A stretch of DNA of 64,000 nt. Source: Pseudoduganella lutea. GTDB lineage: Bacteria > Pseudomonadota > Gammaproteobacteria > Burkholderiales > Burkholderiaceae_D. Within the stretch, counting starts at the first letter, position 1; each line of letters begins with the position of its first letter. The notes under the pieces are model-generated. The model searched no databases. It saw only the letters and a program-made list of their open reading frames with translations, and was not told where the DNA came from. The stretch is taken from the NCBI RefSeq assembly GCF_004209755.1, contig NZ_CP035913.1:2356001-2420000 (forward strand). Reading direction: 5' to 3'. Position numbers and translations under genes: made by a program. This document shows, one piece after another, positions 1 to 64,000 of the stretch.

Positions 1-388
1 GAATCACGTGCTGCCGGGGCTGGCCCCGTATGCCCCGCTGGTCATGGTGATGCCCGGCGGCGCGGTGCGGATCGAAGCGGATGCGGCCTACATGGGCGAG
101 CTGGCGCTGGTCACCGGGTTCGCTTCCAGCGCGGATGTGCTGCATGGCCCGGCCATGCCGCAGGACCTGTTCGACCTGGTGGCCGACACGCTGCGCTCGG
201 CGGACATCGCCACGGCCGGCGATGCGGCGCGGGGCCAGCGCGAGGCGCTGGACCTGTGCGTGCGCTATCGCGACAAGCGCCGCAGGCCAGGCGACCTGGG
301 CCACGTGCGTGCGCTCGAGTTGCTGGCGAAGGCCAATGCGCTGCTCGCCACACTGCAAGTGCAAGCCCCGCAGCGGCAGGCGGCCTGA
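1..388 (+). CDS. C-terminal part of an unrecognised protein (5' partial)
   Basis: The reading frame is open from base 2 at the window edge and runs to a stop at 386-388, so it is probably the 3' end of a gene that starts outside the window; the GTG at 8 could be a start but has no visible ribosome-binding site. The visible 128 residues are rich in Ala, Leu and Asp, with no signal peptide, membrane segment or motif I recognise. The last third is basic and helical (Arg/Lys-rich around residues 85-100). It is convergent with the downstream SDR gene, with only 16 bp between the two stops. I do not assign a function. Confidence 0.55.
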   Translation, partial: NHVLPGLAPYAPLVMVMPGGAVRIEADAAYMGELALVTGFASSADVLHGPAMPQDLFDLVADTLRSADIATAGDAARGQREALDLCVRYRDKRRRPGDLGHVRALELLAKANALLATLQVQAPQRQAA

Positions 389-404
389 CGGTCTTGCGCC
401 GACG

Positions 405-1367
405 CTACAGCAGGTTGCCCAGCGCCCCTTCCAGCGCCGGATAGCGGAACTGGAAGCCTTCGCGCTGCAGTCTTGCCGGCACCACGCACTGCCCTTCCAC
501 CAGCAGGTCCGCCTGTTCGCCCAGCAGCAGGCGCACCGGCCAGGCGGGCGTGGGCAGGAAGGCGGGGCGATGCAGCAGCCGCGCCGCAGTGGCGATGAAT
601 TCCCGCTGTGTCACGCATTGCGGCGCGGTGAAGTTCCACGCGCCCTCCACGCTTTCATGTTCGCTGCGCTGCGCCAGCCATGCCTGCGCACGCAGCAGGT
701 CGGCCACGTGGATCCATGACAGCGCCTGCCGGCCACCGCCCATCGGGCCACCCGCTCCCAGCTTTACCGGCAACAGCATCATTGGCAGTGCCCCACCGTG
801 GCCCAGCACCAGCCCGAAACGGGTGGTGGCCACCTGTACGCCGTGCTGCGCCGCGCGCTGCGCAGCCGCTTCCCACTCCTGGCACAGCTGCGACATGAAT
901 ACCGGCTGCGGCGGCCCCGCTTCCGTCAGCGGCGTGGCTGCGTCGTGCGGCTGCACGCCGTAGTAGCCGATGGCGGAGCCGGACAGCATCAGCCGCGGCT
1001 TGTGCCGTGCCTGCGCGATCCAGTCCACCACGCGGTTCGTCAGGCCCACGCGGCTGGCGCGCAGCGTGGCCTGGCGTTTCTTCGTCCAGCGCGGGCCCAG
1101 GATGCGGGCGCCGGCCAGGTTGACGACGATGTCGATTTTCTCGGTCGCCGGCAGTTCGGCAACCGTCATCACGCAGCGCACGCCGCTGCCGAGCTCGCGC
1201 GCGGCCCGTGCCGTGTCGCGGCTCATGGCGATCACGCGCTGGCCATCGGCCAGCAGCGCCGCCACCAGCTGGTGGCCGACGAAACCCGTGGCGCCGGTAA
1301 CGAGCACGGTCTGGCCCGGGGTACCGAAATGAAGGATGTCTGTCTGTTCGGTCGGGCTCGGCGTCAT
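405..1367 (-). CDS. TIGR01777 family SDR epimerase-like protein (YfcH-like)
   Basis: Predicted cytosolic NAD(P)-binding protein of the atypical short-chain dehydrogenase family that includes E. coli YfcH; the substrate is unknown for this family. The 320-residue length is normal. The N-terminal Rossmann glycine motif GATGFVG is at residues 25-31, after a roughly 18-residue polar leader. SGSAIGYYG carries the Ser and Tyr of the SDR active-site region, and the C-terminal 50 residues match the DUF1731 tail typical of TIGR01777 proteins (PAFLPTPAWPVRLLLGE region). It is divergent from crtE, 282 bp away, and its start lies 13 bp from an 8-bp inverted repeat. Family assignment is firm; the biological role is not. 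Confidence 0.85.
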   Translation of the reverse strand: MTPSPTEQTDILHFGTPGQTVLVTGATGFVGHQLVAALLADGQRVIAMSRDTARAARELGSGVRCVMTVAELPATEKIDIVVNLAGARILGPRWTKKRQATLRASRVGLTNRVVDWIAQARHKPRLMLSGSAIGYYGVQPHDAATPLTEAGPPQPVFMSQLCQEWEAAAQRAAQHGVQVATTRFGLVLGHGGALPMMLLPVKLGAGGPMGGGRQALSWIHVADLLRAQAWLAQRSEHESVEGAWNFTAPQCVTQREFIATAARLLHRPAFLPTPAWPVRLLLGEQADLLVEGQCVVPARLQREGFQFRYPALEGALGNLL

Positions 1368-1379
1368 TTTATTTCACTC

Positions 1380-1399
1380 ATTTCTGTTGTTACAGAAAT
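1380..1399. promoter_or_regulatory. 8-bp perfect inverted repeat upstream of the SDR gene
   Basis: ATTTCTGT-TGTT-ACAGAAAT is a perfect 8-bp inverted repeat with a 4-bp spacer, in an AT-rich island between the divergent SDR gene and crtE. It covers roughly -13 to -32 of the SDR start codon, where a repressor could block a promoter. It does not fit the LexA spacing. The regulator is unknown; a role for crtE 250 bp away is possible but unsupported. Confidence 0.4.
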
Positions 1400-1649
1400 T
1401 TAAGACGACAGGGAACGTGATGTCAACTGTATTTTGCGGTCCTTGCGCATTTGCAGTCCATGCAGGCGTTTTTCGCCGCGTGCATGGCTGTCGAGCAGCA
1501 GTCCCGCCGCCAGCGCACTCCGGCCGCTACGTGGCCGGGTTACTAGTGAACCGCTATTGTCCAGGACGACCGCACGATTGAAGATATTGTCTGATTCCTA
1601 ACGCCTTTCCGCTATCATGACCTATCGGGACATGACGAAGGAAGCGGGC

Positions 1650-2666
1650 ATGACTAGCCAGAAAAGACGGTTCGCCGGGCCGGAACATGATTCCGGCCAC
1701 GAGCACTCGGCCGCGGAACTCGAAGCGATGCGCAATGCGCTCGATGAGCGCCTCGGCCACCTGCTCGCCGCCGAAGGCGACCGCAACGACCGCCTGGCCG
1801 CCGCCATGCGCGCCGCCGTGCTCGGTTCCGGCAAACGCATGCGGCCATTGCTGCTGATGCTGGTGGCGGCCGACCTCGAATGCTCGTCCCCGGCCGTCAT
1901 CGACGTGGCCTGCGCGGTCGAGATCGTGCATGCCGCCTCGCTGATCCTCGATGACATGCCGTGCATGGATAACGCTACCCTGCGCCGCGGCCTGCCAACG
2001 TTGCACCGCCAGTTCGGCGAAGATGTCGCCATCCTCGCTTCGGTCGCGCTGCTGAGCCGCGCGTTCGGCATCCTTGCTTGCGCGCCGGGCATTCCGTCCG
2101 TCACCCGTGGCCGCCTCGTCGCCACGCTGGCGGAAACGGTCGGTGCGCAAGGCCTGGTGCGCGGCCAGTATGAAGACCTGCACGGCGGCGCCGGCCGTTC
2201 CGCCGAGGCGATCGCCACCACCAACGAACGCAAGACCGGCCTGCTGCTCGGGGCCGCCGTTGACATGGCGGCCGTGCTGGCCGAAGCGGACGACTGCGTG
2301 GGCCGCTCGCTGCGCGCCTTTGCGCTGGCGGCCGGTCACGCATTCCAGATCCGCGACGATTTCCAGGACCTGCCCGGCACCGACAGCGCCGTCACCGGCA
2401 AGGACACGGGGCTCGACCAGGGCAAGGCCACGCTGCTGAACACCTATGGCGCCGAAGAGGCGCAGCGCCTCCTTGCCGACCACCTGCGCGACGTGGAACG
2501 CCATCTCGGCGAAGCCCTGGCCGGCGCGCAGCGCACGCGTCGCTTCGTGCAGCGCATGTTCGCCGCGCACGCGCCCCAGCCAAGGCAGGCACCACGGCCG
2601 CACCTGTACGGATCGCCCGCGGTCAATGGCGCCACGCAGGCCGGCTTCGACAGCCGCGCCGGCTGA
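1650..2666 (+). CDS. crtE: Geranylgeranyl diphosphate synthase CrtE
   Basis: Condenses FPP or shorter prenyl diphosphates with IPP to give C20 GGPP, the first committed carotenoid precursor. With the start used here (338 aa) the first aspartate-rich motif DDMPCMD is at residues 101-107 and the second, DDFQD, at 236-240; GKRMRP and GQYEDL are also present. I chose the ATG at 1650 because AAGGAAG lies 5 bp upstream; an in-frame ATG at 1617 has no such site. The last 30 residues form a Pro/Ala-rich extension beyond the usual fold. It is the first gene of crtE-X-Y-I-B, with crtX starting 20 bp after its stop. Confidence 0.92.
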   Translation: MTSQKRRFAGPEHDSGHEHSAAELEAMRNALDERLGHLLAAEGDRNDRLAAAMRAAVLGSGKRMRPLLLMLVAADLECSSPAVIDVACAVEIVHAASLILDDMPCMDNATLRRGLPTLHRQFGEDVAILASVALLSRAFGILACAPGIPSVTRGRLVATLAETVGAQGLVRGQYEDLHGGAGRSAEAIATTNERKTGLLLGAAVDMAAVLAEADDCVGRSLRAFALAAGHAFQIRDDFQDLPGTDSAVTGKDTGLDQGKATLLNTYGAEEAQRLLADHLRDVERHLGEALAGAQRTRRFVQRMFAAHAPQPRQAPRPHLYGSPAVNGATQAGFDSRAG

Positions 2667-2686
2667 CCGCAACACGGAGCGTACCG

Positions 2687-3991
2687 ATGGCACATTTCGG
2701 CGTGGTGGCACCGGCGTTCTACAGCCACTTCAATGCGCTCGCCGCGCTGGCGCTGGAACTGGTCGCCCGCGGACACCGCGTCACGTATTTCCAGCAGGCC
2801 GATGCCGGCGCGCACCTGGGCGACAGCCGGCTTGGCTTCCATGCGCTGGGCGCCGCCACCCACCCACCCGGCACGCTCGCCGCCGTGATGCGCCGTGCCG
2901 CCAATCCCGGCAGCCCGCTGGGCTTGCGCCGCGTGATCGACGACATGGCCGCCAGCACCGACATGCTGTGCCGCGAACTGCCGGCCGCGCTGGAAGCGCA
3001 GCGCGTCGATTTCCTCGTCTGCGACCAGATGGAAGCGGCCGGCGGCCTCGTCGCCGAGGCGCTCGGCATGCCGTTCGTTTCCGTCGCCTGCGCGCTGCCC
3101 GTCAACCGCGAGCCCGGCATCCCGCTGCCGGTGATGCCGTTTGCGTACGGCACCGACGAGCGGTCGCTGCGCATGTACGAAGGCAGCACCCGCGTCTACG
3201 ACTGGATGATGACGCCGCATCGCCGCACGATCGAGCGCCATGCGCGCGGCTTCGGCCTTGCCGCGCGCGACGGCCTGCACGAATGCCTGTCGCCGCTGGC
3301 GCAGGTGAGCCAGACCGTGGAAGGCTATGAATTCCCGCGTCGCGCCCTGCCTGCACATTTCCATCACGTGGGGCCCTTCCGCTCGGCCGCCCGCAAGGAA
3401 GTCGTGCAGCAGCCGCTGCCGCCGATCGCGGCCGACAGGCCGTTCGTGTTCGCCTCGCTCGGCACGATGCAGGGCCACCGGCTCGGCCTGTTCCTGCGCA
3501 TCGCGAAAGCGTGCCGCGCGGCGGGCGTGCAACTGCTGGCGGCGCACTGCGGCGGCTTGAATGAACGGCAGGCGCGCGAACTGGAACGGGCCGGTGCGAC
3601 GTGGGTGTGCGCGTTCGCGCCGCAGCGTGAGGCGCTGGCGCGGGCCGACGCGGTGATCTCCCATGCGGGCGTCAACACGGTGCTCGATGCGATCGAGGCG
3701 CGCACGCCGATCCTGGCCTTGCCGATCGCGTTCGACCACCCCGGCTCTGCGGCACGCGTGCATTACGCCGGCGTCGGTGTGCTGGCGTCGCCGCGTTTCG
3801 CCACGGCCGGCCAGTTGTCCCGGAAACTGCGGCACCTGCTGGACGAGCCATCGTTCAAGCCCCGGCTGGACACACTGGCCGGCAATGTGGCGCGCGCCGG
3901 CGGCACGCGCCGTGCCATCGACATCATCGAAGCGGCGCTCGGCCTCGATCGCGCGCAGCCAGTGGACCCGCTATTGGCGCGTTCGGCATGA
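2687..3991 (+). CDS. crtX: Zeaxanthin glucosyltransferase CrtX
   Basis: Transfers glucose from UDP-glucose to the hydroxyl groups of zeaxanthin, giving the mono- and diglucoside. The protein is 434 aa, the usual length. The N-terminus (FGVVAPAFYSHFNALAALA) is the acceptor-side Rossmann start of family GT1. The C-terminal half has the donor-binding region, with SHAGVNTVLDAI and LPIAFDHPGSAARV in place of the plant-type PSPG box. ACGGAGCG precedes the ATG. Its stop overlaps the crtY start (ATGA at 3988-3991), so the two are probably translationally coupled. Its presence with crtZ implies a glycosylated xanthophyll as the end product. Alternative acceptors cannot be excluded from sequence. Confidence 0.88.
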   Translation: MAHFGVVAPAFYSHFNALAALALELVARGHRVTYFQQADAGAHLGDSRLGFHALGAATHPPGTLAAVMRRAANPGSPLGLRRVIDDMAASTDMLCRELPAALEAQRVDFLVCDQMEAAGGLVAEALGMPFVSVACALPVNREPGIPLPVMPFAYGTDERSLRMYEGSTRVYDWMMTPHRRTIERHARGFGLAARDGLHECLSPLAQVSQTVEGYEFPRRALPAHFHHVGPFRSAARKEVVQQPLPPIAADRPFVFASLGTMQGHRLGLFLRIAKACRAAGVQLLAAHCGGLNERQARELERAGATWVCAFAPQREALARADAVISHAGVNTVLDAIEARTPILALPIAFDHPGSAARVHYAGVGVLASPRFATAGQLSRKLRHLLDEPSFKPRLDTLAGNVARAGGTRRAIDIIEAALGLDRAQPVDPLLARSA

Positions 3992-5181
3992 ACACCTTCG
4001 ACATCATCCTGGCCGGCGGCGGCCTTGCCAATGGCTTGCTGGCCTGGCGCCTGCGCACGCACCGCCCCGAACTGCGCATCCTGCTGCTGGAACAGGGCGA
4101 AGCGCTGGGCGGCAACCACACGTGGTCGTTTCACGACGGCGATCTCGATGCGGCGCAGCGGGCCTGGCTCGCCCCCTTCATCAGCGCGCAGTGGGCCGGC
4201 TACGACGTGGTCTTTCCCGGTTATTCGCGCACGCTGGACAGCGGCTATGCCAGCATCGCGTCGGCCGATTTCGCCCGCGTGATCGAACCCGCGCTGGGTT
4301 CCGCATTGCACCTGGGCGTGCGGATCGAGGAAGTAACGCCGACCACCGTGCGCCTGGCGGGAGGCGAGGTACTGCAGGCACGTGCCGTGATCGACGGCCG
4401 CGGCATGCGCGCCAGCGAGCGGCTGGCGCTCGGCTACCAGACCTTCCTCGGCCAGGAAGTGCGGCTACACGCGCCGCACGGCCTCGCGCGGCCCGTGATC
4501 ATGGATGCCGGTGTCGCCCAGCAGGGCGGCTACCGCTTCGTTTACCTGCTGCCCTTCGGCCCCGACCGGCTGCTCATCGAGGACACGCATTACGTCGACA
4601 CCGCCGCCTGGGAACCCGAGCGGCTGCGCGCCAACATCGCCGCCTATGCCGCCGCGCGCGGCTGGCACATCGCCGAAGTGCTGCGCGAGGAGCATGGTTC
4701 ATTGCCCATCGTGCTGGCCGGCGACGTGGACGGCTACTGGAACGACCTCGCGGGCCAGCCCTGCACGGGCCTGCGCGCGGGGCTGTTCCACCCCACGACC
4801 GGCTATTCGCTGCCGCACGCGGTGCGGCTGGCCGAGCGCATCGCGCAGTTGCCGGCGTTCGAAGCGCCCGCACTGTTCGCGGCCATCCGGCAGGAAGCGC
4901 AGACGGCATGGCGCGGCCAGCGCTTCTTCCGGCTGCTGAACCGCATGCTGTTCCTGGCCGGCGAGCCGGAGAACCGCTGGCGCGTGATGCAGCGCTTCTA
5001 CACGCTGCCGCCCGGCCTCGTTGCCCGCTTCTATGCCGGCCGGCCCACGCTGGCGGACATGGCGCGCGTATTGACCGGCAAGCCGCCGGTACCGGTGGGC
5101 GCCGCCGTCGACGCGGCCATGCGCGTCCATCCGAGCCAGATCCATTCCCGCATCAACCGAACCATCAGGACACCCGCATGA
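3988..5181 (+). CDS. crtY: Lycopene beta-cyclase CrtY
   Basis: Cyclises both ends of lycopene to beta-carotene. The 397-residue protein begins with the dinucleotide-binding motif DIILAGGGLANGL and carries the CrtY-specific GGNHTWSFHDGDL segment near residue 45. Further signatures are GYRFVYLLPF and a C-terminal FYRL-type region (FFRLLNRMLF, then RFYTLP). This is the proteobacterial CrtY type rather than the CrtL or heterodimeric CrtYcYd type. It overlaps crtX by 4 bp upstream and crtI by 4 bp downstream (ATGA at 5178-5181). Confidence 0.93.
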   Translation: MNTFDIILAGGGLANGLLAWRLRTHRPELRILLLEQGEALGGNHTWSFHDGDLDAAQRAWLAPFISAQWAGYDVVFPGYSRTLDSGYASIASADFARVIEPALGSALHLGVRIEEVTPTTVRLAGGEVLQARAVIDGRGMRASERLALGYQTFLGQEVRLHAPHGLARPVIMDAGVAQQGGYRFVYLLPFGPDRLLIEDTHYVDTAAWEPERLRANIAAYAAARGWHIAEVLREEHGSLPIVLAGDVDGYWNDLAGQPCTGLRAGLFHPTTGYSLPHAVRLAERIAQLPAFEAPALFAAIRQEAQTAWRGQRFFRLLNRMLFLAGEPENRWRVMQRFYTLPPGLVARFYAGRPTLADMARVLTGKPPVPVGAAVDAAMRVHPSQIHSRINRTIRTPA

Positions 5182-6668
5182 ACCGATCGAAAACCGCCGT
5201 GGTCGTGGGCGCCGGCTTTGGCGGCCTGGCGCTGGCCATCCGCCTGCAGGCCAGCGGCATCCAGACCACGCTGCTGGAAAAGCGCGACAAGCCGGGCGGC
5301 CGCGCCTATGTGTACGAAGACCAGGGCTTCGTCTTCGATGCCGGCCCCACCGTGATCACCGACCCCTCCGCCATCGAGGAACTGTTCGCCGCCGCCGGCA
5401 AGAAGATGGCCGACTACGTGGACATGCTGCCCGTGGCGCCGTTCTACCGCTTGTGCTGGGAAGACGGCAGCCACTTCGACTATGCCAACGACCAGGAAGC
5501 GCTGGACCGGCAGATCCATGCCCGCAACCCGGCGGACGTGCAGGGCTATCAACGCTTCCTGGCCTATTCGAAAGCCACCTTCGAAGAGGGTTACATCAAG
5601 CTGGGCGCCGTGCCGTTCCTGTCGTTCCGCTCGATGATCCAGGCCGGGCCGCAACTGGCGAAGCTGCAGGCCTGGCGCAGCGTGTACAGCCTGGTGTCCC
5701 GCTTCATCCAGGACGAGCACCTGCGCCAGGCCTTCTCGTTCCACTCGCTGCTCGTGGGCGGCAATCCTTTCGCCACGTCGTCGATCTACACGCTGATCCA
5801 CGCGCTGGAACGGCAATGGGGCGTGTGGTTCCCGCGCGGCGGCACCGGGGCGCTCGTCAACGGGCTGGTGAAGCTGTTTGAGGACATCGGCGGGCGCATC
5901 GAGCTGAATGCGCCGGTCGCGCAGATCGAAACGTCCGGCGCGCGCGCCAGCGGCGTGCGGCTGGAGGACGGCCGCTTCTTCCCCGCCGACGCGGTGGCGT
6001 CGAACGCGGACGTGGTGCACACGTATGCATCGCTGCTCGGCCAGCACCCGCGCGGCCCCGCGCATGCCGAGTCGCTGAAGAAGAAGCGCTTTTCCAATTC
6101 GCTGTTCGTGCTGTATTTCGGCTTGAACCACCATCACGCCCAACTGCAGCACCACACCGTGTGCTTCGGGCCGCGCTACAAGGAACTGATCCAGGAGATC
6201 TTCGGCGGCTCGGAACTGGCCGACGATTTCTCGCTGTACCTGCACGCGCCGTGCGTCACCGATCCGTCGCTGGCGCCGCCAGGGTGCGGCAGCCACTACG
6301 TGCTGGCGCCGGTGCCGCACCTGGGCAATGCGCCGATCGACTGGACCGTCGAAGGCCCGCGCTACCGCGACCGCATCTTCGATTACCTGGAACGGCACTA
6401 CATGCCGGGGCTGCGCAGCCAGCTCGTCACCAGCCGCATCTTCACCCCGCTCGACTTCCGCGACGAACTCAATGCCCACGTGGGCTCCGCCTTCTCGCTG
6501 GAACCGATCCTCACGCAAAGCGCGTGGTTCCGGCCGCACAACCGCGATGCGGAGCTGGCCAACCTGTACCTGGTGGGCGCCGGCACGCATCCCGGGGCCG
6601 GCGTGCCCGGCGTGATCGGGTCGGCCAAGGCTACCGCGGGGCTGATGCTGGAAGGAGCGGCGGCATGA
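5178..6668 (+). CDS. crtI: Phytoene desaturase CrtI
   Basis: FAD-dependent four-step desaturase converting 15-cis-phytoene to all-trans-lycopene, normally membrane-associated. The 496 aa match the usual CrtI length. VVVGAGFGGLALAIRLQ is the N-terminal FAD-binding motif, followed by EKRDKPGGRAYVYEDQGF and DAGPTVITDP. The C-terminal signature NLYLVGAGTHPGAGVPGVIG closes the FAD site. The frame is open far upstream (into crtX), but the ATG at 5178 overlaps the crtY stop and starts exactly at the conserved N-terminus. It overlaps crtB by 4 bp. Confidence 0.94.
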   Translation: MNRSKTAVVVGAGFGGLALAIRLQASGIQTTLLEKRDKPGGRAYVYEDQGFVFDAGPTVITDPSAIEELFAAAGKKMADYVDMLPVAPFYRLCWEDGSHFDYANDQEALDRQIHARNPADVQGYQRFLAYSKATFEEGYIKLGAVPFLSFRSMIQAGPQLAKLQAWRSVYSLVSRFIQDEHLRQAFSFHSLLVGGNPFATSSIYTLIHALERQWGVWFPRGGTGALVNGLVKLFEDIGGRIELNAPVAQIETSGARASGVRLEDGRFFPADAVASNADVVHTYASLLGQHPRGPAHAESLKKKRFSNSLFVLYFGLNHHHAQLQHHTVCFGPRYKELIQEIFGGSELADDFSLYLHAPCVTDPSLAPPGCGSHYVLAPVPHLGNAPIDWTVEGPRYRDRIFDYLERHYMPGLRSQLVTSRIFTPLDFRDELNAHVGSAFSLEPILTQSAWFRPHNRDAELANLYLVGAGTHPGAGVPGVIGSAKATAGLMLEGAAA

Positions 6669-7645
6669 GTGCGCAGGAGGATGGGGCGCTGCTGGATCAC
6701 GCCACCAACACCATCAACGTGGGCTCGAAGAGCTTCGCCGCCGCGGCGCGGCTGTTCGATCCGGCCACACGGCGCAGCGTGCTGATGCTCTATGCGTGGT
6801 GCCGGCACTGCGACGATGTCGTCGACGGCCAGGAACTCGGCTTCGGCAGCGCCGCCCCGACGCCGGAGGAAGCGGCGCGGCACCTGGCCACGCTGGAAGA
6901 CCAGACCCAGCGCGCCTATGAGCGTGAAACGATGCGCGACCCGGCGTTTGCCGCTTTCCAGGAAGTGGCGCTGCGCCATGCGATCCCGCCCCGCTTCGCA
7001 TTCGACCACCTGGCCGGCTTCGCCATGGACGTGCACGAGGAGCGCTACGACACCATCAACGACACGCTGCGCTACTGCTACCACGTGGCCGGTGTCGTCG
7101 GCCTGATGATGGCATCGATCATGGGCGTGAAGGATGAAGCGGTGCTGGACCATGCCTGCGACCTGGGGCTGGCGTTCCAGCTGACGAACATCGCCCGCGA
7201 CATCGTCGACGATGCCGGCATCGGCCGCGTGTACGTGCCGGCGCAATGGCTGCGCGAGGCGGGCATCGCCCCTGGCGAGATCGCATTGCCCCGGCATCGC
7301 GCCGCGCTGGCGAAAGTGGCGGCGCGGCTGGTCGACCATGCGGAACCGTATTACGCATCGGCCGCCGACGGCATTGCCGCGCTGCCGCTGCGCTCGGCGT
7401 GGGCGATCGCCACCGCGCGCTACGTGTACCGGCAGATCGGCATCGAAGTGAAGCGGCGCGGGCCGCGCGCCTGGGATGAACGGGTGGGCACGTCGAAAGC
7501 GATGAAACTGTGGCTGCTGGCGAAGGGCGGCGCGGCCGCGCTCGGCTCCCGCTTCACGCGGCCGGCGGCTCGTCCGGCAACGTTGTGGCAGCGGCCGCGC
7601 GCCTTTGCGGCCGGCCCTGGTGCAGCACGTGCAACTGCCGCTTGA
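6665..7645 (+). CDS. crtB: Phytoene synthase CrtB
   Basis: Joins two GGPP molecules head to head to form phytoene, via prephytoene diphosphate. It is a 326-residue member of the squalene/phytoene synthase family. The first aspartate-rich motif is YAWCRHCDDVVDG and the second is NIARDIVDDAGIGRVYVP, both intact. The start ATG at 6665 overlaps the crtI stop. The C-terminal 30 residues (Ala/Arg/Pro-rich) are coded in DNA that also codes, on the other strand, for the end of CrtZ; the two genes overlap by 92 bp tail to tail. Confidence 0.93.
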   Translation: MSAQEDGALLDHATNTINVGSKSFAAAARLFDPATRRSVLMLYAWCRHCDDVVDGQELGFGSAAPTPEEAARHLATLEDQTQRAYERETMRDPAFAAFQEVALRHAIPPRFAFDHLAGFAMDVHEERYDTINDTLRYCYHVAGVVGLMMASIMGVKDEAVLDHACDLGLAFQLTNIARDIVDDAGIGRVYVPAQWLREAGIAPGEIALPRHRAALAKVAARLVDHAEPYYASAADGIAALPLRSAWAIATARYVYRQIGIEVKRRGPRAWDERVGTSKAMKLWLLAKGGAAALGSRFTRPAARPATLWQRPRAFAAGPGAARATAA

Positions 7646-8075
7646 GCCGGTCGACGGGGGGCGCGTACAGGAAGCCGAATGACACGGTGCCCTCCTTGCC
7701 CTGCACCGCGTGGTGCATGCGGTGCGCCTGGTACAGCCGCTTCAGGTAACCGCGGCGCGGCACGTACTTGAACGGCCAGCGCTGGTGGACCAGGCCGTCG
7801 TGGGCAATGAAGTACAGCAAGCCGTAGGCCGTCATGCCCGCGCCGATCCATTCCAGCGGATGGTGGCCGCGCGTGCCGGCGTAGATCAGCGCGATGGCGA
7901 TCCCGGCGAAGAACACCGCGTACAGGTCGTTCTTTTCGAACCAGCCCGTGCGCGGCTCATGGTGGGACTTGTGCCACCCCCAGCCGAAGCCGTGCATCAC
8001 GTACTTGTGCGCGAAGATGGAAAACAGTTCCATGCCGATGACGGTGACGACGACGATGAGCGCGTTGAACAGCAT
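7554..8075 (-). CDS. crtZ: Beta-carotene 3-hydroxylase CrtZ
   Basis: Di-iron membrane hydroxylase that converts beta-carotene via beta-cryptoxanthin to zeaxanthin. The 173-residue protein has the full histidine set: H23/H28 (HKYVMH), H35/H38/H39 (HKSHH), H92/H97 (HDGLVH) and H118/H121/H122 (HRMHH), between hydrophobic segments (N-terminal 20 residues and about 52-66). The ATG at 8075 gives the family's length and N-terminus; upstream codons in the same frame look non-coding. It runs against the crt operon and overlaps the end of crtB by 92 bp, so it must have its own promoter, shared in the 105-bp gap with the divergent DUF2141 gene. Confidence 0.93.
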   Translation of the reverse strand: MLFNALIVVVTVIGMELFSIFAHKYVMHGFGWGWHKSHHEPRTGWFEKNDLYAVFFAGIAIALIYAGTRGHHPLEWIGAGMTAYGLLYFIAHDGLVHQRWPFKYVPRRGYLKRLYQAHRMHHAVQGKEGTVSFGFLYAPPVDRLKRQLHVLHQGRPQRRAAAATTLPDEPPAA

Positions 8076-8180
8076 GAGGGTTCGGCCAGCAAGATTCGGA
8101 GTTGTCGAGATTACCACAATGGCCCGGCCGGCAGCGCCGCGGAAGGGCCGGTTCGAATGATGCCTGTGAAAGGATTTTGC

Positions 8181-8609
8181 ATGAAGCCGATGAACCGATC
8201 CGCCTGGGGCGCCTTCCTCTGCGCCGCGGCATTGTGCTGCACCGCGCTGCCATTGGCCGGCGCGGCAACGGTCGACATCAAGGTTGAAAACGTGACCGGC
8301 AAGGGCAAGGTCAGCGTGGCCGTGTGCGACCGCGAACGCTTCCTCAAGCAATGCGCGTACACCGCCTCCGTACCGGCCGAAGCCGGCACGACCAAGGTGA
8401 CCGTATCCGACGTCCCGCCCGGCACCTTCGCCGTGCTGGCCTACGAAGACGCCAACGACAACGGCGAACTCGACCGCGTGCTGGGCATCCCCAACGAAAG
8501 CTGGGGCATGTCGCGCGCCCCGGCAGCCATGTTCGGCCCGCCCAAGTTCGAGGATGCCGCGATCGAAGTGAAGGACGAGCCGACGGTGGTGGACATCAAG
8601 CTCCGTTGA
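8181..8609 (+). CDS. DUF2141 secreted protein
   Basis: A 142-residue protein with a clear Sec signal peptide (hydrophobic run to about residue 28, cleavage after PLAGAA). The mature part is a small beta-rich domain of the DUF2141 family, with the typical segments GKVSVAVCDRERF, DVPPGTFAVLAYEDANDNGELD (Ca-loop-like acidic stretch) and GIPNESWGMS. Function of the family is not established. AAAGGA lies 7 bp before the chosen ATG at 8181; an earlier in-frame ATG at 8158 lacks this. It is divergent from crtZ. DUF2141 genes next to carotenoid genes suggest a link with pigment or outer-membrane handling, but that is inference. Confidence 0.8.
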   Translation: MKPMNRSAWGAFLCAAALCCTALPLAGAATVDIKVENVTGKGKVSVAVCDRERFLKQCAYTASVPAEAGTTKVTVSDVPPGTFAVLAYEDANDNGELDRVLGIPNESWGMSRAPAAMFGPPKFEDAAIEVKDEPTVVDIKLR

Positions 8610-8633
8610 ACCCTGCGTTAAATTTCCCAAAAC

Positions 8634-8702
8634 CGGGGTCAGACCCCGAATTTAGGAAATGTTTTCTGAAACTGGGGTCTGACCCCGGTTTCAGGAAACA
8701 TT
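8634..8702. repeat. GGGGTC-type palindromic repeat, two units (family A)
   Basis: Two copies of a GC-rich palindrome, CGGGGTCAGACCCCG (8634-8648) and GGGGTCTGACCCC (8674-8686), each followed by a GGAAA-rich link (GGAAATGTT at 8655-8663, GGAAACATT at 8694-8702). They fill the gap between the convergent DUF2141 and SMC genes. Each core can form a short hairpin, and the two cores are mutually complementary. The same family recurs at 13814-13965, on the other side of the SMC operon. Confidence 0.8.
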
Positions 8703-8706
8703 GGCG

Positions 8707-11535
8707 TCAGGCAGCGGCTTTGTCGTCGGGCTTTTTGCGTTGCAGCACGAAGATCGGTTGCGCCCACTGCGTGTCCTTCTTTTTCTTGCTCGTGATGAGC
8801 GTGAGTTCGGAAGGGTCGTAGACGTCCGTGTTGTGCGTCAGCGGGGTCGTCATCAGGTACTGGGCGTCGGTGTTCTTCAGGAATTCGCCGACCAGCTGGA
8901 TGTTGCGGATGTCCAGGTGGGCGAACGGTTCGTCGATGAACACGAAGCCGCCGGAGCCTTCGTCGGACTTCAACAGGCCGATCAGCAGCACCAGCGACTT
9001 CATCACCTGCTGGCCGCCGGATGCCTCACCGTCGTTCATGCCGATCACGCCCTTGCCGTCGAACTTGAAGCGCACGTGCAGGCCGGCCTGGGCCAGCAGC
9101 AGGTCGTCGTTCTCGAGCTTGACGGGGTCGGCGCTGACTTCGATCTTGGCCAGTTCGCCCAGTTCCTTGATGTTCTTCGTGTACTGCTTGATCGTGTAGC
9201 GCAGCCGCTCGATGTAGGCGCCGCGGGCATTGCCGGTGGCTTCGATCGCGCGGTTGTTCTGGTAGCGGCGCTCTTCCGTCTCGCTCTTGCGCGACGAGAG
9301 CTGCTCGTTCAGCCGCGCGTACTGGTCGATGACGGTCGCATCGAGTTCCCAGTCGTCGCGCGCCAGGCTGGCCTGCAGGCTGGCGATGCGCAGGTCGACC
9401 TGGTGCGCGTTGACGTGCTGCGCCACCACCGCCTGGCGGCGTGCCGGGCGGCGCCAGCCGGCCGGCAGGTGCTTCCATTGCCGGCGCAGCGCCAGCAGGG
9501 CGCGGGCGTGGTCGGAGCGCTGGTCGAGCTGGCGCTTGTAGTTCAGGCGCATGCCCGCTTCCGCTTCGGAGAGCGCCATGCGCGCGCCATTCCATGCACC
9601 GTCGGCACGCGTGCGCGCGACGGTCGCGTTCTTCATCAGGCCTTGCAGCTCGCCCAGGCGCGAACCCACTTCCAGGCGCTCGGAGCGCAGCGGCACGGAA
9701 GCGCGCGCGGCTTCGTCGAATTCGTCGGCGCGGGCCGAGAGTTCCTTCACCGCGTCGACACCGGCCACGCGTGCCTTCAGCGCACTGGTTTCGGAGGCCA
9801 GCTTGCTGATCTGCAGCGTGAACTTGTCTTCTTCCGCTTCCAGCGACGGCAGGTTGCGGGCAATGGCTTCCTGGCGCTGCGTGCGGCCGGCGGAACCGAA
9901 GCGGTAGCGCGACACTTCCACGAACAGCGAGCGGCCGCCGCGGCGTTCCTTGTGGTACGCGTCCGGCGTGATCCATTCCTCGATATTGCCGAGCTTTGCG
10001 CCCTGCTCCACCGAATCCACGCGGGTGATGCGCGACAGCTGTTCGATCAGCCATTCCGGCGCACGCGCGGTGAAGCGCACCACCGACAGCAGACTGTCGT
10101 TCTTCGGCTCGTGCGCCTTGACGCATTCGGGCACGATGAAGTGGCGATAACGCTCCTTCTCGGCCAGGCGGTAGGCCGCCGCCGCATCGGAGGCGTTTTC
10201 CAGCAGCACCACCGAGGCATAGCCGCCCAGCACGCCCTCGACGGCGCCCTGCCATTTCGGATCCGTCACTTCGACGATATCGGACAGCATCGCATGCGGG
10301 ATGTTCGCATCGCGCAGCACGCGGCGCATCTGCCGCACGTTGTCCGGCTCCGGCATCGCCGTCTTGCCCTGCAAGGCGGAGATGGTGGCCTTGTCGGCCG
10401 CGATGCGCGACGATACCGTGTCGCGTGCCGCGCGCAGGCGCGCCAGTTCCGCTTCCTTCTCTTCCAGCTGCTTGGCCACGTCGGCAATGTCGGCACCGGC
10501 TTCGGCGGCGAGTTTTTGCAGGCGGGACTTCTGTTCGATCAGGCTGTCCAGCGGCTTGAGCTTGGCGTTCAGCGCCGACAGGCGTGTCTGCAGCACCGTC
10601 GACTCCTGCTCGAGCACCGTTTCCTGCTGCTGCGCTTCCTGCAGCAGCAATGCCTGCCGTTCCACCTCGCGGCGCTTGTCCGCGATCTGCTGGTCCACCT
10701 GCGCCAGCGGCTTCTTCGCCTCGCGCAGTTGGCGGCCGATATTGTTGGCCTTCTCGCGCGCCTCGTGGTATTCCAGCGTGGGCAGCACTTCTTCCTGCAG
10801 GTTGCGGCGTTCCTTGTGCAGCGTTTCCCACTGGTGGTAGTTGGCCACGCGCAGGCGCAGGCCTTCCAGGTTCGCGCGCGACCCATCCAGTTCCGCCTCG
10901 AAGCGCTTCAGCTCTTCCTCGGTATCGCGCTGGTGGCGCTTGGCCTCGTCGTAGGCGTCGAGCACTTCCTTGTCGCCGAACACCTGGAACACCAGGTCCA
11001 GCAGCTGGCGCGGCGCGTATTCGCACAGCTTGTCGGTTTCGCCCTGCTCCAGCGCCAGCACCTTCGCCATCGCCGGCGACAGGCCGGCATTGGCGAGGCG
11101 CTTGCGGTAGTTTTCCACGCCGAGCCAGTCGTTCGCTTCCGTCACTTCCTCGATCTCGACATTCCCCGGGCGCATCAGGTACTGGCGCTTCCAGTCGCCG
11201 CCATTCTTCTGGATCTGGCAGAACAGCGTGACTTCATCCTCGGAGAAGAAGCCGCTGGAGCGGAACGGGCGGTTCGACAGTTGCCGGCCCTGGGCCCGGT
11301 TGTCGACGACGGCGCGCAGCCAGGCGTTTTGCTGGCCCGAGTGCCGCGCATAGTGCTTGTAGGTGCGGCCCATCGAGCAGTCGAGGCCGAACAGCGTGCG
11401 CAGCGCGTCGAGCAGCGTGGTCTTGCCGGAGCCGTTCTGGCCGGCGATCGTGATGATCTTGGCGTCCAGCGGAATGTTCTTGATGCGCTGCCAGTAATCC
11501 CAGTGGACCAGTTCCAGCGATTTGATGTGAAACAT
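8707..11535 (-). CDS. SMC-type ATPase, MukB/MksB/JetC-like
   Basis: Large DNA-translocating ATPase of an SMC (condensin-like) complex. The 942 residues show Walker A GQNGSGKT (32-39) close to the N-terminus, a long coiled coil (about 195-390), a globular hinge-like region (about 400-540), a second coiled coil (about 550-790), then the ABC signature EASGGQQ and Walker B GFVFIDEPFAHLD. This is the split-head layout of SMC proteins. The length is close to what I recall for MksB and shorter than typical MukB or JetC. It is last in a three-gene operon, 3 bp after the MukE-like gene. No JetD/MksG gene is adjacent, so whether this is a chromosome-organising condensin or a plasmid-defence complex is open. 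Confidence 0.85.
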   Translation of the reverse strand: MFHIKSLELVHWDYWQRIKNIPLDAKIITIAGQNGSGKTTLLDALRTLFGLDCSMGRTYKHYARHSGQQNAWLRAVVDNRAQGRQLSNRPFRSSGFFSEDEVTLFCQIQKNGGDWKRQYLMRPGNVEIEEVTEANDWLGVENYRKRLANAGLSPAMAKVLALEQGETDKLCEYAPRQLLDLVFQVFGDKEVLDAYDEAKRHQRDTEEELKRFEAELDGSRANLEGLRLRVANYHQWETLHKERRNLQEEVLPTLEYHEAREKANNIGRQLREAKKPLAQVDQQIADKRREVERQALLLQEAQQQETVLEQESTVLQTRLSALNAKLKPLDSLIEQKSRLQKLAAEAGADIADVAKQLEEKEAELARLRAARDTVSSRIAADKATISALQGKTAMPEPDNVRQMRRVLRDANIPHAMLSDIVEVTDPKWQGAVEGVLGGYASVVLLENASDAAAAYRLAEKERYRHFIVPECVKAHEPKNDSLLSVVRFTARAPEWLIEQLSRITRVDSVEQGAKLGNIEEWITPDAYHKERRGGRSLFVEVSRYRFGSAGRTQRQEAIARNLPSLEAEEDKFTLQISKLASETSALKARVAGVDAVKELSARADEFDEAARASVPLRSERLEVGSRLGELQGLMKNATVARTRADGAWNGARMALSEAEAGMRLNYKRQLDQRSDHARALLALRRQWKHLPAGWRRPARRQAVVAQHVNAHQVDLRIASLQASLARDDWELDATVIDQYARLNEQLSSRKSETEERRYQNNRAIEATGNARGAYIERLRYTIKQYTKNIKELGELAKIEVSADPVKLENDDLLLAQAGLHVRFKFDGKGVIGMNDGEASGGQQVMKSLVLLIGLLKSDEGSGGFVFIDEPFAHLDIRNIQLVGEFLKNTDAQYLMTTPLTHNTDVYDPSELTLITSKKKKDTQWAQPIFVLQRKKPDDKAAA

Positions 11536-11538
11536 GCG

Positions 11539-12333
11539 TCAGCTCCGGTTCTCGGTGTCGTTGGTATTGCCGGCGGAGGCGGCGGCGTCGCGGATGGCGG
11601 CGGCCACTTCGTCGTCGGCGGCCGGGTCGGCCGCTTCGTCGTTGGCGCTGCCGTTACCGGCACTGCTGGCGGCGGCCAGCACGGCGCGCGGAATGTGCAC
11701 GACCTGCGCGGGTGCGCGCTTGAACACGTCGGCCAGCGCACCGCTGATGATGCGTTCCTTCAGCAGGTCGGTATCCATCAGCAGGTCGAGCAGCGGGCCT
11801 TCCACGAGGATGTCGCCGCGCCGTTCGATGAAGCCCAGCTTCGACAGGATGCCCAGGTTCATGTCCATGCGCGTCTTCTTGCCCAGCTTGTCGCCGAAGT
11901 CGGCCAGCAGCGCCTTGTACGGGATGCCGATCGACGTGTCTTCCGCGCGCGGCACCGGCTTTTCGCTGCCGAACATGTCGTCCTGGTTATCGTCCGCGTG
12001 CTGGTGGGTCTCCTGGCGCTCGCGCTTGGGCAGGATGATCAGCGCCCACAGCACGACGAGCAGCGCCACGCCGTCGCGCGCGAGGCCGAAGTTATTGTTC
12101 TGCCACGTATCGCGCGCACCGAAGATCTTCGGCTCGATCGCGCGGTGCAGCGCCAGCGTCACGTGGTCGGCGTACACGTTGTCCAGCAGTTTCAGGCCGG
12201 TGGCGAGCAGCCGCGCGTCGACCTCCTGGCGGAACAGCTCGTCGGACAGCGCGCGCTTCACCAGCTTGTCGTCGCGGCGCAGGGTCTGATGCGTCAGCAG
12301 GCGCGCGATCAGGATTTGGGAATCGTCATTCAT
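11539..12333 (-). CDS. MukE/MksE/JetB-like subunit of the SMC complex
   Basis: Predicted winged-helix (kite) subunit bridging the kleisin and the SMC ATPase. The 264-residue protein has an N-terminal helical part, a hydrophobic helix at about 88-103 (VALLVVLWALIILPK), and a winged-helix region around KALLADFGDKLGKKTRMDMNLGILSKLGFIERRGD (residues about 143-180, quoted only as location). The C-terminal 50 residues are low-complexity Ala/Asp/Asn. It lies 2 bp downstream of the MukF-like gene and 3 bp upstream of the ATPase gene, so all three are probably translated as a unit. Assignment rests mainly on position, size and fold pattern. Confidence 0.7.
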   Translation of the reverse strand: MNDDSQILIARLLTHQTLRRDDKLVKRALSDELFRQEVDARLLATGLKLLDNVYADHVTLALHRAIEPKIFGARDTWQNNNFGLARDGVALLVVLWALIILPKRERQETHQHADDNQDDMFGSEKPVPRAEDTSIGIPYKALLADFGDKLGKKTRMDMNLGILSKLGFIERRGDILVEGPLLDLLMDTDLLKERIISGALADVFKRAPAQVVHIPRAVLAAASSAGNGSANDEAADPAADDEVAAAIRDAAASAGNTNDTENRS

Positions 12334-12335
12334 AG

Positions 12336-13709
12336 TCAGCTCGCGGCCTTGCCGTTGTCTTTCAAATCGAGGGAGAGGTTCGCCAGTGTCATGGCGGCCA
12401 CCTCCATGTCGTCCAGTTGCACCATCATGTCGGTGGGCGCGAACTGCAGCGGCAGGCGTGCCAGTTCGGCCGTGGCGCCCTGAAGGCTCGCCTCGCCTTC
12501 GTCGCCCAGCAGCGGCAGCATCGACGCGCGGTACGACGCCACCGCGAAACTGGCCGGCAGCAGCGCTTCGTGCACCTTGATGTCCTTCGGCGACTCGTCC
12601 GCGATGCTGGGGAAATTGTTCAGCGTGGCGAAATCGGACAGGCGCGCCAGCCAGTCGTCCAGCTCGCGCTGCATCACCTGGTCTTCATTCACGGTCAGCG
12701 GCGCATCCTCGCCGGACGGCAGGCCGGAAACGGCAACGGCCACGCGCTCGGCCAGCAGTTCCGTTTCCGCCACGTCGATCATCTCGGCCGGCGTGATGAA
12801 CAGCGGCTTGACCGGCTGCTCGATCGCATCCTCGGCCAGCGAGGCCAGGTCCTGGTGCGCCAGCAGCCAGCGCTTGATGTCGGTGGTCGACAGCCCGGAC
12901 TGCCCCAGGTGCACGCGCTGCCGCTCGATCTGGTTCAGCGCGCGCGAGAACATGCCCTGCATGTTCAGCAGCGAACTCTGGGCGCGGCCGATCGCCTGGG
13001 CGGCGCGATGGGTGGCCGCGTCGGCGTTCTCGTCGCTGGTGATGGCGCGCAGGATCTCGGAGCCCTTCTCCACCCAGTCGCACGCCGTGTGCCATTTGGC
13101 CTGCGATTCGCGCAACTGGAATTCGGAACCGGAAGCGATGGCGTCGCGGAATTCCTCCGTCAGGTCGGTCAGGCGGCCCAGCAGGTGCTGCAGCTGTTCG
13201 CTGGTCACGCCGCCCACGGCCTGCGCACCGGCCACCTGCGACAGCAGGAAGCTCATGCCGGCATCGTCGTCCTGCTGGCCGAGCGTCAGCAGGCCATCGA
13301 TCGACGAGAGCACGTTGCGCGCCATCGGCGTCACGCGGTAGACGCCCTGCTGCGCATCCCAGGCCAGCAGGCCGTTCGTGCGCAGGCGCATCAGCACCGT
13401 TTCCAGGCTTTCCGGCAGCAGGTAGGCCAGGCGCGTGTTGATGTCGGCGCGGGAAAACGCGGAAACGGTGGCGTCGTTGGCCAGTTCGCGCAGCACCAGC
13501 AGGCGCACCAGCACGCTCTCGAAGCCGCCGTGGAACAGCGCGGTAAACACCTGCAGCAGCGGCTGCGCGCGCTTCAGGTGGAAAACCTGCTCGATCTCAT
13601 CGACGGACACGTTCGGCTGGAAATGCGCCTGCAGTGCCTGTTCCTGCTCATTGGGATTGTTCTCGGCAGCCAAGGCTGCGCTGGCTGTCGCATGTGCGGT
13701 CATACTCAT
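12336..13709 (-). CDS. MukF/MksF/JetA-like kleisin subunit of the SMC complex
   Basis: First gene of the SMC operon. The 457-residue protein begins with a polar leader, then a winged-helix-like region (about 55-130, including SRADINTRLAYLLPESLETVLMRL region) and a long helical middle (150-300) as in MukF/JetA kleisins; the rest is helical with a Leu-rich C-terminus. No catalytic motif is visible. Family identification is by layout and by the downstream MukE- and MukB-like partners rather than by a single motif. Upstream (13710-13974) is a repeat-rich gap that must also hold the operon's promoter. Confidence 0.7.
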   Translation of the reverse strand: MSMTAHATASAALAAENNPNEQEQALQAHFQPNVSVDEIEQVFHLKRAQPLLQVFTALFHGGFESVLVRLLVLRELANDATVSAFSRADINTRLAYLLPESLETVLMRLRTNGLLAWDAQQGVYRVTPMARNVLSSIDGLLTLGQQDDDAGMSFLLSQVAGAQAVGGVTSEQLQHLLGRLTDLTEEFRDAIASGSEFQLRESQAKWHTACDWVEKGSEILRAITSDENADAATHRAAQAIGRAQSSLLNMQGMFSRALNQIERQRVHLGQSGLSTTDIKRWLLAHQDLASLAEDAIEQPVKPLFITPAEMIDVAETELLAERVAVAVSGLPSGEDAPLTVNEDQVMQRELDDWLARLSDFATLNNFPSIADESPKDIKVHEALLPASFAVASYRASMLPLLGDEGEASLQGATAELARLPLQFAPTDMMVQLDDMEVAAMTLANLSLDLKDNGKAAS

Positions 13710-13813
13710 CGCGCTCCGGGGTTCTGGGCGCCCTGCTGCTTAAACCTCGATGGCTTGCGAACTCAGGCGGGGACGTGAGTATACCAGTTCCAGCTAGCAA
13801 ATTAACCGTTTGC

Positions 13814-13965
13814 AAAACTGGGGACGTACCCTGGTTTCCAGGAAATATTGCCTGAAAAACAGGGGCCGCCCCGATTCTCTGCCGATCCTTGCATGATGTT
13901 GCCTTAAAACAGGGGTCTGACCCCAGTTTCGATGTTGCCTTAAAACAGGGGTACGTCCCCAGTTT
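13814..13965. repeat. GGGG-type palindromic repeat cluster, three units (family A)
   Basis: Contains ACTGGGGACGTACCCTGG (from 13817), ACAGGGGTCTGACCCCAG (from 13909) and ACAGGGGTACGTCCCCAG (from 13945), plus a partial core GGGGCCGCCCC near 13862. The first core is followed by GGAAATATT (13841-13849), as in the 8.6-kb cluster. The last two units are tandem: a 22-bp direct repeat begins at 13895 and again at 13931, a 36-bp period. Two core variants alternate (TCTGA and TACGT centres). The cluster lies between the start of the SMC operon and the stop of the DUF3108 gene. Confidence 0.8.
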
Positions 13966-13974
13966 TGCTGGCGA

Positions 13975-14763
13975 TTACTTTTTGGTCACCTTGTCGAGGA
14001 GTTGCTCGAAGGAATCACCGTCTTCTTCCATGAACACGAGGCGTACCGGATACCATTCCAGCGACGGGGCCAGCCACAGGTCGACCTGCTGGCCCTTGCC
14101 TTTCGGCGGCGCCTTGCTGAAGTGGACGGCCTTCAGTTCGCCGGCGCCGGTCCTGATCGTGTCGGTGCCGACCACCTTGAAGGTCCAGGTTTCGGCGCTG
14201 CGCCGGCCCACCACGTAGAACTTCCATTCCGAGCCGGGAACGAATTTCTTCGGCGCGGCGCGGGCAATGGCGGCCAGTTGCCAGGGAGCGCTGCTGCGGT
14301 CCTGTTCGCCGCCGTGGATCGGCACCGTGTTGTCGCTGTCGGCCAGGTCGATCGCCTGCGCGCCGCGGTCGAAGGTCGTGGTGCCGGCCCCCTTGCGCAG
14401 GCGCTTTTCATAGTACGTGTCCGGCGCCAGGCCCCACGCATCGATCGTGCCTTCGCTGCGGTACTCGAGCACCTTGCCGAACATGCCGGAGCGCGCTTCC
14501 GTCACGAGCGAGTACTTGCCGCCGCCCTGCTGCCACGCGATGGTGCCGCTGCCGGACAGCGGGATGCCATGGCTGCTGGCCTTCACGGTATAGGTCAGCT
14601 CCGCGGAAGGCGGCAGGTCGAACTTGTACTTCGCGGCCGGCCGGTCGTCCTGGGCGGCGGCCGGGCCGGCCAGCGTGAACGACGCCGCAATGAATGACGC
14701 CGTGATGACCGAGGCCGTGATGAACGACGTTGCCTGTGCGGCACGGTGCAGCATGTGTTTCAT
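13975..14763 (-). CDS. DUF3108 periplasmic protein
   Basis: A 262-residue secreted protein with a signal peptide (hydrophobic run to about residue 37, AQ at the predicted cleavage). The mature chain is beta-rich and matches DUF3108: LPPSAELTYTVKASSHGIPLSGSG, then a repeated strand pattern ending in DLWLAPSLEWYPVRLVFMEEDGD. The family function is unknown. It lies 12 bp after a second DUF3108 gene on the same strand and is probably a paralogue, since both share the pattern LPP-x-A-x-(F/L), RSGMFGKVLEYRSEGTID/VARVGLLELASEGTID and LAP-x-L-(E/D)-WYPV. Its own stop adjoins the 13.9-kb repeat cluster. Confidence 0.8.
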   Translation of the reverse strand: MKHMLHRAAQATSFITASVITASFIAASFTLAGPAAAQDDRPAAKYKFDLPPSAELTYTVKASSHGIPLSGSGTIAWQQGGGKYSLVTEARSGMFGKVLEYRSEGTIDAWGLAPDTYYEKRLRKGAGTTTFDRGAQAIDLADSDNTVPIHGGEQDRSSAPWQLAAIARAAPKKFVPGSEWKFYVVGRRSAETWTFKVVGTDTIRTGAGELKAVHFSKAPPKGKGQQVDLWLAPSLEWYPVRLVFMEEDGDSFEQLLDKVTKK

Positions 14764-14775
14764 GTTTTTCCTTTT

Positions 14776-15903
14776 TCAGCCAGCCGGCCGCAGGATCTTC
14801 GTGACGGTCTGCGTCGTCACGGCGCCGCTGCGTTCCGTATTGCGGATCTGCACAGGGTACCAGTCCAGGCCGGGCGCCAGCCAGATATCGAGCCGCGCGT
14901 TGTAGCTGCCGGGCCGCGGCGGGCGCGCCAGGCGCCACGTCACGAGCCGGCCCATCCTTGTTTCCAGTTCCTCTTCGCCCACCAGCACGAAGCGGTACAC
15001 GGTGGCTTCCCGGTCTTCGCCCACCTGGATATCGATATCGCTGCCGAACTGGTTGACGTCGCCGCGGCCGATGGCGGCCAGCTGGAACGGCACCGTGGCC
15101 TTGTCCTGCGCGCCGGGCACCATCGGCACCGCGGCCGTGCTGGCCGAGAACGTGATGCGCTTGCCCTCGTGGTCGAAGTGCGTGGCCGTCATCGAGCGGC
15201 TGCGCCGCTTTTCCGTCATCTTGCGCGGGGCGATGCCGGCATCGTCGATCGTGCCTTCGCTGGCCAGCTCCAGCAGGCCCACGCGCGCGACCAGCATGCT
15301 AACGCCGACTTCCAGGCCCACCTTGTACGTGCTGCCATCGGTCTGCCAGCGCATGTCCGCGCTGCCGCTCCATTGCGTGCCATCCGCATCGGTGCGTTTG
15401 ACGTCCAGCTCGAAGCTGGCGGTGGGCGGCAGGTCGACACGGAAGCGCCGGCCCGCCATCGGCTCGGCGGGGGCGGCCGGCGGCCCGGCTGGTGATTCTA
15501 CTGCGGGTGCCGGTGGCGCAGCGCCGGCTTGCTGCGGTGCGGCGAGCAAGTCCACCGGCACGGGTGCCGCGACGGTGGCCGGCAGCGGCTCGGCCACCGG
15601 CTCCGGCAAGGGCTCGGGAAGCGGATCGGCAGGGACGGCGATCCGTGATGGCGCACGATCGGGGGAGCGCGGCCGGGCAGGTGCCGGCGTGCCCGCCTGC
15701 CGCTGCACGGTTGCCGTGCGCACCGGCAGCGCGGGCCGCAACTGGGCGCTCACCTTCATCGGCATCGGTACCGGTTCCTCCGGCGCACCGGCCGTGCCGA
15801 TGCGCGCCGTGAGCCAGTCGATCGTCACGTAATGCAGCGCCAACGTGGCCGCGCACATTGCCAGTGCGCGGCGCTGCCGTGAAAAAAAGGAAGCGATCGT
15901 CAT
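14776..15903 (-). CDS. DUF3108 protein with N-terminal membrane anchor and Pro-rich spacer
   Basis: The 375-residue protein starts with a basic segment and one hydrophobic helix (about residues 13-30), followed by a Pro/Ala-rich spacer of about 110 residues (repeated PLPEP-type motifs) and a C-terminal DUF3108 domain (about 150-375; LPPTASFELDVKRTDADG, ASEGTIDDAGIAPRKM, LAPGLDWYPVQIRNTERSG). The layout resembles a TonB-like envelope-spanning stalk with a periplasmic domain. I took the ATG at 15903; the same frame stays open upstream but crosses the divergent PhaM gene. It is first of the two DUF3108 genes. Confidence 0.75.
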   Translation of the reverse strand: MTIASFFSRQRRALAMCAATLALHYVTIDWLTARIGTAGAPEEPVPMPMKVSAQLRPALPVRTATVQRQAGTPAPARPRSPDRAPSRIAVPADPLPEPLPEPVAEPLPATVAAPVPVDLLAAPQQAGAAPPAPAVESPAGPPAAPAEPMAGRRFRVDLPPTASFELDVKRTDADGTQWSGSADMRWQTDGSTYKVGLEVGVSMLVARVGLLELASEGTIDDAGIAPRKMTEKRRSRSMTATHFDHEGKRITFSASTAAVPMVPGAQDKATVPFQLAAIGRGDVNQFGSDIDIQVGEDREATVYRFVLVGEEELETRMGRLVTWRLARPPRPGSYNARLDIWLAPGLDWYPVQIRNTERSGAVTTQTVTKILRPAG

Positions 15904-15999
15904 GGCCCTAGTGTAAACCGTTCCGGTTTTTGCCGGCGATGGTGTCAAATCTGCTACGCTAAGGCCCGAACGTACCCACCCAAGTCTCGGAGACATGCC

Positions 16000-16734
16000 A
16001 TGAGCACACCGCAAATGCCAAACATTCCCGGCGCTGCCGTCATGACGGACACGCTGGATTTCGTGAAATCGCTGTGGGGCAGCATGGGCGTGCCCGGCCT
16101 CACCACGCCCACGCTGTCGCTGGATGAACTGGACAAGAAGATCAATGACCTGAAAGCCGTGGAAGCATGGCTGAACCTGAACGGCACGATGCTGCGCAGC
16201 AGTATCCAGGCACTGGAAGTGCAGCGCGGGACGATTGCCACATTGAAGTCGATGGGCCAGAGCCTGGCCGACTCGATGCAGCAGAAGCCGGGGCGCCCGG
16301 AAAAGTCGCTGTTCGAAGCCAATCCCTACGCCGCCGCGTTCTTCGGGCACCAGGAACCGGCACGGGCCACGCCGAAGCCGGCACCGCCCGCGCCGCCGCG
16401 GCCTGAAGCAAAGCCCGAGGCAAAGCCGGAAGTGAAGGCGGAGGCGAAACCGGCCGAGGCAGCGCCACCAAAGCCCGACCTGGCCGCGGCGGCAGCCGCG
16501 CAGATGGCCAACCCCGCCATCTGGTGGAACATGCTGCAGGAGCAGTTCACGCAGGCGGTCAACACGGCGATGACGGCGGACGTGAAGCCGGCGCCCGCGC
16601 CGGATCGTGCCAGCGACGGTGCCCCGGGGGCGCAGGCGCAAGGTGCGGCGGAAGCGGAACCGGAAACGAAACCCGATACGGCCGGCGCGGCCCGCAAGCC
16701 ATCCGCGCGCAAGCCGCTGTCGAAGAAGGAATAG
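16000..16734 (+). CDS. phaM: PhaM-like polyhydroxyalkanoate granule protein
   Basis: Probably binds PHA granules and activates PHA synthase, as PhaM does in Ralstonia. The 244 residues contain an N-terminal conserved part (FVKSLWGSMGVPGL, LDELDKKINDLKAVEAWLNLN, LEVQRGTIATLKSMGQSL), a low-complexity Ala/Pro/Lys/Glu linker of about 70 residues (KPEAKPEVKAEAKP), a conserved WWNMLQEQFTQAV patch and a basic Lys/Ser/Arg C-terminus suited to DNA binding. GGAGA lies 6 bp upstream of the ATG. Divergent from the DUF3108 gene; its stop abuts that of the convergent response regulator gene. No other pha gene is in the window. Confidence 0.75.
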   Translation: MSTPQMPNIPGAAVMTDTLDFVKSLWGSMGVPGLTTPTLSLDELDKKINDLKAVEAWLNLNGTMLRSSIQALEVQRGTIATLKSMGQSLADSMQQKPGRPEKSLFEANPYAAAFFGHQEPARATPKPAPPAPPRPEAKPEAKPEVKAEAKPAEAAPPKPDLAAAAAAQMANPAIWWNMLQEQFTQAVNTAMTADVKPAPAPDRASDGAPGAQAQGAAEAEPETKPDTAGAARKPSARKPLSKKE

Positions 16735-16737
16735 GCG

Positions 16738-18477
16738 CTACGCCGCCGGCGCGGCCTTCCCGCCGGCGGCGTCTTCCATGGTGCCGGCCGGATCGTCCAC
16801 GCCGCCGGCAGCCGGCGCGTCGCGCCGCGGGATCAGTTCCTGCAGCTGTTCGACGAGTTGCGCGAACCGCTGCTGCCCCGGCGCCAGCGAATCCACGTGC
16901 ATCAGCACACCGTTGGCCTCGATCATCAGCTCTTCGTCGTAGCCCTGCTGCTGCATGTGGGTGATCAGCATCTGCGCGGAATTGAACAGGATGCGCATAT
17001 TGTCCGGCAGGCGTTCGCGCGATGCGCGCATCCATGCCACCGCCTCGGCGAGCCGGCCGGTTTTCCACAACAGCACGCCCTCGTTCATCATTTCCGCCGC
17101 TTCCTTGCGGGCCGCGGCGATCAGTTCAGCGCCTTCCTCGCCCATGCGCGCCTTGTCGAAGATCTTCTGCACTTCGTCGAGCAGCACGGCGTTGTCATGG
17201 TTGTTGCGCACCACGTGGCACAGCAGTTCCACTGGCGCTTCCTTGACGCCCACCGCGAACAGCAGCGTGGCCATCTCGATGCAGGTGGCCGTGTGCGGGC
17301 GCCTGCTTTCCCCTTCCAGCATGGCTTCGAGCTGGTCGCCCGACTTGCGCGCCCTGCGGAAATCGCCGCTCTCGTGATAGACGAGGCCCTCGGTGACCTT
17401 GCTGCGCAGCTCCACGAGATCGCCGGGGAAATCGCGCTGCGCGACGGCCAGCAGCCGCAGTGCTTCCTTTGTGTCGTTCTTCATGCCGCACACGCGGGCC
17501 ATGCCCAGGTAGGCATCGACGGTGCGCCGGATCGAGTATTCGCCGATCGCCAGGCACTTGCGGAACGCATGCTCGGCCAGCTGCACATTGCCGATGCGCA
17601 GCGCGGCATTGCCCAGGCTGCGCTGGCGCGGCACCGAATTGGGCGACAGTTTGGCCGCCCTTTCCAGCACGCCGCAGGCATCTTCGTGCCGGCCCAGCAA
17701 TTCCAGCGCGGCCGCCAGCTGGTCGTAGGCGTCGATGTAGAAGCGGTTCTCGGCGATCACGCCCTGGAACATCTGCAGCGCCGCTTCGTGGTCGCCGTTG
17801 GCCAGGCGGATCTTGCCGAGCCCCGCGCGGGCCCAGTTGTATTCGCGTTCTTCGAGCAGCTTCTCGTACACCACGCGCGCCTTGTCGGGCTCCCCCGCCT
17901 TCAGCAGCAGCGTGGCCTTCATCCGCATCAGGTCGATCTCGTGCACAGGATGGCGCGCGATCTGCTCGTCGCACAGCCGCGCCGCGCGCAGGTAATCCTT
18001 GTCGATGTAGGCAGCGTCGATCCCGTGGAAGACCTGCTTCTTGTGCCACACGCGGTTCAGGCGCGTCAGCAGCACGCCCTCGGTGATCGGCTTGATGATG
18101 TAGGCATCCGGCTGGTGCTCGGCCGCGCCCATCACCGCTTCCACGCTTTTTTCCGCCGAGACCATCAGCCACACGCTGCTGGGCACCATCAGGTTGCGCA
18201 CGCGCGCTTCTTCCAGCACCTGCTGGCCGTTCTTGCCTTCGCCCAGGTTGAAGTCGCACAGCACCACGTCGTAGTGCATGCGCCCGAGCAGCGTCATCGC
18301 CTCGCCGCCGCTCGACGCCTGGTCGATGTGGCGGGCGCCGATATTGCGCAGCGATTCACGCAGCAGCTGCCGGATGCCGACGAAATCGTCGACGATCAGG
18401 TAGCGCTTCTCGCTCCAGTCCACGCCGGAGATCTCGGGCACCGGAGCGCCGCTGGCGGTAATGTAGGTGCCGGCCAT
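16738..18477 (-). CDS. Response regulator with C-terminal TPR array
   Basis: A 579-residue protein: receiver domain at about 24-145 with acidic pair D30/D31, phospho-acceptor D75 (DVVLCDFNLGEGKNG) and K129 (YIIKP); then tetratricopeptide-like helical repeats from about 150 to 545, and an Ala/Pro-rich tail. There is no DNA-binding or enzymatic output domain, so the TPR region probably signals by protein contact. It lies 10 bp downstream of a soluble histidine kinase gene, its likely partner. Similar receiver-TPR proteins exist in other betaproteobacteria, generally without assigned function. Confidence 0.85.
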   Translation of the reverse strand: MAGTYITASGAPVPEISGVDWSEKRYLIVDDFVGIRQLLRESLRNIGARHIDQASSGGEAMTLLGRMHYDVVLCDFNLGEGKNGQQVLEEARVRNLMVPSSVWLMVSAEKSVEAVMGAAEHQPDAYIIKPITEGVLLTRLNRVWHKKQVFHGIDAAYIDKDYLRAARLCDEQIARHPVHEIDLMRMKATLLLKAGEPDKARVVYEKLLEEREYNWARAGLGKIRLANGDHEAALQMFQGVIAENRFYIDAYDQLAAALELLGRHEDACGVLERAAKLSPNSVPRQRSLGNAALRIGNVQLAEHAFRKCLAIGEYSIRRTVDAYLGMARVCGMKNDTKEALRLLAVAQRDFPGDLVELRSKVTEGLVYHESGDFRRARKSGDQLEAMLEGESRRPHTATCIEMATLLFAVGVKEAPVELLCHVVRNNHDNAVLLDEVQKIFDKARMGEEGAELIAAARKEAAEMMNEGVLLWKTGRLAEAVAWMRASRERLPDNMRILFNSAQMLITHMQQQGYDEELMIEANGVLMHVDSLAPGQQRFAQLVEQLQELIPRRDAPAAGGVDDPAGTMEDAAGGKAAPAA

Positions 18478-18487
18478 GGTGACACCG

Positions 18488-19222
18488 TCAGGGCAGCGTC
18501 AGCACGAAACAGCCGCCATCCAGCGGGCCGCCGTTTTCCAGGCGCACGGCGCCGCCGCGCTGGCGCCGCCGGTGCATCTTGGCCACTTCGCTGGCGAAGA
18601 ACAGCCCGAGGCCGCTGCTGTTGGTCAGGAAGTTCACGCCCTGCCCCACCGCGGCCCCCGCTTCGATCATCGATGGCGGGAAGCCCATGCCGTTATCCTC
18701 GACGCGGAACTCCAGCATGCCGTCGTGTTCGGCGATCGCCAGGCGGATGCGGTCGCGCGTGTAGCGCACCGCGTTGTTGATCGCGTGGCACAGCACGCCG
18801 ATGACGAGATCCTCGTCCAGCGTCCACAGCAGCTCGGGCGGGAAATCCAGGTCGAGCCGGATCTCCTTGGCTTCGAGCAGCACGCGCGACTGGCTGGCCA
18901 CCTGGTGCACCAGTTCGCCCAGCGGCACCGTCACGGGCTCGAAGGGATACGTGGGCTTGCCCACTTCCTTGTACAGCGCCAGCAGCTGCATGAGGTTGTC
19001 GGACAGCCGGCGCGTCTGGTACAGCATGTGGGCCATCTGCGGGTACGAGGCATCGTGCGCGGCGTCCTGCCCGACACCCTGCCCGACGCCCTGCCTGGCC
19101 TCTTGCTTGACCAGCAGGCTTTCCAGCGTTCCGCCCAGCACGCTGAGCGAATTCTTCATGTCGTGCACCGTGGAAGCCAGGAACACGAACAGCTCGGGCG
19201 AGCCCCCTCGATCTTCCATCAT
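18488..19222 (-). CDS. Soluble histidine kinase
   Basis: A 244-residue kinase without a sensor or membrane segment. It holds a dimerisation/phospho-acceptor region (TVHDMKNSL, H20) and an HATPase domain with N-box CHAINNAVRYT, G1 VEDNGMGFP and G2 SSGLGLFFA. A short GVGQGVGQD tandem lies in the linker (about 45-53). It probably receives its signal through another protein, or acts on the receiver-TPR protein encoded 10 bp downstream. The mixed basic stretch KMHRRRQRGGAV after the G2 box is normal for the final strand region. The upstream promoter must lie in the 69 bp before mnmC's stop, which is on the same strand. Confidence 0.85.
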   Translation of the reverse strand: MMEDRGGSPELFVFLASTVHDMKNSLSVLGGTLESLLVKQEARQGVGQGVGQDAAHDASYPQMAHMLYQTRRLSDNLMQLLALYKEVGKPTYPFEPVTVPLGELVHQVASQSRVLLEAKEIRLDLDFPPELLWTLDEDLVIGVLCHAINNAVRYTRDRIRLAIAEHDGMLEFRVEDNGMGFPPSMIEAGAAVGQGVNFLTNSSGLGLFFASEVAKMHRRRQRGGAVRLENGGPLDGGCFVLTLP

Positions 19223-19291
19223 TACCCCGCAAAAGTTTCAGTAGGGCAATTATACCGGCGAAGCCGCATGAATCCACGGTTTATGGCGGCG

Positions 19292-20968
19292 TTATGGCGC
19301 GATTACGACAGTTTTGCGACGGGATTTGAGCAGGAACCGGCCAGGATCGAGGGCACCCGCCAGCGAGGCCTCGATCGGCGATGACAGTCCTTCAAGCTGG
19401 CAAACCAGCAACTCTGCCGCCAGCGGCGCCCAGATCAGCCCGCGCGACGCATAGCCGAGCAGCGCATGCAAGCCCGGGTGACGGGGCACGTCGCGCAGCC
19501 GCTCGGGCTGGCCGGGCGCCGCATGGTCCGGCAGCGTGCCCACCAGTGGCAGGCGGTCCGGCGCCATGCAGCGCAAGCCCACGCGGCCCGCCAGCGCCGG
19601 GGCTTCCGGCACGCGGCCGGCACCGAGGATCTCGCGCGCCCGCGCCAGGTTTTCCTGCTGGCTGGCGGGCCACAGCGCGCGGTCGGCTTCACGGTCCGAC
19701 GTGCGATCGTAGGTGGCACCGACACTGGCGATGCCTTCCATTGCCGGTGTCAGGTAGGCCTCGCGGCACACCACCATCGGCGGCGCCGCGAACGTGTCCG
19801 CGGCCAGGTGCGTGACCTGCCCCCGCATCGTATACAGCGGCAGCGGCGCCGTCTGGGACAGTGCCATCGCCCCGGCGCCGTTGGCGACGATCACGTGCGC
19901 GCCTTCGGCCAGCACACGATCATGCCCCGTGTCCACGTCGGCGCCGCGCACCAGCCAGCCGTCGCCCTTGCGTTCCAGCGACAGCGCCTGCGCATGGAAC
20001 ACGCGCTGCAACCGGCCGCCGCACGCGGCCAGCATGGCCCGGCACACGGATGCCGGATTGGCCCAGCCGCCCTGCGGAAACAGCCAGGCGCCATGCGGCG
20101 TGGCGGAGCCGAGCAACGCGGACGCCTGCGCCGCATCGAGCCAGCGCACATACTCGACGGGATAGCGCCACGCTTCGGCCACTTCCTTCTGCAACGCCGC
20201 GTGCTGCGCATCGCGCGCCAGTTGCAGCACGCCGCATTGCTGGCCGAGGATCGGCGCGCTGCCATCGGTCGCCATGCCGCCCAGCGCCTGCCAGCGGCGC
20301 AGCGCATGCAGGTACGCCGCGCGCGTCAGGCGCGTGGGGATATTGTCGTCGCGCGACAGCAGCGGCATGAAGATGCCGGCGCGGTTGCCGGACGCCTCCT
20401 GTGCCGGCCCGTCGTGCCGTTCCACCAGCGTCACGTCCCAGCCATGCGCGCACAGGCGCTCGCACGCCGCGGCACCCGCCACGCCGGCGCCGATGACGAC
20501 GGCGCTGCGCACCGGCGGCGCGGGCCGTGACGGCTGCGGCTTGCGGCTCGTGTAGCGCGCCTGCAGCGGTGCGGTGTCGGCATCCCACGAAAAACCGGCG
20601 GCGCGCAGGCTGCGTTTCCACGCTTCGTCTCCTGGCACCGTCACAAGCAGCGCGCCGGGCACCGCGAGACGGGCCAGCGCGCGCAGCGGCGCCTGCGCCG
20701 ATGGCGCATGGAATTCATCGACCCGTGCCGTGATGTCGAGGAGCAGTGCTTCCGGATCGCCGAGCACGATGTCGACGACAGTGCGGCCACCGTCGAGCTC
20801 GAGGCGGTGCATGCCTGGCAGCGCGAGCGGCCAGCATTCGGCCAGCACCGGGGGCACGGCCGGCAATGCCGCCGCCACCACGATGTAGTGCAGCGTGCCG
20901 CCCGCCGCGCGGGCCGCGGCCAGGCGCGCCTCGTCGAACGCGAGGTCGAGGATGACCCGGTCAGTCAA
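19292..20968 (-). CDS. mnmC: MnmC-like tRNA mnm5s2U biosynthesis protein with a reduced methyltransferase region
   Basis: The C-terminal 400 residues are the FAD-dependent oxidoreductase of MnmC (VVIGAGVAGAAACERL; ASGNRAGIFMPLLS; LYTMRGQVTHL; LRCMAPDRLPLVG), which demodifies cmnm5s2U34 in tRNA. The N-terminal ~160 residues correspond to the methyltransferase part but lack a recognisable SAM glycine motif and are shorter than in the ~650-residue bifunctional enzyme (558 aa here). The only suitable start is TTG at 20968, which overlaps the stop of tag as TTGA and has GGAAGG 6 bp upstream. Translational coupling to tag is therefore likely. Confidence 0.8.
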   Translation of the reverse strand: MTDRVILDLAFDEARLAAARAAGGTLHYIVVAAALPAVPPVLAECWPLALPGMHRLELDGGRTVVDIVLGDPEALLLDITARVDEFHAPSAQAPLRALARLAVPGALLVTVPGDEAWKRSLRAAGFSWDADTAPLQARYTSRKPQPSRPAPPVRSAVVIGAGVAGAAACERLCAHGWDVTLVERHDGPAQEASGNRAGIFMPLLSRDDNIPTRLTRAAYLHALRRWQALGGMATDGSAPILGQQCGVLQLARDAQHAALQKEVAEAWRYPVEYVRWLDAAQASALLGSATPHGAWLFPQGGWANPASVCRAMLAACGGRLQRVFHAQALSLERKGDGWLVRGADVDTGHDRVLAEGAHVIVANGAGAMALSQTAPLPLYTMRGQVTHLAADTFAAPPMVVCREAYLTPAMEGIASVGATYDRTSDREADRALWPASQQENLARAREILGAGRVPEAPALAGRVGLRCMAPDRLPLVGTLPDHAAPGQPERLRDVPRHPGLHALLGYASRGLIWAPLAAELLVCQLEGLSSPIEASLAGALDPGRFLLKSRRKTVVIAP

Positions 20969-21558
20969 GGCCTGCCTTCCGTAAGCTTGGAGCACTCCGC
21001 GTGCCGGAAACATGCGGCATCGTGGTCGTTGACGATGCCGATGCCCTGCAGGTACGCATACACGATCGTGGAGCCGACGAACTTGAAGCCCCGTTTCGCC
21101 AGGTCCTTCGAGATGCCGTCGGAGAGCGCTGTCTTCGCCGCGCGGTCGGCGGGGGTGGCGATGTGGTTGCGGATCGGCTTGCCGTCCACCCAGGCCCACA
21201 GGTAGCCGTCGAGCGTCAGGCCCTCTTCCCGCAGGCGCAGGTATGCTTGCGCGTTCGTGATGGCGGCCGCCACCTTCAGGCGGTTGCGCACGATGCCCGG
21301 GTTGGCCAGCAGTTCGGCCACCTTGTCCGGCCCGTAGGCGGCGATGATGGCGGGGTCCCAGCCATCGAACGCGGCCCGGTATGTGTCGCGCTTGTTCAGG
21401 ATGGTTTCCCACGACAGGCCGGCTTGCGCGCCTTCCAGGTTCAGCATCTCGAACAGCTGGCGCTCGTCGTGGCACGGCACGCCCCACTCCTCGTCGTGAT
21501 AGGCGATGTAGCGGGGGTTGGCGGGGTTGGCCCAGGTGCAGCGGACAGGATCGCTCAT
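20965..21558 (-). CDS. tag: DNA-3-methyladenine glycosylase I
   Basis: Base-excision repair enzyme removing 3-methyladenine from alkylated DNA. The 197-residue protein has the Tag signature near the N-terminus (RCTWANPANPRYIAYHDEEWGVP) with the substrate-binding Glu in DEEWG, GLSWETILNKR and a C-terminal zinc-site region (GIVNDHDAACFRH: His and Cys present). It overlaps mnmC by 4 bp (TTGA). A Cys in the zinc set close to the N-terminus (RCTW) is also present, so the zinc snap looks intact. Confidence 0.93.
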   Translation of the reverse strand: MSDPVRCTWANPANPRYIAYHDEEWGVPCHDERQLFEMLNLEGAQAGLSWETILNKRDTYRAAFDGWDPAIIAAYGPDKVAELLANPGIVRNRLKVAAAITNAQAYLRLREEGLTLDGYLWAWVDGKPIRNHIATPADRAAKTALSDGISKDLAKRGFKFVGSTIVYAYLQGIGIVNDHDAACFRHAECSKLTEGRP

Positions 21559-21598
21559 GGCGGGTCTCGATGATGAAAGAGCGCCAGTATAAAGCCAG

Positions 21599-23119
21599 CT
21601 ACTGCCCCGCCATCTGCCGCAGCCTGCGCTTGAGCTCCCGCTCGCGGCGCTGTTCCTCGTCCCAGTCGTGCCGCACCGCGAGCCATAGCGACCATGCCAT
21701 CAGCACGATCACCACCGTGAACGGCAGCGCGAACACGATGGTCGCCGTCTGCACCGCCTTCAGGCCGCCGGCCAGCAGCAGGCTGAGGGCGATGCCGGCG
21801 ATCAGCACGCCCCAGATCACCTTCACGCGCGCGGCAGGCTCCGGGTTGCCACCCGTGCTCATCATGCTCAGCACCAGCACCGCCGAATCGCCGGACGTGA
21901 CGAAGAACACCAGTACCAGCAGGGTGGCCACGGCCGACATCGCGGCGCCACCGGGCAGCGCCTCGAACATCTGGAACAGCGCCGTCGACACATCGGCCTT
22001 CACCGCCTCGGACAGCGGCACGTGCTGCCACACTTCCAGGTACAGCGCGGTGCCGCCGAAGATCGAGAACCACAGGAACGCCGCCAGCGACGGCGCTGCC
22101 ACGGTGCCGATGATGAATTCGCGGACCGTGCGCCCGCGCGACACGCGGGCGATGAACAGGCCCACGAACGGCGACCACGATACCCACCAGGCCCAGTAGA
22201 AGATGGTCCAGCCGCCCACCCAGTTGGTGTCGCGGAACGGTGTCATGCGCAGGCTCATACGAACGAATTCGGACAGATAGGTCCCCACCGTATTGGTCAG
22301 CGTGTCGACGATGACGATGGTTGGTCCGAGAAGGAATACGGCAAGCGCCAGCAGCGCGGCCAGGATCATGTTGGCGTTCGACAGCAGGCGCACGCCCTTG
22401 TCCACGCCGCTCACGGCCGACGTGATGAACAGCGCGGTGGCGATGACGATGATGGCTACCTGCGATACCTGCGTGTTCGGCAGGCCGAACACGGATGTCA
22501 GCCCGCTGTTGATCTGCAGTGCGCCCATGCCGAGCGACGCGGCCACGCCGAACGCGGTGGCGATCACGGCCAGTGCGTTGAACAAGCCGCCGAGCCGCTT
22601 CGGCCAGTGCCACGGCAGCGCATCGGTGACGGTGCTGATCAGCGAGCGGCCGTCGCGGCGGTACAGGAAGAACGCGATCGCCAGCGCGACGATGCTGTAC
22701 ACCGCCCACGGATGCACGCCCCAGTGGAACAGCGCATGGCGCATGGCGGCGTTGGCCGCTTCCGGCGTGCCTGGCCTGATGCCGGGCGGCGGCGCCACGT
22801 TGAAATGGGAAATCGGCTCGGCCACGCCCCAGAACACGAGGCCGATGCCCATGCCGGCCGCGAACAGCATCGAGAACCAGCTCCTCGTGGAAAACTCGGG
22901 CGTTTCATCCTCGCCTCCCAGCTTCAGGTCGCCGTAGCGGCTGAACGCAAGGAACAGGGCGAACAGCACGAGGCCAAGCACGAGCCACAGGTACAGCCAA
23001 CCGAAATTGCGGGTGATGGCGGCCAGCAGCATGTCGAATTGCGCGGCCATGGTCTCGGGCGCGAGCACGCCCCAGATGACGATCAGCAGGATGAAGCCCG
23101 CCGTCAGATACAGTTGCAT
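21599..23119 (-). CDS. BCCT family betaine/carnitine/choline transporter
   Basis: Secondary transporter for a quaternary ammonium compound, probably glycine betaine as an osmoprotectant. The 506-residue protein has about twelve hydrophobic helices and the BCCT signature FYWAWWVSWSPFVGLFIARVSRGRTV; FAAGMGIGLVFWGVAEP is the conserved TM3-4 region. GGAGGACTT precedes the ATG at 23119; the frame extends further upstream but without coding character. The C-terminal tail (about 40 residues) is short and basic, so large osmosensing extensions as in BetP are absent. It is divergent from the OsmC-family gene, 119 bp apart. BetT/OpuD level naming is not justified. Confidence 0.9.
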   Translation of the reverse strand: MQLYLTAGFILLIVIWGVLAPETMAAQFDMLLAAITRNFGWLYLWLVLGLVLFALFLAFSRYGDLKLGGEDETPEFSTRSWFSMLFAAGMGIGLVFWGVAEPISHFNVAPPPGIRPGTPEAANAAMRHALFHWGVHPWAVYSIVALAIAFFLYRRDGRSLISTVTDALPWHWPKRLGGLFNALAVIATAFGVAASLGMGALQINSGLTSVFGLPNTQVSQVAIIVIATALFITSAVSGVDKGVRLLSNANMILAALLALAVFLLGPTIVIVDTLTNTVGTYLSEFVRMSLRMTPFRDTNWVGGWTIFYWAWWVSWSPFVGLFIARVSRGRTVREFIIGTVAAPSLAAFLWFSIFGGTALYLEVWQHVPLSEAVKADVSTALFQMFEALPGGAAMSAVATLLVLVFFVTSGDSAVLVLSMMSTGGNPEPAARVKVIWGVLIAGIALSLLLAGGLKAVQTATIVFALPFTVVIVLMAWSLWLAVRHDWDEEQRRERELKRRLRQMAGQ

Positions 23120-23238
23120 AAGTCCTCCAGTGATGGCCGCTTGCGGCGACCAGCCCGGCATTATAGGGAGCACCCGGGCACGATGTCGGCCGCTTGGCGC
23201 GCTACACTCTTCCCATGACAACCCGAGCGGAGGACCCC

Positions 23239-23712
23239 ATGCAATTCGAAGCACGACTGGAATGGCAGCGCAACGGCCAGCCCTTCCTGGACCACAAATA
23301 CAGCCGCGCCCACGAATGGAGTTTCGATGGCGGCCTGCACGTGCCGGCGTCGTCGTCGCCGGCATCGGTGCCGTTGCCGATGTCGGTGGCGGACAACGTC
23401 GACCCGGAAGAGGCGCTGGTCGCGGCGGCGGCCAGCTGCCACATGCTGTTCTTCCTGTCGATCGCGGCCAGGCGGGGCCACGTGGTGGAAAGCTACGTCG
23501 ACAACGCGGTCGGCCTGCTGGAGAAGGACGGCAACGGCAGGATGGCGATGACGAACATCACGCTGCGCCCGGAGATCGTGTTTGCCGGCGGCGGCTGGCC
23601 GGGCGAAGAGGAGATCGCCGCCATCCACCACGAGGCGCACGACAAGTGCTACATCGCGAACTCGCTGAAGACCGAGATCACGATCGAGCCGTCGATCGAA
23701 CCGGAAGGTTGA
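23239..23712 (+). CDS. OsmC family peroxiredoxin-like protein
   Basis: Thiol-dependent hydroperoxide-reducing protein of the OsmC/Ohr fold. The 157 residues include the first catalytic Cys in AAAASCHMLFFLS and the second in HDKCYIANSLK, the usual pair. HEWSFDGG and DPEEALVAA are conserved family segments. GGAGG lies 4 bp before the ATG at 23239; the ATG at 23215 has no such site. It is divergent from the betaine transporter and ends before a strong hairpin at 23734-23767. Confidence 0.88.
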   Translation: MQFEARLEWQRNGQPFLDHKYSRAHEWSFDGGLHVPASSSPASVPLPMSVADNVDPEEALVAAAASCHMLFFLSIAARRGHVVESYVDNAVGLLEKDGNGRMAMTNITLRPEIVFAGGGWPGEEEIAAIHHEAHDKCYIANSLKTEITIEPSIEPEG

Positions 23713-23733
23713 GCAAATGCGTTGAGCTGCCAT

Positions 23734-23767
23734 GACAAGGGCCCGGCGCGTGCGCCGGGCCCTTGTC
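23734..23767. terminator. Strong 16-bp hairpin between convergent genes
   Basis: A perfect 16-bp stem (GACAAGGGCCCGGCGC and its complement) with a GT at the centre lies between the convergent OsmC and DUF4142 genes. There is no T-run on either side, so it is not a standard intrinsic terminator; it may still stop or protect both transcripts. Confidence 0.5.
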
Positions 23768-23814
23768 GATGATGCCCGCGCCGGTTGCCCGGCAATGGCT
23801 GTTGTCGATGGCTG

Positions 23815-24510
23815 TTACTTCGTCGGGCTCGTTGCCGGATTTGTCGTGGGATTGGCCGGGTTGACCGGGTTATCCGTGTTGCCGCTCGACGGTTGCTGGG
23901 TGTTGGTCTTGTCCTTGCCCTGCGACATCGACGAGCCGCCCGTGGCGCCCGTGCCCGAAGCGCCCATCGCGGTGCCGGCCTTCATGCCCTTCATGTTCGA
24001 CGCCAGCTGCTCCACGTGGCCCATGTGCTGGTCGATCGTGGGTTGCAGTTTCGCGGCCAGGCCCTTCACGTCCGCATCCTTGGCGTTCGACTGGGTCTTC
24101 ACGACGAGTGCATGCGCTTCCTTGTGGCTCTTCACGCCGGCCATGTCGAGATAGGCCTTGTCGAACTTCTCGCCGGACATGGCCTGCAGCTTCTTCGCCA
24201 TGGCCTTGTGCTTCGCATCCGGCTCGTCCGGCAGCTTCACGTTCTTGGCCTGCGCCACGGCCTTCACTTCGTCGAGCCCTTTCGTGTGGTCGTCGACCAT
24301 CTGCTGGGCAAACGCCTTCACCTCGGCATTCTGTGATTTCTGCAGCGCAATCTTGGCGGTTGCCACCTCGGCCATGTTGGCGATCGCCATGTCCTTCAAC
24401 GCTTTTTCGTCGGCTTTCGCCAGCGACTGGGCATGGGCCGAACCGATGCCCATCAGGACGGCCAGCAGCGGCACGCCCAGGTAGCTCTTCCACATTCTTG
24501 CCTTGTTCAT
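23815..24510 (-). CDS. DUF4142 secreted protein
   Basis: A 231-residue protein with a signal peptide (hydrophobic run to about residue 24, cleavage at AHA-Q) and a DUF4142 four-helix, ferritin-like domain (about 35-170): MAIANMAEVATAKIALQKS, VKAFAQQMVDDHTKGLDEVK, AMSGEKFDKAYLDMAGVKSH. The last 55 residues are a Gly/Ser/Thr then Asn/Pro-rich low-complexity tail. GGGAGAATGC precedes the ATG. Function of DUF4142 is not known; such proteins are often exported and stress-associated. Convergent with the OsmC gene. Confidence 0.85.
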   Translation of the reverse strand: MNKARMWKSYLGVPLLAVLMGIGSAHAQSLAKADEKALKDMAIANMAEVATAKIALQKSQNAEVKAFAQQMVDDHTKGLDEVKAVAQAKNVKLPDEPDAKHKAMAKKLQAMSGEKFDKAYLDMAGVKSHKEAHALVVKTQSNAKDADVKGLAAKLQPTIDQHMGHVEQLASNMKGMKAGTAMGASGTGATGGSSMSQGKDKTNTQQPSSGNTDNPVNPANPTTNPATSPTK

Positions 24511-24719
24511 TGCATTCTCCCTGCGGTTGTTGAGGTTGTTCGGAATTACGTAGGGTTACGGTAAATAAACAACGAAGACGGAGCCCGCTTTCAGGAACGT
24601 TATGCTTATTATGAATTTGGATAGGCATTTTACGGCGGAACGTGCCATGGAGCCGCACATTAGGAGCCGGCGGCGGAGAGTGACGCGGGAAAGAGACGGG
24701 ACCAGCAGACGGGGCCCGC

Positions 24720-24754
24720 AAAAAAGGCGCCGGCCGCGCAAAGCGGCCGGCGCC
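24720..24754 (-). terminator. Intrinsic terminator of the HxlR-type regulator gene
   Basis: On the minus strand a perfect 12-bp GC stem (GGCGCCGGCCGC and its complement, 5-nt loop) is followed by six T residues. It begins 13 bp after the stop of the HxlR-family gene, so it ends that transcript. Confidence 0.85.
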
Positions 24755-24766
24755 CCTGGACGACGA

Positions 24767-25318
24767 TTATTGTGGCTGGTTATGGCCTGGGCCGACCACT
24801 CCATTACCACCCGGATGCTTGATGAACGGCACGCGCTGGCTGACTTCGCGCAGCCGCGCCCGCATTACTTCCGGGGCCGCCGGGCCTGGTGCGAACACAT
24901 AGTCCTCGTCGCTGATCGTGCGGCCGCTGACCTTGTCCACCAGGATCTGCTCGGCCGGCTGGCCGGTTTCCCGGTGCACCACGAGCAGGCTGGCACCTTC
25001 CGGCGCCAGGTGTTCATTCCCCCATGCCACGAACGCCAGCAGGACGGGTTTGAATGCGCGACCTTTCTCGGTCAGCAGATACTCATAGCGCGGCGGCCGG
25101 GCACTGTACTGCCGCTTCTCCATCAGCCCTCCCGCCACCAGCCCCGCCAACCGCCGGGTCAGCATGTTGGGGGCGATCTTCAGGCTTTTTTCAAACTCGT
25201 CAAACCGGCTCAGCCCGTAAAACGCGTCGCGCAGGATGAGAATACTCCACCATTCGCCAACCTTGCCGAGGCTGCGCGCGATCGGACAGGGCATTTGGCC
25301 AAAATCGGTATGTTTCAT
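24767..25318 (-). CDS. HxlR family transcriptional regulator
   Basis: A 183-residue winged-helix regulator. CPIARSLGKVGEWWSILILRDAFYGLSRFDEF is the start of the HxlR domain, with the invariant Cys; it is followed by LTRRLAGLVAGGLMEKR (recognition helix) and RYEYLLTEKG (wing), covering residues about 12-100. The C-terminal 80 residues are longer than in minimal HxlR proteins and have no motif I recognise. I chose the ATG at 25318, 4 bp after GGAGG; the ATG at 25330 would place GGAGG inside the gene. Many HxlR proteins sense oxidants or aldehydes through the Cys. Its target is not evident; the neighbour on the other side is the CheY-like gene, divergent. Confidence 0.88.
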   Translation of the reverse strand: MKHTDFGQMPCPIARSLGKVGEWWSILILRDAFYGLSRFDEFEKSLKIAPNMLTRRLAGLVAGGLMEKRQYSARPPRYEYLLTEKGRAFKPVLLAFVAWGNEHLAPEGASLLVVHRETGQPAEQILVDKVSGRTISDEDYVFAPGPAAPEVMRARLREVSQRVPFIKHPGGNGVVGPGHNQPQ

Positions 25319-25613
25319 TATTCCTCCCACTTGTGCACATTAGAAAACGAACGAGCGCAACATAGGTGACGTTTTACCCTGAAAAAGGGTCCAACAAACT
25401 ATCGAATAATCACCGACGGGATAAAAGAGCCAGTTTTTTTGCAATATGCTCAGCGTTATGCGCAAGAGTGGGCGCCACGTGCACGACTCGCCTTTTGCAA
25501 CGTGAGAAAAATTGATTGACCAATGCGAACCGTGATATTTTTTATTTAATCCGGCGCATAATATGCGGAGTCCGCGCCGCCGCCAATTCGCCGCTATTTC
25601 GCTGCCATTTCTT

Positions 25614-26096
25614 ATGTACCTGACTACCGACGCCACCGTGCACAATATCCTGATCGTGGACGATTCAGCATTCGAACAGCGCATGCTGGCCGACCTGCTC
25701 AGCGAATTGCCTTACCGGGTCTGTGTTGCCTTCAATGGCGCCGAAGGCTATCGCCTCGCGCTGGCCCGGCACCCCGACCTGATCCTGCTCGACGTGCGCA
25801 TGCCCGACATGGATGGCTATGCGTGTTGCCGCCTGCTCAAGGCCAACCCGGCCACGCAGGATATCCCGATCATTTTCGTCAGCGGCACCGAATCGGTGGA
25901 AGACCGCATCCTGGGCCTGTCGATCGGCGGCGTCGACTTTGTCAGCAAGCCCTTCCTGCCGGCCGAACTTGCCGCGCGCATCCACGTGCACCTGAACCTG
26001 GCGCCGCGGTCACATCGCGCTCCCACGCAGGACCAGACCGAGGAACCCGCCCGACAGGCCTATATGCCGTCACAGGATGGCCGGCAATCGGCCTGA
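25614..26096 (+). CDS. Stand-alone CheY-like response regulator
   Basis: A 160-residue single receiver domain with D16/D17, phospho-acceptor D60 (LILLDVRMPDMDGY) and K112 (FVSKPF), plus a 35-residue polar tail without a second domain. The frame is open from an ATG at 25563, but the extra 17 residues are basic and unlike receivers; neither start has a clear ribosome-binding site, so the start is uncertain. About 230 bp of AT-rich DNA upstream separates it from the divergent HxlR gene. No kinase is adjacent, so it is an orphan receiver. Confidence 0.82.
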   Translation: MYLTTDATVHNILIVDDSAFEQRMLADLLSELPYRVCVAFNGAEGYRLALARHPDLILLDVRMPDMDGYACCRLLKANPATQDIPIIFVSGTESVEDRILGLSIGGVDFVSKPFLPAELAARIHVHLNLAPRSHRAPTQDQTEEPARQAYMPSQDGRQSA

Positions 26097-26120
26097 GAGT
26101 CCAGCCGGCAACGGCGCCGT

Positions 26121-26681
26121 TCAGGCTTGCCGGGTCATCTGGCGATGCCACCACCACCAGGAAACCAGCGCGTTGATCCAGTAACCGGCATACAGCACCG
26201 CCGTCAGGTACAGCCCGCGGCTGGCGTACAGCGGCACCGACACCGTGTTCACGAGCAGCCAAGCGGGCCACGTCTCGATGCGCCGCCCCATCAGCAGCAA
26301 TTGCGCGACCACGGAAAAGGCCAGCGCGGCCGAATCGATGAATGGCGCGTAGGCGTCGGTGAACTCGCGCAGCATCAGGCCATAGGCCACGGTGGCCACC
26401 ACGCCCGCCGCCGCCAGCGCCGCCACGGTGCGCGGGCTGGCGGACGTGATCGGCAGCGGCTCGCCACGGGCGCCGCGCAACCACTGCACCCAGCCAACGA
26501 TGCAGGTAAGCACGAAAAACACCTGCAGCGTCACGTCCGCATACAGTTGCACGCCGTGGAACAGCACGGCGAACAGCGCACAGCCGACGATGCCGATCCA
26601 CCACGAATGAACGTTGTTGCGGCCGGCAAGCACGATGGAGACGGCCATCACGGCATTGGCCGCGATCTCGAGCGGAGACAC
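26121..26681 (-). CDS. pnuC: PnuC family nicotinamide riboside transporter
   Basis: Membrane facilitator for a vitamin precursor, most likely nicotinamide riboside for NAD salvage. The 186-residue protein has about seven hydrophobic segments and PnuC features: NSWW-type WWIGIVGCALFAVLF, the Trp/Gln motif VGWVQWLRG, and the C-terminal NTVSVPLYASRGLYLTAVLYAGYWINALVSWW. The kinase NadR and other salvage genes are not adjacent. Related PnuX/PnuT vitamin transporters look similar, so substrate is a family-level inference. It is convergent with the CheY-like gene. Confidence 0.85.
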   Translation of the reverse strand: MSPLEIAANAVMAVSIVLAGRNNVHSWWIGIVGCALFAVLFHGVQLYADVTLQVFFVLTCIVGWVQWLRGARGEPLPITSASPRTVAALAAAGVVATVAYGLMLREFTDAYAPFIDSAALAFSVVAQLLLMGRRIETWPAWLLVNTVSVPLYASRGLYLTAVLYAGYWINALVSWWWWHRQMTRQA

Positions 26682-26776
26682 GTTGGGGTTTTCCTGTCAG
26701 GGCAATGGTCGGGTCATTGTCCCGCAAGCCCGGCGGCCGTGTAAAGGCCGAGGCGATTTCGTAAGCCCTCTGCCCT

Positions 26777-28267
26777 TTACTCGGGCGCGATGACCGCCAG
26801 CAGGCCGGCCACGCCCGCCCCGCTGTCCTGCCGCAGCGTGCACGGCTCCAGCGCGCGTACCGCGAAGCCATGGCGGGCTGCGCACTCGCGCAGGTACGGG
26901 GCGCCATGCGCATAGCGGCCGGATGGGCGCAGCGCGTGCGTGCCCTCGTCCAGCGCCTCGACCGAGAACGCGAACAGGCCGCCGGGAGCAAGTGCCCGCC
27001 GCGCGGCACCGAACAGCGCATCGAGATCGCCGACATAGACCAGCACGTCGGCAGCGGCCAGCACTTGCCACTGGCGGTCGCCGGCCTGCAGGAACGGCAC
27101 GATGTCGGCGCAGGCCAGTTCGTCGTAGACCGCCAGTGCGCGGGCCCGGGCCAGCATCGCGCGCGACAGGTCGACGCCGGCCAGGTGCCGCGCGAACGGC
27201 CGCAGCAGCGGGCCGCACAGGCCGGTGCCGCAACCGAGGTCCAGCACGTCGCGCAGGGTGCCTTCCGGCAGGTGCCGCGCCAGCAGCCGGACCAGCAGTT
27301 CCGGCGTGCGGTAGCGCAGTTCATCGACCAGGTGCCGTTCGAAGCGCGGCGCGTAGCTGTCGAACAGCGCCGCCACGTACTCCGGCGGCGATGCCGGCGG
27401 CGCGGTGCCGGTGCCCAGCGCGGCCAGCAGGTAGTCGACCGCGGCGGCATCGGCGCCCACTTTTTTCGCCTGCCGGTAAGCGATGACCGCCGCCTCGTGC
27501 CGGCCCAGCGCGCGCAGCGTGTTCGCCAGCCCCAGCTGCGCCCGCGCATAGCCGGGGCGCGCCGCCAGCGCCCGGTGCCAGCTGTCCAGCGCCGCTTCGG
27601 GCTGGCCGTCATGCAGCAGCAGCCCGGCCCGCCCGCACCAGGCTTCGGCATAGGCGGGCCGCAATTGCAGCGCGCGGTCGAAGCCCTGCAGCGCCCCGTC
27701 GGCGTCGCCGGTGGCCAGCAACGACACGGCGGCGCCATTGACCGCTTCCGGATAAGCGGGCCGGGCATCGAGCGCGGCCGCGAAGCCATCGAGCGCCTCG
27801 TCGTGCCGGCCCAGTTCCTGCAATGCCAGTGCGCGGTTGCACAGCGCCTCCGGATAGCGCGGCGACAGGGCCAGCGCGGCCGCGTAACCGTGCAGCGCCT
27901 CATCCAGGCGGCCCAGGCGGCGCAATGCATTGGCGCGGTTGCACAGCGCCAGCGGATACGCCGGCTGCAGCGCCAGCGCCCGCTCGTAGCTGGCCAGCGC
28001 GTCCTCGTCGCTGCCGGCATCCTGCTGTGCCGCGCCGTAGTTGCAGTGGGCGATCGCGCGCGTGCCGTCCAGCGCGATCGCGCGGCCGATCAGTTCGAGC
28101 GCCCGCTGCGCATGGCCGCGCTGGCGCGCGATCACGCCGGACAGGTGCAGCGCGTCGAAACTGGCCGGATCGCGTTCGAGGACTTGCGCATACAGCGCAT
28201 CGGCTTCGGCCAGTTCGCCGCGCTGGTGGTGCGCGACAGCCTGGCGCAGGAGGGATTCATTGGTCAT
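26777..28267 (-). CDS. TPR protein with C-terminal SAM methyltransferase domain
   Basis: The 496-residue protein has tandem TPR units from residue 1 to about 255 (repeated A-L-N-R/G-N-A-L-x-x-L-G pattern, many near-identical units such as YPEALCNRALALQELGRHDEAL), then a class I methyltransferase domain (about 290-496) with motif I DLGCGTGLCGPLL and later DVLVYVGDLDALF. Such TPR-methyltransferases are widespread in proteobacteria but substrates are generally unknown. The TPR array presumably binds the substrate protein. Upstream gap 28268-28538 carries a 17-bp hairpin and must include its promoter and that of the divergent methyltransferase. Confidence 0.87.
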   Translation of the reverse strand: MTNESLLRQAVAHHQRGELAEADALYAQVLERDPASFDALHLSGVIARQRGHAQRALELIGRAIALDGTRAIAHCNYGAAQQDAGSDEDALASYERALALQPAYPLALCNRANALRRLGRLDEALHGYAAALALSPRYPEALCNRALALQELGRHDEALDGFAAALDARPAYPEAVNGAAVSLLATGDADGALQGFDRALQLRPAYAEAWCGRAGLLLHDGQPEAALDSWHRALAARPGYARAQLGLANTLRALGRHEAAVIAYRQAKKVGADAAAVDYLLAALGTGTAPPASPPEYVAALFDSYAPRFERHLVDELRYRTPELLVRLLARHLPEGTLRDVLDLGCGTGLCGPLLRPFARHLAGVDLSRAMLARARALAVYDELACADIVPFLQAGDRQWQVLAAADVLVYVGDLDALFGAARRALAPGGLFAFSVEALDEGTHALRPSGRYAHGAPYLRECAARHGFAVRALEPCTLRQDSGAGVAGLLAVIAPE

Positions 28268-28439
28268 GCGGTATTAGACCGGGCAACAGGGGCGCAGGTC
28301 AAACTGTTGTCATATTCGCGCGGCACAATACGCCTGCTTCTGTGGAGAGGGGCAACACTGGCGGCGCAAGCTGTCACTACCGGCGCCGGCGGTCGGGAAA
28401 TATACCGGCACCACATTCCTTCCGGTCGCGACAGCGGCC

Positions 28440-28480
28440 GGATGCCTGCAGGCCCGACATGGGCGGGCCTGCAGGCATCC
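28440..28480. promoter_or_regulatory. 17-bp perfect inverted repeat in a divergent promoter region
   Basis: A perfect 17-bp stem (left arm starting GGATGCCTGCAGGCCCG, 7-nt loop) lies between two divergently transcribed methyltransferase genes, 59 bp upstream of the O-methyltransferase start. No T-run follows on either side. It could be an operator, an RNA leader hairpin, or an isolated repeat copy. Confidence 0.45.
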
Positions 28481-28538
28481 GCGTGGCCATCCTTCCCCGA
28501 CTTCTGGCAGCATGGCGGCACATCCCAAAGGAGCCCCC

Positions 28539-29132
28539 ATGAACGCCGACCTGAACCTGCTGCTGGAAGAACTCGAACGATTCGGTGCCGAGAACGATGA
28601 CGGCATCGGGCATGGCGATCCGGCCCGCGCGCAGCGCATGCTGAACATCACGCGCGATACGGGTGAGTTCCTGGCCGTGCTGGTGCGCGCCACGCGCGCC
28701 CGCGACATCCTCGAGATCGGCACGTCGAACGGTTACTCGACGCTGTGGCTGGCCGATGCCCTCGGCGCGGAGGACGGCAAGGTGACGACGGTGGAACTGC
28801 TCGACGCCAAGTATGCGATGGCGCAGGAGAACTTTGCACGCGCCGGCCTGCGTGAGCGGATCGATGCGTTCAATGCCGATGCCGGCGAAGTGCTGCGCGT
28901 GGCCGGCGATGCGGCCTATGACCTGGTGTTCCTCGATTCGGACCGCACGCAGTATGAAGGATGGTGGCCGCAGATCCGGCGCGTGCTGCGTCCGCGCGGC
29001 CTCCTGGTGGTCGACAACGCAGTCTCGCATGCGGAGGAGATGGAATCCTTCATGCAGGCCGTGCGGGACGACGGCTTCGCGTGCAGCCTGGTCCCCGTGG
29101 GCAAGGGAGAATTCCTCGCCACACGGGCCTGA
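28539..29132 (+). CDS. Class I SAM-dependent O-methyltransferase
   Basis: A 197-residue enzyme of the COMT-like (Methyltransf_24/3) family. Motif I is ILEIGTSNGYSTLWLADAL, followed by VTTVELLDAKYAMAQENFARAG (motif II region) and DLVFLDSDRTQYEGWW, the metal-site Asp segment; VVDNAVSH is the second metal-binding patch (DN). These are the residues of Mg-dependent catechol-type O-methyltransferases, so the substrate may be a vicinal diol such as a catechol. AAAGGAG lies 6 bp before the ATG. It is convergent with the gallate-pathway aldolase gene (6 bp gap); whether it acts on gallate-type phenols is speculation. Confidence 0.85.
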   Translation: MNADLNLLLEELERFGAENDDGIGHGDPARAQRMLNITRDTGEFLAVLVRATRARDILEIGTSNGYSTLWLADALGAEDGKVTTVELLDAKYAMAQENFARAGLRERIDAFNADAGEVLRVAGDAAYDLVFLDSDRTQYEGWWPQIRRVLRPRGLLVVDNAVSHAEEMESFMQAVRDDGFACSLVPVGKGEFLATRA

Positions 29133-29138
29133 CCTGCT

Positions 29139-29843
29139 TCAGTCGATGTACTTCAGCCCCGCCGCGGCAAGCGGCTCACGCATCCTGTACATGTCCAGCC
29201 CCAGCACGCCGCTGGCCAGCTTCGCGCGCTTCTCGCCTTCGAGATCTTCGCGCTGTTGCGCCACCTGGGCCACGCGTGCGGCATCGGCGGCAGGCACGAC
29301 GACAACGCCGTCTTCATCGGCCACGATCACGTCGCCCGGATTCACCAGCGCGCCCGCGCACAGCACGGGGATGTTGACGGAGCCAATCGTGGACTTGATG
29401 CAGCCCTTGGCACTGATGCATTTGCTCCACACGGGAAAGCCCATCTCGCGCAGGAACTTCACGTCGCGCACGCCGGCATCGATAACGAGCCCCTTCGCGC
29501 CGCGTGCGCAAAAACTGGTGGCCAGCAGGTCACCGAAGTAGCCGTCCGTGCACTCGGCCGTGATCGCGGCCACCACGATGTCGCCGGGCCGGATCTGCTC
29601 GGCCACCACGTGCAGCATCCAGTTGTCGCCGGGGTGCAGCAGCACGGTGACGGCGGTGCCCGTCGCTTCCGCGCCCTGCCAGATCGGGCGCATATAGGGT
29701 TTCAGCAGGCCCACGCGGCCCATCGCCTCGTGCACGGTGGCGCTGCCGAACTTCGACAATTGTTCGACGGCGGCCGGGTCGGCCCGTTCGATGTTGCGCT
29801 TCACGATGCCGAGCTGGTTCATCATTGGTGCGGTCATGCTCAT
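29139..29843 (-). CDS. galC: 4-carboxy-4-hydroxy-2-oxoadipate aldolase (GalC/LigK)
   Basis: Last step of the gallate/protocatechuate 4,5-cleavage route: splits 4-carboxy-4-hydroxy-2-oxoadipate into pyruvate and oxaloacetate. A 234-residue class II HMG/CHA aldolase (RraA-like fold). The metal- and substrate-site residues lie in VIDAGVRDV and [28 protein letters not shown] is the conserved N-terminal motif. I used the ATG at 29843; a second ATG lies two codons in. It starts 5 bp after the hydratase gene stops, third in the operon galD-ligJ-galC. Confidence 0.9.
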
Positions 29844-29848
29844 TTCCC

Positions 29849-30886
29849 TTATCGTCCTTTTGCTGCCAGTTGCGCGTCCAGGCGCGGGAACACGCGGCGC
29901 GCATTGCCTTCGAAGATCGCCAGGCGCTCCTCGTCGGTGAGGTTCGCGGCCTGGATGTAGCGTTTCGTGTCGTCGTAGTAGTTCCCCGTTTCCGGGTCGA
30001 TGCCGCGCACGGCGCCGATCATCTCGGAAGCGAACAGCACGTTCTTCACCGGAATCACCTTCGTCAGCAGGTCGATGCCCGGCTGGTGGTACACGCAGGT
30101 GTCGAAGAAAATATTGTTCAGCAGGTGTTCGGCCAGCGGTGGCTTTTTCATTTCCTGCGCCAGCCCGCGGAAGCGGCCCCAGTGGTACGGCACGGCGCCG
30201 CCACCGTGCGGGATCAGGAATTTCAGCGTCGGGAAATCCTTGAACAGGTCGCTGGTCAGGCATTGCATGAACGCCGTGGTGTCGGCATTCAGATAGTGCG
30301 CGCCGGTGGTATGGAAGCACGCGTTGCAGCTCGTGGAGACGTGGATCATCGCCGGGAGGTCGTATTCCACCATCTTTTCGTAGACCGGGTACCAGTGGCG
30401 GTCGGACAGGGGCGGCGCCGTCCAGTGTCCGCCCGAGGGGTCCGGATTCAGGTTCAGGCCCACGGCGCCATAGTCCTTCACGCATTTTTCCAGCTCGGCA
30501 ATGCAGGTGGCCGGGTCCACACCGGGCGACTGCGGCAGCATCGCCGCCGTGGCGAAGTGGTCGGGGAACAGCTGCGCCACGCGGGCGCACAGCTCGTTGC
30601 AGATCGCGGCCCAGGTGGCACTCGTGTTGTAGTCGCCGATATGGTGTGCCATGAAGCTGGCGCGCGGCGAAAAGATCGTCAGGTCCGAACCCCGCTCCCT
30701 CATCAGGCGCAGCTGGTTGGTTTCGATCGTTTCGCGCAGCTCGTCGTCGGAGATCTTCAGGTCCGATACGCGTGGCCCCAGTTCCGGTGTGTTCAGGTTG
30801 GCGATCTGCTCGTTGCGCCAGTTTTCCAGCGCCTTCGGCGCCGTCGTGTAGTGGCCGTGGCAGTCGATGATCAGTGCTTGCTTCAT
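29849..30886 (-). CDS. ligJ: 4-oxalomesaconate hydratase, LigJ type
   Basis: Hydrates 4-oxalomesaconate to 4-carboxy-4-hydroxy-2-oxoadipate. The 345-residue protein is an amidohydrolase-fold enzyme: IIDCHGHY gives the HxH metal motif, [12 protein letters not shown] and [16 protein letters not shown] supply later metal-site histidines, and [11 protein letters not shown] precedes the final Asp region. This is the Sphingobium LigJ type, not the PIG-L-type hydratase GalB of Pseudomonas putida. It lies between galD (25 bp) and galC (5 bp). A decarboxylase of the same superfamily (gamma-resorcylate type) is the main alternative but context favours LigJ. Confidence 0.9.
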
Positions 30887-30911
30887 GTCGTGTTCCTTTG
30901 ATTATTCGGTA

Positions 30912-32045
30912 TCAGCCCAGGTCGGGGACCAGGACCTCGCCGCGCATGATCGGACGGGCCGTGCGCAGCAGCGCGGCGCGGGTGACCTGCTGGCCGTCGA
31001 CTTCCAGTTCGACGGAAAATTCGCCGGTCGGGTGTTCGACCGACACGGCTTTCGTGCGGCCGGCCGGCACGGCGGCAATGCCTTGCGTGATCGAGCCCTC
31101 CAGCACGCAGGCGGTAGCGACGGTGACGGCCGCCAGCACGCCGATCGCGTCGTGGCACACGTGCGGGATGAAGCAGCGCGTGGCGATCGCCCCGCCCTCC
31201 TTCGGCGCCGCCACGAGGCACATCTTCGGGTAGTTCTTCGCCTTCACGTCGCCCAGGCCCATCAGCGGGCCGCAGGTCAGGCGCAGCGCTTCGAGCTTTT
31301 CCTTCAGCGCCGCGTGGGCATTCAGTTCGGCGACGTTTTCCCGGCCGGTGATGCCGAAGTCCGCCGCGCGCACCAGCACCATCGGCATGCCGTTGTCGAT
31401 CAGCGTGGCCTCGACGGTGCCCAGGCCTGGCACATCGATCCGGTCGCGGGCGCGACCGCTCGGCAGCAGCGACGGGCATACGGAACCAGCCGTTTCGAGG
31501 AAAGCGATGCTGACGGGGGCCGCGGTGCCCGGCACGCCGTCGATGCGCGCGGTGCCGGTGTATTGCAGGCGGCCCTCGGGCGTGGGCATGGTCACGTCGC
31601 ACCGCATGCCGGTGTTCAGGGTAAGGATGCGCGCCGTCGTGAAACCTTCACCCATGCCGTGGCCGGTCGGCAGCAGGCCACGTTCCAGCGCGAACGGGAG
31701 AACGGCGGCCAGCATGTTGCCGCAGTTTGGCGTCACGTCCACCGTGTCGCCATCCGGCTGCAGCTGGGCAAACAGGAAATCGAGGTCCACGCCCGGCGTG
31801 GTACTGCGGCGTACGATGCCGACCTTGCTCGTCAGCGGATGCGCGCCGCCCAGGCCGTCGATCTGGCGCGGATCGGGCGACCCCATGGCGGCAAGCAGCA
31901 GCCTGTCGCGCTGCGCCGGATCGGCCGGCAGGTCGGACTCGACGAAGAACGGGCCGCGCGACGTGCCGCCCCGCATCAGCATGCAGGGCACGGCGCGCAG
32001 GTCGGAGGGAGCATGGTCCATGGCGGATGGGCGATTGGTGGTCAT
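30912..32045 (-). CDS. galD: 4-oxalomesaconate tautomerase GalD (PrpF family)
   Basis: Interconverts the keto and enol tautomers of 4-oxalomesaconate formed by gallate ring cleavage. A 377-residue PrpF-fold protein: PCMLMRGGTSRGPFF is the family N-terminus with the substrate-binding MRGGTS, GLGGAHPLTSKVGIV follows, and TPNCGNMLAAV carries the catalytic-site Cys-Gly-Asn. It is first in the minus-strand operon and divergent (90 bp) from the LysR regulator gene, which probably controls it. An in-frame ATG eight codons downstream is an alternative start. Confidence 0.9.
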   Translation of the reverse strand: MTTNRPSAMDHAPSDLRAVPCMLMRGGTSRGPFFVESDLPADPAQRDRLLLAAMGSPDPRQIDGLGGAHPLTSKVGIVRRSTTPGVDLDFLFAQLQPDGDTVDVTPNCGNMLAAVLPFALERGLLPTGHGMGEGFTTARILTLNTGMRCDVTMPTPEGRLQYTGTARIDGVPGTAAPVSIAFLETAGSVCPSLLPSGRARDRIDVPGLGTVEATLIDNGMPMVLVRAADFGITGRENVAELNAHAALKEKLEALRLTCGPLMGLGDVKAKNYPKMCLVAAPKEGGAIATRCFIPHVCHDAIGVLAAVTVATACVLEGSITQGIAAVPAGRTKAVSVEHPTGEFSVELEVDGQQVTRAALLRTARPIMRGEVLVPDLG

Positions 32046-32135
32046 GCGGCCAGTATCCGTGCGGTCACCCTGGGCGTGGTTGCGTTGTACCCGGCGTTTT
32101 GTTCTAATTCTCTTATCGAATCATTTTCACCGCCC

Positions 32136-33371
32136 ATGACAACTGTCAGCCTGCGCCACCTGCACGCGTTCTCCGTCGTTGCCGCCACTGGTGGCATTCG
32201 CCGCTCGTCCGATGCGCTGTTCCGGGCTTCGAGCGCCGTGGCGCGTTCCGTCACGGCGCTCGAAGCGAGCCTCGGCGTGCTGCTGTTCGAGCGCAAGGGC
32301 CGCGGCATGCTACTGACGGCGGCCGGCCACCTGGCAAAGCTGCGTGCCGACCGCATCGAAGGAGAATTACGCGACGTGCGCGACGACGCGGTGCGCATAC
32401 GCAGGATGGGAGACAAAGGTGGAGTCAATGCGGGTGGCAACGTGGGCGGCATCGAGGCGCTGCTGAACGAGCGCCGCCTGCACGCCGCGGCGCTGCTGGC
32501 CGAGGTGCACCACATGCCCACGGTGGCCCGTGCGATGGGCACGTCGCAGTCGGCCGTCAGCCAGGCGATCGCGCGGCTGGAAGACATGCTGGGCCAGCCC
32601 CTGTTCCTGCGCACGGCGCACGGGATGGTGCCGACCGATGCGGGCCGCCGCTGGGTAGAGCGTTTCGAGCGGGTGCTGGCGGAATTGCGGCACATCCCCG
32701 AAGACATTGCCGCGCTGGCGGGCGTGGTGGAAGGCGTCGTCACCGTCGGCGCACTGCCGCTGGCGCGTTCGCAACTGCTGCCGGCAGCCATCGCGGCCGT
32801 GCTGCAGAAGCATCCGCGGCTGCGTATCCGCTCGCTCGAAAGCCCGTACGAGGAACTGACGGCCGGGCTGCTGTCGGGTCGCGTCGACTTCATCGTGGGT
32901 GCCCTGCGCCCTGGCGCCGGCGATGCGTTCGACGACCGCGTGCTGATCGAGGATCGCGTGGCGCTGGTGGCACGCAGCGGCCACCCGCTGGCCGGCAAGC
33001 GTCGCGTCGATGACGCCGACCTGGCCGGCTGGCCATGGGTGCTGTCGCGCGCCGGCACGCCACTGCGCGAATCGCTCGAAGCGTTTTTCCGCGAGCGGGG
33101 CGTGGCAACGCCACAACCCGCCGTCGAAACGGGCGACCTGGCCCTGCTGCGCGGGCTGCTGGTGGAAAGCGACATGCTTACCGTGCTTTCCGCGCACCAG
33201 CTGCACCATGAAATCGCGACAGGACAGCTGGCGGTGCTGCCCTATGACATGGCCGGACTCGAACGCCGCATTGGCCTGATCACCCGGCGCGGCGCCCACC
33301 TGTCGCCCGGCGCCAACGCGCTGCTGGCCGAGATCGACACCGCCAGTGCGCGCTGGCGTCAAAACCGGTGA
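32136..33371 (+). CDS. galR: LysR-type regulator with two HTH domains (probable GalR)
   Basis: Probable activator of the gallate genes. At 411 aa it is about 100 residues longer than a standard LysR protein because it has two winged-HTH regions: one at about 5-65 (LRHLHAFSVVAATGGIRRSS, then VARSVTALEASLGVLLFERKGRG) and one at about 118-180 (AAALLAEVHHMPTVARAMGTSQSAVSQAIARLEDMLGQPLF region). A normal effector-binding domain follows (about 200-400). It is divergent from galD and upstream of galT. The last codons and the stop lie inside a family-B repeat unit. The role is inferred from position. Confidence 0.82.
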   Translation: MTTVSLRHLHAFSVVAATGGIRRSSDALFRASSAVARSVTALEASLGVLLFERKGRGMLLTAAGHLAKLRADRIEGELRDVRDDAVRIRRMGDKGGVNAGGNVGGIEALLNERRLHAAALLAEVHHMPTVARAMGTSQSAVSQAIARLEDMLGQPLFLRTAHGMVPTDAGRRWVERFERVLAELRHIPEDIAALAGVVEGVVTVGALPLARSQLLPAAIAAVLQKHPRLRIRSLESPYEELTAGLLSGRVDFIVGALRPGAGDAFDDRVLIEDRVALVARSGHPLAGKRRVDDADLAGWPWVLSRAGTPLRESLEAFFRERGVATPQPAVETGDLALLRGLLVESDMLTVLSAHQLHHEIATGQLAVLPYDMAGLERRIGLITRRGAHLSPGANALLAEIDTASARWRQNR

Positions 33372-33440
33372 CAGACACTGGTTTTCTTGGAACGTTTCTT
33401 CAGAACCGGTGTCTGTCACGGTTTTTTTTGAAACATTTCC
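33361..33440. repeat. ACCGGTGACAGACAC-type palindromic repeat, two inverted units (family B)
   Basis: Unit 1 (AAAACCGGTGACAGACACTG from 33361) and unit 2 (AACCGGTGTCTGTCACGG from 33404) are inverted copies and could pair into a long hairpin followed by eight T residues, so the pair may act as the galR terminator. Each unit is followed by a link resembling that of family A (GGAACGTTT at 33389, GAAACATTTCC at 33430). Unit 1 supplies the last residues and the TGA stop of galR. Confidence 0.8.
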
Positions 33441-33674
33441 GGCGCTGGAGCCTGTTACCAACGCTTCCCATGCTTTACATTCCTTTACGTTTCATTCACA
33501 GGCCGATAAGCAGATTGCAACGCTGCGGCAGGTAATGGCAATACTTGCAGTGCCTCCAAAACGTACACTTGTTTGCAGTGGTGCCCCATATTTATGCGGA
33601 GCATCACGGGACACGCAATGCGCAGCCCCATGCGCCGTCCAGACCAAAACAGGTGTTTACCGACTGGAGACTTA

Positions 33675-35006
33675 ATGAATACCGTACAATCGCTCGACGT
33701 TCGGGCTACCATCAACGGCCGCGGCATGAGCGGCTACCAGTGGCTGCTGCTGGTCCTCTGCTTTCTCATCGTGGCAACCGACGGCATGGACGTGGCCATC
33801 ATGGGCTTCCTCGCGCCCGCCATCACGAAGGAATGGGGCATTTCGAAAGCGGCGTTCGGCGTGGTGATGAGCGCCGCGCCGATCGGCCTGGCCATCGGCG
33901 CACTGCTCGTCGGCCCGCTGTCGGACCGCTATGGCCGCAAGAAACTGCTGATGTCGTCGATTTTCTGGTTCGGCCTGTTCAGCCTGCTGTGTGGCTTCGC
34001 CACCGATGTCATTACCTTATCGGTGCTGCGTTTCCTGACCGGCCTGGGCCTGGGCGCGGCCATGCCGACGACGACCACGCTGCTGTCCGAATATCTGCCC
34101 GAGAAATCGCGCAGCACGCTGCTGGCCGTGATGTTTACGGGTTTTAATCTTGGTTCGGCGCTGGTGGGTTTTGGCGCCGCCGCGATCCTGCCCGACCATG
34201 GCTGGCGCACCGTGCTGATGGTGGGCGGCGCGATCCCGCTGGCCTGCCTGCCGTTCTACCTGTGGCTGGTGCCGGAATCTACGCAGTTCCTGGTGACGAA
34301 GAAGTTCCCCGCCGAGCGCATCGCCCGCACGCTGCGGCGGGTCTGCGGCAAAGATATTCCGCAAGCGGCCGCCTATACGAACAGCGAACAGGCCGTGAAG
34401 GAAGCGGCACCGGCCAGGGCGCTGCTGTCGCCGCAATTCAGGAAAACCACGCTGTCGCTGTGGGCCACGTATTTCATGGGCCTGCTGGTGATCTATCTGC
34501 TGAGCGGCTGGTTACCCACGCTGATCAAGGATGCCGGCCTGCCGATCGAGCGCGCTGCCAACATCACCGCGCTGTTCCAGCTGGGCGGCACCGTGGGCGC
34601 GCTGTTCGTCGGCTTCTTCATGGACCGCTGGGTGCCGAACAAGGTGATCGCCACCGCCTACATCGGTGGCGCCGCCTTCATCCTGATATTGGCATCGTCC
34701 AGCGTGGAATCGTCGCTGTTCGTCGTCTTCGTGCTGCTGGCAGGCTTCTGCATGAGCGGTGCACAGACCGGCATGAACGCGTTCGCACCGTCCTGCTACC
34801 CGACCGCGGTACGCGCCACCGGCGTGTCCTGGATGCTGGGCATCGGCCGCTTCGGCAGCATTTCCGGCTCCTTCCTGGGCGGCATGCTGCTGACGATGGG
34901 CTGGGGCTTCTCGTCCGTCATCTCGATCCTGGCGATTCCGGCGACCCTTGCCGCGATCGCGATCATCGCGGCCACGCTGGGCAGGAAACGCCAGGCCATC
35001 GCCTGA
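33675..35006 (+). CDS. galT: AAHS family aromatic acid/H+ symporter (GalT-like)
   Basis: Major facilitator of the aromatic acid:proton symporter family, probably importing gallate. The 443-residue protein has 12 hydrophobic helices. DGMDVAIMGFLAP in TM1 is the AAHS signature (Asp needed for transport), GPLSDRYGRKKLL is the loop 2-3 motif and DRWVPNKVIA the loop 8-9 counterpart. GGAGA lies 6 bp before the ATG at 33675; the open frame upstream has no coding character. The 5' gap from 33441 is AT-richer and contains ATGCGGAGCAT (33594-33604), a small palindrome that could be a LysR site. Next gene galA, 66 bp downstream. Confidence 0.88.
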   Translation: MNTVQSLDVRATINGRGMSGYQWLLLVLCFLIVATDGMDVAIMGFLAPAITKEWGISKAAFGVVMSAAPIGLAIGALLVGPLSDRYGRKKLLMSSIFWFGLFSLLCGFATDVITLSVLRFLTGLGLGAAMPTTTTLLSEYLPEKSRSTLLAVMFTGFNLGSALVGFGAAAILPDHGWRTVLMVGGAIPLACLPFYLWLVPESTQFLVTKKFPAERIARTLRRVCGKDIPQAAAYTNSEQAVKEAAPARALLSPQFRKTTLSLWATYFMGLLVIYLLSGWLPTLIKDAGLPIERAANITALFQLGGTVGALFVGFFMDRWVPNKVIATAYIGGAAFILILASSSVESSLFVVFVLLAGFCMSGAQTGMNAFAPSCYPTAVRATGVSWMLGIGRFGSISGSFLGGMLLTMGWGFSSVISILAIPATLAAIAIIAATLGRKRQAIA

Positions 35007-35072
35007 CCCTATTGGCCTGACCTTATTGTCCCGACCCTCGCGGCCTGAACCACTGTAATGGAATGAACCACC

Positions 35073-36383
35073 ATGGCTAACATCATCGGCGCGATCGCGT
35101 CTTCCCACACTCCCACGATCGGCTTCGCGCTCGACGCGAACAAGCAGCACGACGCCGTCTGGGCTCCGATCTTCAAGGCCTATGAACCGGTGCAGCAATG
35201 GCTGGCCGACAAGAAGCCCGACGTGCTGCTGATGATCTTCAACGATCACGTGACATCGTTCTTCTTCGACCACTACTCGGCGTTCGCGCTGGGCATCGGC
35301 AACGAATACAGGCCGGCCGACGAAGGCGGCGGCGCGCGCGACCTGCCGCCGATCGCCGGCCACACCGGGCTGGCGCAGCACATCGGCCAGTCGCTAATGG
35401 CCGACGAATTCGACATGTCGTTCTTCCAGGACAAGCCGCTCGATCACGGCTGCTTCTCGCCGCTGTCGATCATGTGGCCGCACGATGGCCAGGGGGCAGC
35501 CGGTGCGTGGCCCGGCAGCATCGTGCCGCTGCAGGTGGGCGTGCTGCAATTCCCCGTGCCGTCCGGCCGCCGCTGCTACAAGCTGGGCCAGGCACTGCGC
35601 CGCGCCATCGAAAGCTTCCCGGAAGACCTGGACGTGGCGATCGTGGCCACCGGCGGCCTGTCGCACCAGGTGCACGGCGAACGCGCGGGCTTCAACAACA
35701 CCGCGTGGGACAGCCGCTTCCTCGACATGTTCGAAGCCGATCCTGAAGCGCTGCTGGACCTGACGCATGCCGACTTCGCCCGCCTGGGCGGCTGGGAAAG
35801 CGCCGAAGTGGTGATGTGGATGATCATGCGCGGCGCGATGGCCGGTAAGGTCAATTGCCTGCACCGCGAGTACTACCTGCCATCGATGACCGGCATCGCC
35901 GTGTCGATCTACGAGAACGCCGTTGCGGTGGACCCGGCGCTGCACCAGCGCGCGATCGAACGGCACCGCGAGCACATCGCGCACCAGACGAAGGGCGCCG
36001 AAGCGTTGGAAGGCACCTACCCGTTCACGCTGGAGACCAGCTCGCGCGCCTACCGCATCAACAAGTACCTGCACCAGCTGATCAAGCCCGAATTCCGTGC
36101 CCGCTTCAAGGAAGCGCCGGAAGCCACGTACGACGACGCGGGCCTCACGGCCATCGAGCGGCGGATGATCGCCGCGCGCGACTGGCAGGGCATGATCCGC
36201 TACGGCGTGATCTTCTTCCTGCTCGAGAAGCTGGGCGCCGCCGTCGGCGTCTCCAACCTGCACATCTACGCGGCGATGCGCGGCCAGTCGCTGGAGGATT
36301 TCCAGAAGACGCGCAACACGCAGGCGCTGTACTCGGTCGGCGGCTCCGCGAAGGACGCCGACTGGAACAAGCCGAAGTCCTGA
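35073..36383 (+). CDS. galA: Gallate dioxygenase (fused LigB-LigA extradiol type)
   Basis: Fe(II) extradiol dioxygenase that opens gallate to 4-oxalomesaconate. The 436 residues fuse a LigB-like catalytic domain (1-280; iron ligands expected at H12 in SSHTPT and H59 in FNDHV) to a LigA-like domain (about 300-420; YRINKYLHQL, FKEAPEATYDDAGLTAIERR, IRYGVIFFLLEKLGA). This fusion is typical of gallate dioxygenases GalA/DesB, whereas protocatechuate 4,5-dioxygenase is usually split. Absence of a CHMS dehydrogenase (ligC) and PDC hydrolase (ligI) nearby also favours gallate. It lies between the transporter and the porin. Confidence 0.87.
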   Translation: MANIIGAIASSHTPTIGFALDANKQHDAVWAPIFKAYEPVQQWLADKKPDVLLMIFNDHVTSFFFDHYSAFALGIGNEYRPADEGGGARDLPPIAGHTGLAQHIGQSLMADEFDMSFFQDKPLDHGCFSPLSIMWPHDGQGAAGAWPGSIVPLQVGVLQFPVPSGRRCYKLGQALRRAIESFPEDLDVAIVATGGLSHQVHGERAGFNNTAWDSRFLDMFEADPEALLDLTHADFARLGGWESAEVVMWMIMRGAMAGKVNCLHREYYLPSMTGIAVSIYENAVAVDPALHQRAIERHREHIAHQTKGAEALEGTYPFTLETSSRAYRINKYLHQLIKPEFRARFKEAPEATYDDAGLTAIERRMIAARDWQGMIRYGVIFFLLEKLGAAVGVSNLHIYAAMRGQSLEDFQKTRNTQALYSVGGSAKDADWNKPKS

Positions 36384-36506
36384 TTTTCCGAACGCGTGCC
36401 CGCGGCCCGCTCCCCTGATCCATGTGGTGCCGCCCCCCTTCCCGGCTGGGGCACGGCGCCGCTCATCCCTGCACAAACCACCATCCGATTCAATCGAGGA
36501 GACACC

Positions 36507-37619
36507 ATGCAAAAAACCCTGATCGCCACCGCCATCGCCGCGTGTACGATGGCCGCCACGTTGCCGGCGCAGGCGCAGAGTTCCATTTCCCCGACGTCCA
36601 TTTCCATTTACGGCCTGATCGACGGGGCCGTCGAGCACTACACGAACGCGGACGCGGCCGGCAACGGCGTCACGCGCAGCCCGAGCCTGGGCGGCGGCAT
36701 GTTCCCGTCGCGCATCGGCTTCAAGGGGTCGGAAGACCTGGGCGGCGGCCTGAAAGCCATCTTCACGCTGGAAAACGGCTTCGCGCCCGATTCCGGCACC
36801 ATCAACCAGGGTGGCCGGCTGTTCGGGCGCCAGGCGTGGGTGGGCCTGGCCGGCAGCTGGGGCCAGGTGACGATCGGCCGCAACTACAACATGCTGTACG
36901 TGTCGTCGTTCGACGTCGACGTGTTCGGCCCGTCACAGTATGGCCTGGGGGCGCTCGATCCGGCCGTGCCGAACGGCCGCAGCGACAATTCCATCGCCTA
37001 CAAGGGCACGTTCAATGGCGTCACGCTCGGCGCCACGTACAGCCTGGGGCGCGACACGTCGTCCGCCGGCGGCGCCTCTGGCACCAACTGCGCCGGCGAA
37101 TCCGCCACCGATGCGCAAGCGTGCCGCGAATGGTCGACGCTGCTGCGCTACGACCGCCCCACCTGGGCGGTGGTGGCCGCCTATGACCGGATCCACGGCA
37201 GCCCCACGGCCGCCAATGGCCTGAACACGAGCGACAAGACGGACAGCCGCCTGCACGTGGCGGGCCTGGTGAAGGGTGCGGACTGGAAGGTGGGCGGCGG
37301 CGTGCTGCTGCGCGATAACGAGGGTTCGGCCACGCAGCCGAAGAGCCGGCTGTACTACCTGGGCGCCGCGTACAACGTGAGCCCGCTGCTCGTGATCGAT
37401 GGCCAGGTCGGCAAGCTCGATTACCGGGCCACCGGCAACGACACAAAGCAGGCGCTGCTCCGTGCCACCTACCTGCTGTCGACGCGCACCGCCGTGTACG
37501 TGGCCGGCGGCCGGATCGACAACGACGGCACCGCCGCCGTCGCCCTCTCCGCCGGCGGCACCGTCGGCGCCGGCATGGGCCAGACGGGCATCATCACCGG
37601 CATCAAGCACGCGTTCTGA
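36507..37619 (+). CDS. Outer-membrane porin (GalP-like position)
   Basis: A 370-residue trimeric general porin of the betaproteobacterial type (porin_4). It has a signal peptide (cleavage after QAQ or AQS about residue 24), alternating strand patterns, the N-terminal SISIYGLIDGAVEHY and SRIGFKGSEDLGGGLKAIFTLENGF motifs, the loop-3 region FGRQAWVGL, and the C-terminal Phe (GIITGIKHAF) needed for assembly. GAGGAGA precedes the ATG. It is the last gene of galT-galA-porin and probably admits gallate, by analogy with GalP, though substrate cannot be read from sequence. Confidence 0.85.
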   Translation: MQKTLIATAIAACTMAATLPAQAQSSISPTSISIYGLIDGAVEHYTNADAAGNGVTRSPSLGGGMFPSRIGFKGSEDLGGGLKAIFTLENGFAPDSGTINQGGRLFGRQAWVGLAGSWGQVTIGRNYNMLYVSSFDVDVFGPSQYGLGALDPAVPNGRSDNSIAYKGTFNGVTLGATYSLGRDTSSAGGASGTNCAGESATDAQACREWSTLLRYDRPTWAVVAAYDRIHGSPTAANGLNTSDKTDSRLHVAGLVKGADWKVGGGVLLRDNEGSATQPKSRLYYLGAAYNVSPLLVIDGQVGKLDYRATGNDTKQALLRATYLLSTRTAVYVAGGRIDNDGTAAVALSAGGTVGAGMGQTGIITGIKHAF

Positions 37620-37627
37620 CCCGTTGC

Positions 37628-37812
37628 AAAAAAAACCGGTGACAGGGCTGGATGGTGGCATGCATGCCACCATTCGCTACGCAGGCGCGGAGCATGCTCC
37701 GCGAAACACCTGCTGCGCCACCGTTTTTCCTGGAACAGTCGTTCCCCAAGAACCGGTGTCTGTCACCGGTTTTCCTGGAACATTCTGTGTCACCGGTTTT
37801 CCGGGAATATTC
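37628..37812. repeat. ACCGGTGACAGACAC-type repeat cluster (family B), several complete and decayed units
   Basis: Contains a half unit AAAACCGGTGACAGG (37631-37646), a decayed unit (CACCGTTTTTCCTGGAACAG near 37718), a full palindromic unit AACCGGTGTCTGTCACCGG (from 37751) with link GGAACATTC, and another half unit TGTGTCACCGGTTTTCC (37786-37802) with link GGGAATATTCC. It follows the porin stop directly. With the cluster at 33361 it brackets galT-galA-porin. Confidence 0.78.
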
Positions 37813-37935
37813 CTGTATCGCCGAGTTGTCGGCGCGCGACTCAACAATCTCAAAAACTTAATGTACTTTCTGAAGTAAGCGTGCCAAGTCGTGGAATTGG
37901 TATGATGGCTGCAACCGGACAGAACGGAGGCTGCC

Positions 37936-38154
37936 ATGAACGACACAGTCTACGACGAAGCCCGTGCCAATTGGCGCATGGCGCAATGCGTCGATACAGG
38001 GGTGAAGCTATCGCTGGCGGATGGCGTGACGCCAGCGCTGGAATTCATGCAGGAGTGCGGCGTACCGCGCGAGATCGCGATGCGGGTGCTGGGTGCGCCG
38101 TGCTTCGGGCGGCATCCGGCGCCAACGAATGCGCACGCTGAAGCCGCACGCTGA
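37936..38154 (+). CDS. Small hypothetical protein, 72 aa
   Basis: A short gene with a good ribosome-binding site (CGGAGG, 6 bp before the ATG) and coding-like codon use. The protein has an N-terminal polar helix (YDEARANWRMAQCVDTGVKL), a middle helix with ALEFMQECGVPREIAMRVL and a basic Ala-rich end. The PREIAMRVL part resembles the end of short helical regulators found in related genera, but I recognise no named family. Convergent with the siderophore-interacting protein gene (6 bp gap). Preceded by the family-B repeat cluster and an AT-rich 60 bp that may hold its promoter. Confidence 0.65.
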   Translation: MNDTVYDEARANWRMAQCVDTGVKLSLADGVTPALEFMQECGVPREIAMRVLGAPCFGRHPAPTNAHAEAAR

Positions 38155-38160
38155 AGCGGC

Positions 38161-38913
38161 CTACAGATCCTCGTGGTGATCGGAAGCGCCCTGCTTCCAG
38201 TAGGCCGAGATCCGGCTGGCGGTGCGCGGGAATCCCTTTTCACCATGGACGACGTCGCGCACCCGCGCCGCGATCGCGGCCTCGCCGCCAAACCACACGA
38301 ATGCATCGCCCCCGGGCAGCGGCATGGCGCGGATCGCTTCGACCAGCGCGGCGCCGTCGCTCACCTGCCACACGTCGAGCCGGGCGGCGCTCGTGAGAGG
38401 CACGTCGTCATCGTGCGCAACGATGACGATCGCACGCACGTCCGCCGGCAGCTCTTCCAGGCGGCGCCGGATCGCCGGCAGCGCGGTGGCGTCGCCAGCC
38501 AGCAGGTGCCAGCCATAGTCGGCCGGGATGATCATCGAGCCGCGCGGGCCGCCGATCGTGACGCGCTGGCCCACGGCCGCCTGTCGCGCCCACCCCGATG
38601 CCTTGCCGTCGCCATGCAGCGCGAATTCGATCGTCAGTTCGCGCGCGGCGTGATCGTAGCGGCGCGGCGTGTAATCGCGGCGCACCGGCTCGCCGGAAGG
38701 GTCGTCGAAGATGAATTTCACATGATCGTCGAATGACGCGGACACGAAGTCCGCCAGGTCTTCGCCGCGGAAGGTCACCGCCACGAAGTGCGCGCCGAGC
38801 GGCGCCACGTTCACCACCTCGACATCGCGCCGCTTCAGTTCGTGGCGCACGCGCCGTACCCGGCTCGCCGCCGCTTCGTTGACTGGACTATCCATCCTAT
38901 CCATCCGATTCAA
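38161..38913 (-). CDS. Siderophore-interacting protein (ferric-siderophore reductase, ViuB/YqjH-like)
   Basis: NAD(P)H-dependent, FAD-containing reductase releasing iron from siderophores in the cytoplasm. The 250-residue protein has an FAD-binding barrel (about 25-130) with VKFIFDD and the flavin motif RRDYTPRRYDHAARELTIEF, GPRGSMIIP, then an NAD-binding SIP domain with LLAGDATALPAIRRRLEELP and FVWFGGEAAIAARVRD. Start uncertain: ATGs occur at residues 1, 4 and 7. A 15-bp palindrome lies 36 bp upstream and a Fur-like box about 100 bp upstream on the far side of the shared divergent region, fitting iron control. Confidence 0.88.
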   Translation of the reverse strand: MNRMDRMDSPVNEAAASRVRRVRHELKRRDVEVVNVAPLGAHFVAVTFRGEDLADFVSASFDDHVKFIFDDPSGEPVRRDYTPRRYDHAARELTIEFALHGDGKASGWARQAAVGQRVTIGGPRGSMIIPADYGWHLLAGDATALPAIRRRLEELPADVRAIVIVAHDDDVPLTSAARLDVWQVSDGAALVEAIRAMPLPGGDAFVWFGGEAAIAARVRDVVHGEKGFPRTASRISAYWKQGASDHHEDL

Positions 38914-38948
38914 TTAGTTGATAAAGTCCCCCATTCTGACGTCGATTG

Positions 38949-38963
38949 GTTGACCTGGTCAAC
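38949..38963. promoter_or_regulatory. 15-bp perfect palindrome upstream of the siderophore-interacting protein gene
   Basis: GTTGACC-T-GGTCAAC is a 7-bp inverted repeat with one central base, 36 bp upstream of the reductase start, in AT-rich DNA. YqjH-type reductases are often controlled by PadR-type regulators besides Fur, so this may be a local repressor site; the regulator is not in the window. Confidence 0.4.
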
Positions 38964-39012
38964 TAAATTCAGCATGGATTCCGATCTTGCATATTCAGTT
39001 TAAGCTTGTCAT

Positions 39013-39033
39013 AATTGAGAATAGTTCTCATTT
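39013..39033. promoter_or_regulatory. Probable Fur box
   Basis: AATTGAGAATAGTTCTCATTT has arms TGAGAA/TTCTCA around TAG, with flanking A/T also largely symmetric. It matches the 7-1-7 pattern of Fur sites and precedes the DUF3649-PepSY-DUF3325 operon by 71 bp; it may also serve the divergent siderophore-interacting protein gene. Confidence 0.65.
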
Positions 39034-39103
39034 GTATTCAGCGCAAGCCCCAAACCGATCCGCATGTCCGTCTCGCCGACATGCGCCACCTGACAAGCCA
39101 GCC

Positions 39104-39433
39104 ATGCAAGTACAATCAACGATGGCGCCCGCCGCCAAACCCAGGAAGCCCGGCCCCGGCTGGCGTTACCTCACCGGCGTGGCCGTGCGCGCGCTGGCCG
39201 CGATCTTCGGCGGCTATGCGCTGTCGGCGGCGTGGGCGGCGGCGCTGGCGCTGACCTTGCCTACCGTGCGCGTGGAGGCGGCGCTGACGGCGACGATGAC
39301 GGCGCTGGTGATCTATCCGTGCGCGGCGATGTGGTGCTTCGGCGCCCGCACGGCGCTGCGCGCGATTGCCGGGCTGGCGATTGCCGGCGCGCTGCCGGCC
39401 GCCATCCTGCTGCTGTCGAAGGGGGCCGCATGA
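39104..39433 (+). CDS. DUF3649 membrane protein
   Basis: A 109-residue protein with three hydrophobic helices (about 28-50, 58-78, 85-104) after a basic N-terminus (KPRKPGPGWRYL). It matches DUF3649, a family found with PepSY-associated TM proteins in iron-uptake operons. The ATG at 39104 or the one at 39122 could be used; neither has a strong ribosome-binding site. Its stop overlaps the next gene's start (ATGA at 39430-39433). It is first in the operon behind the Fur-like box. Confidence 0.78.
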   Translation: MQVQSTMAPAAKPRKPGPGWRYLTGVAVRALAAIFGGYALSAAWAAALALTLPTVRVEAALTATMTALVIYPCAAMWCFGARTALRAIAGLAIAGALPAAILLLSKGAA

Positions 39434-41040
39434 AGGACGGCATCCGCCAGTCGATGGCATGGCTGCACACCTGGTCCGGCCTGCTGGTCGGCTGGGTGCT
39501 GTTCATGGTGTTCGCGGCCGGCACCGCCAGCTACTTCCGTGACGAGATCACGCTGTGGATGAAACCCGAGCTGCATGGCGTGGCGCATGCGGCGGTACCG
39601 CAGGCACTGGCCGTGGCCAATGCCGTCGCGACGCTGCAGGACAAGGCGCCGAAGTCGCAGCGCTGGTTCATCACGCTGCCGACCGAGCGCGAGCCGGGGC
39701 TGCGCGTCAGCTACAACGCCAAGCCGCCTCCGGGCGAAGGCGGTGGCCGGCGGCGCAACCTGAAGAGCCTCACGCTGGATCCGGCCACGGGTGCCGAACT
39801 GTCGGCACCACGCGAAACACGCGGCGGCGAATTCCTGTACCGCCTGCACTTCGACCTGCACTACATGCCGGCGATCTGGGGCCGCTGGATCGTGGGTTTC
39901 TGCGCCATGTTCATGCTGGTGGCGATCCTGTCGGGCATCGTCACGCACAAGCGCATCTTCAAGGACTTCTTCACGTTCCGCCCGAAGAAGGGCCAGCGCT
40001 CATGGCTGGACTTCCACAACGTGTCCGCCGTGCTGGCACTGCCCTACCACCTGATGATCACGTACACGGGCCTGCTGACGCTGATGTTCATGTACTTCCC
40101 GCAGGGCATACAGGCGGTGTACCAGGACAAGCAGGACACCTTCTTCTCCGAACTGTTCAACAGCCCACCGGCCGATGCCAAGGCGGCCCGCGTGCCTGCG
40201 CCGCTGGCACCGCTGGCACCGATGGTCGAGCAGGCGTCGCGCGCGTGGAACGGCGCACCGGTGGGCCGGGTCACCGTCGCCTTCCCGAACGATGCAAACG
40301 CCACCGTGTCGATCACGCAGCAGACCGGCCACGCCATCAGCTACGACGTGCCGACCATCGTGTTCGACGGCGTGACCGGCCGCGTGGTGTCCGCGCCATC
40401 GGCGCACAGCGGTGCCGCCAAGGATACCCGGGGCGTCATGTACGGCCTGCACGTGGCGCGCTTCAGCGACCCGTTCACGCGCTGGCTGTTCTTCACCTGC
40501 GGCCTGGCCGGCTGCCTGATGGTGGCCACGGGCCTGCTGCTGTGGGCCGTGAAGGAACGCCCGAAGCACCTGAAGGCCCATGCCGGCAAGACCGGCTTCA
40601 GCCTGCGCCTCGTCGATGGCCTGAACATCGCCGCCGTGGCCGGCCTGCCGCTGGCGATGGCCGTGTATTTCTGGGCGAACCGGCTGATCGAGACGGGCAT
40701 CGCGCAGCGGCCGGAAGCGGAGATCCGCTGGTTCTTCACGGCCTGGGGCATCGCCGCCATTGCCGCGCTGGTGAAACCGGGGCGCCCGATGTGGCGGCTA
40801 CAGCTGGCGCTCGGCGGCCTGGCATTCGCGCTGCTGCCGCTGCTGAACGGCGCCACCGGCGGCGCGCACCTCGGCACCAGCATCGCCCAGGGCATCTGGG
40901 CGGTGGCCGGCTTCGACGTCGTCACACTGCTGCTGGGTGCCTTCCTGCTGTACAGCAGCCATTACCTCGGCAAGGAAAAGGCCCCGAAAGCCGCCCGGGC
41001 CACGCCGAAAGAACCTGAACTCGCCGGGAGCAACGCATGA
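39430..41040 (+). CDS. PepSY-associated TM (PiuB-like) membrane protein
   Basis: A 536-residue inner-membrane protein of the PepSY-TM/PiuB family, linked to reduction or release of iron from siderophores in the periplasm. Hydrophobic helices lie at about 18-35, 155-175, 197-220, 350-375, 395-415 and three more up to 515; large periplasmic PepSY loops lie between. Conserved pieces: WLHTWSGLLVGWVLFMVFAAGTASYFRDEI, HFDLHYMPAIWGRWIVG (His pairs) and LHVARFSDPFTRWLFF; paired His are likely haem ligands. It overlaps its neighbours by 4 bp on both sides. Confidence 0.87.
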   Translation: MKDGIRQSMAWLHTWSGLLVGWVLFMVFAAGTASYFRDEITLWMKPELHGVAHAAVPQALAVANAVATLQDKAPKSQRWFITLPTEREPGLRVSYNAKPPPGEGGGRRRNLKSLTLDPATGAELSAPRETRGGEFLYRLHFDLHYMPAIWGRWIVGFCAMFMLVAILSGIVTHKRIFKDFFTFRPKKGQRSWLDFHNVSAVLALPYHLMITYTGLLTLMFMYFPQGIQAVYQDKQDTFFSELFNSPPADAKAARVPAPLAPLAPMVEQASRAWNGAPVGRVTVAFPNDANATVSITQQTGHAISYDVPTIVFDGVTGRVVSAPSAHSGAAKDTRGVMYGLHVARFSDPFTRWLFFTCGLAGCLMVATGLLLWAVKERPKHLKAHAGKTGFSLRLVDGLNIAAVAGLPLAMAVYFWANRLIETGIAQRPEAEIRWFFTAWGIAAIAALVKPGRPMWRLQLALGGLAFALLPLLNGATGGAHLGTSIAQGIWAVAGFDVVTLLLGAFLLYSSHYLGKEKAPKAARATPKEPELAGSNA

Positions 41041-41408
41041 GTGCTGTCATTTTCTTCACCATCGCCGCGCTGGGGGCCGCCGCCGCCGGCTTCGGCGGGC
41101 TGGGCCTGGCCATGGACCGGCATTGGGAAGCCATCCACGGGCGCGGCAGTATGCCGGCCCCCACGCTGCGCCGCCTGCTCCAGCTGGGCGGCAGCGCCGC
41201 GCTGGCGATTTCCCTGTGGTGCTGCCTGGCGGTGCACGAGATGCACAATGCCGGCCAGGCGATCGTGCTGTGGTGCGGCGTGCTGTCGGTGGCGGCCTGG
41301 GGCTCGGTGGCCGTGATGACCTATGCGGCGCAGCATGCGCGGCATACCGCCGCCGCCGCCGCGGTCGTGGCGTGCGCCACGGCCACGCTGGCCCTGGTGT
41401 TACGCTGA
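41037..41408 (+). CDS. DUF3325 membrane protein
   Basis: A 123-residue protein with four hydrophobic helices (about 4-22, 42-60, 70-90, 98-118) of the DUF3325 family, which almost always travels with DUF3649 and PepSY-TM genes. It overlaps the PepSY gene by 4 bp and closes the operon. Function is unknown; presumably an accessory subunit for siderophore iron handling. No TonB-dependent receptor is present beside it. Confidence 0.8.
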   Translation: MSAVIFFTIAALGAAAAGFGGLGLAMDRHWEAIHGRGSMPAPTLRRLLQLGGSAALAISLWCCLAVHEMHNAGQAIVLWCGVLSVAAWGSVAVMTYAAQHARHTAAAAAVVACATATLALVLR

Positions 41409-41446
41409 CCCTTGCTCCGGCCCTGCGCTGACCTTGCGCCGGCCCT

Positions 41447-41905
41447 TTACGCTTGCGTGTCGAAGGTGACGCGCACCTTCTCCAGCAACGCCAGCAACTG
41501 CCGGCGCTCCCCCTCGTCGAGCCCCGCCACCGCCACCTGCGCCAGGTGCTCGCCGCTGCGCTGCAGGGTACGGGCCAGCGCCTTGCCCGCCTCGGTCACG
41601 TGCAGCCGCGTGCTGCGGCGATCCGTTTCGTCCACCGTCGCCTCCAGCCATCCCTTGTCACGCAGGCCGCGCACCAGCCGCGCCAGCTGCGCCTTGTCGC
41701 GGCCGGAACGGGCAACCAGATCGCTCTGCGTGGCGCCGGGGTGACGGGCGAAATAGCCCAGCACCTTTGCTTCGATGTGCGTGACGTCGTGCGGCCCGGC
41801 ACGCAGTTCGCGGTACTGCTGCGCGCGGTAGAGGTGCATGATTTCATGGATGGCGTCGAAGACGGCGCTGGCGCTGTCGGCGGGCTTGTCGCTGGAAGGT
41901 GCCAT
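41447..41905 (-). CDS. MarR family transcriptional regulator
   Basis: A 152-residue winged-helix regulator. The HTH is at about 60-85 (TQSDLVARSGRDKAQLARLVRGLRDKGW) and the wing at 88-105 (DETDRRSTRLHVTEAGKAL with the typical D-x-R-x-x-x-L pattern). An upstream ATG at 41986 is in frame, but 41905 gives the family N-terminus. Divergent from the DUF819 gene, with an 8-bp inverted repeat (GGCGCCCC/GGGGCGCC at 41923-41930 and 41945-41952) between them that could be its site. Probable target: DUF819. Confidence 0.87.
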   Translation of the reverse strand: MAPSSDKPADSASAVFDAIHEIMHLYRAQQYRELRAGPHDVTHIEAKVLGYFARHPGATQSDLVARSGRDKAQLARLVRGLRDKGWLEATVDETDRRSTRLHVTEAGKALARTLQRSGEHLAQVAVAGLDEGERRQLLALLEKVRVTFDTQA

Positions 41906-42063
41906 GGTGGTCGGAAGTTGTGGGCGCCCCGAGTATACCTTGCCGGGGCGCCTGTAGAATGCCGTTGCTCGCAGAGACAGTCCCACCGTCCAGCGCGCGG
42001 CGCCTTTGCCGGTGCCCTATCCGGGTGCCGCCGCCAAAGCCATGACAACCTGATAAAGATTCC

Positions 42064-43308
42064 ATGCAGACCAGCCTTCCCCTCGTTACCAACGATGCCG
42101 TCGTGCTCGGCATACTCGCCACCATCCTCGGCCTCGTTTTCTGGACTTCGTCGCGCACCGACGGTGTCTGGAAAAAGATCTACACCTACGTGCCCGCGCT
42201 GTTGCTGTGCTACCTGATTCCGGCCATCCTCAACACGCTCGGCATCATCGACGGCAGTCATTCGAAGCTGTATCCGATGGCGCGCGACTACCTGCTGCCC
42301 GGCGCCCTGGTGCTGTTGTGCATCGCCACCGATTTCGGCGCCATCGTGCGGCTCGGCCCGAAGGCGCTGATCATGTTCCTCACCGGAACCGCCGGCATCA
42401 TGCTGGGCGCGATCGTGTCGTTCGAAGCGATGCGCCTCATCCACCCGGAAACGGTGGCCGGCGAGACCTGGCGCGGCCTGACGACGATCACGGGTGCCTG
42501 GATCGGCGGCGGCGCCAACCAGGCGGCAATGAAGGAAGTGTTCGAGGTCGATGCCAACGTGTTCGGCCAGTTCGTCGCCGTCGACGTGCTGGTCGCCAAC
42601 CTGTGGACGGCCGTGCTGCTGTTCCTGGCCGGGCGCGCCGATGCGTTCGACCGCTGGACCGGCGCCGACGTCACCGCGATCAACGCCGTCAAGGCCCGCA
42701 TCGAACGCTACCAGGCCACGCATGCGCGCATTCCCTCGCTGGCCGACGTGATGATCGTCCTGGCCGTGGGCCTCGGCGTCTCCGGCCTGTCCCACGCGCT
42801 GACCGGCCCGGTGCTGCAATGGATCGGCAGCCTCCCGGCCGAATGGAACCTGAAGGACTACAGCCTCACGTCGGCCTTCTTCTGGATGGTCGTCTTCGCC
42901 ACCACGTTCGGCCTGCTGCTCAGTTTTACCAGGGCGCGCAACCTCGAAGGCGCCGGCGCCTCGACGATCGGCTCGGCAATGGTGTACTTCCTCGTCGCGA
43001 CGATCGGCATGCAGATGGACCTGTCCGCCCTGGTGGACCGGCCATGGCTGTTCCTGCTCGGCCTGATCTGGATCTGCGTGCATGGCGGCCTGCTGCTGCT
43101 GATGGCCAAGCTGATCCGCGCGCCGCTGTTCTTCATGGCGGTGGGATCGCAGGCCAACGTTGGCGGCGCCGCGTCCGCGCCCGTCGTGGCCAGTGCATTC
43201 CACCCGGCACTGGCGCCCGTCGGCGTGCTGCTCGCGGTGCTCGGCTACGCGCTCGGCACCTACTGTGCGTACATCACGGGGCTGGTGCTGCGCGCGCTGG
43301 CGACCTGA
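42064..43308 (+). CDS. DUF819 family membrane protein
   Basis: A 414-residue inner-membrane protein with about eleven helices and the DUF819 (YjcL-like) pattern: KIYTYVPALLLCYLIPAILNT, GPKALIMFLTGTAGIMLGAIVSF, ITGAWIGGGANQAAMKEVFEVD and, near the end, VGSQANVGGAASAPVVASAFHP. The repeated Gly/Ala/Asn motifs on two inverted halves suggest a transporter of two related repeats. Substrate is unknown. It is divergent from a MarR regulator. Confidence 0.85.
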   Translation: MQTSLPLVTNDAVVLGILATILGLVFWTSSRTDGVWKKIYTYVPALLLCYLIPAILNTLGIIDGSHSKLYPMARDYLLPGALVLLCIATDFGAIVRLGPKALIMFLTGTAGIMLGAIVSFEAMRLIHPETVAGETWRGLTTITGAWIGGGANQAAMKEVFEVDANVFGQFVAVDVLVANLWTAVLLFLAGRADAFDRWTGADVTAINAVKARIERYQATHARIPSLADVMIVLAVGLGVSGLSHALTGPVLQWIGSLPAEWNLKDYSLTSAFFWMVVFATTFGLLLSFTRARNLEGAGASTIGSAMVYFLVATIGMQMDLSALVDRPWLFLLGLIWICVHGGLLLLMAKLIRAPLFFMAVGSQANVGGAASAPVVASAFHPALAPVGVLLAVLGYALGTYCAYITGLVLRALAT

Positions 43309-43500
43309 ACGCGCAAGGGACCAGTTCGTCCAGCGGTGTCCCATAATGCCAGGCTCTGCCCCGGCTTTCGCCGTGTTTTTCAGGTGCGGCAGCCGCATGC
43401 GCATCACAGCCCGAGTCTGGTGGCGGCATCCTCGGCCGCATCGAGCAACTGGACGTCGGGCTGGCTTCAATGCCAGCCTCGCCTGTTCAGATATTGCGAT

Positions 43501-43583
43501 CGTTCAATTTTTTTGAACGTCGAAAAATATTGAACAGAACAGGACTGGCGTTCATAATTGGGCCTTGTTCAAGATAACTGAAC
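43501..43583. promoter_or_regulatory. Cluster of GTTCA/TGAAC half-sites in the AbiE promoter
   Basis: The 95 bp before the antitoxin gene contain CGTTCAA-TTTTT-TTGAACG (43501-43519, perfect), TGAACA and GTTCAT singles, and GTTCA-AGATAAC-TGAAC (43567-43583). AbiEi antitoxins of known systems repress their own operon through inverted repeats, so these are candidate operators. The region is much richer in A+T than its surroundings. Confidence 0.55.
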
Positions 43584-43594
43584 GGGTTTGAAAA

Positions 43595-44620
43595 ATGAAC
43601 GCCAAAGGAATGGAACGCACACTGGCCATATGGCTACCCAAAGTCCTGGCCGCGTTGCGCAGCTCCGCAGGTATTGAGGGTCATGTCACTCCTGAATCGA
43701 TGCTGTCGGAAGGAATGGTAGAACTGGCTGTCAACGGTACGCTCCTTACCTATACGTGCGAATTCAAAGTCCGCATACCTCACTTTGCCGCGCTCGCAGA
43801 CATGAAGGCGCGTACAAGATTTGGCCCCCCCATACTGCTCATTACGCCCGCAATAAGCCAGGAAATGGCGCTCCGCTGCCGCACCGCAGGTGTCCAGTTT
43901 CTCGATTCGGCTGGTAATGCATACCTGTCAAACGGGCAAGGCATGTTCATATTCGTTGCTGGTTTGAAGGCAGCCGTTGATGACGTGCCACTGGAGGCGA
44001 CTTCCCTTACCACGCCGGCTGCATTGCGGATGGTTCTCGCTTTTCTCGCCAAACCTCCGCTGATCAACGCGCCGTACCGCGAGATTTCGTGGGCGGCAAA
44101 AGTTTCAACAGGATCGATTGGGCACGTGTTCCATTCGCTCGCTGCGCGAAATTTTCTCGCCACGACAGGGACCGGACGCCACTTGAAGAATGAGAGGTTG
44201 CTGATTGGAGAATGGAGCGCAGGATATGCCAATCGGCTGAGGCCCAAACTGGAACGCCTACGTTTCGCAACAGACAACGTCGACCGCTTCTACAAATGGC
44301 GTCCGACGCCAGGCGTAGCAGCCTGGGGCGGCGAAATGGCGGCAGCGATCATCACAAAGCACCTGAAGCCACAGCAATTGACTATCTACCTGGATATGCA
44401 TGTTCCTGGGGCACTGAATGAGATTGTCACCCAGTTCCGGTTACGTAAGGATAACCAGGGTGCGATCGAGATCGTGCAGCCATTTTGGGAGCTCGACGCT
44501 CTGGAGGTGACGCCGGGCATCGCCCCACTTCCTTTGGTCTACGCGGATTTGCTCGTGAGTGGCGATCCACGCAATATCGAAGTCGCGTCCCATCTCCTGG
44601 AAAAGATGAACGATGCTTAG
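43595..44620 (+). CDS. AbiEi-like antitoxin of a type IV toxin-antitoxin system
   Basis: A 341-residue protein with an N-terminal region (about 50-125) resembling the restriction-endonuclease-like part of AbiEi-type proteins (FKVRIPHFAALADMKAR, PAISQEMALRCRTAGVQFLDSAGNAYL) and a central winged helix (about 145-190: LRMVLAFLAKPPLINAPYREISWAAKVSTGSIGHVF region). The C-terminal half (210-341) is longer than in minimal AbiEi. It overlaps the downstream nucleotidyltransferase gene by 8 bp, the usual antitoxin-toxin order. Base composition and codon use are less GC-biased than neighbours, indicating acquisition. AbiEi naming is by family pattern and context. Confidence 0.7.
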   Translation: MNAKGMERTLAIWLPKVLAALRSSAGIEGHVTPESMLSEGMVELAVNGTLLTYTCEFKVRIPHFAALADMKARTRFGPPILLITPAISQEMALRCRTAGVQFLDSAGNAYLSNGQGMFIFVAGLKAAVDDVPLEATSLTTPAALRMVLAFLAKPPLINAPYREISWAAKVSTGSIGHVFHSLAARNFLATTGTGRHLKNERLLIGEWSAGYANRLRPKLERLRFATDNVDRFYKWRPTPGVAAWGGEMAAAIITKHLKPQQLTIYLDMHVPGALNEIVTQFRLRKDNQGAIEIVQPFWELDALEVTPGIAPLPLVYADLLVSGDPRNIEVASHLLEKMNDA

Positions 44621-45461
44621 CATTCCACTTGAGCGCCCACTGTTGCCCGAGACGTTGCAAATCCTTCATGCGGTCCAGCAGGTTACTCAATTCCATGGCA
44701 TCGATCATTTCGTCATCGGTGCCACTGCGCGCGATATTCTGATGCAGCACGTCTTTGGCATTCCCGCTGGCCGTGCAACCCGGGACGTTGACTTCGCGAT
44801 CGCTGTCGGGAATTGGCAGCAATTCGAAATGATCCGGGAAAAGTTGATCGCCACGGGGCGGTTTCATGAAGCGCCATCCATCGCGCATCGACTCTATTTC
44901 GAATCTGCCGAACACGGTGAAGCGTATCCCCTGGACCTCGTGCCGTTTGGCGCGGTAGAGCATAAGCCGCATGAAATCGCATGGCCCCCCGACATGCATA
45001 TCGTGATGAACGTCGCAGGGTATGCCGAGGCGCTTGAAACCGCGCTGACAGTCGATGTCGGCGGCTTTAACGTGCGCGTCGTCTCGCTTCCCGGACTTGC
45101 CGCGCTCAAGTTGCTTGCTTGGGCCGACAGGCACGATGAGCACACAAAGGATGCATTGGATTTGCGGTTCCTGATGGGAAACTACCATCAGGCCGGAAAT
45201 TTTGACAGGTTGTACGATGAAGCGATGGATGTCATGGAAAGGACTGGCTATGACATCAGTCTGGCGGGGGCCGCTTTACTCGGCATGGATACCCGTCGCA
45301 TGCTGGCACCGGCGACATTGACCGCCATGCTTGCCATTCTCCACGCACCAAAGCTGCGCGACAGACTTCTCACGCACATGAGCGTGGCCTTGGTCGATCG
45401 TGATCAGGTGTCAGATGAATTGATTCAACAATTTACACAAGGACTGATGACAGAACGGTAG
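44613..45461 (+). CDS. AbiEii-like nucleotidyltransferase toxin
   Basis: A 282-residue protein of the nucleotidyltransferase superfamily (AbiEii/AbiGii toxin family). The active-site pattern is G36-A37-T38 (FVIGATARDI) with D58 and D60 in TRDVDFAIAV; a third acidic site is LDLVPFGAVE. A helical C-terminal half includes VVSLPGLAALKLLAWADR, typical of AbiEii proteins, where it interacts with substrate RNA. Known relatives modify tRNA or other RNA ends and cause reversible growth arrest, blocking phage. Translationally coupled to the antitoxin gene (8-bp overlap). The island ends about 70 bp before the DUF971 gene. Confidence 0.75.
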   Translation: MLSIPLERPLLPETLQILHAVQQVTQFHGIDHFVIGATARDILMQHVFGIPAGRATRDVDFAIAVGNWQQFEMIREKLIATGRFHEAPSIAHRLYFESAEHGEAYPLDLVPFGAVEHKPHEIAWPPDMHIVMNVAGYAEALETALTVDVGGFNVRVVSLPGLAALKLLAWADRHDEHTKDALDLRFLMGNYHQAGNFDRLYDEAMDVMERTGYDISLAGAALLGMDTRRMLAPATLTAMLAILHAPKLRDRLLTHMSVALVDRDQVSDELIQQFTQGLMTER

Positions 45462-45530
45462 CTCCGTACTGGCAGGTTTTCGAAAGCTGAGCCGTGGCGA
45501 CGAATCCTCCCTTCGGGTCTATGGCTCGGC

Positions 45531-45821
45531 TCAACAGAGAGCGGCGGCCAGGTTGGCCAGCATCGCGAACGGATAGATACCCCGCGCATGCCCATCGCTG
45601 AAACCCAGGTTCAGCGCATTGGTGCCTGCCGGTTCGATGACGGTCAGGCGGAGGGTATCCGGCGCTTCGATGGCAACGCCGGCAAGGCGCAGCGCGCGGC
45701 ACCCGGAGCACGGGCAGGCGGCACGCAGGTCGGCGTGGGTGAATGCATGTTCGCTGCCGTCGCTCCAGCGCACGGCAAGCACGCCGGAGCGCGCACGGTT
45801 CTCGATATGCTCGATGTTCAT
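45531..45821 (-). CDS. DUF971 (GBBH-like N-terminal domain) protein
   Basis: A 96-residue protein that is a single DUF971 domain, the small zinc-binding domain also found at the N-terminus of gamma-butyrobetaine hydroxylase. VRWSDGSEHAFTHADLRAACPCSGCRA shows the CxC/C pattern for metal binding; LGFSDGHARGIYPFAML is the conserved end. The start overlaps the stop of the HEAT-repeat gene (4 bp), so it is the last gene of the eight-gene operon. Stand-alone DUF971 proteins often occur near iron-sulfur or Mrp-type proteins, which fits the ferredoxin upstream. Confidence 0.82.
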   Translation of the reverse strand: MNIEHIENRARSGVLAVRWSDGSEHAFTHADLRAACPCSGCRALRLAGVAIEAPDTLRLTVIEPAGTNALNLGFSDGHARGIYPFAMLANLAAALC

Positions 45822-46774
45822 GCCGCCGCCTCCGTTTGCTGCAACGCCAGCCGGGCGGACTTGCGCACTTCCGGGTCCGGGTCGTTGGCCGCTTCGCGCA
45901 ATGCGGGCAAGGCCAGCGGCGACGCGATTTCACCGAGCGCCAGCGCGGCTTCCTTGCGCAGGTTGCTGATCGTGTGCGCCAGCGCGGCGATCAGCGCCGG
46001 CAGCGCGTCATGGCTGCGCAGCCGGCCCAGGCTGCGGGCGGCGCGCAGGCGCACTTGCCAGTAGGGGTCGTCCAGTGCGGCGATCAGGGCGGGACCGGCG
46101 CCTTGCAGGCGCAGCTTGCCCAGCGTGGCCGCGGCTTCTTCCCTGACCTGCCACGCGGCGTCGCGCAGCGCGGACAGCAGTGCAGGCAGCACGGTATCGT
46201 CGGTGGCCGCGCCCAGCGCGCCCACGGCGGCGCGGCGCACGTCGGAATGGGGATCAGCGGTGGCAAGCTTCGTCAGCGCCGGCAAGGCGTCGGCATGTTT
46301 CAGCCAGCCCAGCACGGACACGGCTTCGCGTCGCACCAGCGGCTCGGCATCGTCCAGCGCGGCCAGCGCCGGTGCGGCCGTTTCCGGGGCGCGCAATTCG
46401 CGCACGGCGCGCAGTGCGGCGGCGCGGATAAAACTGTCGCCGCTGGCCAGGGAAGGCAGCAGCGCAATGGCCGAGGAAGCCAGCTTCAGCTGCGCCAGGC
46501 TTTGCGCGGCGGCGTCGCGCACGTCGTCGTCTGCATCTTCGAGCAGGCGTGCCACGCCGGCCACGCTTTCCGGCGTCTCGAACGCTTCCAGCGCCCGGGC
46601 AGCTTCGGCGCGCACGTCGGCCGACGGATCTTCCAGGGCGGCGACCAGCAGCGGCAAATGCTCGTCGCCATCGAGGTCCGCCAGCGCCAGCACGGCGATG
46701 CGGCGCACGGTGGCATCCGGCTCGCGCAGCCGTGCGGTGATCTGCGCCAGTTCGGGGTCGTCGTAATCGGTCAC
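45818..46774 (-). CDS. HEAT-repeat protein
   Basis: A 318-residue protein made almost entirely of about nine 31-residue HEAT (PBS-lyase-type) repeats with the pattern A-L-x-D-x-(D/S)-x-x-V-R-x-x-A-A-x-x-L-G, e.g. ALEDPSADVRAEAARAL, ALRDAAWQVREEAAATLGKL, ALDDPYWQVRLRAARSLGRL. No catalytic motif. Such proteins are scaffolds or cofactor-lyase-like chaperones. It lies between the ABC ATPase gene (12 bp) and the DUF971 gene (4-bp overlap), so it belongs to this operon, perhaps assembling the flavin/Fe-S enzyme. Confidence 0.85.
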   Translation of the reverse strand: MTDYDDPELAQITARLREPDATVRRIAVLALADLDGDEHLPLLVAALEDPSADVRAEAARALEAFETPESVAGVARLLEDADDDVRDAAAQSLAQLKLASSAIALLPSLASGDSFIRAAALRAVRELRAPETAAPALAALDDAEPLVRREAVSVLGWLKHADALPALTKLATADPHSDVRRAAVGALGAATDDTVLPALLSALRDAAWQVREEAAATLGKLRLQGAGPALIAALDDPYWQVRLRAARSLGRLRSHDALPALIAALAHTISNLRKEAALALGEIASPLALPALREAANDPDPEVRKSARLALQQTEAAA

Positions 46775-46786
46775 TTGTTGGTTCCT

Positions 46787-47692
46787 TTATGCATGATGGG
46801 GTGCCGCGCCGTTCGAACCTGCGGGGCCCAACGGGCTGAGGCGGTCGAGCGGCACGATGTTCGCGTGCGGGTGCAGCAGCGCCAGGCAATGGCGTTTATA
46901 AGCGGTGAACTGCGGCGACGTGACAAGGTCCGCGTTGCGCGGCCGCGGGAAATCGAGCCGGATCTCGTCGATGATGCGGCCCGGGCGCGGGCTCATCACG
47001 AGGATGCGGTCGGCCAGGAACAGCGCTTCGTCGATGTCATGCGTGATGAAGACGATCGTCGTCTTCACACGGCTCCACACGTCGAGCAGCAGTTCCTGCA
47101 TCTTGAGGCGCGTTTGCGCGTCGAGGGCGCCGAACGGCTCGTCCATCAGCATCACGCGTGGGCCGTTGATCAGCACGCGGGCAATTTCCACGCGCTGCTG
47201 CATGCCGCCCGAAAGCTGCACCGGGTAGCGGTCCTCGAAGCCATCCAGGCCCACCAGTTTCAGCATGTCGCGCGCCCGCTGGCGCCGTTCCGCGCGCCCC
47301 ACGCCCTTCATCTTCAGGCCAAATGCCACGTTGTCCAGCACCTTCTTCCACGGGAATAGCGTGTGGTGCTGGAACACCAGGCCGCGGTCCGGGTGCGGGC
47401 CGGAGACGGTGTCGCCATCGACGCGGATCGTGCCGCCGCTGGGCTGCCAGTGGCCGGCCAGCCCGCCCAGCAGGGTGGACTTGCCGCAGCCGGAAGGCCC
47501 CAGCACACAGACGAATTCGCCCGGGCGGATGTTCAGCGATACATCCTGCACGGCATCGAAGGCCTGTTTCCCCTGCCCCAGGCGGATCGTCAGGTGTTCG
47601 ATGTCGATGTTACCGTGAGCCCCGGGGGAGACGTCACTGCGCAATGCGCGTTCTTCGATTGCGGAGCGTTCAGCGATTGATTCGCGATTCAT
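46787..47692 (-). CDS. ABC transporter ATP-binding protein (NitT/TauT/SsuB type)
   Basis: Energises the importer encoded upstream. The 301-residue protein has Walker A GPSGCGKST (65-73), Q-loop FQHHTLFPW, signature LSGGMQQR, Walker B VMLMDEPF and H-loop THD; the segment after it (DRILVMSPRPGRI) is typical of nitrate/taurine/sulfonate ATPases. An N-terminal 30-residue extension precedes the domain. It overlaps the permease gene by 4 bp (47689-47692). The substrate cannot be set from this subunit. Confidence 0.9.
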   Translation of the reverse strand: MNRESIAERSAIEERALRSDVSPGAHGNIDIEHLTIRLGQGKQAFDAVQDVSLNIRPGEFVCVLGPSGCGKSTLLGGLAGHWQPSGGTIRVDGDTVSGPHPDRGLVFQHHTLFPWKKVLDNVAFGLKMKGVGRAERRQRARDMLKLVGLDGFEDRYPVQLSGGMQQRVEIARVLINGPRVMLMDEPFGALDAQTRLKMQELLLDVWSRVKTTIVFITHDIDEALFLADRILVMSPRPGRIIDEIRLDFPRPRNADLVTSPQFTAYKRHCLALLHPHANIVPLDRLSPLGPAGSNGAAPHHA

Positions 47693-48483
47693 GATTTCGT
47701 CCTCGTCATCAGGTACCACGGCAGGAACAGGTTGCCGATCCGTTTTACCAGCACGCTGCTGCCCATGCCGATGGCGCCGATGAGCAGCATGCCCACGACG
47801 ATCTCGGGATAGTTCTGGATCGTGTACGACGCCCACGTGTAGTAGCCGATGCCGAACTGGCCGGAGATCATTTCCGCCGTCACCAGGCAGAACCACGCGG
47901 TGCCCATGCCGATCGCCAGTCCGGTCACGATGCTGGGTGCGGCGGCCGGCAGGATCACTTCGGCGAAGATGCTCCACCGCCCTGCCCCCAGGCTGCGGGC
48001 CGAGGCGACCAGCCGCTGGTCCACGGCTTCCACGCCATGGATCGTGTTCAGCAGGATCGGGAACAGCGCGCCGATGAAGGTGATGAACACCATCGACGCT
48101 TCCGACGAGGGGAACATCAGGATCGCCAGCGGAATCCACGCCACGGCGGGAATCGGGCGCAGTACCTCGAGCGGCGGCATCAGCACGTCCTCGATCCAGC
48201 GCGAGCGCCCGATCACGAGGCCCAGCAGGATGCCGATCGCCGCGGCGCCCGCAAAGCCGGCGAACACGCGGTAGACGCTGGCGGAAAGGTGCTGCGACAA
48301 CTTCGGCGATTCGACCAGGTCCCTGGCCGCCGCCACCACGTCGACGGGTGCCGGCACGTTCTGGAACGTGACGAGCCCCAGGTCGACCTGCTTCGATGCG
48401 GCCACCTGCCAGGCGGCCACGCAGGCGGCAATCGACAGCAGCCCGACGATCGCGCGGAGTGTTTTCGATGCGGTCGTGTTCAC
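47689..48483 (-). CDS. ABC transporter permease (NitT/TauT/SsuC type)
   Basis: A 264-residue permease with six helices and the EAA loop (VDQRLVASARSLGAGRWSIFAEVILPAAAPSIV). LRPIPAVAWIPLAILMF is the characteristic TauC/SsuC/NrtB segment. I used GTG at 48483, preceded by a GGAAA-type site; a TTG at 48498 overlapping the stop of the binding-protein gene is an alternative. It lies 11 bp after the binding-protein gene. Confidence 0.88.
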   Translation of the reverse strand: MNTTASKTLRAIVGLLSIAACVAAWQVAASKQVDLGLVTFQNVPAPVDVVAAARDLVESPKLSQHLSASVYRVFAGFAGAAAIGILLGLVIGRSRWIEDVLMPPLEVLRPIPAVAWIPLAILMFPSSEASMVFITFIGALFPILLNTIHGVEAVDQRLVASARSLGAGRWSIFAEVILPAAAPSIVTGLAIGMGTAWFCLVTAEMISGQFGIGYYTWASYTIQNYPEIVVGMLLIGAIGMGSSVLVKRIGNLFLPWYLMTRTKS

Positions 48484-48494
48484 GATGTTTCCGA

Positions 48495-49892
48495 TCAAAT
48501 GACCGTGCCGGTCTTGAGCTTGTCGTAATCGACGACCTGGCCGCCGTTCTTCTTCGCCCACGCGTCCGCATCGGCCTTCAGCAGGAATGCGCCGGCTTCC
48601 TTGCCCTTGACGACGAACCATGCATCGGCCGCCAGCAGCTTCAGGCCCGTACCCCGGTCATGCGCATACACGGTGCGCACTTTCTTGCCGCCGCTTTCAA
48701 GCTTGCGCAGTTCCGCGAAGGCCGTATCGGCGTTCGCATAGTGGCGCACCAGCGGCTCGCCCTGCACCCAGATCTGCGTGAGCTGCCTGAAGTCCGCGAT
48801 CGGCTTGCCGGTCACCGCGTCCTTGGCGGAGAGCGGCAGCTTGGCGTAGTTCTTCAGCGCCTTGTCATAGTCCAGGTTCGACTGCTTGAACGCCGTGCGC
48901 AGGTAGGAGTCGTCGATGAAGCTGTTGACGTCGATGTCGCTTTCCGTGCGCTTGAGCAGGCGCAGCGTCTGGATCGACGTGGCCACCGCCTGCCGGTACT
49001 CGGGCTTCCACGTGAAGTCGCGCGTCTGCAAGCCGACCGGGCCGTGGAACAGGTAATTCACTTCCGCCTCGATGCCCGTCACCTTGGCAATCAGTTCGCT
49101 GTACTTTTCCGGCTCGGCGGCGATCAGCCGGTCCGCTTCCAGCGCGGCGCGCAGGTAGGCCACCACGATCTCGGGATACTTTTTCGCGTAGGCCGCATCC
49201 ACCAGGCTGCCGTGCAGCGTGGCTGCCTTGGCCTGCGAGCCATCGAAGATCTTGCGCGCATAGCCGCGGTGCGGGAACAGCTCGGCGAACGGCACGAAAT
49301 CGGCGTGTGCTTCGATCTTGTTGCTTTGCAGGGCAGATCCGGCGATTTCCGGCGCCTGCGTGGTGATGTTCACGTCTTTTTCCGGATCCCAGCCCTGCGC
49401 CTTCACGGCCCGCAGCAGCATGCCATGCGCGGTCGAGGCGAACGGCACCGAGATCGTCTTGCCTTTCAGCTCGGCAAGCGACTGCACGCTTGATCCCTTC
49501 GGCACGACGATGCCGTTGCCCGAACCGAGCGTGCTGCCGGATAGCACGGTGATGAAGATGCTTTTCTTGCCGGCCTTCTGGTGCGCGGCACCGTTGAACG
49601 AGCCGGGGAAGTCGGCCATCGAGCCGATATCGAGCTTGCCCGCCACCATCTCGTTCGTGAGCGGCGCGCCGGACGTGAAGTTCTTCCACACGATGTCGTA
49701 CTTTGCATCCTTGTACTTGCCATCCTTCGGCAGGTATTTCTGCAGCAGGTTCAGCTCGCGGATCAGCAGGCCGCCGGTGGCGCAGTTGATCGTGGTGTCC
49801 TGCGTGCCGATGGCAACGCGGATCGTTTCGGCGTTGGCGCCACTGAAGGCGACGAGCAAAGAGAGGCCGATCAGGTGTCTGGACAATGTCAT
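48495..49892 (-). CDS. ABC substrate-binding protein with NosL-like C-terminal domain
   Basis: Secreted (signal peptide, cleavage around SGANA-E) binding protein of the NitT/TauT family: RVAIGTQDTTINCATGGLLI, KLDIGSMADFPGSFNGAA and LKGKTISVPFASTAHGMLL are the two-lobe core (about 25-340). It is 465 aa, about 130 longer than usual. The last ~100 residues (TVYAHDRGTGLKLLAADAWFV, EAGAFLLKADADAWAKKNGG) resemble the metal-binding NosL domain, although the CxxC/Met copper site is not obvious. The fusion is unusual and points to a redox or metal-linked substrate. It follows the ferredoxin gene by 30 bp. Confidence 0.8.
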   Translation of the reverse strand: MTLSRHLIGLSLLVAFSGANAETIRVAIGTQDTTINCATGGLLIRELNLLQKYLPKDGKYKDAKYDIVWKNFTSGAPLTNEMVAGKLDIGSMADFPGSFNGAAHQKAGKKSIFITVLSGSTLGSGNGIVVPKGSSVQSLAELKGKTISVPFASTAHGMLLRAVKAQGWDPEKDVNITTQAPEIAGSALQSNKIEAHADFVPFAELFPHRGYARKIFDGSQAKAATLHGSLVDAAYAKKYPEIVVAYLRAALEADRLIAAEPEKYSELIAKVTGIEAEVNYLFHGPVGLQTRDFTWKPEYRQAVATSIQTLRLLKRTESDIDVNSFIDDSYLRTAFKQSNLDYDKALKNYAKLPLSAKDAVTGKPIADFRQLTQIWVQGEPLVRHYANADTAFAELRKLESGGKKVRTVYAHDRGTGLKLLAADAWFVVKGKEAGAFLLKADADAWAKKNGGQVVDYDKLKTGTVI

Positions 49893-49922
49893 TTTTTATT
49901 CTCCAAGAAGCTATGGCAAGCG

Positions 49923-50156
49923 TCAGCGCAGCAGGTAAGGGATGTCGACGTGGACTGCCCCGGTGGGGCAATCCTTCTCGCATGGCATGCAATACCAGCA
50001 TTCGTCGAACTTCATGTAGGCCGTGCCTTTCGACAGGTCGATGGCCAGGACGTCGAGCGGGCACACGTCCACGCAGACGGTGCAACCCTTGTGGGCGATG
50101 CACTTGTCGGCGTCCACGGTGACGGGCACGCTGGTGATGTTGATCGTGGTGGGCAT
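49923..50156 (-). CDS. AprB-like 2[4Fe-4S] ferredoxin
   Basis: A 77-residue ferredoxin with two cluster motifs: C19, C25, C28, C32 (CX5CX2CX3CP) and C53, C56, C59, C63 (CX2CX2CX3CP). ECWYCMPCEKDCPTGA closely resembles the beta subunit of dissimilatory APS reductase, minus its C-terminal tail. It lies 9 bp after the flavoprotein gene and is probably its electron-transfer subunit. It is too short to be a complete AprB. Confidence 0.85.
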   Translation of the reverse strand: MPTTINITSVPVTVDADKCIAHKGCTVCVDVCPLDVLAIDLSKGTAYMKFDECWYCMPCEKDCPTGAVHVDIPYLLR

Positions 50157-50165
50157 TGCTTCTCC

Positions 50166-51896
50166 TTAAGCTGCCAGGGGTTGAGCGACCCGCAAGCGTT
50201 GATAGGCGGTTTTTTCTTCGTCTTCCAGCGGCACGATGTAAGGTTCGATCGCACGCTTGAAGCACACCATCTCGCCATCCTGCTTTTGCAACTGCACGTG
50301 CACGAACCAGTCCTGGTCGTTGCGCTGCGGGTAGTCGACGCGGTTGTGGTACAGGCCCCAGCGGCTCTCGGTGCGGTACAGCGAGGCACGCGCCGCCATC
50401 TCGGCGCAGTCGCGGATCGCATGCACTTCCATCGCGCGCATCAGTTCGTGCGGATTGCGCGCCTGGATGCGGTCGAGATCCTGGCGGATCGATTCGAAGC
50501 GCTGCAGGCCGATCTCCATCTTCTTCGTAACCTTCGGCGGCTGCAGGTAGTCGTTGACCATGCGCCGCAGCTTGTACTCGACCTGGTTCGGCGGCAGCCC
50601 GTCCTCGCGGTGCAGGGGCGCCCACACGCGCTCGCGTTCCGCCTCGACCTGCGCCGCGTCGACGGCCGGCAGTTCGTGCGCGGCGCAGTACGCGGCGGCG
50701 CTCTCACCAGCCAGCTTGCCGTAGACGAAAGCACCCAGCATATAGTTGTGCGGCACGCAGGCCAGGTCGCCGGCGGCATGCAGGCCCGCGACCGTGGTGC
50801 GCGCGTGTTCATCGACCCACACGCCGGACGCCGAGTGGCCGCTGCACAGGCCGATCTCCGAAATGTGCATCTCCACCATCTGCTGGCGGTAGTCGGTGCC
50901 GCGGCCATCGTGGAAACGGCCCCGGCTCGGGCGCTCGTTCGTGTGCAGGATCGTTTCGATCGTCTGGATGGTTTCCTCGGCCAGGTGGTTCAGCTTCAGG
51001 AACACGGGGCCGTTGCCGCCTTGCAGTTCGTTGTAGAACTCCTGCATCATCTGGCCACTCCAGTAATCGCATTCGATGAAGCGCTCTTCCTTTGCATTCG
51101 TGGTGTGGCCACCGAACGGACCGGTGACATAGGCGCACGACGGGCCGTTGTAATCCTTGATGAGAGGATTGATCTGGAAGCACTCGATGCCCGACAGTTC
51201 CGCACCGGCGTGGTAGGCCATGCTGTAACCATCGCCCGCGTTGGTCGGGTTTTCATAGGTGCCGAACAGGTAGCCCGATGCCGGCAGCCCGAGGCGGCCC
51301 GCCGCGCCGGTGGCCAGCACGACGGATTTCGCGCGGATCACGTGGAAATCCGCCGTGCGGCAGTCGAACGCCATCGCGCCGGCGATGCTGCCGTCTTCCG
51401 CCAGCAGCAGGCGCGTGGCGACAAGGCGGTTGGTGATCTCCACGCGGGTGCGCTTCAGGCGGCGGTACAGCACCTTCTTGATGTCGTGCCCTTCCGGCAT
51501 CGGCAGCACGTAGGTGCCCATATGGTGCACCTTGCGCATCGCGTAGTCGCCCGTTTCATCCTTCTCGAAACGCACGCCCCAACGGTCCAGCTCCTCGATC
51601 ATCGCGTAGCTGTTCTGCGCGTAGGCCATCACGGTTTTCTGGTTGACGATGCCGTCGTTGGCGACCGTGATCTCCTTCACGTACTGCTCGGGCGTGGCGA
51701 ACCCCGGCACGACGGCATTGTTCAGGCCATCCATGCCCATCGAGATCGCGCCGCTGCGCTTCACGTTGGCCTTTTCCAGCAGCAGCACGCGCAGCGCGGG
51801 GTTGGCTTCCTTCGCCTTGACGGCCGCCATCGGCCCGGCGGTGCCGCCGCCGATGACGAGCACGTCGACGGTTTGTTCGATTGTCTCCATAGTCAT
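50166..51896 (-). CDS. AprA-like FAD flavoprotein (fumarate reductase/APS reductase superfamily)
   Basis: A 576-residue flavoprotein. DVLVIGGGTAGPMAAV (11-26) binds FAD; NVKRSGAISMGMDGLNNAV is close to the AprA-type signature RSGA-Q/M-G, and SKVV-like AKSVVLATGAAGRLGLPASG and GLHAAGDLACVPHNYMLGAFVYGKLAGE complete the FAD fold. The C-terminal helical domain is of the Sdh/Apr type. AprA from sulfate reducers is longer (about 650) and acts on APS; this protein sits instead with a NitT/TauT-type importer and a GntR regulator, so the substrate is open. An alternative start is the ATG at 51890. Confidence 0.85.
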   Translation of the reverse strand: MTMETIEQTVDVLVIGGGTAGPMAAVKAKEANPALRVLLLEKANVKRSGAISMGMDGLNNAVVPGFATPEQYVKEITVANDGIVNQKTVMAYAQNSYAMIEELDRWGVRFEKDETGDYAMRKVHHMGTYVLPMPEGHDIKKVLYRRLKRTRVEITNRLVATRLLLAEDGSIAGAMAFDCRTADFHVIRAKSVVLATGAAGRLGLPASGYLFGTYENPTNAGDGYSMAYHAGAELSGIECFQINPLIKDYNGPSCAYVTGPFGGHTTNAKEERFIECDYWSGQMMQEFYNELQGGNGPVFLKLNHLAEETIQTIETILHTNERPSRGRFHDGRGTDYRQQMVEMHISEIGLCSGHSASGVWVDEHARTTVAGLHAAGDLACVPHNYMLGAFVYGKLAGESAAAYCAAHELPAVDAAQVEAERERVWAPLHREDGLPPNQVEYKLRRMVNDYLQPPKVTKKMEIGLQRFESIRQDLDRIQARNPHELMRAMEVHAIRDCAEMAARASLYRTESRWGLYHNRVDYPQRNDQDWFVHVQLQKQDGEMVCFKRAIEPYIVPLEDEEKTAYQRLRVAQPLAA

Positions 51897-51904
51897 ATTC
51901 CCGC

Positions 51905-52684
51905 TCAGTTTCCTTGATTGGTGGTGGTGGTGCGGCGGGGCAGCCGCAACGTGTACTGGAACGCGTCGCCGCGCACGTACAGGTATTCGAAATCGAGGGG
52001 CACGCCGTCGACGGTCCACGTGAGGCGTTCGATGCGCAGCAGCGCGGTGCCGGGCGCGACGTCCAGCGCGGCCGCCAATCCGGCATCGGCCGCGATGGCG
52101 CCGATGTGGATATCGGCGTGCGACAGCGCCAGCCCGTAATCCGTTTCCAGGATCAGGAAGATGTCGCGTTCGGCCAGGTTCTCGCCGCGCAGCCGGTCGC
52201 CGATACGGATGGGCAGGTAGGTGATTTCATACGACACCGGCTCGTGGTCGACGTGGCGCACGCGGCGGATTTCCGTGACCCGGGCACCGGCCGCGAGCTG
52301 CAGCTGGCCGGCCACATGCGGCTCGGCCACCACGGTGACATGGCTGAGCACCCGGTTGACGACGGCATGGCCGCGGCGCGACATCGCCTCGCCGAAGCCT
52401 TCGAGCCGGGCCAGGTCCTGGCTCGGCCGCGGCTGCGCCACGAACGTGCCCTTGCCGGGCACCTTGACGATCAGGCCCTCGTTCTGCAGCTCGGCCAGCG
52501 CCTGGCGCACGGTGATGCGGCTGACACGGAAGATCGCACTGATCTCGCTTTCGGCCGGCAACCGCGCCGCCGGTTCATAGGTGCCGTCGACGATCCGCTC
52601 GCGCAGGCGTTCGCGCACTTGCGAATACAGCGGTGCGGCGGAAGATTCGAGGGCTCGGAAATTGGGCATGTGCGGCGTGGTCAT
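51905..52684 (-). CDS. GntR/HutC family regulator with UTRA domain
   Basis: A 259-residue regulator heading the operon. N-terminal wHTH at about 13-75 (LYSQVRERLRERIVDGTY, SEISAIFRVSRITVRQALAELQNEGL), then a UTRA ligand domain (about 95-240; SYEITYLPIRIGDRL, DIFLILETDYGLALSHADI, LLRIERLTWTVDGVPLDFEYLYVRGD). An upstream in-frame ATG at 52711 would run through a 14-bp palindrome, so I prefer the ATG at 52684 (or 52669). It is 8 bp upstream of the flavoprotein gene. UTRA domains bind small metabolites, so the operon is likely substrate-induced. Confidence 0.87.
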   Translation of the reverse strand: MTTPHMPNFRALESSAAPLYSQVRERLRERIVDGTYEPAARLPAESEISAIFRVSRITVRQALAELQNEGLIVKVPGKGTFVAQPRPSQDLARLEGFGEAMSRRGHAVVNRVLSHVTVVAEPHVAGQLQLAAGARVTEIRRVRHVDHEPVSYEITYLPIRIGDRLRGENLAERDIFLILETDYGLALSHADIHIGAIAADAGLAAALDVAPGTALLRIERLTWTVDGVPLDFEYLYVRGDAFQYTLRLPRRTTTTNQGN

Positions 52685-52703
52685 GTGGGGCGTCCTGGAA
52701 TGT

Positions 52704-52717
52704 CCTGTCATGACAGG
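52704..52717. promoter_or_regulatory. 14-bp perfect palindrome upstream of the GntR-led operon
   Basis: CCTGTCATGACAGG is a perfect palindrome 20 bp upstream of the preferred GntR start. Its TGTCATGACA core is the kind of short symmetric site used by HutC-type GntR regulators, so it is a candidate autoregulatory operator for the eight-gene operon. Confidence 0.5.
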
Positions 52718-52911
52718 TGATGACGATGCAAGGATGTTATCGACGCGCTGCGGAGGTGAAAACGAATCGTTTCGGTTTTGCTAATGCGGGAAGCGCCTCA
52801 GGCGGTGGCGGCATATCGATATGCGGTGGGTGTGCAGACTGGTATGCAGCCGGGCTCGCGGCGCCGCGCCGGCGTGGCATGATGGCGGATCACCGGATGA
52901 AGGAGGCCACG

Positions 52912-53733
52912 ATGGATGCAATCCCCGTTTCCCAGTCAGAACACTGGAATGGCACGTCGGGAAACGCATGGGTCGACCTGCGCGAAACGCTGGACGACAT
53001 GTTCCGCGGTATCGAGACCTTGCTGGTAGAGGGGCTCGACACCGGCCAGCGGGTGCTGGACGTGGGCTGCGGCACCGGTGGCGCCACGCTCGCGGTGGCG
53101 CGCCGCACGGGGCACGCCACCGGCGTGGATATCTCGGCGCCGATGATCGCCGTGGCGCAGGCCACTGCCGCCGCCACGGGCGTGCCAGCGCAATTCCTGT
53201 GTGCGGACGCATCGCAGTACAGCTTCGCACCGGCCAGCTTCGATGCGCTCGTATCCCGCTTCGGCGTGATGTTCTTCGACGATCCGGTGGCCGCGTTCGC
53301 AAACCTGCGGCTCGCGGTGCGCAGCGGCGGCACGCTGCGCTTCTTCGCCTGGCGCACGGCCGAGGAAAACCCGTTCATGACCGCGGCCGAGCGTGCCGTG
53401 GGTGCGCAACTGCCGCCGCAGCCGCCGCGCAAGGCGGACGATCCGGGGCAGTTCTCGTTCGCCGATGCACGGCGCGTGCATGGCATCCTCGCCGCCGCCG
53501 GCTGGCGGGACATTCGCATCGATCCGCGCGACGTGGCATGCGTGTTCCCGCAACGCGACCTGGAACGCTATGCGACGATGATGGGCCCGGTGGGACGCGC
53601 GCTGCCACGGCTCGATGCCGCCGAACGCGCGGCGATCGTGCCGCAGGCCGAGGCGGCCTTCGCGCCGTTCGTCGACGGCGACAGCGTGCGCTACACGGCG
53701 GCGTGCTGGGACGTCACCGCCACGGCGCCCTGA
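52912..53733 (+). CDS. Class I SAM-dependent methyltransferase
   Basis: A 273-residue enzyme of the UbiE/Methyltransf_11 type: motif I VLDVGCGTGGATLAVAR, then GHATGVDISAPMIAVAQ and a FDALVSRFGVMFFDDP motif. AGGAGG lies 5 bp before the ATG at 52912. The C-terminal 100 residues form the substrate cap with no recognisable specificity. It is monocistronic, between the GntR operon (divergent) and the PAS protein gene (convergent, 4 bp gap). The substrate is not apparent. Confidence 0.85.
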   Translation: MDAIPVSQSEHWNGTSGNAWVDLRETLDDMFRGIETLLVEGLDTGQRVLDVGCGTGGATLAVARRTGHATGVDISAPMIAVAQATAAATGVPAQFLCADASQYSFAPASFDALVSRFGVMFFDDPVAAFANLRLAVRSGGTLRFFAWRTAEENPFMTAAERAVGAQLPPQPPRKADDPGQFSFADARRVHGILAAAGWRDIRIDPRDVACVFPQRDLERYATMMGPVGRALPRLDAAERAAIVPQAEAAFAPFVDGDSVRYTAACWDVTATAP

Positions 53734-53737
53734 TCCT

Positions 53738-54184
53738 TCAGGAAGCGACCGGCTCGGCGCGCGCGGCCGTCTCCAGCTCCCGCACGCGGGCGCGCAATGC
53801 CCGTTCCTCGCTCCAGCGCGCGGTATCGTCGCGCACCACGGCGATGACCGACGACACGGCGCCGGCGGGCGTGTACAGCATCGCCACGGTGAAGGCGATC
53901 GACAGCGGCTTGCCTTCCTTGTGCAGCGCCGGCACGCGCAGCAGGTCGTTGCCGTAGCGGGTTTCGCCGGTGGACGCGGTCTTGTGATACCCGTCCCAGT
54001 GGCGCTGCCGCTGGCGTTCGGGAATGATCAGGTCGAGCGAATGGCCCAGTGCGTGGTCTGCCGTGAAGCCGAAGATACGCGTTGCCGCGTCGTTCCAGAA
54101 CGTGATCGCGCCGGCCGCGTCGCAGACAATGACGCCGTCGCCGATGCCGCGCACCAGTTGCTCGAAGTCGATCTCGATGGTCAT
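53738..54184 (-). CDS. PAS domain protein
   Basis: A 148-residue single PAS domain (about 5-120): DGVIVCDAAGAITFWNDAATRIFGF, LDLIIPERQRQRHWDGYHKTASTG and SIAFTVAMLY, followed by a short coiled-coil helix (RALRARVRELETAAR). No output domain. The pattern HWDGYHKTA resembles PAS sensors found next to oxalate genes in other proteobacteria. GAGGAGC lies 5 bp upstream of the ATG. It is downstream of frc on the same strand (79 bp gap) and may be the last gene of oxc-frc-PAS. Confidence 0.82.
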   Translation of the reverse strand: MTIEIDFEQLVRGIGDGVIVCDAAGAITFWNDAATRIFGFTADHALGHSLDLIIPERQRQRHWDGYHKTASTGETRYGNDLLRVPALHKEGKPLSIAFTVAMLYTPAGAVSSVIAVVRDDTARWSEERALRARVRELETAARAEPVAS

Positions 54185-54263
54185 GTGAGCTCCTCGAAGA
54201 AAAAATGCGCACCTGCTTGTGGCAGGCGCGCGAACGGGAAGAACCGAAAAAACCGACCCGGGG

Positions 54264-55514
54264 TCAGACGACGCGCTGTTCGTGGAGCGCCGCGATCTGA
54301 TTCTGGCTGTAGCCGAGCGACTCGAGGATTTCATCGGTGTGTTCACCCAGCAGAGGCGATCCCTTGATCTCCACCTTCAGGTCGGAGAACTTGATCGGGC
54401 TGCCCACCGTGAGGTACTTGCCGCGCTCCTTGTGGTCTACCTCGGTGATCGTGCCGCTGGCGCGCAGCGACGGATCGTTGGCGATTTCCTTCATCGACAG
54501 CACGGGCGAGCACGGGATGTCGAACTTGCGCAGCACGTCCACCGCCTCGAACTTGGTCTTGTCCTTCAGCCATTCCTCGATGGTGCCGAAGATACTGAAG
54601 ATCTTGTCCTGGCGCGCCTGCGCCGTCATGTAGGCGGGATCGTCGATCCACTCTTCCTTGCCGATCGCCCGGCAGATCGGCGCCCAGGCATGGCCCTGGA
54701 TCGTGAAATAGATGTAGGCGTTCGGATCGTTTTCCCAGCCCTTGCACTTCAGTACCCAGCCCGGCTGGCCGCCACCGCCGGCATTGCCGCCGCGCGGCAC
54801 CACGTCGGAGAAGGTACCGTGCGGATACTGCGGATATTCCTCGAGGTAGCCCACGCGGTCCAGGCGCTGCTGGTCGCGCAGCTTCACGCGGCACAGGTTC
54901 AGCACGCTGTCCTGCATCGACACGGCCACCTTCTGCCCCCTGCCCGTCACGTCGCGCGAGCGCAGCGCCGTGAGGATGCCGATGGCCAGGTGCATGCCGG
55001 TGTTGCTGTCGCCCAGGGCGGCGGCGCTGACGGTCGGCGGACCGTCGTCGAAGCCGGTGGTCGATGCCGCGCCGCCGGCGCACTGCGCCACGTTCTCGTA
55101 CACCTTCAGGTCTTCGTAGTGGTGGCCGTCGGAAAAGCCTTTCACGGAGGCGACGATCATGCCGGGATTGAGCTCGCGGATGTGCTCCCACGTGAAGCCC
55201 ATGCGATCCAGTGCGCCGGGACCGAAGTTCTCCACCAGCACATCGGATTCCTTGATCAGCTTCGTCAGGATTTCCTTGCCGTCGGCCGTCTTGGTGTCGA
55301 GGGTCAGCGAACGCTTATTGCTGTTCAACATCGTGAAGTACAGCGCGTCGACGCCGGGAATGTCGCGCAACTGCGAGCGGGTCACGTCGCCGGCGCCGGG
55401 CCGCTCCACCTTGATGACGTCGGCGCCGAACCAGGCCAGCATCTGCGTGCAGGCGGGGCCGGCCTGGACGTGCGTGAAGTCGATGATCTTGATACCTTCC
55501 AGTGGCTTGCTCAT
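54264..55514 (-). CDS. frc: Formyl-CoA:oxalate CoA-transferase Frc
   Basis: Transfers CoA from formyl-CoA to oxalate, giving oxalyl-CoA for decarboxylation. A 416-residue class III CoA-transferase. The catalytic Asp lies in [16 protein letters not shown], and the glycine loop GGGGQ (in [12 protein letters not shown]) shields the intermediate; [23 protein letters not shown] is the N-terminal signature and both match the Frc subtype rather than the racemase or carnitine types. It follows oxc (112 bp gap) on the same strand, and together they constitute the oxalate-degrading cycle. Confidence 0.94.
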
Positions 55515-55626
55515 GGTGCAGTCTCCTTTTTTGAGGTGTAGCGGGGCCCCGCGCCGGCGCTGGTGGCGCCGGCGTCGTGGAAATTCAGTGTGGTGGCGGC
55601 CATGTGGTGGCGGCCTACAGGGCGAT

Positions 55627-57333
55627 CTACTTCTTGGCGGCGCTCTGCGGGTTCAGGTTCGTCAGGCGCCCGCTTTCGGTGCCGGCCGTTTCATCGATGA
55701 CGGCGTTGATCAGCGCCGGCTTGCCGGCGGCGATCGCCTCGGCCAGTGCGCGCGTCAGTTCCTCGGGCGTGGTGGCGTGGTAGCCGATGCCGCCGAAGGC
55801 CTCGATCATCTTGTCGTAGCGCGCATTCTTCACGAACACGGTGGGCGCCACGTCCGCGCCACCGGTGGGGTTGACGTCGGTACCTCGGTACACGCCGTTG
55901 TTGTTGAAGACGATCGTGGTAACGGGCAGCTGGTAGCGGCAGATCGTTTCCAGCTCCATGCCGGAGAAACCGAACGCGCTGTCGCCCTCCACCGCCACCA
56001 CCGGCTTGCCGCTGGTGACGGCGGCGCCGATGGCGAAGCCCATGCCGATGCCCATGATGCCCCACGTGCCGGAATCGAAACGCTTGCGCGGCTGGTACTG
56101 GTCGATGATGCTGCGCGCGAAATCGAGCGTGTTGGCGCCTTCGTTGACGAGGTTGATGTCCGGGTATTCCTTGAGCACGTCGCGGATGGCGCGCAGCGCG
56201 CTGTGGAAGTTCATCGGATCGGGATTTTTGTCCAGCAGCGCGGCCATCTTCGCCGTGTTCTGTTCCTTCTTCTGGGCGATCGCGCCGAGCCATTCGGCAT
56301 CGGGCTTGTCGATGCCGGCACTGTCCAGGCCCGCCAGCAAGGCGCCCACGCAGGAACCGATGTCGCCGATCAGCGGCGCGGCGATCGCCACGTTGCTGTC
56401 GATTTCCGTGGGCGCGATATCGATCTGCACGAACTGCTTCGGCTTGCCCCATGTCTTGCCCTTGCCGTGCGCCAACAGCCAGTTCAGGCGGGCCCCGACC
56501 AGCACCACCACATCCGCCTCGGCCAGCACGAACGAGCGGGCGGCCGATGCCGATTGCGCATGCGTGTCCGGCAGCAGGCCCTTGGCCATCGACATGGGCA
56601 GGTAGGGAATGCCGGTGCGCTCCACGAAGGCGCGGATGTCGGCATCGGCCTGCGCATACGCGGCGCCCTTGCCGAGCAGGATCAGCGGCTTCTTCGCCTC
56701 TTTCAGCAACGCCAGCGCGCGCTCCACGGAGTCCGGTGCCGGGAGCTGGCGCGGCGCGGCATCGACCACCTTGATCAGCGAGCGCTTGGCATGGCCTGCC
56801 TCGATCGTCTGCGCCAGCAGTTGCGCCGGCAGGTCGAGGTACACGCCGCCCGGCCGGCCGGACACGGCGGCGCGGATGGCACGCGCGATGCCGACGCCGA
56901 TGTCCTCCGCCTTCAGCACGCGGAACGCCGCCTTGGCGTGCGGGCGGGCGATGTTCAGCTGGTCCATCTCCTCGTAGTCGCCCTGCTGCAGGTCGACGAT
57001 CTCGCGCTCGCTGGAACCGGAGATCAGGATCATCGGGAAGCAGTTCGTGGTGGCGTTCGCCAGCGCCGTGAGGCCGTTCAGGAAGCCTGGTGCGGAGACC
57101 GTCAGGCAGATGCCCGGCTTCTTCGTCATGTAGCCCGCGATGGCGGCGGCGTTGCCGGCGTTCTGCTCGTGGCGGAAGCCGATGAAGCGCATGCCTTCGG
57201 CCTGGGCCAGGCGGGCGAGATCCGTGATCGGTATGCCGACCAGGCCGAAAATCGTATCGATGTCGTTGTGCTTCAGCGCATCGATCACGAGGTGGAAGCC
57301 GTCGGTGACTTCTACCGATACGTTGTGGGTCAT
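55627..57333 (-). CDS. oxc: Oxalyl-CoA decarboxylase Oxc
   Basis: Thiamine-diphosphate enzyme turning oxalyl-CoA into formyl-CoA and CO2. The 568 residues contain the catalytic Glu region [17 protein letters not shown] (Oxc type), the central domain, and the TPP motif [34 protein letters not shown] (GDS...NN, quoted for location). The C-terminal ~15 residues are Gly/Asn-rich. It starts the oxc-frc transcript: on the minus strand a TATGAT -10 is at 57409-57404 and a Fnr-type box is centred about 42 bp before the expected start. Confidence 0.95.
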
Positions 57334-57432
57334 GATTGTCTCCGGTTATTGTCGGGATGCCTGTCGGTTCGGGCGACATGGCCAGCTGGATCGCCTGGAA
57401 TTGATCATATCCAGCGCCAATCGTTTCAATCA

Positions 57433-57446
57433 TTGACCGCGGTCAA
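57433..57446. promoter_or_regulatory. Fnr-type box upstream of oxc-frc
   Basis: TTGACCGCGGTCAA is a perfect 14-bp palindrome with TTGAC-N4-GTCAA half-sites, the spacing used by Crp/Fnr regulators. With the TATGAT at 57409-57404 (minus strand) it is centred about -42, a class II activator position. It lies between the divergent oxc and Crp/Fnr genes. A near copy is at 62081-62094. Confidence 0.75.
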
Positions 57447-57489
57447 GATTCACCGCATGATGTGAATTCATGCAGTTCCACGGCCCGAC

Positions 57490-58098
57490 ATGACGCTCAT
57501 TGCCAACCACCCGGAACGAAACATCATTCGCGCCCAGCTGAAGCAGAACATCGTTCTCAAGGAATTGCGCGACAGCGAAATGGCCGCACTGGAGCCCTAC
57601 CTCACGGTGACGAACCACCAGAAGGGCGACCTCCTCCTCAACCAGGGCGTGTATGACATGCAGCAGTACTTCATCCTGGATGGCATCCTGAAGCGGCAGG
57701 TGACGAACCACGAGGCCAAGGAGATGATCCTGCGCTTCTCGTCGGAACGCGACATCGAGACGAGCTACGCCGCCTGGTGCCTGAAGACGCCGACGCCCTA
57801 CAGCATCGTGTGCATGACGAAGGCCAGGGTCGCCAGCATGCCGCTGACGCAGTGGGTGAATTTCCTGCAGAGCCACAGCGTGGTGAAGCAGGCGTTCGAG
57901 TACGAGGTGATGAACCTGATGAGCGCCATCATGGCGCACACCATCACGCTGCACCTGCTCGATGCGCCGGGCCGCGTGCACCGCTTCATGCGCAAGTTCC
58001 CCGACCTGTTCGAGCGGCTGCCGAAAAAGGAGCTCGCCTACTACCTGAACCTGTCGCCGGAAACGCTGAGCCGTTTGAAGCACCAGGGAAAAATCTGA
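57490..58098 (+). CDS. Crp/Fnr family regulator, probable oxalate regulator
   Basis: A 202-residue Crp/Fnr protein. It has a cyclic-nucleotide-binding-like domain (about 35-150; YFILDGILKRQVTNHEAKEM, RFSSERDIETSYAAW) and a short C-terminal HTH (LPKKELAYYLNLSPETLSRLKHQ). The recognition helix E191-x-x-S194-R195 is the Fnr pattern that reads TTGA half-sites. It lacks the four Cys of oxygen-sensing Fnr, so a different signal is likely. The protein ends right after the recognition helix, so no wing is formed. Divergent from oxc with the Fnr-type box in between; likely the activator of the oxalate genes. Confidence 0.87.
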   Translation: MTLIANHPERNIIRAQLKQNIVLKELRDSEMAALEPYLTVTNHQKGDLLLNQGVYDMQQYFILDGILKRQVTNHEAKEMILRFSSERDIETSYAAWCLKTPTPYSIVCMTKARVASMPLTQWVNFLQSHSVVKQAFEYEVMNLMSAIMAHTITLHLLDAPGRVHRFMRKFPDLFERLPKKELAYYLNLSPETLSRLKHQGKI

Positions 58099-58206
58099 AA
58101 AGCAACAGTTTCTCTGTAACAAGCGAGAAATATTTTTGCCTTATTTTTGAGCGATTTTTCATAGACAGTCATTCACACATTGAATGACAGATATGGCTGC
58201 CGTCAA

Positions 58207-58235
58207 TTGGACCGGGGGTGTGCTGCCTTTATAAT
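58207..58235 (+). promoter_or_regulatory. Sigma-70 promoter of the 49-residue protein gene
   Basis: TTGGAC (58207-58212), 17-bp spacer, TATAAT (58230-58235). This is near-consensus, with transcription expected from about 58242. It serves the 58275 gene and the transcript would end at the terminator at 58465. Confidence 0.8.
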
Positions 58236-58274
58236 CAAAGGCATACACGCTTTCAACCATTCGAGGAGCAGCAC

Positions 58275-58424
58275 ATGAACGGTCTCACTGATAGTACAAA
58301 GCAGCAAACCAATGGCCTGTCGCTGGGTGAATTCCTCCTGTCGCTGTTCCAGCTGGACGTGCGCGACAAACTGAGCGACCAGCAGCAGGACCGCGAAGAA
58401 GCGGCCTATACCTGGGGCCTGTAA
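58275..58424 (+). CDS. Small protein, 49 aa, in its own transcription unit
   Basis: A very small gene with all expression signals: near-consensus promoter 68 bp upstream, GAGGAGC 5 bp before the ATG, and a strong terminator 40 bp after the stop. The peptide is soluble, with a polar Asn/Gln/Thr-rich start, a central amphipathic helix (LGEFLLSLFQLDVRDKLSDQQ) and an acidic Gln/Glu end finishing YTWGL. There is no signal peptide, Cys or known motif, so I do not assign a function. It sits between the Crp/Fnr gene and the oxalate-linked panE-like gene. High expression is suggested by the signals. Confidence 0.7.
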   Translation: MNGLTDSTKQQTNGLSLGEFLLSLFQLDVRDKLSDQQQDREEAAYTWGL

Positions 58425-58464
58425 CAGCGCGACAAAACAGGACATCGCTTCAGCGATACCGAGG

Positions 58465-58494
58465 CCGGGACAGCATGCTGTCCCGGTTTTTTTT
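58465..58494 (+). terminator. Strong intrinsic terminator
   Basis: A perfect 22-bp palindrome (CCGGGACAGCA and its exact complement, 4-nt loop in practice) followed by eight T residues. It ends the transcript of the 49-residue protein gene and separates it from the convergent panE-like gene, which stops at 58513. Confidence 0.9.
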
Positions 58495-58512
58495 CGCGCT
58501 GGCGGCGTGCCC

Positions 58513-59529
58513 TTATGCGGCGACGGCCTTCTGCAGCCGCACACCACCCCGTGCCTGGACCATCGCCTGCTCCAGCAGCTTCACGAGCGCATAGGCGGAG
58601 TCGATATGAGGCGTCGGCGTATCGGTCAGGCGTGCCAGCTCGATCACCGAGCCCACCAGCGCATCGATCTCCGGTCCCCGGCCCGCCTCCACGTCCTGCA
58701 GCATCGAGGTCTTGTGCTTGCCGATTTTTTCCGCCCCCTCGATGCGGCGATCGAGCGTGACGCGGAAGGCGATGCCCAGCTTGGCGGCCACGTCCTCGGC
58801 CTCGCGCATCATGTTCGCCGCCAGGTTGCGCGCCAGCGGATGCTGGCAGATGTCCACCAGCGTGGAATGCGACAGCGCGCTGATGGGATTGAAGCTGAGA
58901 TTACCCCACAACTTCAGCCAGATCTCCGCCCGGATGTTTTCCAGCACAGGCGCTTTCAGCCCCGCGTGTTCGAAGCACGCGGCCACGGCACGCGCTCGCG
59001 CACTGCTGCTGCCATCGAGCTCGCCGAGCGGGAAGCGGTTGCCTTCGATATGGCGGATCGCGCCCGGCGACACCAGCTCGGCGGCCGGGTAGACCACGCA
59101 GCCAAGGATGCGCCCTGGCGGGATGCGCTGCGCCAGCACGCCTGCCGGGTCCACGCTGAGCACGGGGCGCCCTTCGAACGCGCCGCCGTGGCGATGGAAA
59201 TACCAGAACGGAATGCCGTTCTGCATCGTCACCACGACCGTCTCGGGGCCGAACAGGTGGCCGATGTCGTCCGCCACGTCCACCACCTGGTGCGCCTTCA
59301 GCGCGACGATGACGATATCCTGCGGCCCGGCCGCGGCATAGTCGTTCGTGGCGCGCACCCGGGCCGCCACCTGCACCTGCCCGCACGCCTCGATCAGCCT
59401 GATGCCGCGGTTGCGGATGGCCTCCAGGTTCGCGCCGCGCACGAGGAAGGTCACGTCCTCGCCCGCCAGCGCCAGCCGCGCGCCCACCAGGCCGCCAATG
59501 GCACCCGCTCCAATCACTGCGATCTTCAT
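58513..59529 (-). CDS. Ketopantoate reductase family (ApbA/PanE-like) oxidoreductase
   Basis: A 338-residue NADPH-dependent 2-oxoacid reductase. KIAVIGAGAIGGLVGARLALAG (glycine motif GxGxxG at the N-terminus), VALKAHQV and SVDPAGVLAQR are family segments; the C-terminal helical domain includes GNLSFNPISALSHST and KTSMLQDVEAGRGPEIDALVG with the conserved catalytic Lys/Asn/Ser/Glu. AAGGAG gives a 6-bp spacing to the ATG at 59529; one at 59532 is also possible. In an oxalate/glyoxylate context it may reduce another 2-oxoacid rather than ketopantoate. Stop at 58513; gap to FAH gene 16 bp. Confidence 0.85.
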   Translation of the reverse strand: MKIAVIGAGAIGGLVGARLALAGEDVTFLVRGANLEAIRNRGIRLIEACGQVQVAARVRATNDYAAAGPQDIVIVALKAHQVVDVADDIGHLFGPETVVVTMQNGIPFWYFHRHGGAFEGRPVLSVDPAGVLAQRIPPGRILGCVVYPAAELVSPGAIRHIEGNRFPLGELDGSSSARARAVAACFEHAGLKAPVLENIRAEIWLKLWGNLSFNPISALSHSTLVDICQHPLARNLAANMMREAEDVAAKLGIAFRVTLDRRIEGAEKIGKHKTSMLQDVEAGRGPEIDALVGSVIELARLTDTPTPHIDSAYALVKLLEQAMVQARGGVRLQKAVAA

Positions 59530-59545
59530 CATATGCTCCTTGGTT

Positions 59546-60313
59546 TTACTCGAAACGGTTGCTGAGCCGGCCGATGCCGTCGATCTCCACGACGACCGTG
59601 CTGCCCGGCCGCATCGAGCCCACACCGACCGACGTGCCGCACAGCAGCAGGTCGCCCGGTTCCAGCGTCATGTCCTGCGACACGCGGCTGACGAGTTCGG
59701 CGACGGAAAACACCATGTCGTTGACCGGGTAGTCCTGGCGCACCTCGTCGTTCAGGATCGTGCGCACCACCAGCATCGCGGGATCGAGCCCGGTGGCGAT
59801 CGCGGGGCCGAACGGGCAGAACGTATCGAAGCCCTTGGCGCGCACCCACTGGGGGAAAGTGGGATCGCGGCCGATGATGTCGCTCACGGTTACGTCGTTG
59901 GCGCAGGTGTAGCCAAAGATGTGCTCCGCCGCATGCTCGACGGCGACGCCGCTGCACGTGCGGCCGATCACGATCGCCAGCTCGCCTTCGAACGCCACCT
60001 TGCCTTCGCAGCGCGGCCGGCGGATCGTGCCGCCCGGCGCCAGGAACGAGGTCGGCGGTTTCATCAGGTACAGCGGTTCGGCCGGCGGCGGCAGGCCGAG
60101 TTTCTTGCCAAGGGCGTGGAAGTTGTTCCACATCGCCAGCACCTTGCCCGGCACGACCGGGGTGTACAGCTCGACGTCGGCAAGATGGAGGGCGATGTCG
60201 GTGCGTTGCGGCGCGTCGAACATGTCGCCCTTGAAGACGCGGATCTTGTCACCCTCGAGGGTACCGAAGCGAACGGTGTCGAGATGCCTGAAACGAATCC
60301 AGTGCTGGATCAT
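59546..60313 (-). CDS. Fumarylacetoacetate hydrolase family protein
   Basis: A 255-residue FAH-family enzyme hydrolysing or decarboxylating a 2-oxo/acylpyruvate compound. The core shows YLMKPPTSFLAPGG, metal-site Glu in VAFEGELAIVIGRT, GYTCANDVTVSDI and CGTSVGVGSMRPGSTV. The first 60 residues form the usual small N-terminal domain. It is likely cotranscribed with the panE-like gene. FAH and panE-like genes next to frc/oxc/oxlT may handle C2-C4 side compounds; this is context only. Confidence 0.85.
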   Translation of the reverse strand: MIQHWIRFRHLDTVRFGTLEGDKIRVFKGDMFDAPQRTDIALHLADVELYTPVVPGKVLAMWNNFHALGKKLGLPPPAEPLYLMKPPTSFLAPGGTIRRPRCEGKVAFEGELAIVIGRTCSGVAVEHAAEHIFGYTCANDVTVSDIIGRDPTFPQWVRAKGFDTFCPFGPAIATGLDPAMLVVRTILNDEVRQDYPVNDMVFSVAELVSRVSQDMTLEPGDLLLCGTSVGVGSMRPGSTVVVEIDGIGRLSNRFE

Positions 60314-60409
60314 GGAAGCCTCCGTGGGATGGCGCGGCGAGCAGGTATAAGGGCGTGGGAAGCCCGCGCGCGCGGATGGCGTGCGCGGGACCCCGGGGAG
60401 AAACGTGGA

Positions 60410-61762
60410 TCAGGTGATGATGCGGGCCGCGGTGGCCGTGCCGGCGCTGGCGCTCATGACCTCGTCGTCCTGCACGCTGACCATGCCGGAAGACTCTTCG
60501 ATGAAACGCTTGCGCATCGGCCGCAGCACCCACCAGGCCATGATGGCGGCCACCGCGTTCATGCCGCAGCCGACGAAGAACACCGCTTCCCAGCTCCCCG
60601 TCATGGCGGTGATGATGCTCGAGATCGGCACGAAGATCGATGCCGTGCCCTTCGCCGTGTACATCAGACCGGCGTTACCGGCGGCGTTGCGGGTACCGAA
60701 CGTGTCGGCCGTGGTGGCGGGGAACAGGCTGTAGATCTCGCCCCAGGCAAAGAACACCAGGCCGGTCAGGATGACGAACATGATCGGGTCACGACCGAAG
60801 TAGTACAGCAGGATGATGCCCACCGATTCCAGCGCGAAGGCGATGAACATCGTTTTTTCCCGGCCGATCTGGTCCGACACCCAGCCGAAGAATGGCCGCG
60901 TCAACCCGTTCAGTACCCGGTCGATCGCCAGGGCGAACGTCAGGGCCGGCAGGACCATGCCCATGACGTTGAACTTCACGCCATCGATCTCGAAGTCGGT
61001 TGCGATCGGGCCCATTTGCGCGGTGGCCATCAGGCCGCCGGCGGCGACCAGCACGAACATCGTGTACATCACCCAGAACACCGGGGTGCGCACCATCTGC
61101 GATGGCTTGAAGTCGGCCGTTGTCTGCAGCACGTTCGGATTGACCTTCTTCTTGACGGCCTTGCTTGCCGTGTGGGGCGGACGCACCATCATCAGTGCCA
61201 GCAGGATGACGATCGCGCCCTGGCCGATGCCGAAGTACAGGAACGTGTCCTGGTAGCCGCGCTCCGCGATCATGTTCGAGATCGGGATGATGGTGGCGGC
61301 CGAGCCGGCGCCGAAGCCGGCGGCGGTCAGGCCCGCGGCCAGGCCACGGCGGTCCGGGAACCACTTCAGGGACTGGCCCACGCAGGTGCCGTAGACCGCG
61401 CCGGCGCCGATGCCGCTGACGGCCGCGGCGATGTACAGCACCGCCAGGGTGTCGGCATACGAGTTCATCACCCAGCCGATCGCGCACAGCAGGCCGCCGA
61501 ACAGCACGACGGGGCGCGGTCCCCATTTGTCCACCGCCCAGCCTTCCACCGGCACGAGCCAGGTTTCGGTCAGGATGAAGATCGTGAACGCCACCTGGAT
61601 CGATGCCTTGGTCCAGCCATGGGCTTCGGCGAGGGGATTGACGAACAGGGTCCAGCCATACTGCAGGTTGGCGATCATGGCCATGCAGATGATGCCCATG
61701 ATCAGTTGCATCCAGCGGAACGATGCTGGCCTTTCGATAGCGGTCGGTGCGTCGGTTTTCAT
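60410..61762 (-). CDS. oxlT: Oxalate/formate antiporter-like MFS transporter (OxlT family)
   Basis: A 450-residue MFS protein with 12 helices, closest in pattern to OxlT: an N-terminal QLIMGIICMAMIANLQYGWTLF, the large central loop with PPHTASKAVKKKVN, and FFAWGEIYSLFPATTADTFGTRNA near TM9-10, the OxlT/OFA signature. It exchanges oxalate for formate, exporting the product of the decarboxylase. The gap upstream (61763-62142) has a candidate leader ORF and, at 62081, a Fnr-type box. An alternative OFA-family substrate cannot be ruled out, but context with frc/oxc is clear. Confidence 0.9.
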   Translation of the reverse strand: MKTDAPTAIERPASFRWMQLIMGIICMAMIANLQYGWTLFVNPLAEAHGWTKASIQVAFTIFILTETWLVPVEGWAVDKWGPRPVVLFGGLLCAIGWVMNSYADTLAVLYIAAAVSGIGAGAVYGTCVGQSLKWFPDRRGLAAGLTAAGFGAGSAATIIPISNMIAERGYQDTFLYFGIGQGAIVILLALMMVRPPHTASKAVKKKVNPNVLQTTADFKPSQMVRTPVFWVMYTMFVLVAAGGLMATAQMGPIATDFEIDGVKFNVMGMVLPALTFALAIDRVLNGLTRPFFGWVSDQIGREKTMFIAFALESVGIILLYYFGRDPIMFVILTGLVFFAWGEIYSLFPATTADTFGTRNAAGNAGLMYTAKGTASIFVPISSIITAMTGSWEAVFFVGCGMNAVAAIMAWWVLRPMRKRFIEESSGMVSVQDDEVMSASAGTATAARIIT

Positions 61763-61831
61763 GCAATGTCTCCCATCTGGTTTTTCAGCGCTGTTCTGGT
61801 AGCCCTTTGCGGGTACCGCTGTGTGCTTGCA

Positions 61832-61927
61832 TCAGTGGCCGGATCGCGTGGCGGGTGGCTCGCCCGGCAACGGAATGGGGCTTCGCAAACGGTGCCTGGC
61901 GATGCTGCGGTGCAGTAGGTGGCTCAT
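61832..61927 (-). CDS. Candidate 31-aa leader ORF upstream of oxlT
   Basis: Too short for standard gene finders. ATG at 61927 follows AGAGGAGACAACAAC, a good ribosome-binding site, and encodes MSHLLHRSIARHRLRSPIP... to a TGA at 61832; six of 31 residues are His or Arg pairs, and Leu/Pro-rich. It lies in the predicted 5' leader of oxlT, 69 bp before it. It may be a regulatory leader peptide or chance; the His/Arg content is unusual. Confidence 0.35.
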   Translation of the reverse strand: MSHLLHRSIARHRLRSPIPLPGEPPATRSGH

Positions 61928-62080
61928 GTTGTTGTCTCCTCTATGAATCTGTGGATCCGCGCGGAAGCTGCCGAAAGACTCTGGAACCTGGATCGGGCCG
62001 CGGCCGCTGGCGGCGCCCCCGATCCCTTATTTGAAGTTCAACAGATGAACCGATTGTGAAAGAACATATTTCGCAACTCC

Positions 62081-62094
62081 TTGACCGCGGTTAA
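62081..62094. promoter_or_regulatory. Fnr-type box upstream of oxlT
   Basis: TTGACCGCGGTTAA matches the oxc box TTGACCGCGGTCAA in 13 of 14 positions. On the minus strand a CACAAT -10 (62058-62053) places its centre at -41.5 for a start near 62046, a class II position, 284 bp upstream of the oxlT start codon. The 62143 gene ends just upstream (49 bp). Confidence 0.72.
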
Positions 62095-62142
62095 GAATCA
62101 AAAAATCGTTACAAGTAGTGGCATCCACACACACGCCAGGCG

Positions 62143-62451
62143 TCAGACGCCGATCTGCGGCTGGCGCAGTTCGCGCCAGTCGATCGCCGCCGCCGGATCG
62201 CTGCCGGCCGCCTGGCAGCGCTCTTCGCAGCGGTCCTTGGTGGCGACGATCGCGTCGATGAGGAAGTCCGCGTCGTAGACGGCGAGAAGGTGTCCCTGGT
62301 GGCGCGCCAGGTAATCGTGGATGCAGGCGCGCTCCGCGCCGATATCGGGTAACCGGCACCCCGCTTCCCAGTACCAGGGCAGGTCCAGTTCGTGGAAGGC
62401 CGCATTCCAGGCATTGCGTTGCGCCGCGGCGGCGTTGCTGGTGTTCGTCAT
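62143..62451 (-). CDS. Hypothetical protein, 102 aa, divergent from a LysR gene
   Basis: A small soluble protein with many aromatic and acidic residues: NAWNAAFHELDLPWYWEAGCRLPD, IHDYLARHQGHLL, FLIDAIVATKDRCEERCQAAG (four Cys-type residues including a CX3C pair). No known family recognised. It lies 161 bp from the divergent LysR gene and 49 bp upstream of the oxlT Fnr-type box on the same strand. GGAGGAGACC-type site precedes the ATG. Position suggests a link with the LysR regulator or the oxalate genes. Confidence 0.65.
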   Translation of the reverse strand: MTNTSNAAAAQRNAWNAAFHELDLPWYWEAGCRLPDIGAERACIHDYLARHQGHLLAVYDADFLIDAIVATKDRCEERCQAAGSDPAAAIDWRELRQPQIGV

Positions 62452-62612
62452 GGTCTCCTCCGTTGTCGTGATACCGAGAAGTCCATATTAAGCATGCTGG
62501 ATGATTAGCAAAATTCAAAGTTTTTAGGGATAATCATCAAGCATCCTTAATACCTGCGACCTTACCTGCCACCGTCCCTGCAACCACACCTGCGACATCC
62601 ACCGGGAGCGCC

Positions 62613-63542
62613 ATGCGGAATGCGACACTGCGCCAGCTGAAGATCTTCGAGGCGGTAGCCCGCCACCTGAGTTTTTCCAGGGCCGCCACGGAACTGCACC
62701 TCACGCAGCCGGCGGTATCGACGCAGATCCGCACGCTCGAAGCCCACGCCGGCGCCACGCTGTTCGAGCAGCTCGGCAAGAAGACCTACCTGACCCAGGC
62801 GGGCGCCGAGCTGCTGCCCTATTGCCGCGCCATCATCGCCCAGTTCGAGCAGGCCGACACGGCGATGGCCCAGCATCGCGGCATTGCCGGCGGCCGCCTG
62901 GACGTGGCGGTGATCAGCGCCGGCGACTATTTTTTTCCCCAGCTGATGATGGCCTTCGCACGCCGCCATCCCGGCGTGAAGCTGAACCTGACGGTGCACA
63001 ACCGCGAGGAATTGCTGGAGCAACTGTCGGACAACCGCACGGATCTCGCCGTCATGGTGCGCCCTCCCCTGCACGACACGCAGAACGACGCCTTCGCCCC
63101 CCATCCCTATGTCATCGTGGCGGCGCCGCAGCACCCGCTGGCGGCGCCCGGCCGCGAGCCGATCGGCCTGCGCGAGCTGGTGCGGCACCCGTTCGTGGTG
63201 CGCGAACGCGGCTCGGACACCTGGCATTCGATGGAAGACGCGTTCGGCACCCGGCTCGACGAGCTGCAGGTGGCCATGGAAATCAAGAGCACGGAGACGA
63301 TCAAGCAGGCCGTGATCGCGGGGATCGGCCTGGGCTTCCTGTCGGCGCATACGATCGGCCGCGAGGTGGCGGCCGGCAGCCTGGTGGTGGTGCCCGCCGA
63401 GCGTTTTCCGCTCATGCTGAACTGGTATGTGGTGCACCGCCGCGAAAAGCGCCTGCCGCCCGTGGCCCACGCGTTCCGCCAGTTCCTGCTCGAAGATGGC
63501 GCCGAGTGGATCGGACGGCTGATTCCCACGGCGGGGACGTAG
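62613..63542 (+). CDS. LysR family regulator (CbbR-like)
   Basis: A 309-residue standard LysR protein: wHTH at about 5-65 (LRQLKIFEAVARHLSFSRAATELHLTQPAVSTQIRTLE region) and an effector domain from 90 to 295. The QLKIFEAVARHLSF/TQPAVSTQI pattern and domain end resemble CbbR-type members of the family. It is divergent from the 102-residue protein gene, which may be its target, and downstream it meets the convergent HDAC-family gene (5 bp gap). GGGAGCGCC precedes the ATG at 62613. Confidence 0.88.
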   Translation: MRNATLRQLKIFEAVARHLSFSRAATELHLTQPAVSTQIRTLEAHAGATLFEQLGKKTYLTQAGAELLPYCRAIIAQFEQADTAMAQHRGIAGGRLDVAVISAGDYFFPQLMMAFARRHPGVKLNLTVHNREELLEQLSDNRTDLAVMVRPPLHDTQNDAFAPHPYVIVAAPQHPLAAPGREPIGLRELVRHPFVVRERGSDTWHSMEDAFGTRLDELQVAMEIKSTETIKQAVIAGIGLGFLSAHTIGREVAAGSLVVVPAERFPLMLNWYVVHRREKRLPPVAHAFRQFLLEDGAEWIGRLIPTAGT

Positions 63543-63547
63543 CTCCT

Positions 63548-64000
63548 TCAATTCCCCATCAGCGCCCGCACATGCTCGGTAGTGCCGCCGGCCAGGCCAG
63601 CGCCGCTGTAGCCGCCCTCGAGCACGGAAACGATGCGCCCCGCGCACGTGTCCGCGGCGATCGCCATCACTTCGCGCGTGATCCAGCCGAAGTCCTCGTC
63701 GTCCAGCGCCAGCTGTGCCAGCGGGTCGAGACGGTGCGCGTCGAAGCCCGCCGAGACGAGGATCAGCTCCGGTGCGAACGCGCGCAGGGCCGGCAGCAGC
63801 CGCATCGCCATGCTGTTGCGGAATGCCTGCGAACCGCAGCCGGGCGGCAGCGGCACGTTGACGATGTTGCCGCTGCCGCCCCGTTCGTGCGCCGCGCCCG
63901 TGCCCGGATACAGCGGCGACTGGTGGCTGGAGCCGAAGAACAGCCGCGGCTCGTCGTAGAACGCGGCCTGCGTGCCGTTGCCATGGCGGACATCGAAATC
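63548..64000 (-). CDS. Histone deacetylase family protein (5' partial, AcuC/HdaH-like)
   Basis: The C-terminal 150 residues of a gene that begins beyond the window. The frame reads through the window edge: DFDVRHGNGTQAAFYDEPR carries the metal-site Asp/His pair of zinc-dependent deacetylases, and GGSGNIVNVPLPPGCG, ILVSAGFDAHRLDPLAQL (second Asp site), and EGGYS complete the C-terminal active-site loops. Family members deacetylate acetyl-lysine, acetylpolyamines or related amides. An internal ATG at 63856 is not the start. Convergent with the LysR gene. Confidence 0.88.
   Translation of the reverse strand, partial: DFDVRHGNGTQAAFYDEPRLFFGSSHQSPLYPGTGAAHERGGSGNIVNVPLPPGCGSQAFRNSMAMRLLPALRAFAPELILVSAGFDAHRLDPLAQLALDDEDFGWITREVMAIAADTCAGRIVSVLEGGYSGAGLAGGTTEHVRALMGN

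Follow-up and report, generated by a model that had tools for sequence, protein, structure and literature searches.

Most of the sulfur in soil is bound in sulfonates and sulfate esters, and bacteria that draw on sulfonate sulfur by the common aerobic routes require oxygen. Known desulfonation routes (SsuED, TauD, Xsc, SuyAB, and the glycyl-radical route) release free sulfite from sulfonates; to our knowledge, none of them uses an AprAB-like flavoenzyme fed by ferredoxin. APS reductase (AprAB) and the PAPS reductase of Methanothermococcus thermolithotrophicus carry an arginine at Arg265 (Af numbering), the residue that binds the sulfo group in APS reductase. Two further protein models, NF006131 (PRK08275) and NF010374 (PRK13800, a fusion of flavoprotein and HEAT repeats), are names without an assigned reaction, and automatic annotation calls the flavoprotein family fumarate reductase/succinate dehydrogenase flavoprotein. 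Here, we compared these systems with an eight-gene operon of Pseudoduganella lutea (7.5-Mb genome, single contig) that lies in the window, i.e., the whole 64,000-nucleotide stretch of DNA that was analyzed.

The operon comprised 8 complete minus-strand open reading frames; GntR starts at 52684, and the stop of DUF971 lies at 45531 (Table 1). Intergenic gaps in gene order were 8, 9, 30, 11, -4, 12, and -4 bp, two of them 4-bp overlaps, which agrees with the preliminary description of eight codirectional genes spaced by no more than 30 bp (the strand had been left unstated); its domain assignments for the eight genes were upheld by Pfam and NCBIfam. The GntR-UTRA protein scored above the cut-off of none of 25 listed NCBIfam models. 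The genes sat, qmo, and dsr were absent from the five flanking genes scanned (43.6 to 55.5 kb), and sulfate-activation or Qmo genes were neither among the eight nor noticed beside the operon in plasmid annotations, which are incomplete.

Table 1. Operon features by window position
Feature	Position	Strand	Support
GntR-family regulator, UTRA ligand domain, 259 aa	51905..52684	-	PF00392 + PF07702
AprA-like flavoprotein (NF006131/PRK08275), 576 aa	50166..51896	-	NF006131 1102.6 bits vs cut-off 587
AprB-like 2x[4Fe-4S] ferredoxin subunit, without C-terminal tail, 77 aa	49923..50156	-	Eight invariant Cys
Periplasmic binding protein, TauA/SsuA class, weak C-terminal NosL-like match, 465 aa	48495..49892	-	
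ABC permease, NitT/TauT class, 264 aa	47689..48483	-	PF00528; nearest NCBIfam SsuC, NtrB
ABC ATPase, NitT/TauT class, 301 aa	46787..47692	-	PF00005; nearest NCBIfam TauB-type
HEAT-repeat protein, predicted flavoprotein partner, 318 aa	45818..46774	-	PF13646; NF010374 C-terminal match
DUF971/GBBH-like_N protein, CPCxxC motif, 96 aa	45531..45821	-	PF06155 69.3 bits, cut-off 22.8
Candidate palindromic operator CTGTCATGACAG (consensus YTGTYATRACAR), 5' of gntR	52705..52716	-	

The flavoprotein and ferredoxin formed an alpha-beta flavin/2x[4Fe-4S] pair with the AprA fold, and the nearest solved structure to the flavoprotein, a member of NF006131, was the M. thermolithotrophicus PAPS reductase. Both subunits scored well below the curated Apr models: the flavoprotein reached 175.1 bits against AprA (TIGR02061, cut-off 641.75) and the ferredoxin 38.4 bits against AprB (TIGR02060, cut-off 135.65). 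Of the two subunits described earlier as shortened, the beta subunit is indeed so (77 aa versus 150, 166, and 104 aa in the beta subunits compared), whereas the alpha subunit is not (576 aa versus 571 aa in the M. thermolithotrophicus enzyme). All 129 loci scored shared the eight cysteines of the AprB-like subunit, which are the Fe-S ligands, and its Trp54, the electron-transfer residue that aligns with the tryptophan in the CWEC stretch of AprB. At the place aligned with Arg265, an arginine in the solved structures 1jnr/2fja, 3gyx, and 8a8o, the flavoprotein had leucine throughout two sequence sets (13/13 and 34/34), so a sulfo group must bind here in another way. Trp234 of AprAB and the PAPS reductase was replaced by tyrosine, nucleotide-contact positions were changed, and Af Glu141 and Gln145 had different residues as their counterparts, in a gapped part of the alignment. 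The same two sequence sets were likewise invariant (13/13, 34/34) for N, A, Y, and G at the positions aligned with His242, Thr254, Glu255, and Arg286 of Escherichia coli SdhA, its catalytic residues, and neither a membrane anchor nor an SdhB-type subunit was among the eight genes. Because the arginine is replaced by an invariant leucine and the catalytic residues of succinate dehydrogenase/fumarate reductase are absent, the enzyme is neither an APS reductase nor a fumarate reductase: it retains the APS-reductase fold and the two-cluster ferredoxin and has lost both known active sites. In the predicted structure, the loops had pLDDT below 50, too low for an active-site model.

The HEAT protein matched positions 620 to 879 of the 898-position model NF010374, both halves of which the window keeps as separate genes. 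Given this natural flavoprotein-HEAT fusion, the HEAT protein is the predicted physical partner of the flavoprotein. The three cysteines of the DUF971 protein (CPCxxC) were kept in 89 to 90 of 96 loci scored. DUF971 occurs with Mrp-type Fe-S carriers, e.g., HCF101. In three cyanobacterial loci, the HEAT gene was followed by one for an Mrp/ApbC-type protein (NUBPL-type NTPase and Fe-S assembly domains), and no match to DUF971 was found in these loci, which lends some support, short of proof, to a role of DUF971 in Fe-S maturation or loading. The earlier suggestion that both proteins help assembly is sharpened for HEAT, which the fusion makes a probable partner of the flavoprotein, and somewhat strengthened for DUF971 by the cyanobacterial Mrp.

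All three components of the ABC importer share their class with TauABC/SsuABC, yet none reaches the curated cut-off of any model listed. The binding protein, of the NMT1/SsuA class, matched SsuA_fam (NCBIfam) under its cut-off; TauA came first (5.3e-24) and SsuA next in a PDB profile search, and TauA/SsuA were the top Foldseek matches. By sequence and predicted fold, its nearest relatives are thus TauA/SsuA. Pfam, NCBIfam, PDB profiles, and Foldseek all agreed with the nitrate/taurine/sulfonate class assigned previously, and the combination of a sulfonate/taurine-class importer with the redox pair supports the sequence of events proposed with it, i.e., uptake of an organic anion followed by a flavin/Fe-S redox step. 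The window protein differs from TauA/SsuA by ~150 additional residues and a C-terminal stretch that resembles NosL. Its last ~90 residues (48495-48780, minus strand) matched NosL (PF05573) weakly, under the cut-off (E 0.0013); a similar C-terminal stretch was present in aligned relatives, and a NosL-like domain attached to an ABC binding protein, if real, would be unusual.

The eight-gene set is a widely conserved bacterial system and not a one-off. In a protein search that scored 7,999 candidates, 6,491 relatives reached E<=1e-30, some of which may lie outside NF006131; among 120 listed relatives, those with a genus name were mainly Massilia, Duganella, Pseudoduganella, and Herbaspirillum. 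One source protein, P0086, for which Herbaspirillum seropedicae is a close match, was 88% identical. Of 398 Pseudomonadota genomes, 21 had NF006131, as did 16 of 60 relatives; among 300 genomes from the order of the host, 18 had it above cut-off (the host counted in each). It was found in 3 of 385 genomes of the class of G071 (G071 counted), a sample that contributed only one new genome to alphaproteobacterial sampling. Among the best 80 of at least 590 loci, with partner matches sought within 12 kb, the ferredoxin was found in 79, HEAT in 77, GntR in 75, the ATPase in 73, the permease in 71, the binding protein in 68, and DUF971 in 60, counts in which some loci were cut by contig ends and ATPase or permease matches possibly came from other transporters. 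Of 72,556 plasmid records searched, 53 held the flavoprotein and 38 the binding protein (E<=1e-60), 37 being shared; all 14 records with the HEAT protein at E<=1e-25 also held the flavoprotein (record lists compared by eye). Gene co-occurrence elsewhere, the check set by the preliminary description, thus came out clearly in favor of a real system, both as a conserved operon and in plasmid records.

Five gene arrangements were seen overall, with rearranged sets in rhizobia and cyanobacteria. The order of the window recurred in Massilia, Herbaspirillum, Variovorax, Pseudomonas, and Acinetobacter. Thiobacillus, Halothiobacillus, and related bins had GntR-Apr-Fer-HEAT-FdxA-importer-NfnAB-like-DUF971; alphaproteobacterial plasmids had DUF971-Apr-Fer-HEAT and a separate importer, once followed by FdxA and FNR; two cyanobacteria had importer, LysR, and Apr-Fer-HEAT-Mrp, then YeiH/TauE (order varying); and Tsukamurella had GntR-Fer-importer followed by a flavoprotein fused to HEAT (893 aa). 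Seven flavoproteins from the host's order matched NF006131 under its cut-off at 299 to 353 bits. In the six loci read (L217-L222), these sister flavoproteins, 30 to 34% identical, had no HEAT or importer match and, in one case, a weak ferredoxin match. Literature searches found no paper on the operon (passages of PMC8557817, PMC7661421, and PMC8305402 do not describe it), in keeping with the earlier statement that no published function was known for this gene combination, and no homologous operon with an assigned substrate was found.

Linked ferredoxin or ferredoxin-NADP(H) oxidoreductase genes, of which the window has none, were carried by some relatives. FdxA or FNR occurred in 10 of 20 operon windows and 0 of 20 control windows from those same genomes (Fisher p 2e-4), raw proximity counts that ignore kinship. 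The ten positive loci are non-independent, since all were among 11 loci outside the host's class (probably Alphaproteobacteria) and at least 6 came from one genus. Among 13 further loci, some overlapping the 80-locus set, an NfnAB-like oxidoreductase was found in 9 (one being the source locus of the Nfn query) and FdxA as well in 8 of those. The 80-locus set had FdxA in 12, an Nfn-like gene in 10, and FNR in 1; most loci are thus without linked electron donors. Because relatives do carry these genes, reduction is the likelier direction of the redox step. The flavoenzyme probably works as a reductase, and the linked donors, where present, favor electron flow from NADPH to the flavoprotein.

The genomic context leans toward sulfur, and sulfite in particular, though some tests disagree. 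Of 37 flavoprotein loci in 36 genomes with 29 YeiH (PF03601) genes in all, 8 had a YeiH gene no more than 10 kb away, against ~0.12 expected (Poisson P 9e-13, a raw count ignoring kinship; P 8e-6 with four genera counted once each), in a post hoc comparison that followed its being noticed in cyanobacteria and in 5 of 20 operon windows. Five of the 8 cases belonged to one genus (g128) and were already in those operon windows; the others were in G038, G034, and G071. YeiH near the flavoprotein was not seen in a fresh set of 14 genomes and was seen at 1 locus only of the 80-locus set, so the link is lineage bound: in some lineages, YeiH lies near the flavoprotein more often than expected by chance. 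YeiH is the main driver of Salmonella sulfite resistance in vitro (PMC12880088). Both YeiH and TauE were present in two cyanobacterial plasmid loci, and G034 had a same-strand run of GntR-TauE-Apr-Fer-HEAT-FdxA-SBP-permease-ATPase-DUF971-FNR-YeiH, a second copy that may come from another organism given the 6% contamination of the assembly. Genome-wide, TauE lay near the flavoprotein in G034 only, among the matches listed. Past YeiH, on the same strand, the G034 run continued (L223 2340-4969, minus) with a LysE-type translocator and two open reading frames without a Pfam match. The YeiH gene of G038 (G038:C15:77113-78021), ~1 kb upstream of the flavoprotein gene, has one in-frame TAG.

Linkage to sulfonate monooxygenases was considered and rejected, as 20 operon windows showed no enrichment over 20 matched controls: TauD was in 2 versus 1, LLM in 0 versus 2, SfnB in 0 versus 1, SsuA-like in 1 versus 1, and TauE in 0 versus 1. 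Sulfur keywords, tallied by eye at 16 annotated plasmid loci, appeared in 10 of 16 versus 5 of 16 control half-windows (p 0.08). Nearby genes included metX, metY, and a YeeE-type gene in a Nostoc region, ssuD, TauD, and sulfate-transport genes in Sinorhizobium americanum, and an NtaA/DmoA-type monooxygenase gene in Cupriavidus. The host encodes two proteins with sulfite/nitrite-reductase domains, one of which has two such domains.

The palindrome YTGTYATRACAR is a conserved candidate operator marking the gntR start. When one mismatch was allowed, 63 of 79 upstream regions (window included) had it near that start, 31 with a perfect copy, compared with 0.2 of 79 in mononucleotide shuffles; the pattern was derived from the same 79 regions on which it was scored, many of them related and many from Pseudomonas. 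In a nine-genome search, the operon site was the sole perfect palindrome in G003 and G113, and the other genomes had 1 to 9 sites (reversed pattern, 0 to 6). The host had three sites, one of which (TTGTCATAACAA) lies 11 bp before a likely ssuE, the first gene of an ssuEADCB-like run (ssuD profile match 632 bits, cut-off 518; the remaining ssu genes by eye), and adjoins a divergent acyl-CoA-dehydrogenase-like gene. Two close relatives of the host shared the ssuE palindrome (G031, and G003 with one mismatch). It was absent from 5 of 8 ssu loci examined, the three with the site being close relatives. Since four sites of the host match the pattern when it is reversed, this tie between the operon and sulfonate genes is suggestive only. 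An operator-based regulon was likewise rejected: extra sites in G380 and G117 lay by seemingly unrelated genes (by eye), and the ssuE site alone was retained, as suggestive.

Taking these features together, we tentatively propose that the operon is a GntR-controlled sulfur-acquisition system that reductively frees sulfite from an imported organosulfonate, a reading that we consider possible while stopping somewhat short of calling it probable. The direction of the reaction, the substrate class, and the product are the parts that we infer. The TauABC/SsuABC-class importer would take up an organosulfonate-type anion, and a ferredoxin-NADP(H) oxidoreductase and ferredoxin would, as the relatives suggest, relay electrons from NADPH to a soluble cytosolic alpha-beta flavoenzyme, where they would cross two [4Fe-4S] clusters to reach FAD. 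There, the sulfo group would be split reductively off the substrate, probably via the kind of flavin N5-sulfite adduct that has been proposed in APS reductase, and the sulfite would pass to the cell's sulfite reductase, with YeiH or TauE protecting from any surplus. The HEAT protein would be a structural partner that may replace the missing AprB tail, and DUF971 (Mrp in cyanobacteria) would aid Fe-S cluster loading. The end would be that of the known desulfonation routes, and the set differs from AprAB and the PAPS reductase in its tailless beta subunit and in the addition of an importer and a HEAT partner. The more specific claim of an oxygen-independent desulfonase, an NADPH/ferredoxin-fed relative of APS reductase with the arginine replaced that reductively frees sulfite from organosulfonates, is one that we regard as unlikely, if still a serious candidate.

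Two rival explanations concern the substrate. It may be free of sulfur, a small organic anion or cofactor precursor brought in by the NitT/TauT-class importer, the sulfur neighbors being incidental. At most loci, the window among them, none of the sulfur genes queried adjoins the operon, amidases and GNATs lie near some loci, and NMT1/THI5-type binding proteins also take up pyrimidines; the ssuE site, the nearness of YeiH, and the long operon of G034 speak against this explanation, each within its limits, which we also rate as unlikely without dismissing it. Rather improbable, in our view, is an inorganic or S-sulfo substrate with no C-S bond (thiosulfate, S-sulfocysteine, or similar), even though N5 would attack the outer sulfur and expel a thiolate, which is chemically easier than displacement of a carbanion. 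Fold and electron supply would fit such a substrate equally well, YeiH lies near some loci, and homologues occur on an Acidithiobacillus caldus plasmid and in the Thiobacillus and Halothiobacillus bins, but the binding protein is closest to organosulfonate binders.

The active-site positions weigh on the remaining two explanations. That the enzyme is a variant assimilatory APS/PAPS reductase serving sulfate assimilation, like the M. thermolithotrophicus enzyme, would suit its nearest solved structure; it is made very improbable by the invariant leucine in place of an arginine kept in three solved (P)APS reductases, by the differences (in a gapped alignment) at the Glu141 and Gln145 positions, and by a conserved set that includes a sulfonate-class importer and, in the eight genes, no sulfate-activating gene. 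A fumarate-reductase-type enzyme that reduces a C=C bond has the superfamily and the automatic name in its favor; with all four SdhA catalytic positions replaced invariantly, we give it the least credence of all. If the desulfonase reading is right, bacteria from soil and from plants as well as cyanobacteria would have a new biochemical route to sulfonate sulfur, and the flavin chemistry of APS reductase would reach a class of substrates new to it. A ferredoxin-driven route would open the sulfonate pool without oxygen to plant-associated or microoxic bacteria and cyanobacteria, assign a function to a large family now named automatically, and account for the HEAT and DUF971 proteins that accompany the flavoprotein.

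The surroundings of the operon in the window contained several other genes. An AbiEi-type antitoxin and AbiEii-type nucleotidyltransferase pair (43595-45461, plus strand; type IV toxin-antitoxin) directly adjoins the 3' end of the operon in convergent orientation. Past the GntR gene, 52717-55514 holds genes for a methyltransferase (plus), a PAS-domain protein (minus), and a CoA-transferase of family III (minus), the last formyl-CoA transferase-like as judged by eye.
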